A model generated the notes under the pieces. It did not search any database. It saw only the letters and a program-made list of their open reading frames with translations, and had not been told where the DNA came from. Below, piece after piece: positions 1-64,000 of a stretch of 64,000 nt of DNA. The translations under genes were made by a program, and so were the position numbers. Source of the stretch: Aphrocallistes beatrix (Eukaryota > Porifera > Hexactinellida > Sceptrulophora > Aphrocallistidae); NCBI GenBank assembly GCA_963281255.1, contig OY725500.1, positions 1,488,001-1,552,000 on the forward strand, given 5' to 3'. Each line of letters opens with the position of its first letter. Within the stretch, counting starts at the first letter, position 1.

Positions 1-212
1 ATTCTATGAATACAAGCGCTCACAAAATTTGTCAATTTTTCGATAATTATCCAACAAAGCAATACTACTACTACACTTACTTTCTCCTGACTTGTTGTGG
101 AAGAAATGGGATGTAATGTCTGGTTTGGATGCCATTGTCTATATTATTTGCTGTGATTGCACGAGTGTCTCATTATTATCGATACGAGTTGAGTCAAATT
201 TATACATCTTGA

Positions 213-470
213 CATTGTTAGAATAGATGTTATCTTGAACAATCACAAATTGCATTTGCATCACGATATTACAGGCAAGCTAATTTCCACTATATTTCCT
301 CTGTTGACTAGCTGTGAAACAAATAACACTGGTGAAATTTACTGAACTGTTGATTGTTCCCATAATTAAATAAATTTAATTTTATAGAAATCGCTTACCT
401 GGCATAATTAGAGAAACTCTATTTCTACTTAAGTGCGCATAATATTTTTAGTTTGCTGACTATAGTGAGC
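213..470. repeat. Direct repeat unit A, left copy
   Basis: About 255 bases that recur in the same orientation at 1483-1735 with scattered mismatches. Shared landmarks are TTCCCATAATTAAAT, CGCTTACCTGGCA and TTGCTGACTATA. The two copies bracket the TIR element at 463-1456. I see no coding potential. The pair could be a local tandem duplication or two copies of an old dispersed repeat. Confidence 0.8.
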
Positions 471-475
471 GCAGG

Positions 476-570
476 TCAAAACGGCCACACACCAAAACGA
501 CCACACACCAAAAATGGCCACACACCAAAAATGACCACACACCAAAACGGCCACACACCAAAAACGGCTC
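476..570 (+). repeat. Tandem repeat, unit about 17 bp (CGGCCACACACCAAAAA)
   Basis: Six near-identical units of a CA-rich motif with consensus MGGCCACACACCAAAAA. They extend the terminal inverted repeat of the surrounding element, so they are probably amplified subterminal transposase-binding repeats. A single matching copy lies at the right end near 1425-1440. Confidence 0.85.
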
Positions 571-572
571 TA

Positions 573-1262
573 GGGAAGTCTGTGAAACTCTTGTCAATTC
601 TCTTATCACATCTCGTCTTGATTATTGTAACAGCCTCTTGTATGGTTGCCCCTCATCCCTCTTAGCTCGACTCCAGCGAGTCCAGAACAGTGCAGCCAGG
701 CTTATCTACAATGTCTCTCGTACCTTTTCGTCATCTCCTCTTCTTATTAACCTCCACTGGCTGCCTGTTAAACATCGTATCCTCTTCAAAATCCTCCTCA
801 TAACTTACAAAGCCATCCATTCTCTTGCTCCGGACTATATCATCCAGCTCATACAGGTTAAGTCATCCAATCGTACTCTACGATCATCCAACGCCATCCT
901 CCTTGAGCATCCTACTATCAAATCTTCCAAAACTCTGGGTGATCGTGCATTCACTTTAGCTGCGCCTGTTGAGTGGAATCTTCTGCCTCCGGGCATTCGG
1001 AATGCCCCCTCACTTCTTCTCTTCAAAAAACTCTTGAAAACTCATCTTTTCCGTATCGCGCACGACACATCCACTTAAATTAATTTCAATGCATATACAT
1101 ACCTTACAAGCATACATACACATACATACGCATACATACACATATATACATACATACATACATAACACACACCTACTTTTATTGAATTGTGCAGCGCACT
1201 TGAACATATTAATATGGAATCTGCGCTATATAAATGTATATTATTATTATTATTATTATTAT
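573..1262 (+). pseudogene. 3' end of a CR1/L2-type LINE reverse transcriptase
   Basis: A continuous reading frame from about 574 to 1078 ([47 protein letters not shown], then [17 protein letters not shown] and a final KTHLF) is the C-terminal end of the reverse transcriptase domain and the conserved tail of CR1/L2/Jockey-type LINEs. The catalytic core is missing, so this is a 5'-truncated copy, the usual product of target-primed reverse transcription. The 3' untranslated part includes GCGCTATATAAATGTAT followed by (ATT)n at about 1242-1262, a tail typical of these LINEs. The break at about 573 abuts the tandem array. The LINE identity is secure; the clade is not. Confidence 0.85.
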
Positions 1263-1482
1263 AAATACATGTACTATATATATTATTGCATTTTTGAAAA
1301 CATGGGAATACATTTTTATATAAAATTTTTCAATATCGGATTGATCCTGTCAAATTACAAATCCTTGAAATACATCAGTTTAGGTGAAATTAATAGGAAT
1401 TGAGAAATTTGTTACGTGGTTGTTTTGGTTGTGGCCGTTTTGACTAGCAATCACTATACTACATATGTAGTAAGTGGCCCTT

Positions 1483-1735
1483 GATATTGTTAGATAAATG
1501 TTATTTTGAACAATCACAAATTGAAATTTGTATTACGAAATGACCTCCAAGCTAATTTCCACTATCTTTTCTCTGTTGACTAGCTGTGAAACAAATAACA
1601 GTGGTCAAATATACTGAGCTGTTGAATGTTCCCATAATTAAATCAGTTCAATTTTCTAGAATTCGCTTACCTGGCAGAATTAGAGAAAACCTATTTCTAT
1701 GTAAGTGCGCATAGTATTTTCGTTGCTGACTATAC
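1483..1735. repeat. Direct repeat unit A, right copy
   Basis: The diverged second copy of 213-470 in the same orientation. It continues past TTGCTGACTATA into unrelated sequence. Confidence 0.8.
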
Positions 1736-1759
1736 TGTGTACAGTGATCAACTCCTGAA

Positions 1760-2288
1760 ATAAGTGCATCCCTATATTCTTTATCCATAACGGGTTTTTC
1801 GGAAATTTCCAAAGTGTGAGAATGAAATTTGGACGCAAGGAGTTTCATGTTTATGGACAGACGAAGTTACTTACTATACAAATATCGACCCGACAACAAA
1901 TTACAAAATAGACACATTTAAGCTCCAGACAAGATGTCAATTCCGACTCCATGTATGCAACTCTATCAACTTTTGGACACATTATTTTCACATTATGTAA
2001 TGCAATCCAAATTCTATTGTTTCAAATTTAGCGCTAATTATCAGAAGGAAATGTGAGAGCTAAACTATATTATTGAAATGTTCATTTGCATTGATATACA
2101 CGACAAATAGGAAGGAATCTAGACTTACAAACTGTTAATATACATCTGAATGATACACCAGGGGGGTAGGAAGATGATTTTGAATGGGGGGCACCATTGT
2201 GACTCTGCATTATATACTGTATGTTGACGCGAGACTGCATATTTTGATCAGACATATGTAGAATTTTGATCAGAAAACCAATATAGAA
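1760..2288. other. No recognisable feature
   Basis: AT-rich sequence without a convincing reading frame, inverted repeat or known family. It lies between repeat unit A and a pogo-like MITE. Confidence 0.5.
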
Positions 2289-2289
2289 T

Positions 2290-2706
2290 TTCAAAATTGG
2301 CCGTTATATACAGGTGACCGTTATATACAGGTGATTGTCTTAACCCTATCTAGAATGAAACATAGTTGCTACATGTAGTCCCATTACTTGAAGTAATTAC
2401 ATGAAACTTGTTTATCGTTCGCAACATGTCCTGTAATAAACACATAAAAAGGTGAAAAAGGTGATGGCCGTTATAGACAGGTGGTGGCCGTTATAGACAG
2501 GTAGTGGCCGTTATAGACAGGTGATGGCCGTTATACACAGTTTAAGGGTCAGTAAGGGACTACAAAAGGGTGGCCGCTGGCCGCGTTGAGCAGGTGACCG
2601 CTATACACAGATTCAATATTATGGAATTACGGACGGGACTGTTTATTGGTGACCGCTATAGACAGGTGACCGTTATATAGAGTGGCCGTTATAGCAGGTT
2701 CGATTG
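2290..2706. mobile_element. Pogo-like MITE, copy 1 (left end truncated)
   Basis: Matches 16832-17274, but the outer left TIR is lost. The interior carries repeated GTTATAGACAGGTGRTGGCC units, and the right end is TGGCCGTTATAGCAGGTTCGA followed by TTGTATA. No coding capacity. Confidence 0.8.
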
Positions 2707-2714
2707 TATATATA

Positions 2715-3189
2715 TCTGTAACGAATTGATTGAAGAAACTGTCAGGCCCAGAAAGCTGATTTTTGGCATGTGGGAGTCTTTTGGCTATGGCTCCAGTAAG
2801 TTCTGAGCTCAGACGAAAATGTCGACTCATCATAGAATTATGACGTCATTGTCACATTTTTAAAAGTTAAGCAACAGTTATTCGGGCATAACTCAGCCAT
2901 TATAGGAGATAGAAGGCTGAAATTTTAATAGAATCTGTATCCTAATACGTCTCACATATGATGCAACTATCATCAAAAAATGATGACTCATCACTTTGCT
3001 ATGACGTCATCATTACTTATCAAAAATTTTAAAAATTGACAAATTTGGTGTTTTTTCGAGTGATATCGATTTTAAAACTAAGATGGACCTATTTAGAGAT
3101 GATATAATGTGGCATTTCAATACTAACAAGCGCGCTTCGCTTGCAAGCAAGCAAGCGAAGCGCGCTTGTTAGTATTGAAATGCCACATT
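2715..3189 (+). repeat. R1 dispersed repeat, copy 1
   Basis: Starts at TCTGTAACGAATTGATTGA inside a TA microsatellite and runs through the family landmarks (GGCATGTGGGAGTCTTTTGG, TATGACGTCATTGTCAC, GATGACTCATCACTTTG) to the AAGCGCGCTT tail. Unlike other copies, the tail is folded into a perfect palindrome (3106-3189) and the GGCGGACAC hairpin is missing. Confidence 0.8.
3106..3189. repeat. Perfect 39-bp inverted repeat with 6-base spacer
   Basis: The arms 3106-3144 and 3151-3189 are exact reverse complements around the spacer AAGCAA. The inner half is the R1 AAGCGCGCTTCGCTTGC tail; the outer half (AATGTGGCATTTCAATACTA) is a copied flank. An exact match suggests very recent formation. Confidence 0.95.
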
Positions 3190-3257
3190 GATCAAAATTA
3201 TACTTTGGTTTTCTGCAAAATTCTACATATTTACTGATCAAAATATGTAGTCTCTAT

Positions 3258-3429
3258 CAAGGGATCATCCAGGAGCGGGAGACGCTCCTTTAGGCGTATA
3301 ATTTTAACCCCGAAAGTGTTTAGGAGCGTGAAAATTACCCAATTTACCCTATATTGTAATGTTATTTATCGATTTAGGCATATGAAATTTATGGGTTTGA
3401 GACTAAGAGCAGGGTTGTATAATACCCTG
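3258..3429. mobile_element. Short hAT-like MITE (AGGAGCG family), copy 1
   Basis: Starts CAAGGGATCATCCAGGAGCG and ends GTATAATACCCTG. It is flanked by TCTCTAT on both sides (7 bp, or 8 if the last G is shared). Related copies lie at 35020-35209 and 44380-44571, where the TSDs are 8 bp. Confidence 0.8.
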
Positions 3430-3726
3430 TCTCTATGTTGACACCTTTTTATGGATATATATTTGTTGTAAAAGTTACGGTGACTCATCGAGATAATTAA
3501 AAATGTTGAATTTGCGTAATTTATGCATAACTATGTTGCCCAAATACATTTCTTCAAAAATTTCAGAATATTTCACACCTAAAGGGGTTAAAAATGGCAA
3601 TACATCACATCTTTTTTATAGATATTTTCATTATCAAGTAATATTGACATATCAATGATTGCATCATGTATAGAAAAATATTATAAAGATACCCTAATTA
3701 GTATGCCTCTTCCTTTATTATGCAAT

Positions 3727-3873
3727 CGCCATCCACGCATCCTACAAATATGCTGTGGTACCGAGTGAGTATAGTCTGGCTCAGTTATTGTTCAAATAAG
3801 TCCCACTGTGCTAGACGATACTCACTTGGTATCGCGGCGCATTTGTGGGATGTCTGGATGGTGACATGATAAA
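3727..3873. mobile_element. Small palindromic MITE
   Basis: The arms read CCATCCACGCATCCTACAAA and, reversed from the right, CCATCCAGACATCCCACAAA, both followed inward by ACCRAGTGAGTAT. A relative at about 49268-50107 is interrupted by a hAT insertion. Non-coding. Confidence 0.7.
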
Positions 3874-4572
3874 GGTGGAGGAAAACTGGGTATCTTCATG
3901 ATAATTTTTCTTCTAAAGGTACTTTACGAAATCAAGTCCCTCATCCTTTAGATCTAAGCTAATAGCATTGTTACGCTACCTAATTAGGGAATCCGATATT
4001 AATTAAGACAATTGAGTGCGATGGATAGGAACTAATTAGGCTTTAATATTAAGGAGTGACAAATAAGAGATGAAGAAATATATAACTTAAGAAATAGTTA
4101 AATTGATTAAGTTCTAGTACCGCCATTGGTAAACTAAGTAAGTTAGTATTACTATCTAAGGTTGCCTAATAACTGAACTAACTTCTGTAGAGCTAACCAA
4201 CTGATTTTGCAGTTACTATTCAATCGTCACAGCATTATTTCCTTACTTTTGAATTGTTCATATAGAACCTTTTTAAGTAGTTTAATGAACAACTAGATAC
4301 TACTAATTAGTCATCAATCAATCCAAATTTTTTTGAATTTAATCTTTTGCAGCAGTGAATAATGAAAAGAATGTGCAAATGTCTACAAATAATTTTATCA
4401 TCACTAATCAATGTGCAAGTCGAACCGCATATCATTATAGAGCTCTACTAATGATATATTATTTAACATGTTATCTGTATATTGTAGTAAAATTCGTAAA
4501 ATTGATACTGGATTCGTTTCTTTACTAGATTCCACCAGGTTCCATCATTCCGTCAGATCCTCTTTTCATATA

Positions 4573-4760
4573 CAGTCGACTCCGCTTAATAGGGCCACTG
4601 TTTAATCGGGTCAGCCGCTTAATCGGGCCACTTTTGGCAGGACCGGAATAGCTCTCACACATAGAAGCTAATACAAAATATTTTCGGTTAATAGGGTCCT
4701 CCGCTTAATCGGGGCAAAATGTCCTCTGACCGATGTGGCCCTATTAAGCGGAGTCGACTG
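4573..4760. mobile_element. Pogo/Tc1-like MITE with perfect 26-bp TIRs
   Basis: The inverted ends begin CAGTCGACTCCGCTTAATAG and are identical over 26 bp. TA duplications lie at 4571-4572 and 4761-4762. It is 188 bp long with internal CGCTTAATCGGG repeats. The perfect TIRs imply recent activity or gene conversion. Confidence 0.9.
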
Positions 4761-4779
4761 TATATTAAAAGTGCATTTC

Positions 4780-5950
4780 GCATGAACAATTGACATATCA
4801 CGCATGCGCTATCGTCAATTCGCGCATGAGCAATTATTACATATTGGATTCACGTCACTAAGGAACTAACTAGGCAGTTAATAGAGAGGGGACAATCGAG
4901 TCATTTTAGGAAGGAGTACAATCCCAATGGTGAGGAGGGGATGTCTTTAGGTTGGAATGAATATGACAATAGTCGAGAGCAGGCTTTTAGTTTTGTTGAT
5001 AGGACCCACCGCTTGGTCCGAGGCGGATTTTTCAAGCGAAATGCCTTCTATGACATAATGCGACGCAATGGGGTGGTTTTAGCTAGATTACATATAAGCT
5101 AACGATTTCGAATATTTTGATAGGATTCGCGTAGTGTATAGAAATATGTAAATGATAATTGCTCATGCGCAAGGAGATAATAGGCATGCCAATTGATTGT
5201 GCGCCATGCACCTCATTACCTCATTTTCATATTTTTTACAACCTTTTATTAGGATATTTTGGCCGTATTATATGTACTCTTAACTACCAATTTTTCATTT
5301 GATCATTGGATATTTTGGGCTTATCACTGCCCTAATGGGAAGTGATACCTGTCACGAAAAAATTGGTCCCCCCGGACGAATTTTAGCCGGTCAAAAGTCG
5401 TCCCCCAGCCTAAATTGGTCCGGGTCAATTTTTGCCATTTAATTACCTACACTACTTAAGTAAAATAGCCCTCTCCTCATAGGATGTGCGCTACAATCAC
5501 TATTGGTCTCTTAATTAAGGCTATAGAGCTGCACTCCATACGTATATACTAAGTCCTAGTTTGTAAGTTGTAGTATTTATAAGCCCTATATTTGTAGTTA
5601 TATCTGCGTCCCGCCATGTCCCGAAAAATTCAACGCTGCATCCCGATCTTTTCATGGCACAGGTCCCAAGTGACCCGTCTCAGACGGGTCAGACCCACAT
5701 TTGAAGGTCAAAACCCGCTGACCCGCATTTGGGGTATCAAACGCACATTCGAGCAGAAATCTGCTTTCCTCGCAAATCCATTAATCTGATTGCCACGAGC
5801 TGCCCAAGTTTCATTTATTCGGGCATACCTAATTTCCGAGACTGGACGGGTTGAGAAGCCTAATTTCCGAGACTGGACGGGTTGAGAAGCCTAATTTCCG
5901 GGACGGGTTAAGATGCCTATTAATTTGCGGGATGGGACAAAAATAGCTAA
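4780..5950. other. Unassigned AT-rich sequence with short GGACGGG repeats
   Basis: No credible gene. From about 5810 to 5945 there are three imperfect copies of CTAATTTCCGAGACTGGACG, and a reverse-oriented counterpart (TCCCGTCCCGGAAATTAGG) appears near 6525-6580. This is therefore an older inverted-repeat element into which 5956-6462 was inserted. Confidence 0.5.
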
Positions 5951-5955
5951 TTATA

Positions 5956-6462
5956 CATTCGAGTCGATTCAGTGTATTGTGACAATTAGTTAGTTATCCC
6001 TTTATTCACTAGACTACGTATATTCTATTAACTAGTATGTATGTTATCCATTATATTAATATTTATTCTACAATTTAACAATATAATTACTATATAATTA
6101 TTCGGGTACAATGACTCCGCTTCATCAGTACACATTGATGGTCGTGATACCATGCCTCGATTAAGCAGAATTCCCAATTAACCAATAGGAATTAATACTT
6201 AATTCTATGTATGAAACTATTCTACTCAGGGGCGTTCCCAGGGGGCGGGGGCATCCGGTGCATTCTCCCGCGTTTGATTCTGCGGCCCCAGATTTCATTC
6301 GACCATCTAAGCCAAAATCATAGTAAGGCCCCCGGATTTGTTTCCCTTGGCCCCGCCTCGCCCCGGTTTGGAAAATTCCTGTGACCGCCCCTGATTCTAT
6401 TCCTTGAGATTTAAGCAGTTCGCGATTAATCGATGTCACAATACACTGAATCGACTCGACTG
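5956..6462. mobile_element. TIR MITE with TA duplication, itself interrupted
   Basis: The left end CATTCGAGTCGATTCAGTGT and the right end, reversed (CAGTCGAGTCGATTCAGTGT), both continue ATTGTGACA. TA is on each side. A hAT-like MITE (6227-6393) sits inside. Confidence 0.8.
6227..6393. mobile_element. hAT-like MITE
   Basis: The ends CAGGGGCGTTCCCAGGG and CCTGTGACCGCCCCTG are flanked by ATTCTACT and ATTCTATT, an 8-bp TSD with one mismatch. It is GC-rich against an AT-rich background and 167 bp long. Confidence 0.85.
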
Positions 6463-6559
6463 TATAATTAAGTATTTTTGTCTCGTCCCGCAGATTAAGT
6501 ACTGACAAAGTTTTCCGGGATGGTCCCGTCCCGTCCCGGAAAATAGGTATCTTGATCCG

Positions 6560-7540
6560 TCCCGTCCCGGAAATTAGGCATGCTCCATTTATTCAGCTCA
6601 AATGATTTATTAGGACTTCATGGTCTTTCATTTTTCAACAAGGACTATTCAATTTGCTTCTAAATAGTCTCAGAATTCAGGAAATAAAAATCATTTTTTA
6701 GTTTTACATAGTGACCTTAATTAAAGATTTGGTCTACCAATAAATATGGTGGGGGGGCAGATTCTCCATACCTCCCCCAAAATAACGTCCATGAGTATGA
6801 CCAGGATCCCTAGCAATTCACATCTTTGACACAAATAATTCTTAATTTAGGCGCAAAGTTTTGGAAATTATATCAAATCTGGGGCCAACCCGGCCAAGGT
6901 CTGGCCCCAGATTATAAATTTGATGCGTAGTGATTATAGTGACCCGAATTGGGGTCACTCAAACTCGGAACCTATGCATGGCTTTAGTTGGAACTTATGC
7001 ATGTTAAATATATAAATTGTCTGTCGGCAGACCAATAGTACAACTCCATTAAGTGACTTGGCATGTGAGAAATGAATATAGTATTAAATATGAATAAAGT
7101 ACGCTTGTAAAAACCGGAAATGATGACATTTTTCGAAAAATATTGACGATGAACACTTACACCATCAAGAGATCCTATAGGCTAAATTGTTAAAAGTCTA
7201 ACTGTTAAATTCGCGTACGGAGATGTATACACATAGACAGAAACTGCACTAAAAATGTTTGGCAGCAAAACTGGTCCCCGGACCATTTTTGGCCTGACCC
7301 CTCTTAATTCAGGCACTGTCTGGTTCAATTTATTTTTGTGACTTTTAATGGGTCCTTCAGGGACTGTTCGCAATGTAGTTTCAGCAGGGTTGACGTGGGA
7401 ATGGGAATGCCATCTTTTCCTGTGAGAATTCCATTTGGGAATTCAATCCTGTAGGAATGGAAATTGAAATTATATTCCCACGGAAACTCCGATTCTCTGC
7501 ACATGCGCAATGATTAGGAGGATATTATTATATATATATA
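6560..7540. other. No recognisable gene or element
   Basis: Mixed AT-rich sequence. Around 6935-6975 is a short motif (GTGACCCGAATTGGGGTCAC) that reappears near 13525-13560. Short open frames here lack coding character. Confidence 0.4.
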
Positions 7541-7565
7541 TTTTTTCTTGAAGCTAGTTGGACCA

Positions 7566-8105
7566 ATGAACCCTAAAATAGTGAAATTGGATATACCCAA
7601 GCATTTGAGAGAATTGTTGTTCTCAAAACCTCATGGCATTGCATACAAAGAAATTCTCCAAAACTACAATATCGAAATAATAGTTCCTACAAACCCAAGG
7701 CTCCCGATCTCCTTTAAAGGTTTCTATCCAGATATTCAGTACGGACCTCGTAAACTGGAAAAATATGTTGAAGAAGTGAGAGAGATGGAATTAAGAGTTG
7801 AGGTTATTGTCACAAAACAGTTTGCAAGAGAGTTAAAGAATAACTTGAGAAGAGCTCTTGAGGTAATTGAGAGAGAGACCATGTCAATGATCGAAGTTTT
7901 TGATTGTTTTTTGGTTATTTACAACCTGGAGCAAGATAATGTTGAAAAAGCTAATGTGAAGCTGAAAGATTTGTTTACAAAATTTATGAGAATTCGAAGA
8001 GAAAAGCATACACGTAGCAAGGAGCCCATTAGCGAGGAGCATCTGTTTGTTGAAGAGGTTTGGTTTGCGAAAGACATGCGACGACCCTCACAGAATGTTA
8101 TCTAG
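7566..8105 (+). CDS. Unrecognised 179-residue protein, possibly a last exon
   Basis: An uninterrupted frame from the ATG at 7566 to TAG at 8105. The frame is open upstream to a T-rich stretch ending TTTCTTGAAG (about 7535-7553), which looks like a splice acceptor, so this may be the final exon of a longer gene. The protein is soluble and charged. The N-terminal part contains HLRELLFSKPHG; the middle (about residues 70-140) is predicted helical with many Glu/Arg/Lys residues, and the tail is basic (RIRREKHTRSK). There is no signal peptide or membrane segment. Codon use and length make a real gene likely, but I do not recognise the family and assign no function. The R1 repeat begins about 260 bases downstream. 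Confidence 0.6.
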   Translation: MNPKIVKLDIPKHLRELLFSKPHGIAYKEILQNYNIEIIVPTNPRLPISFKGFYPDIQYGPRKLEKYVEEVREMELRVEVIVTKQFARELKNNLRRALEVIERETMSMIEVFDCFLVIYNLEQDNVEKANVKLKDLFTKFMRIRREKHTRSKEPISEEHLFVEEVWFAKDMRRPSQNVI

Positions 8106-8367
8106 TTTTGAAAATAATTATATGGATTTTTAATGTTTCATTTTGATTATTGGATGACATTTTGGATGGAATTCATCATATATTATCGCTGTTTGCGGAT
8201 TGCTCTTTTCAAGATTTGAATGTGAAAACTATTTATTTGATTAATTTCTCGAATTATTGTTAATTAACGTTCTCAACCTGCGATCGGAATACCGCATCGG
8301 GGGTCCGCAATTCATATAATCCTTACTATTAAAACTCGATTAATGTGTATGTGTATATATATATATA

Positions 8368-9950
8368 TCTGTAACGAATTGATTGAAGAAACTGCCGGGC
8401 GAAGAAAGCTGATTTTTGGCATGTGGGAGTATTTTGGCTATGGCTCCAGTAAGTTCTGAGCTCAGAGCAAAATGTCGACTCATCATGGAATTATGACGTC
8501 ATTGTCACATTTTTAAAAGTTAAGCAACACAGTTATTCGAGCATAACTCAGCCATTATAGGAGATAGATGGTTGAAATTTTAATAGAATATGTATACTAA
8601 CATGCGTCACATATGATACAACTATCGTCAAAAAATGATGACTCATCACTTTGTTATGATGTCACATAGCCTACTGTATATAAGGCCTCACAGTAACTTG
8701 CTGATTCGGGACTAGGGATGCGGAGGAAGACCGTTGAACTAATACATGAACTGCCTTAAATCATTTACAAAGCACAATAGAGCTTAGGAATGTATTATCA
8801 GCATATATAAATATGGTGGCAAAGTACCCATATCCGTTGTTAAAAATTTGATTAGTCACCATATGGTTGCGCAATAGGTTATATTTGTGACAAATTTGGT
8901 GATTTTCAGAGGCCGTTTAGGGGCACTTCTAGTGTTTTTATTGTAAAATTTTTCGCATAGAACTGAGATGTGAATTGGTTAATACGAAATTTTTTGAATT
9001 TTTTCATGGAATGTTGGTACATTCCAGTGTTGCTATGGAAACGTGTTTTGGTCAGTTGGCGTTATATCTTGAAAAACTGTAATGGCTACACATTCAAATG
9101 TAATTCCATTTGATAGCGAATATACTACTTCCTATTAAGTGATAATATAATTTCGACCTCTAAATTCAATAGTTTATGAGATATTCGACAATGTACCATA
9201 TTGGTCACATTTGATAATTTGTCCAATATCTCATAAACTATTGAATTTAGAGGTCGAAATTATATTATCACTTAATAGGAAGTAGTATATTCGGTATCAA
9301 ATGAAATTACATTTGAATGTGTAGCTATTGCAGTTTTCAAGATATAACCCCAACTGACCAAAACACGTTTCCATAGCAACACTGGAATGTACCAACATTC
9401 CATGAAAAAATTCAAAAAATTTCGTATTAACCCATTCACATCTCAGTTCTATGCGAAACATTTTACAGTAAAAACACTTAGAAGTGCCCCTAAACGGCCT
9501 CTGAAAATCACCAAATTTGTCACAAATATAACCTATTGCGCAACCATATGGTGACTAATCAAATTTTTAACAACGGATATGGGTACTTTGCCACCATATT
9601 TATATATGCTGATAATACATTCCTAAGCTCTATTGTGCTTTGTAAATGATTTAAGGCAGCTCATGTATTAGTTCAACGGTCTTCCTCCGCATCCCTAGTC
9701 CCGAATCCGCAAGTTACTGTGAGGCCTTATATACAGTAGGCTATGGACGTCATCATTACTCATCAAAAAATTTAAAATTTAAAAATTTGGTGATTTTTCG
9801 AGTGATTTCGATTATAACAGTAGAACAGACATATTTAGAGATGATATCTCCCTTATACTTAACCAATCTCACCTCCAGGCGACCGAAGGGAGCCTCCGGC
9901 GGACACAAAGTGTCCGCCAGCCGCGCAGCGCAAGCAAGCGAAGCGCGTGT
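8368..9950 (+). repeat. R1 dispersed repeat, copy 2, split by a palindromic element
   Basis: The R1 sequence runs 8368-8664 and resumes 9746-9950, ending in the GC-rich tail (GCCTCCGGCGGACAC, AGTGTCCGCC, AAGCGAAGCGCG). The break falls in TTATGACGTCATC and is filled by 8665-9745. Just upstream (8313-8343) is ATCCTTACTATTAAAACTCG, a leader also seen near 17790 and, reversed, at 19155-19185. Confidence 0.85.
8665..9745. mobile_element. CATAGCCTACT palindromic element, copy A
   Basis: This is 1081 bp made of two arms of about 530 bp that are almost exact reverse complements, meeting near 9200. The ends are CATAGCCTACTGTATATAAG and its complement. The TSD is GATGTCA (8658-8664) and GACGTCA (9746-9752), one mismatch. 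No reading frame is intact across an arm. A single transcript would fold into a long hairpin. Confidence 0.95.
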
Positions 9951-10403
9951 GGTTAATGAAAAGGGGTCTGGGGGCTTGTCCCGCAGAAAAATTGATTTAC
10001 GTATAAATGCTCAGATGTCGATTTACAGCGATTCTTTTTCGTAAAAATGAGACCCCACGTACCACAGTTTGAGAAAGGTTGTTCTAGGATATTGTATACG
10101 TATTTCTATACAAACAATTCTCTCAGGCATTTAGTAACTCATACAGATTGATGTCTGTTTTGAGAGGCAAATTTCGAAAATATTACTTCTCAGTTCGGTT
10201 TTGCCCATTTTACTTAAATGGAGTTGGAAAACCGGTTTAGGGATGAAAACCAAGGGGGGATTGCCCCATAATACGTAGTATGATCACATTTTAAATTTTA
10301 CTCCAATCTTGTTTTGAAATTCATTTGATTACTTTAATTCAATGTTTTATAGCCAATAAACCGTTACCATCTCAACAACAACTAAAACGGCTTCTCGGTT
10401 TCC

Positions 10404-12912
10404 AGGAGGAAGTAGCTATCTGGGAAAAGGTAGGGGCAGAGCATTATCTCCACATAATCAATTTCAAAAGGACTTTAAACTATTTTCTTTGAATACTAAA
10501 GAGACAAACAGTGCAGTAGCGGATCCAAGTGTCGATTCAATTATCTCCGCTGCCAACGCTACTTGCTCAGATTCTGATAGCGAGAATAGCGAGAATGAGG
10601 AAGACAACAGCCTTAGTACTCGTGATGACCTCTCTACCATGCTGGATGAAGCAAGTACAGACGATGTGCTGTCCTGTCTAGTCTGTTTGAAGGACATCTC
10701 AAGAGCACAGCCTATCTGGAGTTGTTTGAAGTGCTATACGGTATTCCACCTACAGTGCATACAGAATTGGGCTAGTCAGTGCATTAGATGCGAAGACAAG
10801 ATGAGTTCCAAATGGACGTGTCCGAAATGTCAGTGTAACTACTCTCAGCAAGAAGTACCGAAAAAGTACAAATGTTTTTGTGGAAAGTTGGTAGACCCGC
10901 CTCTGGACCCTTGGCTGAAACCTCACTCGTGTGGAGAGGTGTGTGGAAGGAGTCTCAGCTGTTCTCACTTCTGTACCCTCCTGTGTCACCCCGGGCCCTG
11001 TCCTCCCTGTCCTAAAATGCTATCCACACACTGCCATTGTGGGGAAGGAGGGACCAAGGCTCAGAGGTGTGGGAAGAGCGCCTGGAGCTGTGGGCAGAAG
11101 TGCGGGCATCCTCTTCAATGCGGGATACACTTCTGTTCGAATTCTTGTCACAAGGGTGCCTGTCCACCTTGTCCCCGATTCAGACCTTATGGGTGTGTTT
11201 GTGGGAGAAGCCAGAAGGAGTTAGAGTGTGGTGAATCCTCGTGGAAGTGTGACCAAGTGTGTAATGCTATTCTCTCGTGTAGGAATCATCGTTGCGAAGA
11301 GCAGTGCCATCCTCCCAACCAATGTCCTCCCTGCATACGGTCTCTACCTCGTCTCTGTCCCTGCGGAAAGAAGAGCTCCCTGATCTCTTGCTTGGAGGAC
11401 ACAGCTGTTTGCGGGGATACCTGTGGTAGAGCGTTGCTCTGTGGCGAGCACTGCTGTGTGGAGCTGTGCCATGTTGGGGACTGTCCTCCCTGTAGACAGG
11501 TTGTGGAAACTAACTGCAGATGTGGAAGAATCACAAAGACGATTAGTTGTAGTAGCAACAAGCTAGTTTGCGATTACAAATGCCAGAGAATGCGCAACTG
11601 TACGCGGCATCAGTGCAAGAGAAAGTGTTGTGATGGAGAGTGCATTATCTGCATTGAGAAATGTAATAGTCTCCTCACCTGTGGTAATCACAGGTGTCAG
11701 GCTCCTTGCCATCCTCCACCTTGTTACCCCTGCATGGAGGAGACTGTGTTGGAATGTGCGTGTGGAATAACGAAGAAGTCGGTACCATGTGGTAGAGACA
11801 AGACTGCCGATCCTCTCTTATGTACAATGAATTGCAAGAGAAAGTCTTCCTGTCATCATTCCATGATACAACCTCACAGTTGTCATTATGGTGAGTGTCC
11901 GCCTTGTGAACTGATCTGTTATAAGTCACTGAAGGAGTGTACGCACTCTTGTGCATTCCAATGCCACTCCGACCTTGTGGTAGTTCAGAAAGAAATATCA
12001 TACAAAGACGGACCATGGATTAGAAAGAAATATAAAGAAGTTAGAGAAATTAAGCCTTGTCCACCTTGTACTCACAAGATAGAGGTAAGATGTGATGGAG
12101 ACCACGAAGTGAGGGAGCAGTTTTGCTCTAAAAAAGTGAGTTTTAAGTGTGAATTACAGTGTGGGCGTGATTTAGAATGTGGAAGACATACTTGCCAATT
12201 ACCATGCCACGTTGTAACCAGAGCTAAAGACAGTCAACGAGCAGGGAGGGAGTGCAAAAGGTGTGAAAGTATATGCGAGAGAGAAAGGCCTGAAGGATGT
12301 ACGCACGATTGTAGTCTAGCATGTCATTCAGGGAACTGTCCGCCCTGCAAGGCAGCTGTGAAACGGCCTTGCTACTGTGGAGCCCTGCAGCTTGTGTTTC
12401 CATGCTTCGAGTGGACAAGTTATTCTGAGGAAGAGAAGGGTGAGAAGATGAAGTGTCGCGGTAGGTGTAGTAGGAAATTATCATGTGGACATAGGTGTAG
12501 TAAGATATGCCATCCATCAGACTGTACCACCAGTGAAAACTGTACGGCTAAAGTAACTCGATACTGTCCATGCAGGAAGAATAGACAGGTCATATTATGC
12601 AATGAATCTGCTAATCTCCAACCGCTGGGCTGTAGTGAGGTGTGTGCGTGTAAGGTTGAAGTTAGGACGGAGGTAGAACCGGTACGACACAAGAATGTCA
12701 GGAGTAAAGATGCTAGCGTGAGGAAGAGGAACAATAATCAGAAGGAAAGAGCTGAAGTGGAATGTCATAGCACGAAAACAACTTTAAATTCTTTGAAAAG
12801 TTTAGTTCGGAAGATCCCGATTAGTAGAAGAACCAAATCAATCCTAGGCATCCTTGTTATATCTGTATCGATTGTTGCTATTTTATTATTTATTAGCAGA
12901 TTTGCGGTTTAG
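10404..12912 (+). CDS. NFXL1: NFXL1-like NF-X1-type zinc finger protein (main exon)
   Basis: The frame runs from a likely acceptor (CGGTTTCCAG, ending 10403) to TAG at 12912. There is no in-frame ATG until 10639, and the frame is open 5' of it (GKGRGRALSP), so the start codon is probably in an unfound upstream exon. Counting from 10489: an acidic serine-rich stretch (residues 20-60); a RING/PHD-like C4HC3 finger (CLVC at 63 to CPKC at 114); DPPLDPWLKPHSCG; then about ten NF-X1 repeats with the C-x3-C-x-H-C-x3-CH-x-CPPC signature up to about residue 730; a basic linker; and a C-terminal membrane helix (about 781-805). Domain order, length and terminal anchor match animal NFXL1 rather than NFX1, which has PAM2 and R3H domains. 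By family knowledge it is a membrane-tethered RING-type protein with possible E3 ligase or regulatory roles; its substrate is unknown. Confidence 0.9.
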
Positions 12913-13940
12913 GTTTTATCAATATATTCTTAGTTCGAATTATTCTTTGTTTAAAATTAGAATACGTATCTGTATTCGTACGATTCTTTCTAGAGCTTTT
13001 GCCAGAGTAATAGAAATTCTGGCAGAAATCACTCTACCTTTTCATCTTCTCTAAATACAACAAAATAATGCATACTTGCCAACTTCTTTAGAAATTTCCC
13101 GATATTTTCAAGCATCAAAAATATCCCTAGAATTTTACAATTATTGGTTAATCTAATTTGTGGTATGTTCTTGCTATTCTTGAAGCAGATATTCATATTT
13201 CACATCCTTATTAGACATAAAAAGCGATTGTTGACTTGACACATAAAATCCATGGATTTGGCTTTAAAATCCCGGGATGGTTGGCAAGTAAGATAATGAC
13301 CATAATGGGTGAATTTAATGGGTAAAATTTCTGGACATGAGAAGTTTTTGCGATTATCACATTGATCGCATTACATTACAGCCAGGGTATTATAGAGCCT
13401 TCCAGAGATACGCTCCTAATCTAAAATTTCTAAATTTTAATACGCCTAAATCGATAAATAACATTATAATATTGGCTAAATTGGGTATTTTTCTGGATTT
13501 TTGCGCTCCTAAGCAGTGACTAAGGTGACCCGCATTGGGGCCACTCAAACTTGGGACCTATGAAGACGGTGCTCCTGCTCACAATGCAAGGACACAAGAT
13601 AGGTGCTAAATTCTGGGCGAAGGTACCTGGCCTTGCAACTCCCCCAGACTTGAATCCTCAAGTTTAACAGTTTAAAACACTTCCAGGCATACTGTTATAG
13701 TTGAATGTTAGTTTCCACTAGTTATTTAGTTAACACTAAGTATCTTAGCTACCAAACAGCATCTGACCCCATGAGCTGCTTAATTTACTGTGTAGGATGA
13801 ATAAAATAATTATTTTCCGCCAATAAAATATTTATTTTCCGTCCCTGAATTGGGCCTGGCAGATCCAACTCTTAGTAAATGAATGTAAAATACTACCAGT
13901 AACTGGTTATGACATTTGACTGTCTTGACACGTCACAATT
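12913..13940. other. Gene-less stretch between NFXL1-like and CCDC137-like genes
   Basis: AT-rich. It must hold the NFXL1-like 3' end and the promoter of the next gene. I see no TIR element. A short motif near 13525-13560 repeats one at 6935. Confidence 0.4.
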
Positions 13941-13949
13941 CCTTTTAGA

Positions 13950-14420
13950 ATGGGAAGATCTAGGCGTAAGAAGCTGAAATCTTGTGATCCTTTTGCTCCA
14001 AAAAGACAAGTCTCTACTAAGCTTAACGAGAATTTCCCTCCAATTGAAGATTCGGAAGAGCAACCCATTCCAGCTAAGCTTAAGCGCATTATTCAGCTAC
14101 AGGATGATATGAAAAAACAAAACCATAAGCCTAAGCTAAAGCCTAAGCCTAAGTCTAACCATAAACATCCTCCTACCTCAATTAATCCAGGAAGCAAGGT
14201 AGAGACACTCGATGAGTATTCAATCCAAACTGTTGAAAAGCCTCAGATGAAGAAGAAGAGAACAAAATTTTTTGAAAAGAAGAGAGATCATCGAAGGTTG
14301 ATCAAAGACAAATTGAAAGAAAAGAAAGAGTCAAAATTTGATTTAAAAAGGCCTCACATAGAATTGCATGACACTGTGCTACATCCTCCAAAACTTAGCG
14401 CCCCAGTTAGAATTAAATAA
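13950..14420 (+). CDS. CCDC137: CCDC137-like basic nucleolar-type protein
   Basis: A 156-residue single frame starting at ATG 13950; the TTCCTTTTAG just before it could be an acceptor for a 5'UTR exon. The N-terminus is very basic (MGRSRRKKLKSCDPFAPK). It is followed by IPAKLKRIIQLQDDMKK (about 59-75), which aligns in register with the conserved (E)IPFRLREIM segment of CCDC137. A low-complexity KPKLKPKPKS run, a lysine-rich helical part (about 105-140), and a C-terminal DTVLHPPKLSAP motif matching the family's VALQPPELTARP end complete it. It is shorter than vertebrate homologues. Family members are nucleolar/chromosome-periphery proteins that can tether retinoic acid receptor. The assignment rests on two short motifs plus composition. 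Confidence 0.6.
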   Translation: MGRSRRKKLKSCDPFAPKRQVSTKLNENFPPIEDSEEQPIPAKLKRIIQLQDDMKKQNHKPKLKPKPKSNHKHPPTSINPGSKVETLDEYSIQTVEKPQMKKKRTKFFEKKRDHRRLIKDKLKEKKESKFDLKRPHIELHDTVLHPPKLSAPVRIK

Positions 14421-15245
14421 GTTTAAATATGTTATTATCATTATTGATTAAAAAAAAGAAATTTTTAAATTAATTACAATCGTATTCTATTACTGAAGCC
14501 TCTTATAGACAAATCCTCTTACGTCATGGGAGATGTACTACTTCCGCGCTATCTTGAAAATTAAGTCCTACAATATCTCTATTAAATATTATATGTGGGA
14601 TCCATTTGTGATAGAGATGTCATCTGATTTTTAGTTGCGCACTATACAATACGTAGTAGAACTAACTTCTAAAAATATCATGATGTCCGGCCGTCCTGCC
14701 CTATCATATCTCCTTTATAAAGGTTAAGCCGTCAAAATTTCAAGAAAGGAGTAGTGACTAGTGAAATATGTAGATATGCACTTTTCGGACAAAAAAATCC
14801 TAGCGTTTTAATATATAAGATATATGCATCATTAGATATACTGATACTGTACAATAATAAATAAATATATTTAGGTTGCGATGTACGAAAAAACACGAGT
14901 CTGTGTAATGTTGAAAGAGATTACTGGTTCGCAACATGAAAATGTTTGAGGACACTGCACTAAACAATGCCAGGTCTATTCATATGATTTAATGGTCTAT
15001 CTAATATGATTTAATATTTGAATATGTTAATGTCTATTTATAACTGTACGAGTACTTAGCATTCATGTATTAATATGATGCAATATTATCAAGATTTTCT
15101 CAATGATCAGAGTCTACTAGAATTTCTATCGTGTTTTGCGTGCTGTGATGCCTTCTTTCAAAGATATAAATACGATATTTTGAGATTGAATATTAAGAGG
15201 GCTGATACCTAGCATTAACACAACCGTTACATACAATTATACTTC
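14421..15245. other. AT-rich intergenic with a fragment of an R2-type terminus
   Basis: At about 14800-14842 the bases AAAAAATCCTAGCGTTTTAA followed by TATATAAGATATAT match the end of R2 repeats at 60180-60215 and 63720-63750. Otherwise nothing recognisable. Confidence 0.5.
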
Positions 15246-15247
15246 TG

Positions 15248-15500
15248 TTATCCTCGATCATCCTGCAAATGTCTGGTGTATTTGACTACCGCGGTCCCCA
15301 CACATGGGCGCAGCCAGGAATACAGCGCTGTCCTCGACATCCCGAGAAGCCTGAGAGCTACATTACTCCGTGCGCTGCCTGTGGCTGGAGCAGGGGCTGT
15401 TGTATGGAGAATACGAACCAGTGCTCTGCTAACAAAGGTGGAGGCGGAGTGGTGGGAACTCTCATCAAGGAGATCTTCAAATAGAGCCAATACCAGATAA
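15248..15500 (+). other. GC-rich island with overlapping open frames; possible small gene
   Basis: About 240 bases with clearly higher GC than the surroundings. Open frames exist on both strands: + from ATG 15269 (71 residues, with CAACGWSRGCC and GGGGVVGTLIKEIF), + from 15276, and - from 15490. The frame from 15269 has a Cys cluster and ends at TAG 15484. I cannot tell which frame, if any, is translated, and I do not recognise a family. Overlapping frames in a GC island can arise by composition alone. Confidence 0.3.
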
Positions 15501-15801
15501 AGGAGTGCTAAAGCTATACTCGTAGGATTTAACTGGTTTAGTGTTGTGCATATGATAGTTTATTTTGCTTTACTTTGTTAACCTGCTGCTGTTTTATATT
15601 GCCTGTTTATCATTTTGTAAACTCCATTTTGCACCCTGATAAGCCCTAGAGATACACCTAATGAGAATGTTAAACTAATATAAACGAGAAGGAGTATTTT
15701 ACATCTGCAAATAACCATGCTTCTTTTTTGTTTTAAAACAAAAATAATTTATAATAAAACACACATATTTTGTGCTTCCTGCACTATTATCTTGGCTCTA
15801 G

Positions 15802-16675
15802 GGATCGCCGGAATTTGTCCTAAAAAAGTACTGGAATTTGTCCTAAAATTCTGTATACTGGAATTTGTCCTAAAGAAAATCGAATATTGGAATTTGTCCT
15901 AACTGGCTATTGGAATTTGTCCTAAACTTTAAATACTGGAATTTGTCCTAAACTTTAAATATTGGAATTGTCCTAAACACTAAGTTGTTATTAAATTGTA
16001 TTACCTAATGCTTGGAAATATTGGTGTTTAATATTACAATTATAATATCAGAAATGAGACTAAAAGATAGTAGGATTATGATAACAAATAATAAAAATAT
16101 AACTCTTGATTATTGGAAATTAACTCAAATAGATTCGTAATTTTATCGATTTTGGCAATGGATGGACAGGAATGCTTTCTAAATAATGCACATCTTAGAT
16201 AAATACTATTTTCACATTCTCTAGATTTTACATAGCGAAAACCTTGCATTCATAGTTGATTGAAATTAGCTTTTTTTACCTTCGACCACTGAATATTCCA
16301 TGATATGATTGAAAGAAATATAAATAATATTGACAACTACGAAATATCACTAGTTTATATACTTATATACGTATATTGTATGTATTGTTTAGATTTGACG
16401 GAATCAATACAAGACACAACGTCTTTGAAAGCTTTTTGGAATTAATGAATGGAATCACTAATATAATTGGTGTAAAGCATTCAACAAACATGGAAGTGTC
16501 ATATCAAAACCGCTCTATTAATGTTTAAGATTATCCAGTACTTTGAATTTAGGACAAATTCCAGTACTTGGAATTTAGGACAAATTGCAATGTTGAATTT
16601 TATTTAGCACAAATTCCGGATTCCATTTTAGGACAAATTCCAGTACTTAGAGTTAAGGACAAATTACGGTTTCCC
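15802..16675. mobile_element. Non-autonomous MULE-like element with inverted subterminal arrays
   Basis: The ends GGATCGCCGGAATTTGTCC and, reversed from the right, GGGAAACCGTAATTTGTCC form the TIR. Both sides carry GGCTCTAG (15794-15801 and 16676-16683), an 8-bp TSD. Inside the left end are about six spaced copies of TGGAATTTGTCCTAAA (to 15975); inside the right end about four copies in reverse (16550-16670). The central 570 bases are non-coding. The TIR layout resembles the transposase-bearing MULE at 51616-53237. Confidence 0.85.
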
Positions 16676-16831
16676 GGCTCTAGTATGCTCCATTTTAGTA
16701 TAGGACGCATAGTACTAAAACGAATGTTAGTGTCTAGCAAGTTTTTTAGGGTGTTGATTTTTGGTCACAAAGTGCCATATATTAATATTTTTTGGTTATC
16801 AACATGTGCAATTGTGCATGCATATATAATA

Positions 16832-17274
16832 CAGTGGAACCTGTATATAACGGCCACCCAAGGGACTGTACAAAATTGGCCGTTATACACAGGTGACCGT
16901 TATATACAGGTGATTGTCTTAATCCCCAAAAGCTATCAACGTAGTGCAATAAATATCAAGTTTTTAGAAATCCATTACTTGAAGTAATTACATGAAACTT
17001 GTTTATCGTTCGTAACAGGTCCTGTAATAAACACATAAAAAGGTGAAAAAGGTGATGGCCGTTATAGCCAGGTAGTGGCCGTTATAGAAAGGTGGCCGTT
17101 ATACACAGTTTTAGGGTCAGTAAGGGACTACAAAAGGGTGGCCGCTGGCCGCGTTGAGCAGGTGACCGCTATACACAGGTTCAATATTATGGAATTTTGG
17201 ACGGGACTGTTCATTGGTGACCGCTATAGACAGGTGACCGTTATATAGAGTGGCCGTTATAGCAGGTTCGACTG
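16832..17274. mobile_element. Pogo-like MITE, copy 2 (full length)
   Basis: 443 bp with TIRs CAGTGGAACCTGTATATAAC and, reversed, CAGTCGAACCTGCTATAACG, both running on into GCCAC. TA is on each side. Internal GACCGTTATA/GACCGCTATA motifs repeat towards both ends. It is the intact reference for copies at 2290 and 44882. Confidence 0.9.
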
Positions 17275-17280
17275 TATATA

Positions 17281-17779
17281 ACAAGCGCGCTTCGCTTGCT
17301 TCGCTGCGGGGCTGGCGGACACTTCGTGTCCGCCTGAGGCTCCCTTCGGTCGCCTAAAAGTGACATTGGTTAATTATTAGGAAGAAATCATCTCTAAATA
17401 TGTGCATCTTAGTTTTAAAATCAATATCACTCGAAAAATCACCAAATTTGTCAATTTTAAAAATTTTTGATGAGTAATGATGACGTGATAACAAAGTGAT
17501 GAGTAATCATTTTTTGGTGATAGGTACATCATATGTGAGGCATGTTAGTATACAGATTCTATTAAAATTTCAGCCTTCTATCTCCTATAATGGCTGAGCT
17601 ATGCCCGAATAACTGTGTTGCTTAACTTTTAAAAATGTGACAATGACGTCATAATTCCATGATGAGTCGACATTTTGGTCTGAGCTCAGAACTTACTGGA
17701 GCCATAGCCAAAAAACTCCCACATGCCAAAAATCAGCTTTCTGCGCCCGGCAGTTTCTTCAATCAATTCGTTACAGAGA
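17281..17779 (-). repeat. R1 dispersed repeat, copy 3
   Basis: A full R1 unit on the minus strand, tail first (ACAAGCGCGCTTCGCTTGC), ending CGTTACAGA in a TA tract. First of three head-to-tail copies. Confidence 0.9.
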
Positions 17780-17830
17780 TATATATATCCTTACTATTAA
17801 AACTCGATTAATGTATATTTATTTATTTAA

Positions 17831-18325
17831 AGCGCGCTTCGCTTGCTTGCGCTGCGCGGCTGGCGGACACTTTGTGTCCGCCGGAGGCTCCCTTCGGTCG
17901 CCTGGAGGTGACATTGGTTAATTATAAGGGAGATATCATCTCTAAATATGTGCATCTTAGTTTTAAAATCAATATCACTCGAAAAATCACCAAATTTGTC
18001 AATTTTTAAAATTTTGATGAGGAATGATGACGTCATAACAAAGTGATGAGTAATCATTTTTTGATAATAGTTGCATCATATGTGAGACGTGTTAGTATAC
18101 AGATTCTATTAAAATTTCAGCCTTCTATCTCCTATAATGGCTGAGCTATGCCCGAATAACTGTGTTGCTTAACTTTTAAAAATGTGACAATGACGTCATA
18201 ATTCCATGATGAGTCGACATTTTGCTCTGAGCTCAGAACTTACTGGAGCCATAGCCAAAAAACTCCCACATGCCAAAAATCAGCTTTCTGTGCCAGGCAG
18301 TTTCTTCAATCAATTCGTTACAGAT
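17831..18325 (-). repeat. R1 dispersed repeat, copy 4
   Basis: A complete unit showing all family parts. On the minus strand these are a start at CTGTAACGAATTGATTGAAG, a roughly 430-bp AT-rich body with three TGACGTCA-like motifs, and a roughly 75-bp GC-rich tail. The tail holds three nested hairpins: GACCGAAGGGAGCCTCC, GGCGGACACAAAGTGTCCGC and AAGCGAAGCGCGCTT. The 5' leader TCCTTACTATTAAAACTCGA lies between this copy and copy 3. Confidence 0.9.
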
Positions 18326-18335
18326 ATATATATAT

Positions 18336-18573
18336 ACAAGCGCGCTTCGCTTGCTTGCGCTGCGCGGCTGGCGGACACTTTGTGTCCGCCAGAGGCTCCC
18401 TTCGGTCGCTTGAGGTCACATTGGTTAATTATAAGGGAGATAGCATCTATAAATATGTCCATCTTAGTTTTAAAATCGATATCACTCGAAAAAACACCAA
18501 ATTTGTCAATTTTTAAAATTTTGAAGAGTAATGATGAGGTCATAGCAAAGTGATGAGTCATCATTTTTTGATC
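18336..18573 (-). repeat. R1 dispersed repeat, copy 5 (truncated)
   Basis: The tail and inner body only; homology stops at TGATGACTCATCA-equivalent sequence near 18573. It follows copy 4 across a short TA tract. Confidence 0.85.
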
Positions 18574-18652
18574 TAAATTCAAAAGAACCCCCTCGGTCCC
18601 AACCCGTTCGGATAACTGAAGTTCTACTATATATACAGTATATATATATATA

Positions 18653-19129
18653 CACTGCCCTACCAAAAGTATTCGTACACCCCAATATTTCCCATACAAA
18701 TTGTATACATCTAATCTATTTGTGGAACCAATTGTAATTAATCAGTAACGGTTAGACTTAATTTAGCTTAAAATTAATATTCTATACACTCGATTTTCTC
18801 ATTTTATAGTCTTTCAACTCAATTACTCTACTTCACGGTTAAGTATTATTACCCCGTGACGCCTTGTGCCACAAATGCCATCATATATAGTGGCATTAAT
18901 TCATGATAACGACACAGTGCAGTAAATGTAAGAATATTTATGATTGAAAAAAGAGTAGTTGAGGCGAGAGCTTATAATGTAAGTACTTTGAATGTGAGGA
19001 AAACGAATTCAAAGTCAAAATTAGTGTATTTGTTACAGATTAAATAATATTGACTTCACAAATAGATTAGTTTTACAACTATTTTGATGGGAAATATTGA
19101 GGTGTACGAATACTTTTGGTTAGGGAGTG
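18653..19129. mobile_element. Tc1-like MITE, copy 1
   Basis: 477 bp between TA dinucleotides. The TIRs CACTGCCCTACCAAAAGTAT and, reversed, CACTCCCTAACCAAAAGTAT both continue TCGTACACC. Such ends are typical of Tc1. No transposase remains. A second, truncated copy begins at 46251. Confidence 0.9.
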
Positions 19130-19368
19130 TATATATATATATACACACAAATAAACATTAATCGAGTTTTAATAGTAAGGATATACAATTGGATAAAAAT
19201 ATTTGGTACGTATAGTAAAATTTCTTCCTGTTCTGAGATATTTCTATTTACCCCTTGGCAGGACTAAATTTACCCCAGATTAAGAACCCCTGCTATAGAG
19301 CAAATCAGGAGCATAACAACCATGAAATAGAAGCTACATTTTAATTTTACTCGGTAATTAAATCAAAT

Positions 19369-20873
19369 TTAATGTATCAAATTTTGCCATTTTAATTCGT
19401 AATCTTGGCTTGAACAACCACTTTCCTGTTCATTTGTCCTATCTTCCTTAACGCTATGAAGAATTGATTTGACGAGATCGTTTGTTGTAGGCTTAAATCC
19501 TAAGAATTCGTGAACCATATCCCAGGGATCCATACCGTATCCACGAGACAAGAACAAATCTTTATACTGCTCTCCTATGAGTGGAGAAAGCGGATCTTTC
19601 AAGAATTTTCTTTTCCAGAAAAGAGAAGCGAAAGCTTTGGCCCAAGTATAAGAGTAGTACCTAGATCCGTAGCTTGAGAGATGGCTGAACCGTTGCATCC
19701 AAGAGGTATTAGATTCGGGTAGATACAGCCCATACTCGTTGTATACTTCATTTTCAAGCTGCAACATTTCATTTTCACTCTCAAACTCCCTTACATGCAG
19801 CATGATGTCCATGATAGCGTACAGAACCTGTATGTACGTAGAGTAGGCTTCGAATGAGCAAGCTCTCTGTACGAGGAAGTGTAAGAGGTCGTCTGGGATT
19901 AATTCATCTGTTTCGTAGTGCCTCGCGAACAGCTTCAAAAAACGCTTATCTGAAGAGAAGTACTCCATCAAGTTGGACGGGATTTCACCTAGGTCTGTGG
20001 GACAACGCGTACCAGCCACATGCTGGAAGTTAGTACGGCCGAGTAGTGAGTGCAGTGCGTGTCCCATCTCATGGAAGAAGCTGCAGAGGTTAGAGGGACT
20101 GATGAGTTGATTCGAGTTAGGAGAAAGAGAGGAGAAGTTGCAGGAGAGAGCCGCCACTGGGATTTGAAACCTGCCCTGTTCGTCCTTCCTACTCCCCTGT
20201 ATTAGCTGGTGACACTCTAAGTCCGGTTTGTCCGCTCTGCTCATCAGGTCCAGATAGAGCACTCCCTGGAGACCGTTTTCATCCATTAAGCCAGCTTTAA
20301 TCACTGAGGAATGCCAGGTCTCATTCGGTCTCACACTCAGCGGTTCAAAGCAAGTCTTGAACAGAGATTGACAGATAATGTTGATAGCTTCAAGACAGTT
20401 TTTCAGTGGGAAATACTCAGCGAGAGCAAGGCTCAGAGAATTGTCAGAGTTTATCGAGCTAGGCTGCTGCTTCCAAATGTTGTTACGAGCGTAGTTGATA
20501 TAGAAAGCACCGTCATACACGTGCATCCGATCACACAGAGCGTATGGCGTCTTCTGCTTATCATTCTCATCCAATAAGGAAATGACCATATCGCGTGCTG
20601 CAGCAATCTCTCCTAGAGCGATGGGTCTAAGCAGCTGAGCAGAGTTGTGTAGCAGAGTCTTCACACTATTGACATCTCCTACCATGCTGTTAGATATAGT
20701 TCTATCAGCGGCTGACTCATAGCCGAGCAATCTTGCGAGTTTGTGTCTCGTGTTGATAAGCTGAAACAGAGACGAACTTCTGCTCTTATCAATGCTGTTG
20801 TAAACTGTGTACACTGTCTTCCTGATGTGAGAGTAGAGACTCAGTATGTGCCCGTCTTCTATTACCCACTGGC
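19369..20873 (-). CDS. MIPEP: MIPEP exon 4 (catalytic domain)
   Basis: The last and largest exon, 1505 nt, starting after the acceptor CATAG at 20874-20878. It begins GQWVIEDG and contains the M3 zinc-peptidase signature HEMGHALH (full-protein residues 476-480 for HEMGH) and the downstream third-ligand region with GTRCPTDLGEIPSNLMEYF. The C-terminal RFSHLSSYGSRYYSYTWAKA is also diagnostic. The enzyme is the mitochondrial intermediate peptidase (octapeptidyl aminopeptidase), which removes eight residues after MPP cleavage of imported matrix precursors. All zinc and catalytic residues I can see are intact. Part of a four-exon gene with 21015-21122, 21568-21812 and 25860-26131, totalling 2130 nt (709 residues), close to the human length of about 713. 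Confidence 0.97.
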
Positions 20874-21014
20874 CTATGTACGGGTGCAATAAAATTGTAT
20901 CTATTGAATATCTATGCGATTATTACTTGTACAATAGGTCTATGTAAACTCGAAAAATATTGTTAACTTAAATACTGTACAAGTAGTAGTATACTAACGT
21001 ATTTTAAAATTTGC

Positions 21015-21122
21015 CTTTTTGAGCAGGAGCTAGTGAATGAGAGAAGAATTCCATTCCTAACATAAATTCTCTAGATTGTAGCTGTAAAACTTGTTTTCTC
21101 AGATCTTCTTCTAAATGGATTC
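21015..21122 (-). CDS. MIPEP: MIPEP exon 3
   Basis: A 108-nt exon too short to stand out as an open frame. It encodes GIHLEEDLRKQVLQLQSREF followed by a short Met/Phe/Ser-rich segment ending APAQKG. It fills exactly the gap left between exons 2 and 4 in alignment with known MIPEP (the GIHLDEEKRKRAVDLN region). The acceptor is TACTAG before 21122. The donor after 21015 reads G|GCAAAT, a GC-AG intron, because a later GT donor would include a TAA stop. Phases (1 in, 1 out) agree with both neighbours. Confidence 0.85.
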
Positions 21123-21567
21123 CTAGTAATGAATAATATATAAAGGCAAGTTCTTACTATAAGTATGTGAAGATCGTAGATTGTACGACTAAGTTACTCT
21201 TTTGGTTCCTCTTATATACCTTAAATATTTTGGAATCTACACACTTAAAATTCCTAATTTAATCATTGAATATTAGCAGTCACAACACTGTAATGAAATT
21301 GAGCTTTGATGCATTGTAAATGGAAGCTAAAATGGTAAGAAACAATAGTGAATAATGGTTACAATCAGTGGAGAGCTCAATAAAGAAGTGAGGAGTTGTG
21401 TTTAAGTTCCAGCTGAAGTATCGGATATAAATTGTAAATTAAAAATAATATGTTTATCACAAAACTCCCTCCACTCTTCATTGTTTTCGCTTTTCTCCAT
21501 ATTTACTCTCAAAGAGCTAATATTATAACTGACATCTGATTATAATTCAATAGGATTATTAAATTAC

Positions 21568-21812
21568 CAGAGACTTCAAAATCTTTGAGAAGGAGTGCGG
21601 CAACTCTCTGTTCTTCATGAGTCCACGTGTGCGAAAATCTGAGCACGCACTGCTTCAGTCTTGTGTAGAGTGTGAGGTCTGTATTGAGAGTGTCGACGTA
21701 GGAGTTTACAGTCAGACAAGCTTCTTCTGCTGCGTTCTTTAGATCTGATGCAGGCTGTGTGGTTTGAAGGAAGTTACACGGATCTGCGATGCAGCACAGC
21801 TCAGAAGACAAT
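21568..21812 (-). CDS. MIPEP: MIPEP exon 2
   Basis: 245 nt, acceptor TGTCTAG before 21812 and donor TCTG|GTAATT after 21568. It encodes the M3 N-terminal helical domain: RLSSELCCIADPCNFL, then EEACLTVNSYVDTLNTD and VAALLLKDFEVSG. Reading phase joins exon 1 (two bases of the Arg codon) and exon 3 (first base of the Gly codon). Confidence 0.93.
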
Positions 21813-22259
21813 CTAGACAAAGTTTAGGTAGTAGCATTTAGTAGGTTCGGCATTGCTATAAAAGAGACTATTACAACTTGATCTACTACTCTAAATGCAT
21901 CTATTTTTCAGAACTGAATTACCAGGGCAGAAAACTGGACGAAACGCTCTTCTAACAAGGATTTCAAAGACTAGCTAAAATTACATATACTTCAGCAAAT
22001 ATTGAAAACTAAAAGCTCCGAATCTTATTAATCTAATGATATCGTGCTCATTGACGATTGTAGAATAATTTTTGAAACGAAAGATTGAATATTAGCAAAA
22101 CCACGGATGATGACGTCATCATTGCTTTTCACAAATTTCTGGAATTTGGTTAAAAAGGTTTGCAAAAAACGCATTGTTTTAGGCAAAGAACTTGCCAAAA
22201 TCATCACAGGGAGCAACGACTTGCAAATAGATCTTTTTGAAAATTTCAAACCTCTATCT

Positions 22260-24045
22260 TTTGCATAACTCAGCGAGTTTTCATGCTATCCTGATTTTCT
22301 TGACAGGATTAGACGCAGAAGAATCGAGATATGAGGTTTCTGTGAGTTAACGTGTTTTAAAGTTCAGACACCACGGAAATTGGGGAGATTATTAACTTTA
22401 AAACACCTTAACTCGCAAAAACCTCGTATCTAGATTGTGTGAAAGCTGAGACCTTTCTTCGTTGATTCCCGTCAATGAAATAAGGATAGCAATTCAAATC
22501 AATAATCAAGATTTTATGAAAAGTTTGAATGCCTAGACTCTAGGCATTATATTGCATTTGGAAAATACGATTTTAATTACTAAAATCACTGAAAAATGGG
22601 AAAATTCCTTTCTCACTGTAGGCTTTAGAGTGAGAATAAGGCCACAGTGAGAATTCAGCTCTAAAAAATACCAATTTACCATATAAGGTACCAGGGTATT
22701 TATCAGGAAAAGTGATCTCAAATTCCCTAAATCATCTGGATTTATCAAAATGGTTCTGTTACAATGTATTATCGTGTATCAAATTGTGAATTATGCACTA
22801 ATCAGGCCGGTATGAAACAAAATACAAACCGGAAACGAGTAAAAATATGTTATATTGTCTGAAAAAAAACATTTTCAGGTTCCCCTAGCTCCGAACCTGG
22901 GAACGGGCGGCTCCCCCCAGATACCTCATCATCGATGCCTATGCGACTATGGGCGTACCATTTAGTTCGAATTTAAGTCAAATTTAAACTTTGTTTAAAC
23001 TACATTTAAACTGAGTTTGAACCACGTTTAAGGAGTTTAGTGAATAATCCCCCTGGACACAGAAAAAAACCTAGACAATTCCCAGTTTTAAAAAAAGAGG
23101 TATTAAAAAGTTCACAGCGCATGCATTAACAAAAAGAATGAAATTTTGTTCCATATTAAGTAAGGAGATCATATAGTTTACTTTTTAAAATTCTTAGATA
23201 TCTGTAATTTATTCTTGATCATTGATCAACAATAACAATTCGTATCCGAGTAGGTTCACAGCTTATCTCAGGGGTTTACATTCCCACCAGTGGATAGCAG
23301 ATCCATACTTGATATCATCTGCTATATTATTGTCTACATCTCTTTTTACTGTGTATTTCTGTTTTCTCATTTTGGAATTGTAAGTGCTTTGCTAGCATTA
23401 CCCCCCTAGAGCCCCCATACAGTATAGATTTGACCTTTGAGGATGATATATATCATGTATTAATGGCAGATCATGTCTCTAATAATGGTATGCACACATT
23501 TTTTTTGTTTAATATTGCGATTAAGAATGATAAGTATAACATTTTGAATGATTAATATTAAGGAATTGCAAAAAAGTCAACTTTCGGGCGGGAATGAGGT
23601 TGAAATTTGTTGTTTTCCACCATTAACCCCACCAAGCACCGTTTGGAGACTCTTTTGTTACCTCTATAATGTTGAATTGAAATTTTGACAAAATTTTCTG
23701 AATTTTACTCGTTGTAGGCGAATTCGCAAGACATTTTATAAACATTTGGGCTAGAAAACTTTATAACGATGCTCGTTAATCTAACGTGAATGCACTGTTA
23801 ACATAACGCACATGCGCTGTAAACTTTCTGATGTGAAAAAATTGGGCTGTCCAGAGTAAAAAGTGTCATCGAGTCATCATATGCTTAAGTGGGGTGTTCG
23901 AGACAATTTTTGTCATTTTACATAGAAATCTATCAGCGCTGAGGTGTTCTTTTCCCAAAACATGACATTTTTAAATTTTCAAAATCGACCCATTTCACAG
24001 AATGACCTTAATTTGGGGATGTTCGATATCAGTTATTTATCAGGG
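22260..24045. other. MIPEP intron 1, non-repetitive part
   Basis: AT-rich intronic sequence. There is a short imperfect inverted repeat near 22310-22460 (GTTAACGTGTTTTAAAGTT and AACTTTAAAACACCTTAAC), and around 22980-23040 several TTTAAAC motifs. No exon-like frame was found. Confidence 0.5.
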
Positions 24046-24049
24046 TTAA

Positions 24050-25679
24050 ACTAGACCTATTAATTATAATTAGGAAACTGTAAAATAAGTCTACTTTTAC
24101 CGAGGAAGAATGTTGGAATTTGATCCTCTATATAAGTACCAGTTTTGGGCTTTTTTTAATTCAAACCCCCAATTGATCGCAGAAATTTGAAGAATTATTT
24201 TCTAAAAATTGCCAACCTAAAATCTATTATCAGCATACCTTAAAAGCTACCTACTCATTGTTTCAATAAATCTTCTTAATCAAAAATACGTAGAATTCTC
24301 ATCTCTTCAAAATGACTGTTTTCGATTTTCGAAAAAGTGTCGTTTTTACACAGTTATGACGTGTTATGCAGTATTTGTTCCGTTTGCAAATGAGTTCTAT
24401 CCGGAAAAAATTGTTATAAAATTAGCCCAGCAAATTTGTTCCGGGTTAAATTGAGACTGTGAATTATTTCTATGGTTTTATTACAATAACAATCATATAT
24501 TCCGGGTTATTTTTAACTGGAATCAATTGTACGGTTTCCTCATCCAATGCTCTATTTACTCTGGCTAATTAAGTGGGAGGGTGTGAATGCTAGTCATTTT
24601 TGCACAATACATTGTTGATTAATTGCTGGATAGCTTGTAAGTGTAGCTTAGTGCGCCACAGGTATGTATAGGTACTGTACAGGCGTGGCATAGGCTCCAT
24701 TATTCTGGTATTTATTCAGACATTTGTAATCATTGTTCTAATGATTATATCGCACTTGCCCCGCACCTGCTCCTATGACCAGTGGCGTGGCCAGGTGAAA
24801 AATTTTGGGGGGGCCTCAAGATCAAGACGCCACATATATGCCCATTTGAAAAAGTGTAGTATGTTAAATTAGTAAATTGTAAAAATTTTGGGGGGGCCTA
24901 GGCCCCCCCAGGCCCCCCCTTAGCCACGCCACTGCCTATGACCCTATTTACTCAAGTAAATAAGAAAGGGGGATGGCATAATTTAATCATATTAAGCTAT
25001 ATTGTACACAATCATAAGTGGGGAATGGGACAGTAGGTACATTTTCGCCATCTCGGCTCCCCCACCTATGGAGGTTCTACCGTACTGTGCGATAATGACT
25101 AGCATTCACACCCTCCCACTTAATTAGCCAGAGTATATACAGCATTGGATCAGGAAACCGTACAAATATTTCCAGTTTAAAAATAACCTGGAACAAGTAT
25201 ATTATTGTTATTGTAATAAAGTCATAGAAATAAATCACAGTCTTAATTTAACCTGAACCAATTTGTAAATTGACCAAGTATATAACAAATTTGTTCCGGA
25301 TGGAACCTATTTGCAACCGGAACAAATATTGCATAACAGACCATTTCAAGTCAAAAGTGTGTAAAAAGCAACTTTTTAGAAAATAGAAACCATTTCATTC
25401 TTGAAGAGCGAGGGAACAATTCTACATCGCTTTGATTTAGAAGATCTTTTGGTACATTGAATACCTTTTGAGTTCGAATGATAACAAGTATTTTAGGTTG
25501 GGAATTTTTGGAAAATTACTTTTCAAATTTCTGCAATAAAGTGTTTTTTTTTAGTTTAAAAAAATACAAGAGGGTACTTGGGTGGCCTTTTGGTCTAGAA
25601 TATAAAATTTCAATATTCTTCCTGGGTTAAAGTAGGTTTTCCTTTCCACAGTTTCCTATTTTGACCTCACAGGTCTAGT
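24050..25679. mobile_element. Palindromic TTAA element inside MIPEP intron 1
   Basis: 1630 bp, ends ACTAGACC and GGTCTAGT, with TTAA at 24046-24049 and 25680-25683. The arms, about 600 bp, are clearly complementary but diverged by many substitutions and small indels (for example GCTAATTAAGTGGGAGGGTG left, CACCCTCCCACTTAATTAGC right). The TTAA target suggests a piggyBac- or Kolobok-type mobiliser. A hAT MITE occupies the loop. Non-coding. Confidence 0.8.
24780..24934. mobile_element. hAT MITE with perfect 8-bp TSD
   Basis: 155 bp, ends CAGTGGCGTGGCC and TAGCCACGCCACTG, TSD CCTATGAC at 24772-24779 and 24935-24942. It contains G/C homopolymer runs next to both ends. Confidence 0.95.
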
Positions 25680-25859
25680 TTAAGACCTTAATAAATGACT
25701 TGCGGGAACTAATAAAGATAAGGGCTGGTAGTATATTTTTGGACCAGGGATAGATTAGAATTGTATTGAGATGTTCTAAAATTGGTCTATCATTGCTCAA
25801 ATTGGTCGAAATTGCAAACTTGCATGTGGTATCTAATGTAATTGTATAGTATAATAAAC

Positions 25860-26131
25860 CTATCAAATTGGTAGAGCATCTGCTTCGGATTATTACTATA
25901 AGGACTGCTGATGATCTCATTTACAATGTGTTGAGACATCTCTATCTTCTTTCTAGCCAACTTCATCAAGTTTTCAGCTCCTACCAAACCTGGAATGCAG
26001 AATAACCCCACTGACTCAGAGCTGATCTCATGTGTGGCTCCAATCAATTGTCTGTCCGTTGTGTGGGATGAAATCGGACGGATTATAGCAGGGTAATGCC
26101 GGTAGAGAGATAATAATTTCGGTCGTATCAT
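25860..26131 (-). CDS. MIPEP: MIPEP exon 1 with mitochondrial presequence
   Basis: Starts at a true ATG (26131) and ends at donor GATAG|GTTTAT (25860). The first 25 or so residues (MIRPKLLSLYRHYPAIIRP) are basic with no acidic residue, fitting a mitochondrial targeting peptide. The mature part includes SVGLFCIPGLVGAENLMKLA, matching the conserved start of the MIPEP N-terminal domain. Intron 1 that follows is about 4 kb and full of transposons; the other introns are 445 and 141 bases. Confidence 0.93.
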
Positions 26132-26270
26132 TAACCTAGCACTCGAATGATAGCATTTAGGCTTAAAAACAAACGTCTTTTCTCATGTAGCAACCTTTAC
26201 TCACAACAAAAATAATATAGCCTTTCCAAAGCTTCCAGGACACAATTCACACATGAAATACATTTCTGCG

Positions 26271-26553
26271 CCCTGGTAGCCAGTAGTTATCCAGTAATTT
26301 GCAAAGACAAAGGACCAAAGCTCGTTGAGTCTGTGTGTTTGGGAACCACGACAGTTCGAAATTTAATGAGAGCTTTTGTGTTTCCAATCCTAAGAATGTG
26401 AGAGTTGAAAAGTTGTATATTATTGCATATTTACTGGATCTTTTGTCTTAAAAATTCCTAAATTTCAAACTGTCGTGGTTCCCAAACACACAGACTCAAC
26501 GAGCTTTGGTCCTTTGTCTTTGCAAATTACTGGATAACTACTGGTTACCAGGG
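26271..26553. mobile_element. Palindromic MITE upstream of MIPEP
   Basis: 283 bp with arms of about 115 bp, near-identical in reverse complement (CCCTGGTAGCCAGTAGTTAT left; ATAACTACTGGTTACCAGGG right). No clear TSD. It begins 139 bases upstream of the MIPEP start codon, so it lies in or next to the promoter. Confidence 0.9.
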
Positions 26554-26566
26554 TTATATATATATA

Positions 26567-26647
26567 CCGTATTTCCCTGAATAAGCGAGGGGTCTAAAGG
26601 GTGCACGAAATAAATAAGCGCCCGGGCGCTTATTCGAAGCAATACGG
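26567..26647. mobile_element. Short TA-flanked MITE (CCGTATTTCCCTGAATAAGC)
   Basis: 81 bp, ends CCGTATTTCCCTGAATAAGC and GCTTATTCGAAGCAATACGG, TA on both sides. A longer relative is at 26983-27346; a right half lies near 57035-57057. Confidence 0.85.
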
Positions 26648-26653
26648 TATATA

Positions 26654-27519
26654 CAAGGGCGCTTCGCTTACTTGCGCTGCGCAGCTTGCGGACACTGTGT
26701 GTCCGCAGAGTCGCCTTGCGGGTGCCTGGAGTTACTCAATCTAGCCTATTTTGGGAATTTGTTAAATTTATACAAATATTGTAAACAAAAGTTAACGAAT
26801 AATTTCTAATATGGATCTGAAAATATTATATTCGAATTCTAAACCGCTAAAAACCCATGTCAACCGTTGGAAGCTAGTCTCTAGCATAATTTTCAAAATT
26901 CGTCAAATCGTGTGAAAATATGTACGTATATAAAGGTGTGAAAATATACATAACCTTTTTTACTGCCATACACTATAATGTACCGTATTTCCCTGAATAA
27001 GCGCCGGGTCTAAAGGGTGAGCAAAATAAATAAGCGCCGGGGCTCGAATAAGCGTCGGACGCCGGGGCATTTTAGTTCTCTGAACATCATATCAAACTAG
27101 TATTCTCAGTAGTGGCATAGATATACAAGTGCTTTTTGAACATTACGTGTACATTATCCTTTTTTAATAGAACTAACATTCTCAGTTGTGGCAAAAATAA
27201 AAGTGCCAGTCAATGTAGTAAACAAAAAAAGAGCGCCGGGTCAAAATAGCGAATGAAAAAAATAAGCGCCGGGGCTTGAATAAGCGCCGGGTCTAAAGGG
27301 TGCACGAAATAAATAAGCGCCCGGACGTTTATTCGAAGCAATACGGTAATTGAAGTATTAATAATAATGACAGCCTACAATAGTGTCGTACAATGATTTA
27401 TATTGGGAAGTGGAGCAGTACATAGTACTGTATAGAAAAGGTGTGAAAAATAGTCTTCCATTATTTTGCAGAGGTGTGAAAATTTCGCTTAGATTTTCGA
27501 ACTAAATCGTAGATTTATC
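26654..27519 (-). repeat. R2 dispersed repeat, interrupted by a MITE
   Basis: A relative of R1 with the same GC-rich tail (CGCTTCGCTTACTTGCGCTG, GCGGACACTGTGTGTCCGC) but a different body (AACCGTTGGAAGCTAGTCTC, AAAGGTGTGAAAATATACAT, TTTTGCAGAGGTGTGAAAAT). It is split by the MITE at 26983-27346. Confidence 0.8.
26983..27346. mobile_element. TA-flanked MITE of the CCGTATTTCC family, longer copy
   Basis: 364 bp with the same ends as 26567-26647 and internal repeats of AATAAGCGCCGG. Inserted in an R2 repeat at TA. Confidence 0.85.
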
Positions 27520-27520
27520 A

Positions 27521-27833
27521 TCTGTAACGAATTGATTGAATAAACTGCCAGGCACAGAAAGCTGATTTTTTGGCATGAGGGGGTCTTTTGGCTATGGCTC
27601 CACTAAGTTCTGAGTTCAGACCAAAATGTTGACTCATCATGGAATTATGACGTCATTGTCACCATTTTTAGAAAAATATCAGCTTTTCGACTATAACTCA
27701 GCCATTTTAGGTGATAGAAGGTTGAAATTGTAATAGAATGTGTATATTAATATACCTCACATTTGCTGCTACTATCATCACAAAATGATGACTCATCACT
27801 CTATTATTACGTCATCATTACTCATCAAAAATT
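27521..27833 (+). repeat. R1 dispersed repeat, copy 8 (5' part only)
   Basis: Begins TCTGTAACGAATTGATTGAA directly after the R2 copy and stops after TCATTACTCATCAAAAATTT. The GC tail is missing. Confidence 0.8.
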
Positions 27834-28105
27834 TGGAACTGAGGAAAGAGACGCTCATGAGAGCCTGGAACCAATAGCTGAGCTACCGCCTGTGCAGCCG
27901 ATGCAGTACACTAGAGCCCATAGCTATGGGGCCTTATGATTTGAACCTCCAATGAATCTCCAATAGATCCCTGAACCCTCGATGGCAAATAGCTTGTATT
28001 TTAGGCGGAAGGACTCAGATGCGGAGTCAGGTTTTATATTATGGGATCGCGGTCCCTCAGCTGCATATCAAATCATTTTTGATATTTGCTCGATTGCTAT
28101 TAGTA

Positions 28106-28242
28106 CAGTGGATACCGGTTATAAGAACATCGTTGGGAGTCAAGAAAATGTACTATTATATAGAAAAATTCCGTTTCCCAGGATATGGTTCTTATATCCG
28201 GAATATTCAAATATCCAGTGTTCTTATAGCCGACATTCACTG
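28106..28242. mobile_element. Pogo-like MITE
   Basis: 137 bp between TA dinucleotides. The ends CAGTGGATACCGGTTATAAG and, reversed, CAGTGAATGTCGGCTATAAG both run on into AACA. Confidence 0.85.
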
Positions 28243-28279
28243 TATTTGGAATAGGCCCCAAAGTTTCAAGATTATTTAG

Positions 28280-28900
28280 TGAGTGAATTATGTTTACTGT
28301 TTGGAATTTGTTAGAACATTTCAGATTCGTAAAATATCATGTAAAATATTAAAAATCTCGCGACCCCTGCGAAAACTGCTCGGTCGAGGATGATACAGCA
28401 GTTAGCTACCACTCGGACTCAGATGCAAGAGGAAATGAATGAGAATCTCCTCCACTCCCTTGGGAAAAAATGACAGGGGAGATAGAAGAGAGAATATGTG
28501 AATTGCAGTTTAAATGTAAGTCCTGAGGTGGAGGAGAGTATCTTCCGATTAGGCCAACTGATAGTGAGAGAGGTAGTTCAGATTCCAGATTATGCGAATC
28601 TCAAACAGTCTCAAATCTCTGTTTGTCAGAGAGGTATGTGTCATGGAAACTGAATTGGTCCCGTAGTATAGCATATGACATTAACTCGTTCATGTTCCAG
28701 ATTCTAATAATAGCGGATATACACCATCAGGAAGAATGTGCATTTTCCGAGGAAGGAGAATACATCAACACAATCGCTTAGACACATGGATCCAGCGGGA
28801 ATAGAAATTATGGGGAAGGTGTTCGTCAGTGATTCGTACCTTAATACTATATTCTACTTCAAGTTAACTAACTTCCTGTTTGTAGCTAAATAGCTAAAGC
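28280..28900. other. Unassigned region next to a retrotransposon LTR
   Basis: No intact frame. GC content rises between 28360 and 28830, where short frames resemble charged helical protein remnants. It could be decayed retrotransposon or host sequence; I cannot decide. Confidence 0.35.
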
Positions 28901-29103
28901 TGTTGTGCGATCGAAAGATCCGTCAATCAATTCGAACAAGAAATGGTTAGTTGTACGTAATGTTCAATTACAGAGAAATACTAATTGAGATCTGTAAACT
29001 AAAGCGAACAAGTAAAGCTAGGTAATAAGTACGACCATCTTGAAAGGCCACCCAACGTGAATATTTCTAAGAGATTCTACTTCTAATGTTTCTTATTACA
29101 TCA
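28901..29103 (-). repeat. 3' LTR of element 1
   Basis: 203 bp, reading TGATGTAATAAG at its start and GATCGCACAACA at its end on the minus strand (TG...CA). It is bounded on the inside by a purine-rich stretch. It aligns with 56410-56604 over its length. Confidence 0.8.
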
Positions 29104-29162
29104 ATCATCTTCCCTCGCGAAAGAGACTGGTCCTCTATCCCGCGGTCCTTCGACCACCTGGG

Positions 29163-31304
29163 TCATGAGACATAGTCCGGATATTGTTTCGGCTTGCGTT
29201 TCCTTCCATACCTTGAGTAAGTAACTCCTGGCTCTGCTGTAGTTGCCTCTAACTCCAGATCAGCCGACTCATCCGCGTTTGTATCCGGTATTGCTTCTGC
29301 GAACTCGCTCGCCTGCGCGTTCTCCACGTTCTCCTCTACCGGTGTTGGGACTTGGCTTGGGATGAATAGCTCATCCTTCCTTTCGAAACGCTTGCAGCGG
29401 TCGACATGGTACCACTTACTCCCTCTTGGTAGCTCCACTAATACATTGGATCCTTTCTGGTCAAGCGCCAAATATGGACCATCAAATTTTGCAGACAGTG
29501 AATTATCTCTCTTCCCTACTTCCAAGAAGATACTATCACCTGGTCTAATATTCGTGCTTCTTTTGCCTTTATCATATCTTCTTTTTGTTTCGGAAAACCT
29601 CTTATCCTCATTTGACGTCATAGCCTCTGTTAATTCCTTCTGAACGTCCTGGAGAGCTTCCCAGTACTCTTGGGGCGAGGACTCTTCGGAATCCAAGTTT
29701 CTCGGTCATAAATCGGTCAGTGCTCTAGGCTGCCTCCCGAAGGTAATCATGTGAGGTGACATTCTGGTCGTTGTGTTTTTGACGTTGTTCATGAGGAAGC
29801 TTGCCTCGGGTAGGACCGAAGGCCAAGCACCTTTTTCCATTTCTCGTTCCATCAGTAGGCTCCGAATGACCTGCTTTGCGGTACCAATATTCCTCTCCGC
29901 CATCCTGTCTGCTTGGGGGTGGTAGGGTGAGGAGTGACGCTTGTGTATTCCCAATTTCTTGCAGAGATCCCTGATTTCGTGGCCGTCAACGTTCTTGCCT
30001 TGGTCCGTTAGAAGGACATCTGGAATACCATGACCCCGGAATATCCAGCCTACTAGGAATGCTTCCGCAATCGACTCCGCCGTCTGATCTCGTAGTGGTA
30101 TCAGCTCGACATACCGACTGAAAAGGTCGACAATTAGGGCGAAATATCTGAACATTCCATCGCCCCACGGCAGTGTACCTATGTCCAACGCAACCCATGC
30201 GCCTGGTTGGGCCTTTGCTCGACTGAATCGTTCCAACGGTTGTTTCGGCTCTATGTTGGGTTTCGTTCTCTGGCATATAGCACATCCTTTGCAGAATATT
30301 CTCACGTCACGAGCCATCTTATACCAGAAATACGACCTTTTCACCAGGGTTCTCGCCTGACCAAAGTGACTCTCGTTATGCACTTTTTCTAAGACTTCTC
30401 GTCTGAGGGTCCTGGGGATAACAATACGGTCGCCAAGGTAGAGCACGCCTCCCAGTAACTTGAGATGTGCTGATGACTTCCTGAGTTGGCCCCTTTCAAT
30501 AATCCCACATTCGAGGAGTTGCTGGCTGGCATCGAATACAACTTCATCGCTCTTCTGCCCGCGCTCAATTTTACTAATCCAACCTCGCAGGGTATTTACT
30601 TCCAGGACTCTGTCGCCGGTTCCTTCCGGTTTATGGCTCTTGTGTTTGATAGTGTTTCACACTCCTACTGCCCCTTCATCGGTTTCTTCCGTGTAGTAAA
30701 CCTTGTTTTCGAAGTGCTGCTCGTCATTTACATCAGTGTCCACTCGCAAATTGGGAGCGCGACTAAGCCAGTCTGGCAGCTTATTATCCTTTCCTGGGAC
30801 GATAAACACTTGGTACGGGAGCTCCTCCAACTCCATCAGCCATCTGGAGAAGGTGTGCCGTGGGTCCCTTTGACTTCTCATCCACCGTAGTGGGTTATGA
30901 TCTGAAATTAGGTAGATCTTGGGTGAAGCCCTCAGGTAGGTAATCCACTTTCTGGTAGCCGCGACCAAGGCCCAGGCTTCTAACTGGCCTGCAGAATAGT
31001 TCTTTTGTGTGTCGCTTAGTGCCGAGGAAAAGTATTTGATGGGTCTGAGGATACCAGTTCGTTGATCCTTCTGGGATAATACCGCGGCTACACCTAGCCC
31101 GCTGGTATCCGTTTCTACATAGAAATCATCGTTCCAATCAGGGAAGGCTAGTGTTACGGGATCGTTTACCAACTTATACCGTAACTCATTGAAAGCTGCA
31201 ACGCACTCGCTCGTCCAATTCCAAGCCGCTCCCTTCTTAGTAAGAGCATATAGAGGGTGTGGATCTTGTACAAAATTACAAATTTCAACCACAATCCTGT
31301 CCAA
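29163..31304 (-). pseudogene. pol: Partial pol of element 1: RNase H, integrase and C-terminal region
   Basis: Three frames in order. The first (31304-30657) holds RNase H: FYVETDTSGLGVAAVLSQKD with the first Asp, and ISDHNPLRWM. The second (30446-29706) holds the integrase zinc module (HNESHFG, CKGCAIC) and core, with catalytic Asp in VALDIGTLPWGDG, Asp in LLTDQGKN and Glu in HPQADRMAERN. The third (29696-29163) carries DSIFLEVGKRDNSLSAKFDG and an acidic C-terminus. The frames are separated by a shift or stop near 29700 and a gap at 30450-30650. Without RT it cannot be autonomous. Confidence 0.9.
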
Positions 31305-31712
31305 AGGTTGGAGATTTTAACAAATTTTCAGTTTACCCTACACCGTGATTTAACCTATTTTAATAATATTAAAATAGGGTAACATTCGGTAAAAAGGACG
31401 AATTCCAAATTTTCAAAAAGAGAAAAACTTTTTAAACCTTGTTATTCCATAAAAAACGAAAAGGCTTCTGGGGGTCAAAATGGCCACATGGATCAACAAC
31501 TTGGAAGTGGATTTTTTGCAACATTTATTTCGTTATATCTCTTATTAAAAAGATTAACGGTAAATTATTCCTTTATACCACTTCTTCATTCATTCGTACG
31601 GGGCTATAATCATTGGAAATATTTTTAAATGGAATATTAATTTTTCTTCAGGTGGTAAATGAGACGAAAATTAATAATCGCAACGGCTACTATTCGAGGT
31701 TATACGGTATTA

Positions 31713-32673
31713 CTAAGGACAACCCATGGGTTCCAGGATTAGAGATACAAAAATTAATTAAACAATAATTAAAAAGACAAAACTACATTAAATGTTCAAA
31801 ATATTCCCCCTTATTCTGAATACAGAGTTCCAACTGCTCCAACCACTTATAAAAAGTTTTTTTGTACTCTTCTTTGGGGATGGCTTTTATATACTGGAAA
31901 ATGGCACTTCCAAGCTGGTGGTTGGTCTCAAAATCTCTATCAGACAGATGCAATTTAAGGTTGTTAAACAGCCAGAAGTCACATGGAGAGAGATCTGGGC
32001 TGTAAGGTGGATGCTGAAGCTCCACTACCCCCAAGGACTCCAACGTATCCTTCACAAGCCGAGTTTTATGGGGCCTAGCATTATCATGAAGAATTCGCAG
32101 GCCTTTACAAATGGTACGTGGGCGCCACTCTTTATAGTGCTGTTCTACTGCAGCAAGGCAGGTATTCCCGGATATCCCAGATTCATGAGCAATCTCTTTG
32201 ATGCTACAGTGTGGGTCCTCATCAACAAAAGCCTTAATACGAGCGATATTCTCGTCCGTCCGAACCTTAAATTCGGGTCCAGGTCGAAGGTCATCTTCAA
32301 CAGATAGTCTTCCTCCTCGGAAGCGAGCTGCCCACTCACATACCCTCGAATACGAAAGGTGACTATCTGGACATACAATGACGAGCTCTTCAAATATCGC
32401 TTTAAGAGCAAACCCGAGTTTTGTGCGAAACTTGATGTAGGTCCTTTGTTCAATAATGGAATCTGATTCCTTTGAAGCCATAAAATTACTCAATATCAAA
32501 AAGTCAAGTATTACAATCTCGTGAATCTCAGAAAATATTCTTGCGATTGAGTTGAACTCAACTGCAATCGAAAGGTAATCCTCGAAATATCTATTACTAT
32601 GGTAATCTAATAATATATGATCTGATTACGAGTAGATGTAGGTCAACTCCTGGAACCCATGGGTTGCCCTTTG
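31713..32673 (-). mobile_element. Internally deleted mariner element
   Basis: 961 bp. The TIRs CTAAGGACAACCCATGGGTT and, reversed, CAAAGGGCAACCCATGGGTT both continue CCAGGA. TA target duplications are at 31711-31712 and 32674-32675. It encodes a shortened transposase on the minus strand. Confidence 0.95.
31783..32499 (-). pseudogene. Mariner transposase with central deletion
   Basis: 238 residues against about 345 for the family. The N-terminus has the paired HTH DNA-binding region (YIKFRTKLGFALKAIFEEL, WAARFRGGRLSVEDDLRPG). Then sequence jumps from ISGNTCLAAVEQHYKEW to LHDNARPHKTRLV and PPYSPDLSPCDFWLFNNLK, holding the second and third catalytic Asp. The segment with the first catalytic Asp (the usual GDE/W block) is missing, so it is catalytically dead. 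The frame itself is still open, which hints at recent deletion or a retained DNA-binding role. Confidence 0.9.
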
Positions 32674-32808
32674 TATATTATGATCGATCGATCCATTAGA
32701 ATTAATAGTTCTAATCATTAAAGTAAGGATTGTAGGCGTTCAATCTCGGGTCCTGGTTCATTGTGTATTATTGTTAAATAGGAAGTCTGATTTTAGCCCA
32801 TTTTATTA

Positions 32809-34204
32809 AACATCGTTATCTGTATTTCTAATGCTTGATTTTTTGATAGGACAACAATAGGAAGGTCTTAATCCAAAAAATTGAAAACCTTCACTGAAAT
32901 GTCTATGCATTCCTCAGTTGCTATGAAAACATAAAATTGAATGTTTAAGCCATAACTCAAAAAGTATAGATCGTAGATACTAAGAAATTTTACAATTCAA
33001 TCCGCAAACCCTTACTTCCTATATGACAATGATACTGTTCACCAGTTTATTTTCAATATTCTCTGAGTTAACTATGATTTTGTCACATCTCATTACTTCC
33101 CTATCAGGGTTGGAATTTAACCCGGGTTAAATAGGTTTTGCCCAGCCCAGTGGGTTAAACCCGGGTAAAATCCGGGTTTAATTAGTTTAACCCGGGTTAA
33201 AACGGGTTTTATTCTCCAGAACGGATTTTCCCAGTTATTGTCTTTGTTTTCAAATTCAACAATATAATTAATTATATTAGCGTATTTTTTGTAAGAAGTG
33301 CATATCAAAATCTAATACACTAATGAAAATCTAAAACAAATGAAAAGCAAATCACCATTCAAACTCCACTGAATCTCTCAATTCCTGATAACAGGTTACC
33401 AATTTTGCTGGTTCTCTAAGTCAAATTTATTTCGAAGTTTGTTCTGGACTAAACTAAAGTTACAAAATATCCGCTCGATAGAAGCATTTATGCGCCTCAC
33501 CTTGGACCTTCTACTTCTAGAAAAAAGCTTTGAACAAGATCACTGGGCCACCAACAAAACTAGCCATTAAACATGTAGTACCTGCTATGATTAGAGTAGG
33601 TAAGATGAACAAACTGCTCTACATATATAATAGTAGCAGTATCCTTTGATTGTTTACTTAAAGCACTTCAGATTGTTGTAACATTTAAGAAATTCCATGT
33701 TCGTACATCAGGTTTAATTAAAAACATCATTACGGAATCTCAATATAATACTTGCAGAATAAGAATTTTCAATCCAAACAATTAATATCGCTAAAATTAA
33801 CTTGATTTACAAGTACATTAGAATAAAACCCACTTTAACCCAGTTTAACCCACAAAAGGGGGTTTTGCCCAGCCCGGGTTAAATCCGGGTTTAACCCGGG
33901 GGGTGGGTTAAATAAGCCAACCCTGTTCCCTATAGATCATGATAAAATCCTCGATAACTCAACAGAATATTGAAAATAAGCTAATGAACAGTATTATTAT
34001 CATGTAAGTAGTACTAGCTTGCGGATTGAATAGAATAATTTCTTAGTGTCTACGATCTGTACCTTTTGAGTTATGGCTTAAACATTCAATTTTTTGTTTC
34101 CATAGGAACTGAGGAATGCATTGACATTCAATTTAAGATTTTCAGATTTTTCGGATTGTGTTCTATTAAAAAATCATGCATTAGAAATGTAGATTGTAGA
34201 TGTT
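32809..34204. mobile_element. Old palindromic element split by a hAT insertion
   Basis: Left arm 32809-33104 and right arm 33926-34204 are diverged reverse complements (AGTTGCTATGAAAACATAAA left; AACTCAAAAAGTATAGATCG left against CGATCTGTACCTTTTGAGTT right). The architecture and some words (TGGTTGCTATGG-like, CTTCCTAT) recall the CATAGCCTACT family, but the ends differ. Confidence 0.75.
33105..33925. mobile_element. Non-autonomous hAT element with perfect 8-bp TSD
   Basis: 821 bp, ends CAGGGTTGGAATTTAACCCG and TTAAATAAGCCAACCCTG, TSD TTCCCTAT at 33097-33104 and 33926-33933. Subterminal AACCCGGGTTAAA palindromes cluster at both ends. No transposase. Confidence 0.95.
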
Positions 34205-35019
34205 ATAAATGAGCAACAGCAGCAGCATTTTTCGCTCTAAAAATAACCCATTGCACAACCCCCCCCCCCCTTCAGGTACCCACACTTGGCGCCTATGGTA
34301 CAGGCTATACAAACATTTCAACGTTGCCAAAGTTAATCTGACAAACTACAATAATGAGGTGAACTTAGACATAAATTCAACTTTTTACTGTATACCCATA
34401 AACGAGAGAAAAACTGATTGACTAATAATATGACATATAATATCACCGATGCCTCGGAATGTTTTCCCGTCATGTATGTAGGTTTAAATTTGGGCAGCAG
34501 GAAGCAATATAAAAAGTGAGGTGGATACAGTGTTGCCGCGGGAATGGGAATGACTTTAAGCCCATGGGAATTCCCTCATGTGGGAATATGTGGGCATTAT
34601 GTGGACATATGTGGGAATCAGTCGGGATTCTTGTTCTAAAACAAGTTTTGATATATAAATGTCTCAATTCGAAGTTTAATGAAACCATACATGTCAACTG
34701 TCCCATTTTTTCGCTCTTCTATTGAGCTAATTTTCACGAGCGTCCCGCTTTTACATGAAATTTCCCAATTATCCCCTGTTTTTTTTATTATATGTATAAT
34801 ATACTTTCCTATTGAGTCCCGCTTTCATCATTGCTCAAGTTGGCATGTATGTGAAACATATTTCATTGTATGAAGTACATATCCTCATATCCGGGGCGAT
34901 TATGAATGTTTAGTCCCATTGAGAAAAATGATTATTTTCAATAATTATAACCATGTGATTGGATAAATGGTAGAAGGGGAGAGGTGCTACAAGAATTATT
35001 TTAAGGAGTAGCAAGGGGT

Positions 35020-35209
35020 CAAGGGACCATCTTGGAAGCGAGACGCTCCTTTAGGCATATGATTTTAAGTCCGAAAGTGCTTAGGAGTGTAAAAATTAGA
35101 ATATTACCGAATTTACTCTACATTATAATGTTATTTATCGATTTAGGCGTATGAAAATTTAGTGGTTTGAGACTAGGAACAAATTTCTGGAGGGCTGTAT
35201 AATACCCTG
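35020..35209. mobile_element. Short hAT-like MITE (AGGAGCG family), copy 2
   Basis: Ends CAAGGGACCATC and GTATAATACCCTG, perfect 8-bp TSD CAAGGGGT at 35012-35019 and 35210-35217. Confidence 0.9.
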
Positions 35210-35434
35210 CAAGGGGTAGCAGTAGCACCTTCTTTAGGAGGGGGCGATAATTCGAGAGCCGGCTACTATCTGAGTATATACAGTATTTAAATTTGTAATC
35301 AATTAAGCTACCTATTCAATTTCAACTGTGGGATAAATCAGCATTAGATACATTTGATGAGTGTGTTAAATGAAAGAAATAACAGTACGTATAATTAATG
35401 ATGAGCAATTGTATACTAATTAGCTACAACTACA

Positions 35435-36577
35435 CTACTCCTGAACCGTGCTAGCATATCCACTGCAATCGTTAGTAGGTCTGTACTTGGAGTAATAATC
35501 ACAATGGTCCCTTCTCAGCACACAGCACACAAACCAAGGTAGGATATCGTATATGATGTGCATAATGGGGCAGTATTGAGGACTGTATGTATCCGCAGTG
35601 CCAGACCCAAATGTCCCCAAGTTGACACTTTTATCAGGATTGTAGCAACACTGCTCGCTAGACCCACTTTCGCTACTCACTGATCTGTAGCAGCGCTCTA
35701 CGCCAGGATGGAAGAAGTCCCTGAGCGGGTAGTCCTCTTCCAGCGTGTAGCCGCTGTCTGAGTCTGCCTGTGTGCTGATACACGGGCATGGTAGTAGGCC
35801 TTGAGGGGTCTGCTGCAGGATGTCATCGAACTGGTAACAGACGGAGACAGGGAGAGCTGTGAATTGAATCATCAGAGCAGGGCCTGTGAAGTAGAAGTTC
35901 GGGTTCCTACCGAACAAAATGTACGATCCAACTGTCAGTGGAAAGCTATATAACAGACCATTTATTGTCAAACTTGATAAATTAAAAGATAAAGTTCCAG
36001 AATTCTCCACATCTTCCAATAACACAATGGTGGAGTCCCATTCATATGAAGACTTTGATATTGGATCTAGAACTATGAGCAAACTTAGAGTCAAATATTT
36101 GTCGTGAATCAGCTCTTTATTCCAGGTTAACGTCTCTATTTTGTCTGCTGTGAAATCAATAACAAAACTTAGCTCATCTTCTACCGTAATAAACGGCAAC
36201 AAAATATCCAAATCTTCAACGAATACTTCTCCCTTGTAAGGAAATGACTCTCCGCTGTCAATGGAGAGGTGGACAGTTGTAGGACCTAGATAGAATAACG
36301 GCGGAGTGTAGAAAACTATTTGAGTGGGGCTTAATTGGGTTGCTTCGATTGTTTGGGAAGATGAACCAAATTTAGATCTAACTTTTGAAACATCAGTTTG
36401 ATTAGGTAGGCATTGCAAGTCAATGATCAGTTCTTCTCCTCCTAATTGTCGTATGTAGTAGGGATCCGAACTGAGAATGTTCTCGTTTGTGGATAGAAAA
36501 CTTGCATGTTGGTTTTCATCAAAACACAAAGACAGAGTGAACATACATATGACCAGGTAAGACAGCAGATGCTTCAT
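35435..36577 (-). CDS. Secreted IPT/TIG-like plus AMOP-domain protein
   Basis: A 380-residue uninterrupted frame from ATG 36577 to TAG. Residues 1-18 are a signal peptide (MKHLLSYLVICMFTLSLC). Residues about 38-120 look like an IPT/TIG immunoglobulin-like fold (YYIRQLGGEELIIDLQC, IVFYTPPLFYLGPTTVHL). Residues about 247-378 are an AMOP domain: CYQFDDIL, PCPCISTQAD, DFFHPGVERCYRS, EQCCYN, DILPWFVCC, RPTNDCSGY, with the expected cysteines. AMOP occurs in MUC4, SUSD2 and isthmin-type extracellular adhesion proteins; here there is no VWD, sushi or membrane segment, so a soluble secreted adhesion or matrix protein is inferred. Potential N-glycosylation sites are NQT (59) and NLS (199). A 1-kb palindromic transposon ends 20 bases upstream of the ATG. 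Confidence 0.85.
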   Translation of the reverse strand: MKHLLSYLVICMFTLSLCFDENQHASFLSTNENILSSDPYYIRQLGGEELIIDLQCLPNQTDVSKVRSKFGSSSQTIEATQLSPTQIVFYTPPLFYLGPTTVHLSIDSGESFPYKGEVFVEDLDILLPFITVEDELSFVIDFTADKIETLTWNKELIHDKYLTLSLLIVLDPISKSSYEWDSTIVLLEDVENSGTLSFNLSSLTINGLLYSFPLTVGSYILFGRNPNFYFTGPALMIQFTALPVSVCYQFDDILQQTPQGLLPCPCISTQADSDSGYTLEEDYPLRDFFHPGVERCYRSVSSESGSSEQCCYNPDKSVNLGTFGSGTADTYSPQYCPIMHIIYDILPWFVCCVLRRDHCDYYSKYRPTNDCSGYASTVQE

Positions 36578-36597
36578 GCTAATATAATAGGTATAAG

Positions 36598-37660
36598 CAT
36601 AGCCTACTATACATAAGGCCTCAAAACTGATTGTGGATTTTGGATCAGGGATGCGGAGGAAGACCGTTGAATTAATGCATGAGCTGCCTTAAATCATTTA
36701 CAAAGCACAATAGAGCTTAGGAATATATTATCAGCATATATAAATATGGTGTCAAAGTACCCATATCCATTGTTAAAAATTTGATTAGTCACCATATGGT
36801 TGCGCAATAGGTTATATTTGTGACAAATTTGGTGATTTTCAGAGGCCGTTTAGGGGCACTTCTAAGTGTTTTTACTGTAAAATGTTTCGCATAGAACAGA
36901 TATGAATGGGTTAATACGAAAATTTTGGAATTTTTTCATGGAATGTTGGTACATTCCAGTGTTGCTATGGAAACGTGTTTTGGTCAGTTTGGGTCATATC
37001 TTGAAAACCACAAGAGCTAGACATTTAAATGTAATTCCATTTGATTGGAAATATACTACTTCCTATTAAGTGATAATATAATTTCAACCTCTAAATTCAA
37101 AGGTTTATGAGATAATCGACAAATTATCAAATGTGACCAATATGGTACATTGTCGAATATCTCATAAACTATTGAATTTAGAGGTCGAAATTATATTATC
37201 ACTTAATAGGAAGTAGTATATTCGCTATCAAATGGAATTACATTTGAATGTGTAGCCATTGCAGTTTTCAAGATATAACGCCAACTGACCAAAACACGTT
37301 TCCATAGCAACACTGGAATGTACCAACATTCAATGAAATTATTAACCCATTCACATCTCAGTTCTATGCGAAAAATTTTACAGTAAAAACACTTAGAAGT
37401 GCCCCTAAACGGCCTCTGAAAATCACCAAATTTGTCACAAATATAACATATTGCGCAACCATATGGTGACTAATCAAATTTTTAACAACGGATATGGGTA
37501 CTTTGCCACCATATTTATATATGCTGATAATACATTCCTAAGCTCTATTGTGCTTTGTAAATGATTTAAGGCAGCTCATGCATTAGTTCAACGGTCTTCC
37601 TCCGCATCCCTGGTCCAAAATCCACAATCAGTTGTGAGGCCTTATGTATAGTAGGCTATG
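36598..37660. mobile_element. CATAGCCTACT palindromic element, copy B
   Basis: 1063 bp, arms of about 520 bp. Ends CATAGCCTACTATACATAAG and complement. Perfect 7-bp TSD GTATAAG at 36591-36597 and 37661-37667. It sits immediately 5' of the AMOP gene. Confidence 0.95.
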
Positions 37661-37668
37661 GTATAAGG

Positions 37669-37816
37669 TACAATATATACTCGAATGGTAGCCAGCCCTC
37701 AAATAATCGCCCCCCAAAGTGGGTGCGAACTTTTCTTTTTCCTTCTCTAAAATCTGAAATATTAATGTTTCCAAAAATTAATAATCGTCCGGCTACTACT
37801 CGCGTATATACGGTTT
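37669..37816. mobile_element. Small MITE (TAGCCGG...ATAATCG type)
   Basis: Left end TATACTCGAATGGTAGCCAG and right end CGGCTACTACTCGCGTATAT are inverted copies with AATAATCG inside both. Half copies appear near 31665-31710 and 35230-35280. Confidence 0.6.
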
Positions 37817-38247
37817 AGTAAGGAATTCATTAATATATATTTACTAATTAAGATATAATTACGCGCGTTGAAATCTATATATAATTGAGAGATTAAGTAA
37901 TCGTTCTTCTTTTGTTCATTTTTTGTACTCGAAATTAAATCTGTTCGTTAGTATCGTAAAGTCTTATTACTACTACTAATAGCCGTAAAGTCTTATTACT
38001 AATAGCCGCTGGACTCGTACTAGTATATTTGGTAACAGAGAGTGGATATGGCAAATGCAAACGTACAGGCTGACAAATTTGAGAGCGGTGAGGAAGAATA
38101 TATTTTTGAACATTTGAAATTTGCTCGCGGGCCACATTTCCCTGGCAACGCATGAATGTGTGAACATTCCGAAGACTAGGAAATATTTTTTGTTATTTTA
38201 TCAAAATCCTTAACATACTATTTTACCATGATTTAAAAATATAAGTG

Positions 38248-38422
38248 TGTCACGCGTATAACTCGAAGTGTAATAATTGACAAGGTTAGTATACAACAAT
38301 AAAGAAATCTAGTTCAGTATTCGTACAAAGGAAATGAAACTAATGCCGATACAGGGACTAAGTAGTAGGTTATATATTTGGTTACTTAACAATATACTAT
38401 GTGTACTGAAATACTGCTAACA
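38248..38422 (-). repeat. 3' LTR of element 2
   Basis: 175 bp, differing from the 5' LTR at one position (AATAATTGAC here, AATAACTGAC there, plus-strand reading). Confidence 0.97.
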
Positions 38423-38433
38423 TCACCTCCCTT

Positions 38434-41400
38434 TTAATTCCTTCCATCCCGGTGCTGATTTCGTTCCACGGTCCCAGTTGGTATTCTTTCCCCTCTCTTG
38501 GGTATCTTATCCCATGGAATGAAATCATCAAACTGTTTGGCCTTCCTGTTACTTAAGGGATATCTCCTCCCAACTGGGGGAACTTCCTCTTCCGACGTAT
38601 TTGTTGTTGCCTCTTCTCCCTCACTGAATCCATTCCCCGAATCCAACCCAACATTCTATTCTGTTCAGACTGCGTTCCTGGATCTTGATTCTCTTCATTC
38701 AGGATTAAGCCATCAGGTTGATCACTATCATCGTCATGACCATTATTCAAAGGATAATTCACCACAACTGGAGAATTCCCACTATATACCTTGCACCTGT
38801 CGAGATGGACCCATTTTTCTCGATCTCGAATCCGCGAACCCCTATTATTTCGAGCCTGTTTCCGAATCCTTATCTTCACGTCTGGCCCTTTCTTGTCCAG
38901 AACCTCGTACGGACCGTCGTACCTTGGGTCTAATGCGTCATGTCTAGCGGAATTCCATAACATCACCGTCTCCTCTCTCGACTTGTGTCTCGGCTCTTTT
39001 TTTCGTTTACCCCTTCTCTTGACTTCGTTAAAGCCTGCTCAATACTCTCTCTGGCCATGGCATGTAATGCTGCCTGCGTTTCCTTCAATTTCCCCAGGTA
39101 CTCACCATGTGAGTTCGGGATATCATTCTCGAGGTTCTCACACCATAGGTTCAGAGGCGAACGTGGTTGCCTTCCATATGTTAGCTGGTAGGGTGGGATT
39201 TTACTTGATGCATTAGACATGCAATTGCAATGGAAGCTGACCTCCTGGAGCAATGACGGCCAAGACCCTTTTCCTAACTGGCGGTCCAACATAAGGCATA
39301 GCATAACTTGTTTTACAAATCCGACATTTCGTTCAGCCATACCGTTGCATTGAGGATGATAAGGGGTAGAACGCCGTTTATCGATATTCAGCGAAGCACA
39401 GAACTTCCGGAATTCGATCCCATCGAGCTGTGCTCCTTGATCTGTAACCAGAATCTCAGGCACTCCATAACCCCTGTAGAACCACCCTTGTTCAAACGCA
39501 GTGATTACCCCTCCCGTCGTCTGGTCACGGAGTGGCATCACTTCAATTAGACGTGTGAAAAGGTCCACAATGACCAGGAAATATCTGTACTCACCATCAG
39601 CCCAGGGTAGCGTGCCAATGTCCATTGCTACTGCTCTACCAGGGTAGTCATTTCCAAGCAGCATTGACCGTATTGGTTCCCTCGATTGGTGAGATGGCTT
39701 GACTCGTTGGCATGTTACGCATCCCCGACAGTATAGCTTCGCATCCCTCGCCATCTTAGGCCAGTAGTAATAGCTCCGTCGCAGGGCTTCTAGGGTTCCT
39801 GCCATTCCGAAATGACCTAGTGCATGCACTCTTTCCAGTACCTCCTTCCTTAATACAGTAGGGACCACGAATCGATGTTCGAAGTATAGTACTCCTTCCT
39901 TGAGATACAAATGGCTAGACACCTTCTTCAATTGCCCTGTCTCTACACTCCCCAAGTCATACCACTGCTGGACCGCCTTCTGTATAACGGGATCCCTCAA
40001 CTGCTCCCGCACAATCCGCTTGAGGACTCTTTCTGCTGTTCCAACTGCGTATACATGTCCCTCAAACTCCGCTTCATCGTCCACTTTTCTGTCCCGCTCG
40101 AGGTGAGGGATTCGGCTGAGGCAGTCGGCCGTTTGATTCAAACTTCCTGGACGATATTCCACTCTGTATGGCAGTGACTCCAGTTCTAAAATCCATCGCG
40201 CATACGTGTGGCGAGGATCCTTCTGACTCCTCAGCCACTGAAGGGGGCAGTGATCAGTGAGAAAACGACTTCGCTCGCTGCTCTTAGATATACTGACCAC
40301 TTCCTCGCAGCTGACACCAAGGCCCACGCCTCCAACTGCCCCGCACTATAACTCTTCTGCGAAGGACTTAAGGAGGAAGAATAATAGCAAATAGGGCGGA
40401 GCTTGCTCGTTGCTGGATCCCTTTGTGAAAGTACTGCTCCGACTCCGGTTGCGCTGGCGTCTACTTCGACATAGAATGCTTTATTCCATTGAGGGAATGC
40501 TAACACGACAGGCTCATTTGTCAACCTATCCCTTAACGTTGCAAAGGCCAGCTCGCATTCTGGGGTCCACTTCCACCGTGACCCCTTTTCGGTTAGCTTG
40601 TATAACGGGGCTGCAATATTCGCCATCTTCGGAATATAACAACGATAGTAGTTGAGAGTTCCCAAAATCGTTGGAGCTCCCGCACAGATCCCGGGTTTGG
40701 GAATGACTTAACTCTATCTAGATACGACATAACCGGCTCTCTACCGCGGTTAGAGATATGATGACCAAGAAATTCACACTCCCAATAGGCCAGGCGGCAT
40801 TTATCCTCCCGTAATTGTATACCCCTATCTTGGAGACGTCTGAATACTTCGCGCAGGTGTTTAATGTGATCATCGAAATTTACGGAAAAGATGAGGATAT
40901 CGTCTATGTAGCTTTCCGCTGATTTGATTCCTTGTAAAGTATTATCCATTAACCGCTGGAAAGTAGCTCCCGAGTTAACCATTCCAAAAGGCATCACCAG
41001 CATCTCGTACAAACCTCTCGGTGTGTGGAACGCCGTCTTTTCTATGTCTTGCTCTCTCATGGGAACGCACCAGTATGCACTAGCCACATCGAGGCAAGAG
41101 AAGTATCGACTTCCTTCTAGCTTGTCCAAAATTGATAGAGGGTTCGGGGGGCCGTATGCATCTCTTTTGGTAACGGAATTCAGTAGTCGCATTCTTCCGT
41201 CTTTTTTACGCACGAGGACTACGTCACCTCCCCATGGCGACTTGGAGGGTCTACATATGCCATTCTCGCACATTTCGTCAACTTGTCTCGTAATCTCCTT
41301 TGCGTTGACCCAATCCTTGGCCTGCTGTCTGACTTCCATTGGAAGCTGACTGATCATGAACATACAAACCTGTTTCGTACTCAAACCGGCTCTCAGTCCT

Positions 41401-41726
41401 TCTTCTAGGTATTGGGCAAAGAAGTCATAGACCTGCTCTCCTACCGGCCAAACTAACAGGCGGAATCTCCCTATAGCTTCGAATATATCGGCAGGCGGGT
41501 CGAGGCGCTCTTTTAATAACTTGAAAGCATTTTCCAACGTATCTTTCTGAATTGCTTCTAAAACTACTCTTTCCTCCAGCTTTCCTCGGCATAGATACGC
41601 AGGTAGGAGCCTCTTAGCTGCTGCTTCCTCAAGAGAAACCACACTTGCTCGAAATTTCGGTTCCCAATCCGCTATCTTCTGCCCTTGACGTAAAGGGGGA
41701 ATGGAAACTGTTAAGGGAGTTGCCAT
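38434..41726 (-). pseudogene. gag-pol: Gag-pol of element 2 with deletion and frameshifts
   Basis: The gag-like N-terminus (41726 onward, MATPLTVSIPPLRQGQKI) runs straight into RT at about residue 150 (WVNAKEITRQVDEMCENGIC, RPSKSPWGGDVVLVRKKDG). The nucleocapsid zinc knuckle, protease and RT N-terminus are therefore deleted. RT keeps FSCLDVASAYW and the YIDD active site. Frame changes occur near 40640, 40270, 38960 and 38560. RNase H (40665-40231 on) and integrase (catalytic Asp in AMDIGTLPWADG, Asp in LVTDQGAQ, Glu in HPQCNGMAERN) follow, then a C-terminal region to 38434. Not functional as it stands. Confidence 0.92.
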
Positions 41727-41736
41727 TCAAGAAAAC

Positions 41737-41747
41737 GAACTAGATTT
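41737..41747 (-). promoter_or_regulatory. Putative self-priming primer-binding site of element 2
   Basis: One base inside the 5' LTR the sense strand reads AAATCTAGTTC. Its exact complement, GAACTAGATTT in sense, lies inside the LTR (plus-strand positions 41806-41816, and 38305-38315 in the other LTR). No TGG-starting tRNA-complementary site is at the usual position. This is the arrangement of Tf1-type self-primed elements. Transcription would have to begin at or near that LTR position; a TATATA lies about 55 bases upstream, further than usual. Confidence 0.6.
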
Positions 41748-41748
41748 A

Positions 41749-41923
41749 TGTCACGCGTATAACTCGAAGTGTAATAACTGACAAGGTTAGTATACAACAA
41801 TAAAGAAATCTAGTTCAGTATTCGTACAAAGGAAATGAAACTAATGCCGATACAGGGACTAAGTAGTAGGTTATATATTTGGTTACTTAACAATATACTA
41901 TGTGTACTGAAATACTGCTAACA
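41749..41923 (-). repeat. 5' LTR of element 2
   Basis: 175 bp, TGTTAGCAG...GTGACA on the sense strand. Confidence 0.97.
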
Positions 41924-41927
41924 AGTG

Positions 41928-42360
41928 CACCATTGCCTTAGTGTATTGAATACTATGGCTAAAGAAAAACTCCGTTACTAGTTCCTGTAGTTACGTTTGA
42001 CTAATATATACACTTTTACCAGTTTTGGATTCTCCCCACCCTTATTTGGCATCATTTATGACTATATATTTTAAAACCGATTTTTTCATTAGAACCCTAA
42101 TTCTCAGAGGAACCAACAAGAGCGATGTATGTGAGGTACGATAACCATCCGGCCGACAGTTTCGTGACAGCATTGCCAGTGCTCGACAGAATTCAAATTT
42201 GGTGTTATCTTAACTACCTTTCCCTTTTTCTGGGGACTGGCTAAGAAGCACACAACTTATAAATGACTATATAATAGACCAGGAGTCTTAACCAGGGGGA
42301 AATATTAGGTTCCCAGGGAGAAATTTTATTGGGAAAATAAATTAGAATAATAAAATAGGG
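41928..42360. other. No recognisable feature
   Basis: AT-rich sequence between element 2 and palindromic copy C; nothing supported. Confidence 0.4.
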
Positions 42361-42522
42361 CATAGCCTACTGTATATAAGGCCTCACAGTAGCTTTCGGA
42401 TTTTGGACTAGGGATGCGGTAGAAGATGGTTGAACTAATACATGAGCTGCCTTAAATCATCATATCTTGAAAACCGCGATAGCTAGATTTTCAAATGTAA
42501 TTATATTTGATAGCGAATAGAC

Positions 42523-43897
42523 CAGGCTTGGACCGGGTCAAGATTTCCTGACCGGGTGACCCGGCTGACCAGGTAAGCTCTGACCCGGTTAAAAGCTATG
42601 TTATTTCGATATATGATATTTACTATATTTAAGTGAACACTAAGGCTAATATTGATATTTACTAAATTTAAGTGAACACTAATAAGATATAATATATAAC
42701 TAATATTGACTGAATATTTATGACTTTACAAACCGATAAAATCTAATTATCTATAAAGCCCACCATACACGATGCAACTTTGTTGCATGCAACAAGTCAA
42801 CATACACGATGCAACAATGTTGCATGCAACACTATTTCCGTGCAACTTTGTTGCATGAAATATTCATTCTCGCGCAACTTGTTGTATGGAAAATCATATT
42901 GTTGTGTACAGTATGCATATACTAATTTATAAATATAATTGTAATTGATAAATAGTTATTTTCAATCCCATATTATGATTTCAAAAAAGTCTTCTCGTTT
43001 CCTCATTCTTGATTACTTTACTTTGACGGAGGTTGTAAAGATAAGGCCGTACTTGATACAAATCTATATATAAATCAAGTTTTTCGTCTGTCCAGTGATA
43101 ATAAGGTTTGGCAATTTTGGTTTACAATTTGGTTATTGAATGGATCGACTTTATCATATACAGCAGAGCTGTCCAACTATATTTACTTCGGGCCGCAACT
43201 GCTTCATACCATTTAGTGGCGGGCCGCAATACAGGGGCGTGCACTCGGGATGGGTATTAATAGAGCATTTTGGACAATTTGTATCGTGAACAATAGAAGC
43301 TGATATCTATTGAAAAGAATTGGTAGGACCATGGTCTATCAGCCCTATGTCCTTATGTCCCTACCAGAACTTATAGCCATATACTATAACGAATGATAAA
43401 ATCATGGCGCGAATAATACTTGTGGAAGAAAACGAGATGCATGATATGGAAAAATTTGGAGAATTTGTCTAAAAGTGGGTAAAAAAGGGGGAGATTGAAG
43501 CAGGCAACGCGGGCCGCCTGTTAGACAGCGCTGATATACGTAAAGGAATTTACTACAAGTACAAGTATTTTTATTGAAAGTGTTCCCTTGTTGCTTACTT
43601 GATTGAAATCCTAACCTCACTTTAGTACTAAAGTTATCTCGATTTAACCATCTGCTATCAGTTGTGGTTTTCAATACTAAACAATTAGGAAAAACAGGTA
43701 TTTTGAAATTCCATGCAACTTTGTTGCATGAAAAATTCACCATATACGATGCAACAATGTTGCATGCAACTTTGTTGCATCGTGTATGGTGGGCTTAAGG
43801 ATATAAACCGGGTCAAGTCAAAATCAGTGACCCGGTTCTGACCCGGAAATTTATTGAAAATAGTGACCCGGTCTATTCGTGACCCGGTCCAAGCCTG
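42523..43897. mobile_element. hAT-like non-autonomous element (CAGGCTTGGACCGGGTCA)
   Basis: Ends CAGGCTTGGACCGGGTCA and TGACCCGGTCCAAGCCTG. TSD GAATAGAC and GAATAGAT (8 bp, one mismatch). Subterminal TGACCCGG repeats. Its centre is occupied by 42757-43795. Confidence 0.9.
42757..43795. mobile_element. PIF/Harbinger-like non-autonomous element
   Basis: 1039 bp, TIRs AGCCCACCATACACGATGCA and, reversed, the same sequence, target duplication TAA at 42754-42756 and 43796-43798. TGTTGCATGCAAC palindromes recur at both ends. The 3-bp TAA duplication fits PIF/Harbinger; no transposase is present. Confidence 0.85.
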
Positions 43898-44379
43898 GAA
43901 TAGATTACTTCCTATTGAGCGATAATATAATTTCGACGTCTAAGTTCAATGGTTTATAAGGTATTCGATTACCAAATGTAACCAGTATTATAAATTGATT
44001 AATAACTCGTAAACCATTGAATTCAGACAAAAATTATATTATCACTTAATAGGAAGTAACCAAAACATGTTTCCATAGCAACACTGGAATGTAGCAACAT
44101 TCCGTGAAAAAAAATCACATTTTTCGCATCAACCCATTCATATCTCAGTTCTATGCTAAAAAAATTATAATAAAAACACTTAGAAATGCCCTTAAACGCC
44201 CTCTGAAAATCACTAAATTTTTCACAAATATAACCTATTGCGCAATCATATGGTGACTAGTCTAAATTTTTACAACGGATATGGGTACTTTGACACCATA
44301 TTATATATGCTGGTAATACATTCCTAAGCTTTATTGTGCTTAGTTAAAGATTTAAGGCAGCTCATGTATTAGTACAACC

Positions 44380-44571
44380 CAAGGGATTATCTAGGAGCGC
44401 GAGACGCTCCTTTAGGCGTATGATTTTAAGCCGCAATGTGTTTAGGAGCGTAAAAATTCAGAAAAATACCCAATTTAGTCAATATTATGATGTTATTTAG
44501 CGATTTAGGAGTATGAAAATTTAGAAATTTTAGATTAGGAGCGTATCTCTGGAAGGCTGTATAATACCCTG
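44380..44571. mobile_element. Short hAT-like MITE (AGGAGCG family), copy 3
   Basis: 192 bp, ends CAAGGGATTATC and GTATAATACCCTG, perfect 8-bp TSD GTACAACC on both sides. Confidence 0.95.
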
Positions 44572-44881
44572 GTACAACCATCTTCTACCGCATCCCTAGT
44601 CCCATCTTCTACCGCATCAAAATCCGCAAGTTACTGTGAGGCCTTATATACAGTAGGCTATGAATAGGGGAATAAATTTAAACAAATCACATAACCACAT
44701 ATAGTACGTATGTATTTACAGCTAATAAATAGTATGTCCAAGGTTAATTTTTTCATTATCTGATCTGACCAGCATTTTCAGTCCAAACCAGCATGATCAT
44801 AAAATTTATCTTTTGAAAAAACAATAAACTAGGCATTCAAATACAGTTGAATTCTTTGGTTTTTGACCTATCTGTGGGATA

Positions 44882-45540
44882 CAGTGGAACCTGTATATAA
44901 CGGCCACCCAAGGGACTGGACAAAATTGGCCGTTATACACAGGTGACCATTATATACCGGTGATTGTCTCAATCCCCAAAAGGAATCAACGTAGTGCAAT
45001 AAATATAAGTTTTTAGAAATCCATTACTTGAAGTAATTTCATGAAACTTGTTTATCGTTCGTAACAGGTCCTGCATTAACCCTGGAACAATTTGGGAAAT
45101 TGAAAGTGAAAGTGAAAGTTAATTGAAAGTGAAAATGAAGGTGGGGTCATTTCTATTTATACCTTTGACCCCAAAGTCGTTCCAGGGTTTTAACCCGAGG
45201 ATTACTTGGGGTCAAAGGTATAAATAGAAATGACCCAGCTTTCACTTTCATTTTCAGTTTACTTTCAATTCAACATTCCTGGACGTGCTCGGGTTAAACA
45301 CATAAAAAAGTGAAAAAGATCATGGCCGTTATAGACAGGTAGTGGTCGTTATAGGCAGGTAGTGGCCGTTATAGACAGGTGATGGCCGTTATACACAGTT
45401 TTAGGGTCAGTAAGGGACTACAAACGGGTGACCGCTATACACAGGTTCAATATTATGGAATTTCGGACGGGACTGTTCATTGGTGACCGCTATAGACGGG
45501 TGACCGTTATATAGAGTGGCCGTTATAGCAGGTTCGACTG
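44882..45540. mobile_element. Pogo-like MITE, copy 3, with nested palindrome
   Basis: Same ends as 16832-17274, TA on both sides. Lengthened by the insertion 45080-45293. Confidence 0.9.
45080..45293. mobile_element. TTAA-flanked palindromic MITE
   Basis: 214 bp between TTAA (45076-45079 and 45294-45297). The inner arms (GGGTCATTTCTATTTATACC and its complement) match almost exactly; the outer part contains GAAAGTGAAAGTGAAAGT repeats. Its absence from copies 1 and 2 of the host MITE defines the insertion. Confidence 0.85.
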
Positions 45541-45556
45541 TATATATATATATTAA

Positions 45557-46236
45557 GATGCTCAAAAAAAATTGAAAGTTTGAATCTTCAGATGCACACT
45601 ATTCAAATAGTTTACTTTGATCATTAGATATTCACCATAAAAGTTTCAAGCAAGCAATTTGAAGATGATTTAGTGGTTGCGCAAGGTAGGTTCCGCCTCG
45701 TGCAGATTTATAATGGGATTTGTCCGGCTTGGTCCTTTGAAGCTACAAAAGGCGTACTTCAGATATTCTAAGAAACGAATAACTTTATTTTTGAGATATT
45801 GGGGGTGGTTTTATATCAGCTAATAATACATTTTAATGATCTAAAATTTCCCGGTTCCGAGATATTGGTTAAAACAGTTGAGACCAGCCTTCGTACTCGA
45901 AATTATTAATGATCCCAACTGTTTTCACCAATATCTCTAAACCAGTAGATTTTAGACCATTAAAATGTATTATTAGCAGATATAAAACCACGCCCCAAAT
46001 ATCTCAAAAATAAAGCTATTAGTTTCTTAGAATATCAGAAGTATGCCTTTGTAACTTTAAGCACCAAGGCGGATAAATCCCATTATAAATCTGCCCGAGG
46101 CGGAACCTACCTTGCGTCGCGACCACTAAATCATCTTCAAATTGCTTGAAACTTTAATGGTGATATCTAATAATTAAACTAAACTATTTGAATAATGTGC
46201 ACTTAAAGATTCAAAGCTTCGAATTTTTGGAGCACC
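45557..46236. mobile_element. TTAA-flanked palindromic MITE, about 680 bp
   Basis: TTAA at 45553-45556 and 46237-46240; arms of about 320 bp (ATTTATAATGGGATTTGTCC left, GGATAAATCCCATTATAAAT right). Non-coding. Confidence 0.85.
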
Positions 46237-46250
46237 TTAATATATATATA

Positions 46251-46620
46251 CACTGCCTGGACAAAAGTATTCGTACACCCCATAATTCCCCATACAAATA
46301 GTTATAATACTGATTTATTTAGCGTTTCAAGAATATTTAATTTGTGAGAGATACACTTAATTTGACTTCAAATTGGAATTCTCCACATTCAAATTACCCA
46401 CTTTATAAGTTTTCACCTTAATTACTCTTCTTCAAGATTAAGTATTTACAGCATTTGCTTTCCTATGCCACATGTCAGGAGTGATCACCATTGTATATAA
46501 TGGCATTGGTGGTATGAGGTGGCACAGTTTGAAAAAATTTAACTTTATGGGAGTGTCAACAAGTTAAAAGATTAGAAAGTGAGTAATTCGAATATGGAGA
46601 ATATCTACCCTATAATTAAT
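46251..46620. mobile_element. Tc1-like MITE, copy 2 (right end lost)
   Basis: Left TIR CACTGCCTGGACAAAAGTAT after a TA tract; related to 18653-19129. The right TIR is missing; an R1 tail fragment (about 46625-46683, CGCCTCTGGCGGCA, GCGAAGCGCGCTTGT) follows. Confidence 0.75.
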
Positions 46621-46764
46621 CAGTGTGAGCCTTGGTGCTCAAAGGACGCCTCTGGCGGCATAAGTGTCTGCGAAGCGCGCTTGTGAATAATACAAACAAA
46701 ATGCTCCAGAAACCAACACTGGACATTAACAGTGCAGTCTCCATGCTTTAGTCTTTACATGAGT

Positions 46765-47037
46765 TCATCTCATTCCTTCGCCTGCAATTCGACCTCTTTG
46801 TAAGTCTTGGAAAGAATTAACAACTCTTTCCTCTTTCCAGAGGGTTAGTAAACGAAAAGCATTCCAGAACGAAATAGTAGACGATACAACAGAATTAAGC
46901 GCTCGGGAGAATTTAAAGTAAGCTTTGATGTCATCATCAACAAATTGACTTGCGGAATAACATTCGGAATCAAGGCCTACAGTAAAATTTCTAATTTGTT
47001 TGGAGTCCTCTCGAGATTGGAGTACATTAATGAACAA
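46765..47037 (-). CDS. Possible exon of unknown protein
   Basis: A 90-residue open frame with reasonable amino acid composition (VLQSREDSKQIRNFTVGLDS, YFKFSRALNSVVSSTISFW). The start codon given by the frame is not ATG, and CTGCTCTTTTAAG just upstream could be a splice acceptor. I recognise no domain. It lies between transposons and could be a decayed transposon frame. Confidence 0.25.
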   Translation of the reverse strand: MFINVLQSREDSKQIRNFTVGLDSECYSASQFVDDDIKAYFKFSRALNSVVSSTISFWNAFRLLTLWKEERVVNSFQDLQRGRIAGEGMR

Positions 47038-47642
47038 GTTCTTAAAAGAGCAGCCGAAACGTTAGTATGAACCTACCAATTTGATTTAGAAATTTCACAG
47101 ACCGATGAACTAGTGCAATTCGCATTTCTAATTCGTACCCCACTGGGAGCGCAATTCAGGGATAAAAATGTCGGCCGATAGACCGATAGTGCAGCTCCAG
47201 TAAGTGACTGGAAGGGATATGAAATGTGACTATCGAATACATCAGGCAATACTCATTTTAGAGCATTCGAAGTTTGAAATATGAAATCTACATATTGAAA
47301 TGCCCTATATTATCCGGCGTTGAGAGTTCGCTTTGAGCTTAAAATAATATTTTTCAAATATATATCTATATATATCAATAGGTCAATAACTCATAAAATG
47401 GTCAAATTATTACTTAATCTACATGTACTTGTATATTAGCCGTTGAGAACGCTTTTAGATCAAAATAAAACTTTTTTTTAAAGGTGTGAAAATATGTGTA
47501 TATATATGTATATACATAAGTAGTAACTCGTGAAATACTCAGATTATTACTCTCAAAGTGAGAAAATCCGATTATACTCATTAAATCGCTTTTAGTTCAA
47601 TACATGCATACTAGTGTTTGGAATCCGGATAGTAATATCCGG

Positions 47643-47767
47643 CAGAGGCGTGGCACATGCGGCCTAGACCGCAACCTCAAAGGCTGTGCCCACTAAAATT
47701 TCACAAATTAGCATTGGGTTCCGCAACCCTCTCCCGAAACGGAAAAATTGGGCTGGCTACGCCTCTG
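47643..47767. mobile_element. hAT MITE with perfect 8-bp TSD
   Basis: 125 bp, ends CAGAGGCGTGGC and GGCTACGCCTCTG, TSD ATATCCGG at 47635-47642 and 47768-47775. Confidence 0.95.
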
Positions 47768-48072
47768 ATATCCGGATTGTAAATATAGTCGGATATTCAG
47801 ATTTTTTGATATTTAGATATCTTGGCTGCAATTGGTAATTAGTCAAGGATTCAGAGAGTCACTGTTATCATATTATTTACAACTTCACTGATATCGATGT
47901 GTATCAATTTTCAGAGATATTTGTTTATGATACTCGCCTTAAAATCCAAAATTTAAGTAAATGTTTATTGTGGAAGCCTAACCGTGGGGATATTCAATAA
48001 TAATGATCCTTACTATTAAAACTTAATTAAATTTGTTTGTGTATATATATAGTATATATATATATATATATA

Positions 48073-48557
48073 TCTGCAACGAATTGATTGAAAAAACTGC
48101 CAGGCGTAGAAAGCTGATTTTTGGCATGTGGGAGTCTTTGGGCTATGGCTCCAGTAAGTTCTGAGTTCAAACCAAAATGTCGACTCATTATGGGATTATG
48201 ACGTCATGGTCACCTTTTTTATAATAGAAATTTCAGTTTTTCGACTATAACTCAATCATTTTAAGTGATAGAAGGCTGAAATTTTAATAGAATATGTATA
48301 TTGATATGTCTCACATATGATACAACCATCATCAAAAAAATGATGACTCATCACTGTGTTATGACGTCATCATTACGCATCAAAATTTAAAAAATTGACA
48401 AATTTGGTGATTTTTCGTGCGACATCAATTATAACAGTAGGACAGACGTATTTAGAGATGTTATCTCCCTTATAATCAATCAATGTGACCTCAGGCGCCT
48501 CCGGCGGACACAAAGTGTCCACCAGCCGCGCAGCGCAAGCAAGCGAAGCGCGCTTGT
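48073..48557 (+). repeat. R1 dispersed repeat, copy 6
   Basis: Full unit, TCTGCAACGAATTGATTGAA to GCGAAGCGCGCTTGTA, preceded by a (TA)n tract and by ATCCTTACTATTAAAACTTA at about 48003. Confidence 0.9.
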
Positions 48558-48773
48558 ATCAGTTATGATTCTTTGAAAATATGGCAGAGGATTAAATAGT
48601 CGGAATTTGCCTCCAATATTTAATCTACTAAAACTACAACAATATACAAATAAGAAATTAAAATGATGAAAAGAAACAGCTATGTAAAATCGATACGATT
48701 TACTAAAACCTAACAAAGTAAATATTCCAAAAGAATTAACACACTTCTATTAAAAGAACTAGCTATACAATCT

Positions 48774-48986
48774 TCACACAGGAATCTTCAGTAAGTAAGG
48801 ATATTGGAAAGTTCCCACATAGATGAAGCCTTGAAATTCTTCCGCATGTGATATGTGTAGGATATGCTCTGCACGTTCATCATAGTACATGTCCAATAAT
48901 TCCCCTTCCTCGCCAATCCTAATGAAGAGGCTCTCTTTAGGTGATAATACGGATTTAATGAAATCTGTAGTGAAGAGTTTGAATAT
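48774..48986 (-). CDS. APMAP: APMAP exon 3
   Basis: 213 nt, acceptor TTTCACAG before 48986, stop TGA ending at 48774. Encodes IFKLFTTDFIKSVLSPKESL, then a segment ending GFIYVGTFQYPYLLKIPV, matching the final propeller blade of APMAP (HLYLGSFRSPFLCRL in vertebrates). Too short to be obvious as an isolated frame. Confidence 0.9.
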   Translation of the reverse strand: MFKLFTTDFIKSVLSPKESLFIRIGEEGELLDMYYDERAEHILHISHAEEFQGFIYVGTFQYPYLLKIPV

Positions 48987-49309
48987 CTGTGAAAATAGTG
49001 ATTATTCGATATTCCTGTAATATGATACTTGTATAATTGAAATTAGGAAGATGTTTTCTTAACTGAATAGTTTCTGGAAGTCTTTTCGATCCTTCTGAAT
49101 TTTCACTATTTCCATTTTACTCTATCTTAACGATCAAATTTTAAAAAATTTACAACTTAGACTACAAAGTTATAATGTTTAATTCACAACTCTAAGCAAT
49201 AATAAATTCATTTACGAAAAAAAATCAAAAAAGATCCCAATTTTTTCCTCCACCTTTCAAATGCAGTTACCATCCAGACATCCCACATGGTGGCGCGCTG
49301 CCAAGTGAG

Positions 49310-50025
49310 TAGGGTTGCCAGATTTTCAAAAGGCCAAACCCGGACATAATTTATTCTCTAAAAAATTAACCATATGTACTACCTGTTACTGCATCTTCTA
49401 AGTGAAACTGAGTGTTGGATGAAAAATGCTTATTGTAATGTTATCTAATTTTAAATTTGTATCAATAACTTATCGTCAAAATATACAGAATACATAAATA
49501 ATCAAGAGAAATTATAAATTATATTTCGTCTATTAGTTATTGCGGGTAAACTAAAATCTCAGAGAATAAAATTTGAAATAACAATTTGAATGTAGGTAAT
49601 TTACTGTAAACCAGAGCTGCAAAGACACATAAAATGACCCTTGACCCACGTGACTACATATCTACATATCATAATTCATCGTTGAAGCCATTGAACACAG
49701 AAACAAAAAGAAGATTCCAAGTATACTCATTACGAAACATGTTAGGGAGTAAGGGTCAGTATTCAGTAGTATACGTACACTATGGTAGCATTACAAATCA
49801 GTAATAATCCAAATTTCACAAACTTGCACTCTATCTTCAAATATTAGAGAGTAACACGTTTGCAGCAGAGCAATAGCTAACTAAATAACTTAGATACGGA
49901 TAGAATATATTGACAGTCCTGAGTAGTGAGTCGGACAGGACTCAAAATTCTCCAAACCCGGACAAATTCATCCCATTCCCGGACTCCGGACAAATGGCTC
50001 GAAACCCGGACGTCTGGCAACCCTA
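49310..50025. mobile_element. Non-autonomous hAT element in APMAP intron 2
   Basis: 716 bp, ends TAGGGTTGCCAGA and TCTGGCAACCCTA, perfect 8-bp TSD CAAGTGAG (49302-49309 and 50026-50033). It splits an older palindromic MITE (about 49268-50107) related to 3727-3873. Inner ACCCGGACA repeats occur at both ends. Confidence 0.95.
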
Positions 50026-50816
50026 CAAGTGAGTATAGTCAAGAACAGTTATTGTTCAATGTAATAACTTTATATGCTCGACTAAACTCACTTGGCAGCG
50101 CTGCACCCTGTGAGAGGTCTGTTGATTCTAGTGTTCAGTATAAAATTTGCTGAAATTTGAGGGACAACACAGGAATGTAACAACATTCCATTGTCAGATT
50201 TCTTAGCTACCCCATCAAGTGACCCTTTGTTTTTATCCTTTAGGCTCCCTGAGTACAAATATACATAAATCAACCATGTACGTATATGGTCCTTCAGTAA
50301 GATTTTCTGAAAGGGGGACCTTGTCCAGCACTCAGTGAATCCTGAATGTTCAAGCATGCGCAATGGTCAATACTTAATATTTGAGCTGAAATTATTAGCA
50401 TAAGCTTTCCATACCAAACCTCCAACATTCCCAGGCCAACTGAATCCGACGAAATTCACCAAAGATGGTCGACCTAATTATGCAATTCATAGGCGACTGG
50501 GTGGCCATTTTGAAAAATTGTTTAACCTCAACTAAGGTGACCAAGGTCATCTACCACTAATATAACCCAATAGGATCAAAATATATGTGTACCAAGTTTG
50601 GTGCTTTACTCACACTGTCACGATCTGACCTAAAATCTGCTCTAAGTAACTGGACTATTATTAACTAATTCAAAGAAGTTTGACCAATTCTAAGAAAATA
50701 GTTCTTAGAATTCGTTAATAATTCCTAACGACTAATTTTTCGCGATCTTTAGAATTATTCGTAGAAGTTTAGCATATATGTAACCAAGTATATAACCAAT
50801 CCAAATCTCGTCTTAC

Positions 50817-51448
50817 CACAATATTCACGATTGGGTGTGCTGAAGCGAAATCACTGATGAAGGGCCACTTCCTCATAGACGGAAGACCCACCAAGTACCC
50901 TCCCCGTGGGCTCCTCCGGATATTGTCCGGCATGCCTATCAGATTGTCTGCGAATATCTGTACACTCCCATCTTCTATACTGATCCGGAGGATGCGAGCT
51001 CTTGGAGTCTCTGTGACGAGCAAGAACTTCCCGTTTCTGTGCAACTCCACTCCGTTACTGAAGTAGAGTCCCTCCGCTACTAAGGAGAGCTCCTGACTGT
51101 CCAAGGTGAATTTGAATAATCTCCCTCTCGGGCTCAACTCTGCTACCGCGTACAAGAAATCTCGCAATCCGTGCTCATCAGACGCATCCGTGAAGTAAAT
51201 GGTGTTGTTGTCTGGCATTATTAGCAAGTCATCCCCGAACTTTATCTCTCTATCAACTTTTATCTTTTTGAAATCGAGAACAAGCTCTTTAGTTAACTCA
51301 ACAATGTTAACTTTGAATAGTCCATAAAACGGATCCATCACTATCAAGTTTTCTTCGTCCAGGAATCTTATTCCGAGAGGACGTCCGCACTTTGGGTCAG
51401 GCTTAGTCGTGATATTAGCGCAGTATTTGTCATCAAGTGCAGCAGTAC
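50817..51448 (-). CDS. APMAP: APMAP exon 2
   Basis: 632 nt, acceptor CCCCTAG before 51448, donor GTG|GTAAGA after 50817. It encodes most of the six-bladed propeller: CGRPLGIRFLDEENLIVMD, YGLFKVNIVELTKELVLDF, IYFTDASDEHGLRDFLYAV, FSNGVELHRNGKFLLVTET and MPDNIRRSPRGGYLVGLPS. The spacing matches vertebrate APMAP closely, including the Asn/Asp residues lining the central metal site of the strictosidine-synthase/paraoxonase-like fold. Confidence 0.95.
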
Positions 51449-51549
51449 CTAGGGGAGTCATTAATACATCTGGAACACGATCCTACAGATATACTACAGC
51501 TGATAAGAAAGTATGGCATGCACGTTGCATAACCGCCTCTATGTATTAT

Positions 51550-51615
51550 CCTAGTATAGTTAGTTTGGGGACCGAATTTATATATACACACGTATATATA
51601 TATATATATATACGT
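51550..51615. repeat. Left copy of a long duplication abutting the MULE
   Basis: Starts CCTAGTATAGTTAGTTTGGG and ends in (TA)n CGT directly against the MULE left terminus. The same sequence starts at 53238, directly against the right terminus. The unique part (about 43 bp) is identical in both copies. Confidence 0.9.
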
Positions 51616-53237
51616 GGGAACCGGACACTTCCCCCCCGTTAATGAATAACACTAAATCGCGGACATTTCCCCCCCAAAGTGTTAACATTGATCACCGCTA
51701 CTAGCGTATGAAGGCTACATTTACGTCTTTCAAAAAAGACTTGCATCGGGGATAGATTCTTACGAATGCCAAAAGAGAAGAAACTATGGGTGTAATGCTA
51801 GGATTAAGATCTTGGATGATTCAATCGTCGATGCAATTAACGATCACACACATGCTCCTGCGATGAATCATGTGGAAGTTCAAAAGCTGTGTCATGGAAT
51901 TAAGCGTAAAGCAATTGAATCGCAAAAGACTCCTCAACAAATTATATCATCTGCTGTGATGAATATTAGCCAAGGTGCTGCCGGTATAATTCCTCCAATA
52001 AGAACCATTAGAAGGTGCATACGTCGATATAGGCAAAACGAAGGAATACCCAATCCAATACCACTAGTGGCAAGCGAAATGAATATCCCTGAAGAATTTA
52101 AGTTCACTACACATGGTGAACAATTCCTTCTATTTGATAATGGAAAAGATTCAAGTAGTAGAATGCTTATATTTTCCACATCTACTAATCTTGACCTTTT
52201 AAATAGATCTAGATTGTGGTTTGCTGACGGTACCTTGAAAACAGTTCCGCAAATTTTTTACCAGCTTTATACAATCCATGCATTCTCCAATGGTAGAGTA
52301 TTCCCGTGTTTATGCTTTACTCTCTGATAAGAAAGAGGAAACTTATAACACACTTTTTTTTCAACTCAAAATCCTAAAACTTGGTCTCAATCCTTCACGT
52401 ATTTCTATTGATATCGAACAGGCAGCAATCAATGCTTTTAGAGCTAATTTTCCTGTAGCCGCTATCGATGGGTGTTTTTTTCATTTTTCTCAGAATATTT
52501 ATCGAAAGGTACAGTCAGAAGGATTGCAACACCAATATATGGCCGATGAAACCTTCTCAAACAACGTGAAGATGCTTGCAGCATTAGCATTTGTTCCTTT
52601 AAATGACATAGTAAATGCATTCGACACGGTTGTAGCACAGATGCCAGAACTTGACCCAATAATAGATTATTTTGAAAATAACTATATAGGAGTGATGCAT
52701 CGCCGAGGAAGACGTCGACCAAGATTCCCACTAGAATTATGGAACGTAAATAATCGGGTTGAAGAGGAAATTCCTAAAACAAATAATCACGTGGAAGCAT
52801 ATCATAGGCATCTCCAGGCTGCGATCCTTTCATTTCATCCAAATATTTGGACTTTTCTTAAGGTCTTGAAGAAGGAGGAAGCATTAAAGAGGTTGGAGAT
52901 TATTCAAATGGAAGCTGTCGAAGCAGCTCCTCCTCAAAAAATACGTTACCGCGAATGTAGTAGCAGAATACAAGCAATTGTTAAGGACTATGACAATAGA
53001 AATACCCTTAGTTTTCTCAGAGGTATTGCCCATAATTTATCTTTCTGAAATTTCTAGATTATCGTTTGTCGCATAAATTATATGCTAGTTGTTCTATTTA
53101 TTCTAATACTAATGTTAATCAAATAATTAATACATTATTTATAAAGACAGCTGAATATATAAGCAAATACTAGTAACGGGGGGAAATGTCCTAGGGGAAG
53201 TATCATTCATTAACTGGGGGGGAAGTGTCCTAGACCC
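51616..53237 (+). mobile_element. FLYWCH-type MULE DNA transposon
   Basis: TIRs GGGAACCGGACACTTCCCCC and, reversed from the right, GGGTCTAGGACACTTCCCCC, both followed by RTTAATGAAT. A second GGACATTTCCCCCC block lies inside each end, so the termini are tandem. It carries one frameshifted transposase. It lies in intron 1 of APMAP in the opposite orientation to that gene. Confidence 0.9.
51692..53048 (+). pseudogene. MULE transposase with FLYWCH zinc finger, one frameshift
   Basis: The frame opens after TGA at 51689-51691. An N-terminal FLYWCH finger is visible (EGYIYVFQKR, SYECQKRRNYGCNARI, NDHTHAP: aromatic, C-x-C and H-x-H positions). Then come a linker and the MULE transposase core: WFADGTLKTVPQIF (first catalytic Asp), the second Asp in RISIDIEQAAINAF with CFFHFSQNIYRKV downstream, and Glu in NNHVEAYHRHLQ. 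A shift of frame near 52305-52325 joins the halves at VFPC/YALLSDKKEETY. Apart from that one lesion the gene looks nearly intact, so the copy is young. Confidence 0.9.
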
Positions 53238-53279
53238 CCTAGTATAGTTAGTTTGGGGACCGAATTTATATATACACAC

Positions 53280-53353
<74 letters not shown>

Positions 53354-53360
53354 GTATATA
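53238..53360. repeat. Right copy of the duplication, with expanded (TA)n
   Basis: Same start as 51550, then about 70 bases of pure TA (53283-53352) before TACGTATATATAACAC. Confidence 0.9.
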
Positions 53361-53837
53361 TAACACAATGAGTGTGATGAGTGTTCTATAACATCTGAAA
53401 ATGCTTGGTTTCGCTTCGTTCAAACAGAGATCTCTCCAAAAAAGCTGCAAAATCAAAGGATTATGATATTTATCCTGACTAAAATGCCTCAATGGTTCCA
53501 AAGGGGAGCACGATGCCTCGCCCAAAAGGCCATCCCAGAAAGATCACTTTCGCTTCAGTTTCGCATTATTCTAAACTGAAAATCAAAACCTAGGAGTACA
53601 ATTTTCGGACAAATGCATACTATAAAATTCGGACAGATGCAGCTCTCCCGTTTTAAGGCTTTAAATATAATTGGAGTATTTTCCCCAAACAACTATTATA
53701 GCAAAATAGTAAAGTAACAATAACCATTTAAAACTAAAAATATATTTCGTAGTCTACCAGACAATAAATATTGGTTTTAACATACTTTAGTTGTTAAAGG
53801 AACGCTCCTTCAAACGCACCGAATTCTACACACGTAC

Positions 53838-54243
53838 CTGTTCTCAATAATAATTTCGGCTCAGACAGATCCAAACCAAACCGAGCTATCGCTCCACTCG
53901 CTAGCGCTGTGTACACCTGGCCAGATGCTTCATGCACCGCAAAGCATTCTGCTCCAAACATGCGGAGACGCTCTGGAGACTGGATCCGTTTTATTTTATC
54001 TTCAGGAGGCATTTCAGGGTACTTTTCAGAAATCACTGTCGCTACCGGGTTTATCGGATAGGGAGTGAAATAGAGGTACAGAACTAGGAAGGTCCATGGC
54101 AACAGCGAAATACTGCAGCAACAAGTACATAGACCTATGCTAAGTTTACTTTGCGGCTCTTTGTGCGACGCTTCGCCTCTATCTTGATCCTCATTCTTAG
54201 AATTTGTTTTATCGGGCTTCCTCTGTCGTATTTTTCCCTCCAT
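53838..54243 (-). CDS. APMAP: APMAP exon 1
   Basis: 406 nt from ATG 54243 to donor ACAG|GTACGT. The N-terminal 30 residues are basic and cytosolic (KIRQRKPDKTNSK). Residues about 33-62 form a Cys-rich signal anchor (SIGLCTCCCSISLLPWTFLV), then the propeller begins (ERLRMFGAECFAVHEASGQV). Exons 1-3 sum to 1251 nt, 416 residues, the same length as human APMAP, with consistent phases (1, then 0). APMAP is a type II membrane protein with arylesterase activity in vertebrates; the function here is inferred. Confidence 0.95.
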
Positions 54244-54308
54244 GTTTTAACCCCTGTATAAAATGAACAAGCTACAAGTATATAACTAAAAAAGGTCTAT
54301 GGATTTGA

Positions 54309-54594
54309 CCTAAGTTGACTAATTCACGAATTAATGAATTATTCGAATAATTCGAATAATTCATAATTCATCAGGCCAGAGAAGAATTATTCAAAATTGT
54401 AAGTTTTTTACAAGAAAATATCATTGATTATATTAATGAATTTTTCGAATAATTCATAATTCAGGATTCTGAACTTTCGAACAATTCATAATTCCTGAAT
54501 TATGAACTATTCGAATAATTCATATTTCAGGAATTATGAATTATTCGAATAATTCATAATTCTTTGCCATTTTTTGATGATTAGTCAACTTAGG
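54309..54594. repeat. AT-rich inverted-repeat element built of GAATTATTCGAATAATTC units
   Basis: Outer inverted ends CCTAAGTTGACTAAT and ATTAGTCAACTTAGG. The inside is largely tandem, self-complementary ATTATTCGAATAATTCATAA units. No clear TSD. Upstream (5') of APMAP by about 70 bases. Confidence 0.85.
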
Positions 54595-55092
54595 ATTGGA
54601 CTGAAAATGCTGGTGAGAACAGCATTTGGTTGGTCACTTGGGATGTCTATACACACATTATAACTATCCAAATACTGAGTACTCCTCTCAATTCATAAAC
54701 TAGTGAATGGTCTCTGTCTGCAGCTGTACTAATTCACTAAAATTATCCTCATGTTTATGACTCTCTTACACTTCTCCTCTAAACATTAATTAAATACAAC
54801 CCCCGGGAAAATCTAGATGCCTAATTTCCGTAACGGGACGAGTCAAGATGCCTATTTCTTCCTATTTCGCAACCCTTAAACATGTTCGGCGAACATTTTC
54901 GACGAAAATTCCGGGATTCTATGAACATTCTTTTATTATGAACTAACCTCCTGGTCCCAATTTCATTTCTTAGATAGGATTTGAATTGAATCAAGTTCGC
55001 TTAATATGAAGTATCTCTATTATGAACAGATTTTTTTGGACCCCTGGTGGTTCACAATAAGCGACCCTGACTGTATATATATATATATATGT

Positions 55093-55571
55093 ATGTAACG
55101 AATTGATTGAAGAAACTACCATGCACAGAAAGCTGACTTTTGGCATGTGGGAGTCTTTTGGCTATGGCTCCACTAAGTTCAGAATTCAGACGAAAATGTC
55201 TACTCAACGTCAATGTCACCTTTTTTATAATTAGAAATTTCAGTTTTTCGACCATAACTCGACCATAACGACCATAACAGCTATTTTAAGTGATAGAAGG
55301 CTGAAATTTTAATAGAATGTGTATATTAATATATCTCACATATGATACAACTCTCATCAAAAAATGATGATTAATCACTCTGTTATGACGTCATTATTAC
55401 GCATCAAAAATTAAAAATTTGACTAATTTGATTATTTTTTAGTGATATTGATCACAACAGTAAGACAGACGTATTTAGAGATATTGTCAACCTTAAAATC
55501 AAACCTTGTGAGCCCAGGCGCACACAAAGTGTCTGCCAGCCGCGCAGCGGAAGCAAGCGAAGCGCGCTTGT
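55093..55571 (+). repeat. R1 dispersed repeat, copy 7
   Basis: Full but diverged unit with a deletion around CTACTCAACGTCAATGTCAC and a short CATAACGACCATAACAG duplication; ends GCGAAGCGCGCTTGTT. Confidence 0.85.
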
Positions 55572-55680
55572 TGTATTAAAAAATCTTAACCAAAACTACG
55601 CAGAATTGTCTCCTATTTTGAGATCCTAGTATTAACTAACCATGGATTGATTAGTACCGTGTTATTTTGAGATATATCAT

Positions 55681-55866
55681 AGTATTCTGAGATTTTGTTA
55701 CGCTTACTCAAATGGACTTGTGGTTCAATCGGTTTCACCGTAACTTGATAACCACCGCCACCAAATTGTGGCACATGACACAATTTGGTGGCAGTGGTTA
55801 TCCAGTTACGATGAACCGATTGAACCACAAGTCCATTTGAGTAAGCGAAACAAAATCTCAAAATAC
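55681..55866. repeat. Near-perfect inverted repeat of about 186 bp
   Basis: The arms (TGAGATTTTGTTACGCTTAC left, GTAAGCGAAACAAAATCTCA right) pair over about 80 bp around CACATGACACAA. No TSD recognised. Confidence 0.85.
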
Positions 55867-56036
55867 CACGCAACAGTGCTAAATGGTATCTGCCGTACCG
55901 CCTCACTGGCCGTGCATTTAGATTTATGATTGTACTAACCAAAAGATTAGGCCCTTTCTTTATTGATCGTCTAAAATAGTTATGATAGATTTTTTATGTG
56001 TAGAGTCCATTTTCGTACTTAGAATAGAATCTAGGG

Positions 56037-56604
56037 TCCATATAGGGTGCTCGACCAGAAAGGAGCCAATGTATTAGTGGCGCTACAAAGAGGGAGTAAG
56101 TGGCACCACGCCGACCGCTGCAAGCGTTTCGAGATGAATGATGAGTTATTCATCCCAATTCAAGCCTCAACGCCGACAGAGGAAGGATGGAGAACGTACA
56201 GGCGAGCGAGTCCGCCGAAGCAATAACGGAGACAAAGGCTGATGAGTCGGTGGATCTGGATTTTGAGGGGCCTAATCATGAGCCAGGGATCCTTACTCAA
56301 GGTACGGAAGGAAGCGCAAGTCAAACAATACCCAGACCATGTCCCATGGGTCCAAGTGGCAGAGCGACCCGCGGGATGGGGGACAAGTCTCCATCGCAAG
56401 GAAGATAATTGATGTCAGAATCTCTTATTTCAGGCTATAATAGAAAGCAGTAGCTCACTCTTATTTATTACCTAGCCTTACTTGTTAGCTCTAGTTTATA
56501 GATCTCAATTAGTATTTCTCTGTAATTGAACGTTACGTATAATTAATAATTATCCATTCTCTGTTCGATTGGGTCGGAGTCCACGATATTTCGATCGCAC
56601 AACA
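56037..56604 (+). mobile_element. 3' fragment of an element-1-type Ty3/gypsy retrotransposon
   Basis: A 3' pol remnant (56045-56408; about NVLVALQRGSKWHHADRCKR in the shared frame) followed by the LTR 56410-56604, which begins TGATGTC and ends CGCACAACA. No other part of the element is present. Confidence 0.85.
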
Positions 56605-57135
56605 GCCGACTATCATTTGTATTAGTGGCTTACTTCTAAAATACCCGGCCAGCAATTTGACCCACCTCCCCCTCCCTCGTGGATCCCCACCACTCCACTC
56701 AAATAGGTTTCACCCAATTATGTTTCACTCAAATAGGTTCCACTCAAACGAGTTTCAAAAATCATGATTTATTTCTACTTTTCTAAGTCCTCTTTGGCAC
56801 ATTTCTGTTAATTTTAAGTAAACTAGACCAGGTTTTATTAAGGTTGATTCCTTTGCGTAACTCTATGAATCGTGGTGTAATTTTACACCAAGATCGTCAT
56901 TAAAAAACCATGAACTAGACTTTGGAGCTTTTTCATATTTCCGAAATATTTTTTTTAATACTAGGCGCTCGCAGGGAGATTACAGATAACCCCTGCGCTT
57001 ATTCAAGTCCAGGTGCTTTTCAAGGCAAACCCCGGCGTTTATTCGGGGAAAGACGGTATGGATATTTCCAGTATTCGGCGTAAATCATAATATCTCTTAG
57101 TTTTAGTAACAAATTCAATTTATTTATAACTGCAG
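56605..57135. other. Upstream region of the NHL gene
   Basis: Contains a half copy of the CCGTATTTCC MITE right end (about 57030-57057) and short GTTTCACTCAAATAGG repeats near 56700-56750. No promoter element can be called with confidence. Confidence 0.4.
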
Positions 57136-57139
57136 CACA

Positions 57140-58024
57140 ATGGCAACGGATTCAGAATTAATAAAGCATAAAGCTCATAATTACGTTCCAAACTATGAAA
57201 CATTTCAACACCTTACTGTTGCTGGGGAGTATGGATCAAATCATGGGAGATTATTACACCCGACAGCTTTATCAGTACAACCTACTACAGGACACATTTT
57301 TGTTTCAGACATGCCAAATAGTCGTATAAAAATATATTCTGAAAATTTGGATTACCTAAAATATTTTGGTCTTCCACACCTCAGATATCCTCATGGTGTG
57401 CTTGTCCATGAAGAGAGTGTGTATGTCACTGACTTGAAACTTCACGCTATTTTTCATTTCTCCCTTCCGAAATTCTCAAGGTTGAGGCGAGTTGGAAAGA
57501 AAGGTTCTGGGAATGAAGATTTTAATTGTCCGCACCAGCTCGACATATCTCCGAACCAGCATATCTATGTTGCAGATTGTCAGAATAACAGACTTCAGGT
57601 CCTGAATTCCAACCTCGATTTCAAAAACTCGCTCAAACATCCAACAATGACTGAACCTGTTGATGTGAAATTCTCAACCATTCAAATATTCGTGTTGAGT
57701 TCAACTGATAATCCATGCGTCCATATGTTTACATATTCTGGGGAGAATATTGGCTCTATCATCACCACAGGAATTGGAATGCAAGTTTTAAAGTCATTCT
57801 TCTTCTGTATTGATGGGCAAAACAACATCATAATAAGTGATAATCAAGATTGCAATATCAAAGTATTCTCTCCTGAAGGAAGACTTCTATACATTATAGG
57901 AGAGTATGGAAATGAACCTGGGAGATTTATGCAAACCATGGGGATTGCAATACTTAACCAAACAAAGCTCATCAGTCTTTCTCTCTACAATAAATTTGGC
58001 ATTCAACTATTTTCTCAATTTTAG
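57140..58024 (+). CDS. Intronless NHL-repeat beta-propeller protein
   Basis: 294 residues from ATG 57140 to TAG. The whole protein is NHL-type propeller: repeated cores such as HIFVSDMPNSRIKIYS (about 51-66), SVYVTDLKLHAIFHFS (about 93-108), HIYVADCQNNRLQVLN (about 141-156), IIISDNQDCNIKVFSPEGRL (about 231-250) and GEYGNEPGRFMQTMG. There are about six blades of roughly 40-45 residues. There is no RING, B-box or coiled coil, unlike TRIM-NHL proteins, and no signal peptide, so a cytosolic or nuclear adaptor is likely. NHL-only genes are often expanded and intronless in early-branching animals. Partner and function unknown. Confidence 0.85.
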   Translation: MATDSELIKHKAHNYVPNYETFQHLTVAGEYGSNHGRLLHPTALSVQPTTGHIFVSDMPNSRIKIYSENLDYLKYFGLPHLRYPHGVLVHEESVYVTDLKLHAIFHFSLPKFSRLRRVGKKGSGNEDFNCPHQLDISPNQHIYVADCQNNRLQVLNSNLDFKNSLKHPTMTEPVDVKFSTIQIFVLSSTDNPCVHMFTYSGENIGSIITTGIGMQVLKSFFFCIDGQNNIIISDNQDCNIKVFSPEGRLLYIIGEYGNEPGRFMQTMGIAILNQTKLISLSLYNKFGIQLFSQF

Positions 58025-58589
58025 ATTTGTATCTTATCTTCTACAAGATGTCACGTATTTCTATATGTATACCGTCTTCGTTAAAAAAATAATAGTCGTT
58101 TCATATTTTTAGATATTTCAGTTTTATGATGTAAGTATGTCAATTGTCAATTTGCGATTCTGACCTCTGAAAGGGGGAAAGAGGAGACAATTCTACGTCG
58201 ATTGGCACCAGAAGAATGAAAAATTTTGAAACTCACTGACTTATGATGGTTAAAAGGATTTAAAATTGAAAACTTTGCAAGAAAACACTTCCAAGTTATT
58301 GATCCAAGCGGGAATTTTAGATGAAGCAACAATTCTAAAGGGGTATTTTGGAGGGGGTAGGGGTGGTAAGTGAACCACCAATTTTAACTTATTTTTGTCT
58401 AAAATAGGGCTTTGGGATACGTATTTTCAAATTTTGTACTCCCTACCGAGATTTATCCGCAATTTAGAACTTCCCGTTTGTTAGAGTAAATTTTCAGTGA
58501 TTATTGCAGCGCACAGTGCTTCTCTAATTTTAAAATCTAGTTCATGATTCTTGCTGAGAAATTTGTAATAAATTTCAATGTATAACAAT
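58025..58589. other. No recognisable feature
   Basis: AT-rich sequence 3' of the NHL gene. It includes GGGGTATTTTGGAGGGGGTAG near 58340 but no gene or element I can support. Confidence 0.4.
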
Positions 58590-59436
58590 AACCTACTCAA
58601 TATAATGCCTCACATAGACTTAACATTATGGTCTAGGGATGAAGTACTTGTGAAAATTCGACCTTATTTCAGTTTTGAAAATTCGCCCTTATTCCAGTGC
58701 TGAAATAATTCGCCCTTATTCCAGTGCTGAAATAATTCGGCCTATTCCAGTGCTGAAATAATTCGCCCTTATTCCAGTGCTGAAATAATTCGGCCTATTC
58801 CAGTGCTGAAATAATTCGCCTTATTCCAGTGCTGAAATAATCCGCCTTATTCCAGTGCTGAAATAATTCGCCTTATTCCAGTGCTGAAATAATTCGGCCT
58901 TATTGTCTTGGAATGTTTCGGCCTTATTCAGCAACCCTACATTATTATATAAACATGATGTCAGAATAGTTAAATCCGTTGATAAAATTTTGATTAGTCA
59001 TCATTTCATTGTGCAACAGGTCATTTTAAGGACGATTTTAGCGATTTTCTAAGCTGTTTTAAGCCTACTTCTAAATGTAATTAAGATATGATTTTTGTGT
59101 AGGACCAAGATTAGTACTGTTGATTTGAAAAATTTAGAATTTTTAGATGGAATGTTGTTACATTCCTGTGTTGCTATGGTAAAGCATTTGGTCAGTTTGG
59201 GCCATATCGTGCAAACTGTAGTAACTAGGACACCAGGTCTTTAAAATTGAATTTGAACTTCTAAATATGTAAGATTGGTACTCTTGGTTCTACACAAAAA
59301 TCATACATTATTAGTTCTACACAAAAATCATACATTACATTAGGTAGGCTTAAAACAAATTGCCAAAATAATGCTCAAAATTACCTGTTGCGCAATGATA
59401 TGATGACTAGTCGAAATTTTGACAACGGATATATAT
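58590..59436. mobile_element. CATAGCCTACT-type palindromic element, copy E (left part, split)
   Basis: Begins AATAACCTACTCAATATAAT and GCCTCACATAG; contains the family words GTGCAACAGGTCATTTTAAG, TTGTTACATTCCTGTGTTGC and ACACAAAAATCATACATTA. The arms are shortened in the centre. It breaks at ACAACGGATATAT, where R2 (59441-60213) follows; the words GTACTTTGATGCCGTGTTTATAT at 63703-63725 look like its continuation beyond the nested insertions. Confidence 0.7.
58655..58935. repeat. Minisatellite, unit about 27 bp
   Basis: About ten tandem units of ATTCGCCCTTATTCCAGTGC followed by TGAAATA, alternating GGCC/GCCCTT variants. It sits inside copy E, whose flanking words (GTCTAGGGATGAAGTACT and CAACCCTACATTATTATA) do not belong to the array, so the array or the element containing it was inserted. 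Confidence 0.9.
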
Positions 59437-59440
59437 ATAT

Positions 59441-60213
59441 ACAAGCGCGCTTCGCTTGCTTGTGCTGCGCGGCTTCGTGTCCGCAGAGTCGCCCTGCGGG
59501 CGCCTGAAGTTACTCAAACTAACCTATTTTGGGATTTTTTAAAATTTGATATAAATATTGTAAACAAAGGTTAACGAATAATTTATCATATCGATCTGAA
59601 AATATGATATTCGAAATCTACGCCCCTAAAAACCCCTTGTCACCGTTGGAAGCTATTCTCTAGCCTATTTTTGTAATTTGTTTACTTTATGCATCTATTG
59701 TAAACAAAAGTAAACAAATAATTCATCATATCGATCTGAAAATATCATATTCGAAATCTACACCCCTAAAAACCCCTTGTCAACCGTTGGAAGCTAATCT
59801 CTAGCATAATTTTCAAAATTCGTCAAATCGTGTGAAAATATGTATATAAAGGTGTGAAAATATACAAATAACCTTTTTTACTGCCATACACTATCATATA
59901 TAATTGAGACATTTATATAAGTTATTGCTTTGAAGTATTAATAACAATGACAGCCTACAATAGTGTCTTATAATCATTTCTATTGTGAGAGTGAAGCCGT
60001 ACATAGTATTGTATAGAAAAAGTGTGAAAAATTGTTTTCCATTTTTTTGCAGAGGTGTGAAAAATTCGCTTAGCTTTTCGAACTTAATCCTAGATTCATC
60101 ATTTGACACCTACATGCCAATTTTCGTATCTCTACGACTTGCCAATTCTTCAATCAATTCGGACAAACAAACAAACAAAACAAAAAATCCTAGCATTTTA
60201 ATATATAAGATAT
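59441..60213 (-). repeat. R2 dispersed repeat, full copy
   Basis: Tail first (ACAAGCGCGCTTCGCTTGCT, GCGGCTTCGTGTCCGCAG, GCCCTGCGGGCGCC), then two tandem blocks of AACCGTTGGAAGCTAATCTC-type sequence, and the terminal AATTCTTCAATCAATTCGGA, (CAAA)n and TTTTAATATATAAGATAT. The last shares AATTGATTGAAGAA with R1. Confidence 0.85.
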
Positions 60214-60849
60214 ATATATACATAGCCTACTCTAATAATGCCTCACATAGTCAGGTCAAAATAAGAAGCAAATAGTCCCAACCCCAAAAAAATTGCAAGA
60301 AATTGTTTTATTGCGTTTTTCCGTAGTATCATGTATTAAGAGTAACATACTAAAAGTTCACCGAAATCGGAATATCCGAAAGTGATTTCGCACGACCCCG
60401 TCGTTGACCCCGGACTATAAAAATCGCCGGTTTTGAAAACTGAGATTTAACCTTTCAAATGATTGTAAAGCAGTTTTTATTGTCATATTCGTGCTCAGCA
60501 TCAAATTTCCGGCAATTTGATATATATATTGACTATATTTTGAGCAAATATTTTGATCCCTCCCTAGCAACAGCCTGGAATGTAAAAATTCCGATCTCCA
60601 AATTTGGCGTAAACCATATCGAGTGACCCCTTGTTTTTCTCGGCTATGCTTGCTGAGTATGAATTTCTTAATATAAATTGTCTAGAAGGGTTAGTTTTAA
60701 AATATTATGGTTTGCGGCTGGTTGTATTCATTTATTTTTAATGGTAAACATACTCTAAATTTTTGTTTTGTCCCTCTAACTCCTATGAAATATAAACATG
60801 GAAAATTTAAGTGGCATTGATGGATATATACGTAGATGGATTGATATGT

Positions 60850-61128
60850 TCACATTTCAATTTCATCTTCGGTTTCATCATCCGATGCAATTCCTTCTTT
60901 AATATTGCCACAGTTGTTATCTTGGCATCGTCCGCATGCTTGGGAACAGTTGAGTCTTTGTTTTCTGCAGCTACATCTGAGACTACTACATCCTGTGGAA
61001 CAGTTACTGTGGATCATTTTGAGGAGTGCTTCGGGTGCAGGGTTACTGTCCAACATGACTGGGATTAGGCTGTTATCTTGGCTGTTCCATCCCCATTCGG
61101 TAACCTCCATACCTTCAGCCATGCCCAT
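60850..61128 (-). pseudogene. Mirror copy of the CXC-domain 3' end in the left arm
   Basis: Encodes MEVTEWGWNSQDNSLIPVML, PAPEALLKMIHSNCSTGCSS and CSCRKQRLNCSQACGRC with CQDNNCGN, then an acidic C-terminus (SDDETEDEIEM). Its cysteine set is fuller than in the right-arm copy, which reads RCSSSKQG where this has RCSCRKQR. Confidence 0.8.
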
Positions 61129-61167
61129 CTACATCATCACCTGGAATTAGCTCCTCAGAGAGTGAAA

Positions 61168-62039
61168 TTTCGTAGCGGAGACTGTAGTAATATGGAGGAT
61201 TCCCTTTCCAATCAAGCCAACAAACATACCCTCATCCGTTTCATTTCTGAACGTATGAGAGAAAGAGGGTGCCATGTAATACAGGCTGAGGAGGATGCCG
61301 ATGTTGACACTGAAGGCAGCAGTATCAATGGCATCTTTCAAGACAACAACTCTCATAGGCGATGATACGGATCTATTGGTTCTGTTGCTGCACTACACGC
61401 CTAACAACAATACAAAGAAGATATACTTCTGCTCGGATAAAGGGAAACCAACCGTAGTGTATGATATCAAGGTGATAAAGCAGGTGCTTGGGGGCGAAAT
61501 CTGCCACAGCCTGCTTTTTCTGCATGCATTCACGGGGTGTGACACCACTTCCAGCACTTTTGGGCTCGGAAATAAGTCTGCTCTGTACAAGTTCAAAGAG
61601 GATTCCATCTTTAAAAGCTATGCTAGGGTGTTTTCTGAACCAAACCAAGACACAGTTGTGATATAAAGCACTGGTTTGACTTGAGATACACTATCTCTGC
61701 AAGAAAGTGAGTGAAGCCAAAAGCTTCGTTACATCCGAAAGACTACCAGCTACAGCCTCTGCTACGAAATTTCAGGTGATGATGTGGATGGGCATGGCTG
61801 AAGGTATGGAGGTTACCGAATGGGGATGGAACAGCCAAGATAACAGCCTAATCCCAGTCATGTTGGACAGTAACCCTGCACCCGAAGCACTCCTGAAAAT
61901 GATCCACTATAACTGTTCCACAGGCTGTAGTAGCCTCAGATGTAGCAGCAGTAAACAAGGACTCAACTGTTCCCAAGCATGCGGACAATGCCAGGATGAC
62001 AACTGTGGCAATATGAAAGAAGGTAATTGCATCGGATGA
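61168..62039 (+). pseudogene. PIN/XPG-like plus Tesmin/TSO1-like CXC protein, frameshifted
   Basis: Fragments in order: NKHTLIRFISERMRERGCHV (frame ending 61365); after a frameshift near 61300, TTTLIGDDTDLLVLLLHY and LLFLHAFTGCDTTSSTFGLG with NKSALYKFKEDSIFK (to TAA, 61663-61665); then after a stop and another frame change, SFVTSERLPATASATKFQ and the C-terminal WGWNSQDNSLIPVMLDSNPA with the Cys cluster CSTGCSSLRC...CSQACGQCQDDNCGN. The GDDTDLL and GCDTT...G.GKSAL pattern is like the acidic core of PIN/XPG-type nucleases; the tail is like CXC DNA-binding domains. Such fusions are common, uncharacterised multicopy proteins in invertebrate genomes. The fold assignment is inference. Confidence 0.6.
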
Positions 62040-63721
62040 TGAAACCGAAGATGAAATTGAAATGTGAACATATCAATCCATCTACGTATATATCCATCAA
62101 TGCCACCTAAATTTTCCATGTTTATATTTCATAGGAGTTAGAGGGACAAAACAAAAATTTAGAGTATGTTTACCATTAAAAATAAATGAATACAACCAGC
62201 CGCAAACCATAATATTTTAAAACTAACCCTTCTAGACAATTTATATTAAGAAATTCATACTCAGCAAGCATAGCCGAGAAAAACAAGGGGTCACTCGATA
62301 TGGTTTACGCCAAATTTGGAGATCGGAATTTTTACATTCCAGGCTGTTGCTAGGGAGGGCTCAAAAATATTTGCTCAAAATATAGTCAATATATATATAT
62401 CAAATTGCCGGAAATTTGATGCTGAGCACGAATATGACAATAAAAACTGCTTTACAATCATTTGAAAGGTTAAATCTCAGTTTTCAAAACCGGCGATTTT
62501 TATAGTCCGGGATCAACGACGGGGTCGTGCGAAATCACTTTCGGATATTCCGATTTCGGTAAACTTTTAGTATGTTACTCCTAATACATGATACTATGGA
62601 AAAACGCAATAAAACAATTTCTTGCAATTTTTTTGGGGTCATGCATCATATTGACCTGACTAACAGTAAAATAACCAAGGATGCGGTAATAACCGAATGG
62701 ATTAATACACGATTAGCCTAAAATCGTTAACCATGTAGGATAGGCATTAAGAATGTATTACCAGCATATATAAACATGGCATCAAAGTACATATATCCGT
62801 TGTCAAAATTACGATTAGTCATCATATCATTGCGCAACAGGTCATTTTAAGCACTATTTTGCCAATTTTCTAAGCTGTTTAAAGCCTACTTCTAAATGTT
62901 ATTAAGGTATAATTTTTGTGTATAACTAAGATTAGTACGAGTTGATTTGAAAAATTTAAAAATTTTCAATGGAATGTTGTTACATTTCTAGGTTGCTATG
63001 GTAAAGCCTTTTGATCAGTTTGAGCCATATCCTGCAAACTGTAAGAACTAGGTCTTCAAATTTGATCGTATTTGATAGGCAATTGGCTACTTCCTATTAG
63101 GTAATAATACAATTTAAACTTCTAAATTCACAGACTATAGAGTTATGCGACAATTTAGTGTTTTGGTCACGTTCTTAAAATCAACCCATAACTCAAAACT
63201 TGTTGAATTTAGAAGTTCAAGTTGTATTATCACCTAATAGGAAGTAGTCCATTGCCTATCAAACACGATCAAATTTGAAGATCTAGTTACTACAGTTTGC
63301 ACGAAATGGCCAAAACTGAGCAAAATGCTTTACCATAGCAACGCAGGAATGTAATAACATTCCATTGAATTTTTCAATTCAACTCGTACCAATCTTAGTT
63401 CGACACAAAAATCACACCTTAATACCATTTAGAAATAGGGTTGAAACAACTTAGGAAATCGCTAAAATTGTCCTTAGAATGACCTGTTGCACAATGATAT
63501 GATGACTAATCGAAATTTTCCAACGGATATATGTACTTTGATACCATGTTTATATATGCTGGTAATACATTCTTAATGCCTATTCTGCATGGTTAACAAT
63601 TTTAGGCTAATAGTGTATTAATCCATTCGGCTACTACTTCATCCCTAGTCCATAATTTTCAGTCTACTGTGAGGCATTATTAGAGTAGGCTATGATATAT
63701 AGTACTTTGATGCCGTGTTTA

Positions 63722-64000
63722 TATCTTATATATTAAAATGCTAGGATTTTTTTGTTTGTTTGTTTGTTCGAATTGATTGAAGAATTGGCAAGTCGTAGAG
63801 ATACGAAAATTGGCATGTAGGTTTCAAATGATGAATCTACGATTAAGTTCTTAGATCTAAGCGAATTTTTCACACCTCTGCAAAAAAATGGAAAACAATT
63901 TTTCACACCTTTTCTATACAATACTATGTACGGCTTCACTCTCACAATAGAAATCATTATACGACAATATTGTAGGCTGTAATTGTAATTAATACTTCAA
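63722..64000 (+). repeat. R2 dispersed repeat, runs off the window end
   Basis: Begins TATCTTATATATTAAAATGC and CTAGGATTTTTTTGTTTG, then AATTGATTGAAGAATTGGCA and the R2 body, in the orientation opposite to 59441-60213. Confidence 0.85.

Follow-up and report, generated by a model that had tools for sequence, protein, structure and literature searches.

A palindrome in the genome of the hexactinellid sponge Aphrocallistes beatrix, bounded by short terminal inverted repeats (TIRs) and holding the remains of a gene with a cysteine-rich CXC tail, raises the question of which kind of mobile element it represents and how its inverted arms came about. The locus lies in a window of 64,000 nucleotides (GCA_963281255.1, contig OY725500.1, positions 1,488,001 to 1,552,000), and coordinates given below are those of the window unless another locus is named.

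Structure of the palindromic element

The element spans positions 60248 to 62662 and is 2,415 bp long. Its outer TIRs, TAGTCAGGTCAA at 60248 to 60259 and the reverse complement at 62651 to 62662, are perfect over 12 of 12 bp and, when extended, 93% identical over 15 nt. Direct repeats of ACA stand at 60245 to 60247 and 62663 to 62665, and the sequence thus bears out both the 12-bp TIR and the 3-bp target-site duplication (TSD) proposed in a first-pass annotation. The arms, which had been put at about 860 bp, measure 868 and 872 bp (60281 to 61148 and 61768 to 62639) and are 97.2% identical across 872 columns; the only tandem repeats in them are two rows of period 11, each with fewer than three copies. 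Largely non-complementary stretches, 21 bp long at the left end and 11 bp at the right, lie at the junctions between TIR and arm, so that the palindrome is not continuous with the TIR. These end-specific stretches make the left and right ends distinguishable. The parts of the element are as follows.

60245 to 60247, no strand: left TSD, ACA; read from the sequence, with a 3-bp TSD in 15 of 18 elements
60248 to 60259, plus strand: left 12-bp TIR, TAGTCAGGTCAA; 145 genome sites against 16 for the control
60260 to 60280, plus strand: left-end-specific stretch outside the palindrome, used as left-end marker; the arm starts at 60281, and the stretch recurs in 17 of 17 other elements
60281 to 61148, plus strand: left arm, with terminal sequence, 3' non-coding sequence and a mirror copy of the gene's CXC 3' end; shares 97.2% identity with the right arm
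60424 to 60607: left-arm segment homologous to the long TIR of the relative L063; 84% identity over 186 bp
60850 to 61128, minus strand: mirrored open frame of the CXC tail, 92 aa; frame translation
61149 to 61767, plus strand: unique centre of the palindrome; arm alignment
61280 to 61666, plus strand: probable XPG/FEN1-type nuclease core fragment, 128 aa; profile match to XPG-family genes, E 5.3e-7
61680 to 62039, plus strand: the gene continued in a different frame, with the cysteine-rich CXC tail; frame translation
61768 to 62639, minus strand: right arm, mirroring the left arm; arm alignment
62640 to 62650, minus strand: right-end-specific stretch; recurs in 16 of 17 other elements, altered in L017
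62651 to 62662, minus strand: right 12-bp TIR; read from the sequence
62663 to 62665, no strand: right TSD, ACA; read from the sequence

The gene remnant with a mirrored 3' end is real: the CXC tail lies on the plus strand and its 92-aa mirror copy on the minus strand. The remnant is also broken, the frame of the nuclease core being interrupted on both sides. The piece GDDTDLL...HAFTGCDTTSS.FGLG forms a single open frame (61280 to 61666, plus strand), the sequence preceding it is in a different frame (61069 to 61365, plus strand), and a TAA follows, with the CXC tail in a third frame (61680 to 62039, plus strand).

A dispersed family with 3-bp target-site duplications

The genome was searched over 100.5 Mb in 28 contigs. 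The exact 12-mer TAGTCAGGTCAA occurs at 145 sites, against 16 for the same letters reversed, which served as control; the end sequence therefore recurs beyond chance. Among 100 of the 145 sites listed, there are at least 17 facing TIR pairs within about 5 kb. Each of the 17 matches the window element and has inverted arms, making 18 of 18 with the window copy. A TIR pair 15 kb apart (L026/L027) is not a single element and was left out of the count, and L028 was left out of the analysis. All 17 other elements have the left end type; the right end type is kept in 16, and L017 has an altered one.

Other TAGTCAGGTCAA-ended elements with 3-bp TSDs, for which the first-pass annotation had suggested a search, do exist in the genome: an exact 3-bp TSD flanks 15 of the 18 elements, the window copy included, where mismatched flank pairs predict 0.59, and three elements lack one. 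Among other lengths, a 5-bp match was seen in one of 18 (ATATA, L022), matches of 4 bp and of 6 bp in none of 18, and matches of 7 to 9 bp in none of 17.

A protein search with the window gene gave at least 180 matches (150 of 478 candidates scored). Arm sequence is present on both strands at 29 of 30 protein-match loci, which are 27 distinct elements by coordinates, and on one strand at the remaining locus, L050. This count supersedes an earlier one, in which at least 19 of 56 core-bearing match clusters also held a mirrored match, among the matches listed. Four further loci were inspected: L059, L061 and L062 have arms on both strands, and L060, which is without arms, is not a copy. No linear or intact copy of the exact window subfamily was found among the loci examined.

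Identity of the gene remnant

The protein had been guessed to be a PIN/XPG-like nuclease, and profile-profile comparison backs the XPG side of that guess. The reference profile comprised three XPG-family genes from the same genome, retrieved with PF00867 and here named XPG-, EXO1- and GEN1-like, and the element profile comprised the nuclease core and its relatives (14 rows). In hhalign, the two align with 52 bits and E 5.3e-7, or with 50 bits and E 7.2e-7 using the nine palindromic rows alone, the E-values referring to one comparison between shallow profiles. The best of 30 column-shuffled controls reached 18 bits; shuffling also reduced the number of match columns, from 234 to about 155. Three features line up in order between the profiles, namely an acidic I-domain stretch, EDxD and GCDxxxxxxGxG, so that the conserved acidic motifs, I-domain and GCD motifs together, stand in FEN1 order. 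The palindromes begin a short way past the VFDG motif of FEN1-type proteins and lack it; it is found as VFDGY in the longer relative L073 and in degenerate form in L074. This comparison supports the assignment of the gene remnant to the core of an XPG/FEN1-family nuclease.

Other searches contributed little. A Pfam scan of the window pieces and their relatives returned no usable domain, with weak matches at chance level only. XPG_I_2 (PF12813) had zero matches in this genome and in every control genome, which makes that search uninformative. A PDB profile search gave a single chance match (E 0.83), AlphaFold2 on the window fragment alone, with no alignment, gave a pLDDT of 33.8, and of 113 pattern matches in viral contigs none was confirmed.

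Longer relatives of the gene

Longer genes were located with a sequence of the invertebrate protein family and then with pieces of L066. The loci L066 and L073 are 89 to 92% identical over their coding blocks and have, in this order, a shared upstream region, the nuclease and a cysteine-rich tail, interrupted by stops and shifts; L073 additionally has an N-terminal cysteine-rich part. Homology between them ends within two bases of the right end of L066, TAGTCTGGTCAA, which has one mismatch to the window end, and the end of L073 is different by one letter. Genome-wide, TAGTCTGGTCAA is no commoner than its control (10 sites against 8), and left ends of L066 and L073 were looked for and not found. 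Parts of an L066/L073-type gene, more diverged, recur at L074 and L075. A further gene type at L083 (C7) has a GCDTVSSFAGIGKKTAW core and a CXC tail, with no ends recognised. The region upstream of the nuclease, which we take to be transposase-like from its position and a general resemblance rather than a domain match, contains a DNxD...T...H stretch in three of six loci scanned. Pfam returned nothing on this region apart from DUF6589 (PF20231), above the cut-off in L060 (C19) and sub-threshold in L074, which is a lead only.

A full-length relative, L063, is 4,580 bp long, with TIRs of 348 bp (94.6% identical), ends TAGACAGGGCAA and the TSD GTA. Its gene runs through 1,174 codons (665 + 509) in one frame with a single internal stop, and a direct search with the nuclease half picks up the window gene, with E 6.6e-6 and 32% identity. 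The N-terminal half has no significant similarity to L066, L073, L074, L075 or L083 (best E 0.21) and matches the DUF6589 locus L060 with E 1.6e-4. The C12 copy of this element has both 12-bp ends, the TSD CAA, a left TIR 96% identical to that of L063 and stops in its gene; it is deleted into the gene near the right end and is thus not full-length. TAGACAGGGCAA is present at just seven genome sites (control 10), and its two facing pairs are the L063 and C12 elements.

The claim that the nuclease gene belongs to a mobile element has gained support from two sides: in L066 and L073 the gene continues into a right end of the window kind, and in L063 related TIRs and a 3-bp TSD enclose a gene with this nuclease core. 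Positions 166 to 351 of the L063 TIR align with positions 177 to 360 of the window element (84% over 186 bp) at a nearly equal distance from the end, and the C12 TIR aligns with the window arms at 82% over 220 bp. Because of this homology at matching end distance, the long TIR is probably ancestral, and the arms of the window family would be such a TIR extended inward across the 3' end of the gene. PMC4455052 quotes a Repbase rule that considers end positions 1 to 11 and allows at most one mismatch; judged by it, the window end agrees with that of L066 (one mismatch) and disagrees with that of L063 (two).

Decay, spread and rearrangement of the palindromes

Decay was assessed on the 36 copies that remained of 47 projected ones after removal of short and duplicate rows. 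Differences from the majority at the three codon positions are 0.045, 0.049 and 0.048, a stop interrupts the projected frame in 14 of the 36 copies, and the pooled dN/dS is 0.71, not 1. Judged by these values, the palindromic copies appear to decay for the most part free of coding constraint, with some sign that constraint acted earlier.

The arm tree indicates that some palindromes spread as palindromes. The left arms of L009, L010, L013, L015, L019 and L025 form one clade (99/94) and their right arms fall in another (98/92), which includes the left arm of L014; in L011 and L020, the left arms pair with each other, as do the right arms (both 100/98). On this evidence, the masters of the L009-type six and of L011/L020 were already palindromic, with unequal arms, and these two groups are the grounds for claiming spread in palindromic form. 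Over the whole arm tree, the left and right labels show no extra clustering (12 changes against 12.4 when shuffled), as the labels are intermingled by homogenised copies. The two arms pair as sisters within each of L012, L016, L017, L018, L022, L023 and L024, the window copy and L023 form a four-arm clade (100/99), and L014 and L021 show neither pattern clearly. Mean arm identity is 0.953 within copies against 0.920 between them. The arms of some copies are, by this measure and by the tree, homogenised.

The orientation of the centre relative to the end types also varies, with seven copies '+' and 11 '-', and it tracks the tree closely (two changes against five when shuffled). The core tree includes 17 of the 18 elements, L012 being omitted for its insert. 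The starred branches force at least two changes of orientation; for example, L024 is '+' within a 100/100 clade with L011 and L020, which are '-'. On this tree, the centre has flipped at least twice. Recombination between the arms would explain both homogenisation and flips most simply.

Origin of the family and alternative explanations

Considered together, these observations make it very probable that the window element belongs to a non-autonomous foldback-type family of a nuclease-encoding DNA transposon, in which palindromes have spread, been homogenised and flipped, and for which AcademX is the likeliest lineage. The autonomous parent would have carried, between TIRs several hundred bp long, a gene for a transposase, an XPG nuclease and a CXC tail, and internal deletion together with inward extension of one TIR across the 3' end of that gene would have produced the palindrome. 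Template switching in excision-gap repair is the usual proposal for palindrome formation. Both the parent and the palindrome-forming step are what we infer, since the loci examined hold no intact or linear copy of the exact subfamily. A transposase working on their ends would have mobilised the palindromic copies in trans; later, the arms of many copies would have been homogenised and their centres flipped, most simply via recombination between the arms.

Long palindromes are hard to assemble, and this difficulty is what speaks for a false inverted duplication. The same structure recurs in 18 insertions at different places, 15 of them with TSDs, which excludes an artefact for the family and leaves such an origin scarcely credible here. 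Alternatively, each copy might have become palindromic independently, re-formed repeatedly from linear parents. The seven copies whose two arms are mutually closest would fit such a history, which is nevertheless unlikely: the copies have the arms and gene fragment of the window element in common, the loci examined include no linear parent, and the left-with-left and right-with-right grouping makes independent formation hard to hold in the L009-type six and in L011/L020. As regards the gene, Pack-type capture of an unrelated nuclease gene by a transposon of another superfamily would account for the lack of a Pfam transposase domain adjoining the nuclease in the pieces scanned, and XPG-family genes also occur as host genes. 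The nuclease in L066 and L073 follows a common upstream region in the same order, with parts recurring at L074 and L075, and capture is largely contradicted by L063, where the nuclease lies within the 1,174-codon frame between 348-bp TIRs and a TSD; we regard it as very improbable.

The superfamily is less firmly placed. Harbinger elements have TTA or TAA (TWA) as TSD, and the ends of EnSpm-like elements begin with CACTA. A 3-bp-TSD superfamily other than Academ, be it PIF/Harbinger, an EnSpm-like group or an unnamed one, is a real possibility, although we would bet against it. Membership in Academ is based on TSD length and the nuclease only, and upstream of the nuclease no similarity is detectable between L063 and L066/L073. 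On the other side, TTA (twice) and TAA (once) make up only three of the 15 TSDs, which tells against PIF/Harbinger with its TWA target, the ends do not start with CACTA, and a nuclease together with a TSD of 3 to 4 bp is the mark reported for AcademX (PMC10045372).

The preferred reading, a foldback family in a nuclease-carrying lineage, introduces no new principle and is a well-documented case of its kind. It suggests a likely home for the uncharacterised GDDTDLL...GCDTT proteins with CXC tails, as the FEN1/XPG-type nuclease of transposons with 3-bp TSDs. A single genome here provides a natural series for the spread of palindromes, the homogenisation of arms and the inversion of centres, and dozens of foldback copies in a lineage that carries a nuclease would allow one to ask whether the nuclease helps to make the palindromes. 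A bolder version, to which we assign a low probability, would have the palindromes as a regular by-product or working form of the element, whose own XPG/FEN1-type nuclease makes and reworks the inverted arms; the substrates of this enzyme, in excision and in the repair of the gap, would then be flaps, hairpins or four-way junctions. If this were true, homogenisation and centre flips would be driven by the element and not solely by host recombination.

Comparison with known systems

Kapitonov and Jurka in 2010 and Kojima in 2020 are said to be the references for Academ and AcademX. The nuclease of AcademX is of the XPG type. The wording in PMC10045372 is just 'nuclease'; TSDs are given there as 3 or 4 bp for AcademX and 9 or 10 bp for AcademH and are related to their nuclease and helicase. 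Both features compared are present in the window family, with exact 3-bp TSDs in 15 of 18 elements, GTA at L063 and CAA at C12, and an element-encoded nuclease recognised by hhalign against the XPG-family genes of this genome. The lineage is hence called AcademX, of the Academ superfamily, as its most likely place, an assignment somewhat better than even that is filed by TSD length and nuclease only. With AcademX, the window family has in common the 3-bp TSD and the nuclease encoded by its relatives, whereas the window copy itself is a palindromic derivative without a transposase. The first-pass annotation had suggested a little-described transposon group; the recurrent TIR/TSD family stands, and the wording is probably too strong, since nuclease-encoding AcademX elements with 3- to 4-bp TSDs have already been named (PMC10045372). 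None of the titles listed in a literature search concerned XPG-carrying transposons, and no absence from print or Repbase is claimed.

Compared with the XPG/FEN1-family nucleases, represented here by the XPG-, EXO1- and GEN1-like genes, the element core shares the acidic motifs and the order of the GCDxxxxxxGxG motif. Unlike them, the palindromes are without the N-terminal VFDG, and the element gene adds a CXC tail and sits in mobile elements.

In structure, the family is of the foldback type, with long inverted arms, a middle domain, TSDs and non-autonomous copies. Galileo belongs to another superfamily, and its TSD length and transposase differ from those of the window family. Foldback structure is described as tied mainly to Mutator, with exceptions (PMC4079207). 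The Mutator-type Foldback, with a TSD of 8 to 10 bp, was rejected here, as matches of 7 to 9 bp were found in none of 17 elements, and by TSD length the window family is not Mutator-like. In Tetris and other foldback elements, as in the window family, long inverted arms account for the greater part of the length, a middle domain is present and the copies are non-autonomous (PMC4079207). For Tetris, as here, that account gives no parent as found; its TSD is 8 to 10 bp against 3 bp in the window family, which is without long tandem arrays in its arms and has the 3' end of a gene inside them. Galileo, of the P superfamily, is described as having a foldback-like structure and, like the window family, has long foldback-like TIRs outside the Mutator superfamily (PMC4168063).

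Related elements and nuclease genes in the same genome

A sister family of the palindromic window element is represented by two copies; within the same nuclease family, a third gene type occurs at a further locus:

L063 2366-6945 (C2:1342865-1347444): full-length sister-family element with ends TAGACAGGGCAA and target-site duplication (TSD) GTA
C12:3325555-3330694: second sister-family copy, with its ends in loci L081 and L082 and TSD CAA
L083 (C7:3351500-3357500): third gene type, with a GCDTVSSFAGIGKKTAW core and a CXC tail

The gene of the full-length element is interrupted by one internal stop only, and the second copy carries a deletion close to its right end. At L083, where the gene has an open frame of 414 codons, no element ends were recognised across C7:3351500-3357500.

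Neighboring elements

A different, near-complete hairpin (window 62674-63649) starts 12 positions past the end of the window element. It comprises three successive inverted pairs of 137, 155, and 197 nt (84-90%), with the innermost arms 21 bp apart, and is probably a separate MITE-like element. Frames that we assigned to the Mariner type lie close to two of the examined loci:

L058 2229-3401 (-): Mariner-type transposase open frame, 391 codons
L065 140-1015 (-): Mariner-type transposase open frame, 292 codons

A candidate transposase domain

Genome-wide, DUF6589 (PF20231) exceeded the cut-off at a single locus, L060 (C19:1131298-1131738, minus strand). Because a HEEADTR-type stretch lies downstream of this match on the same strand, and because L063 shows weak similarity to L060, DUF6589 may be part of this transposase group.
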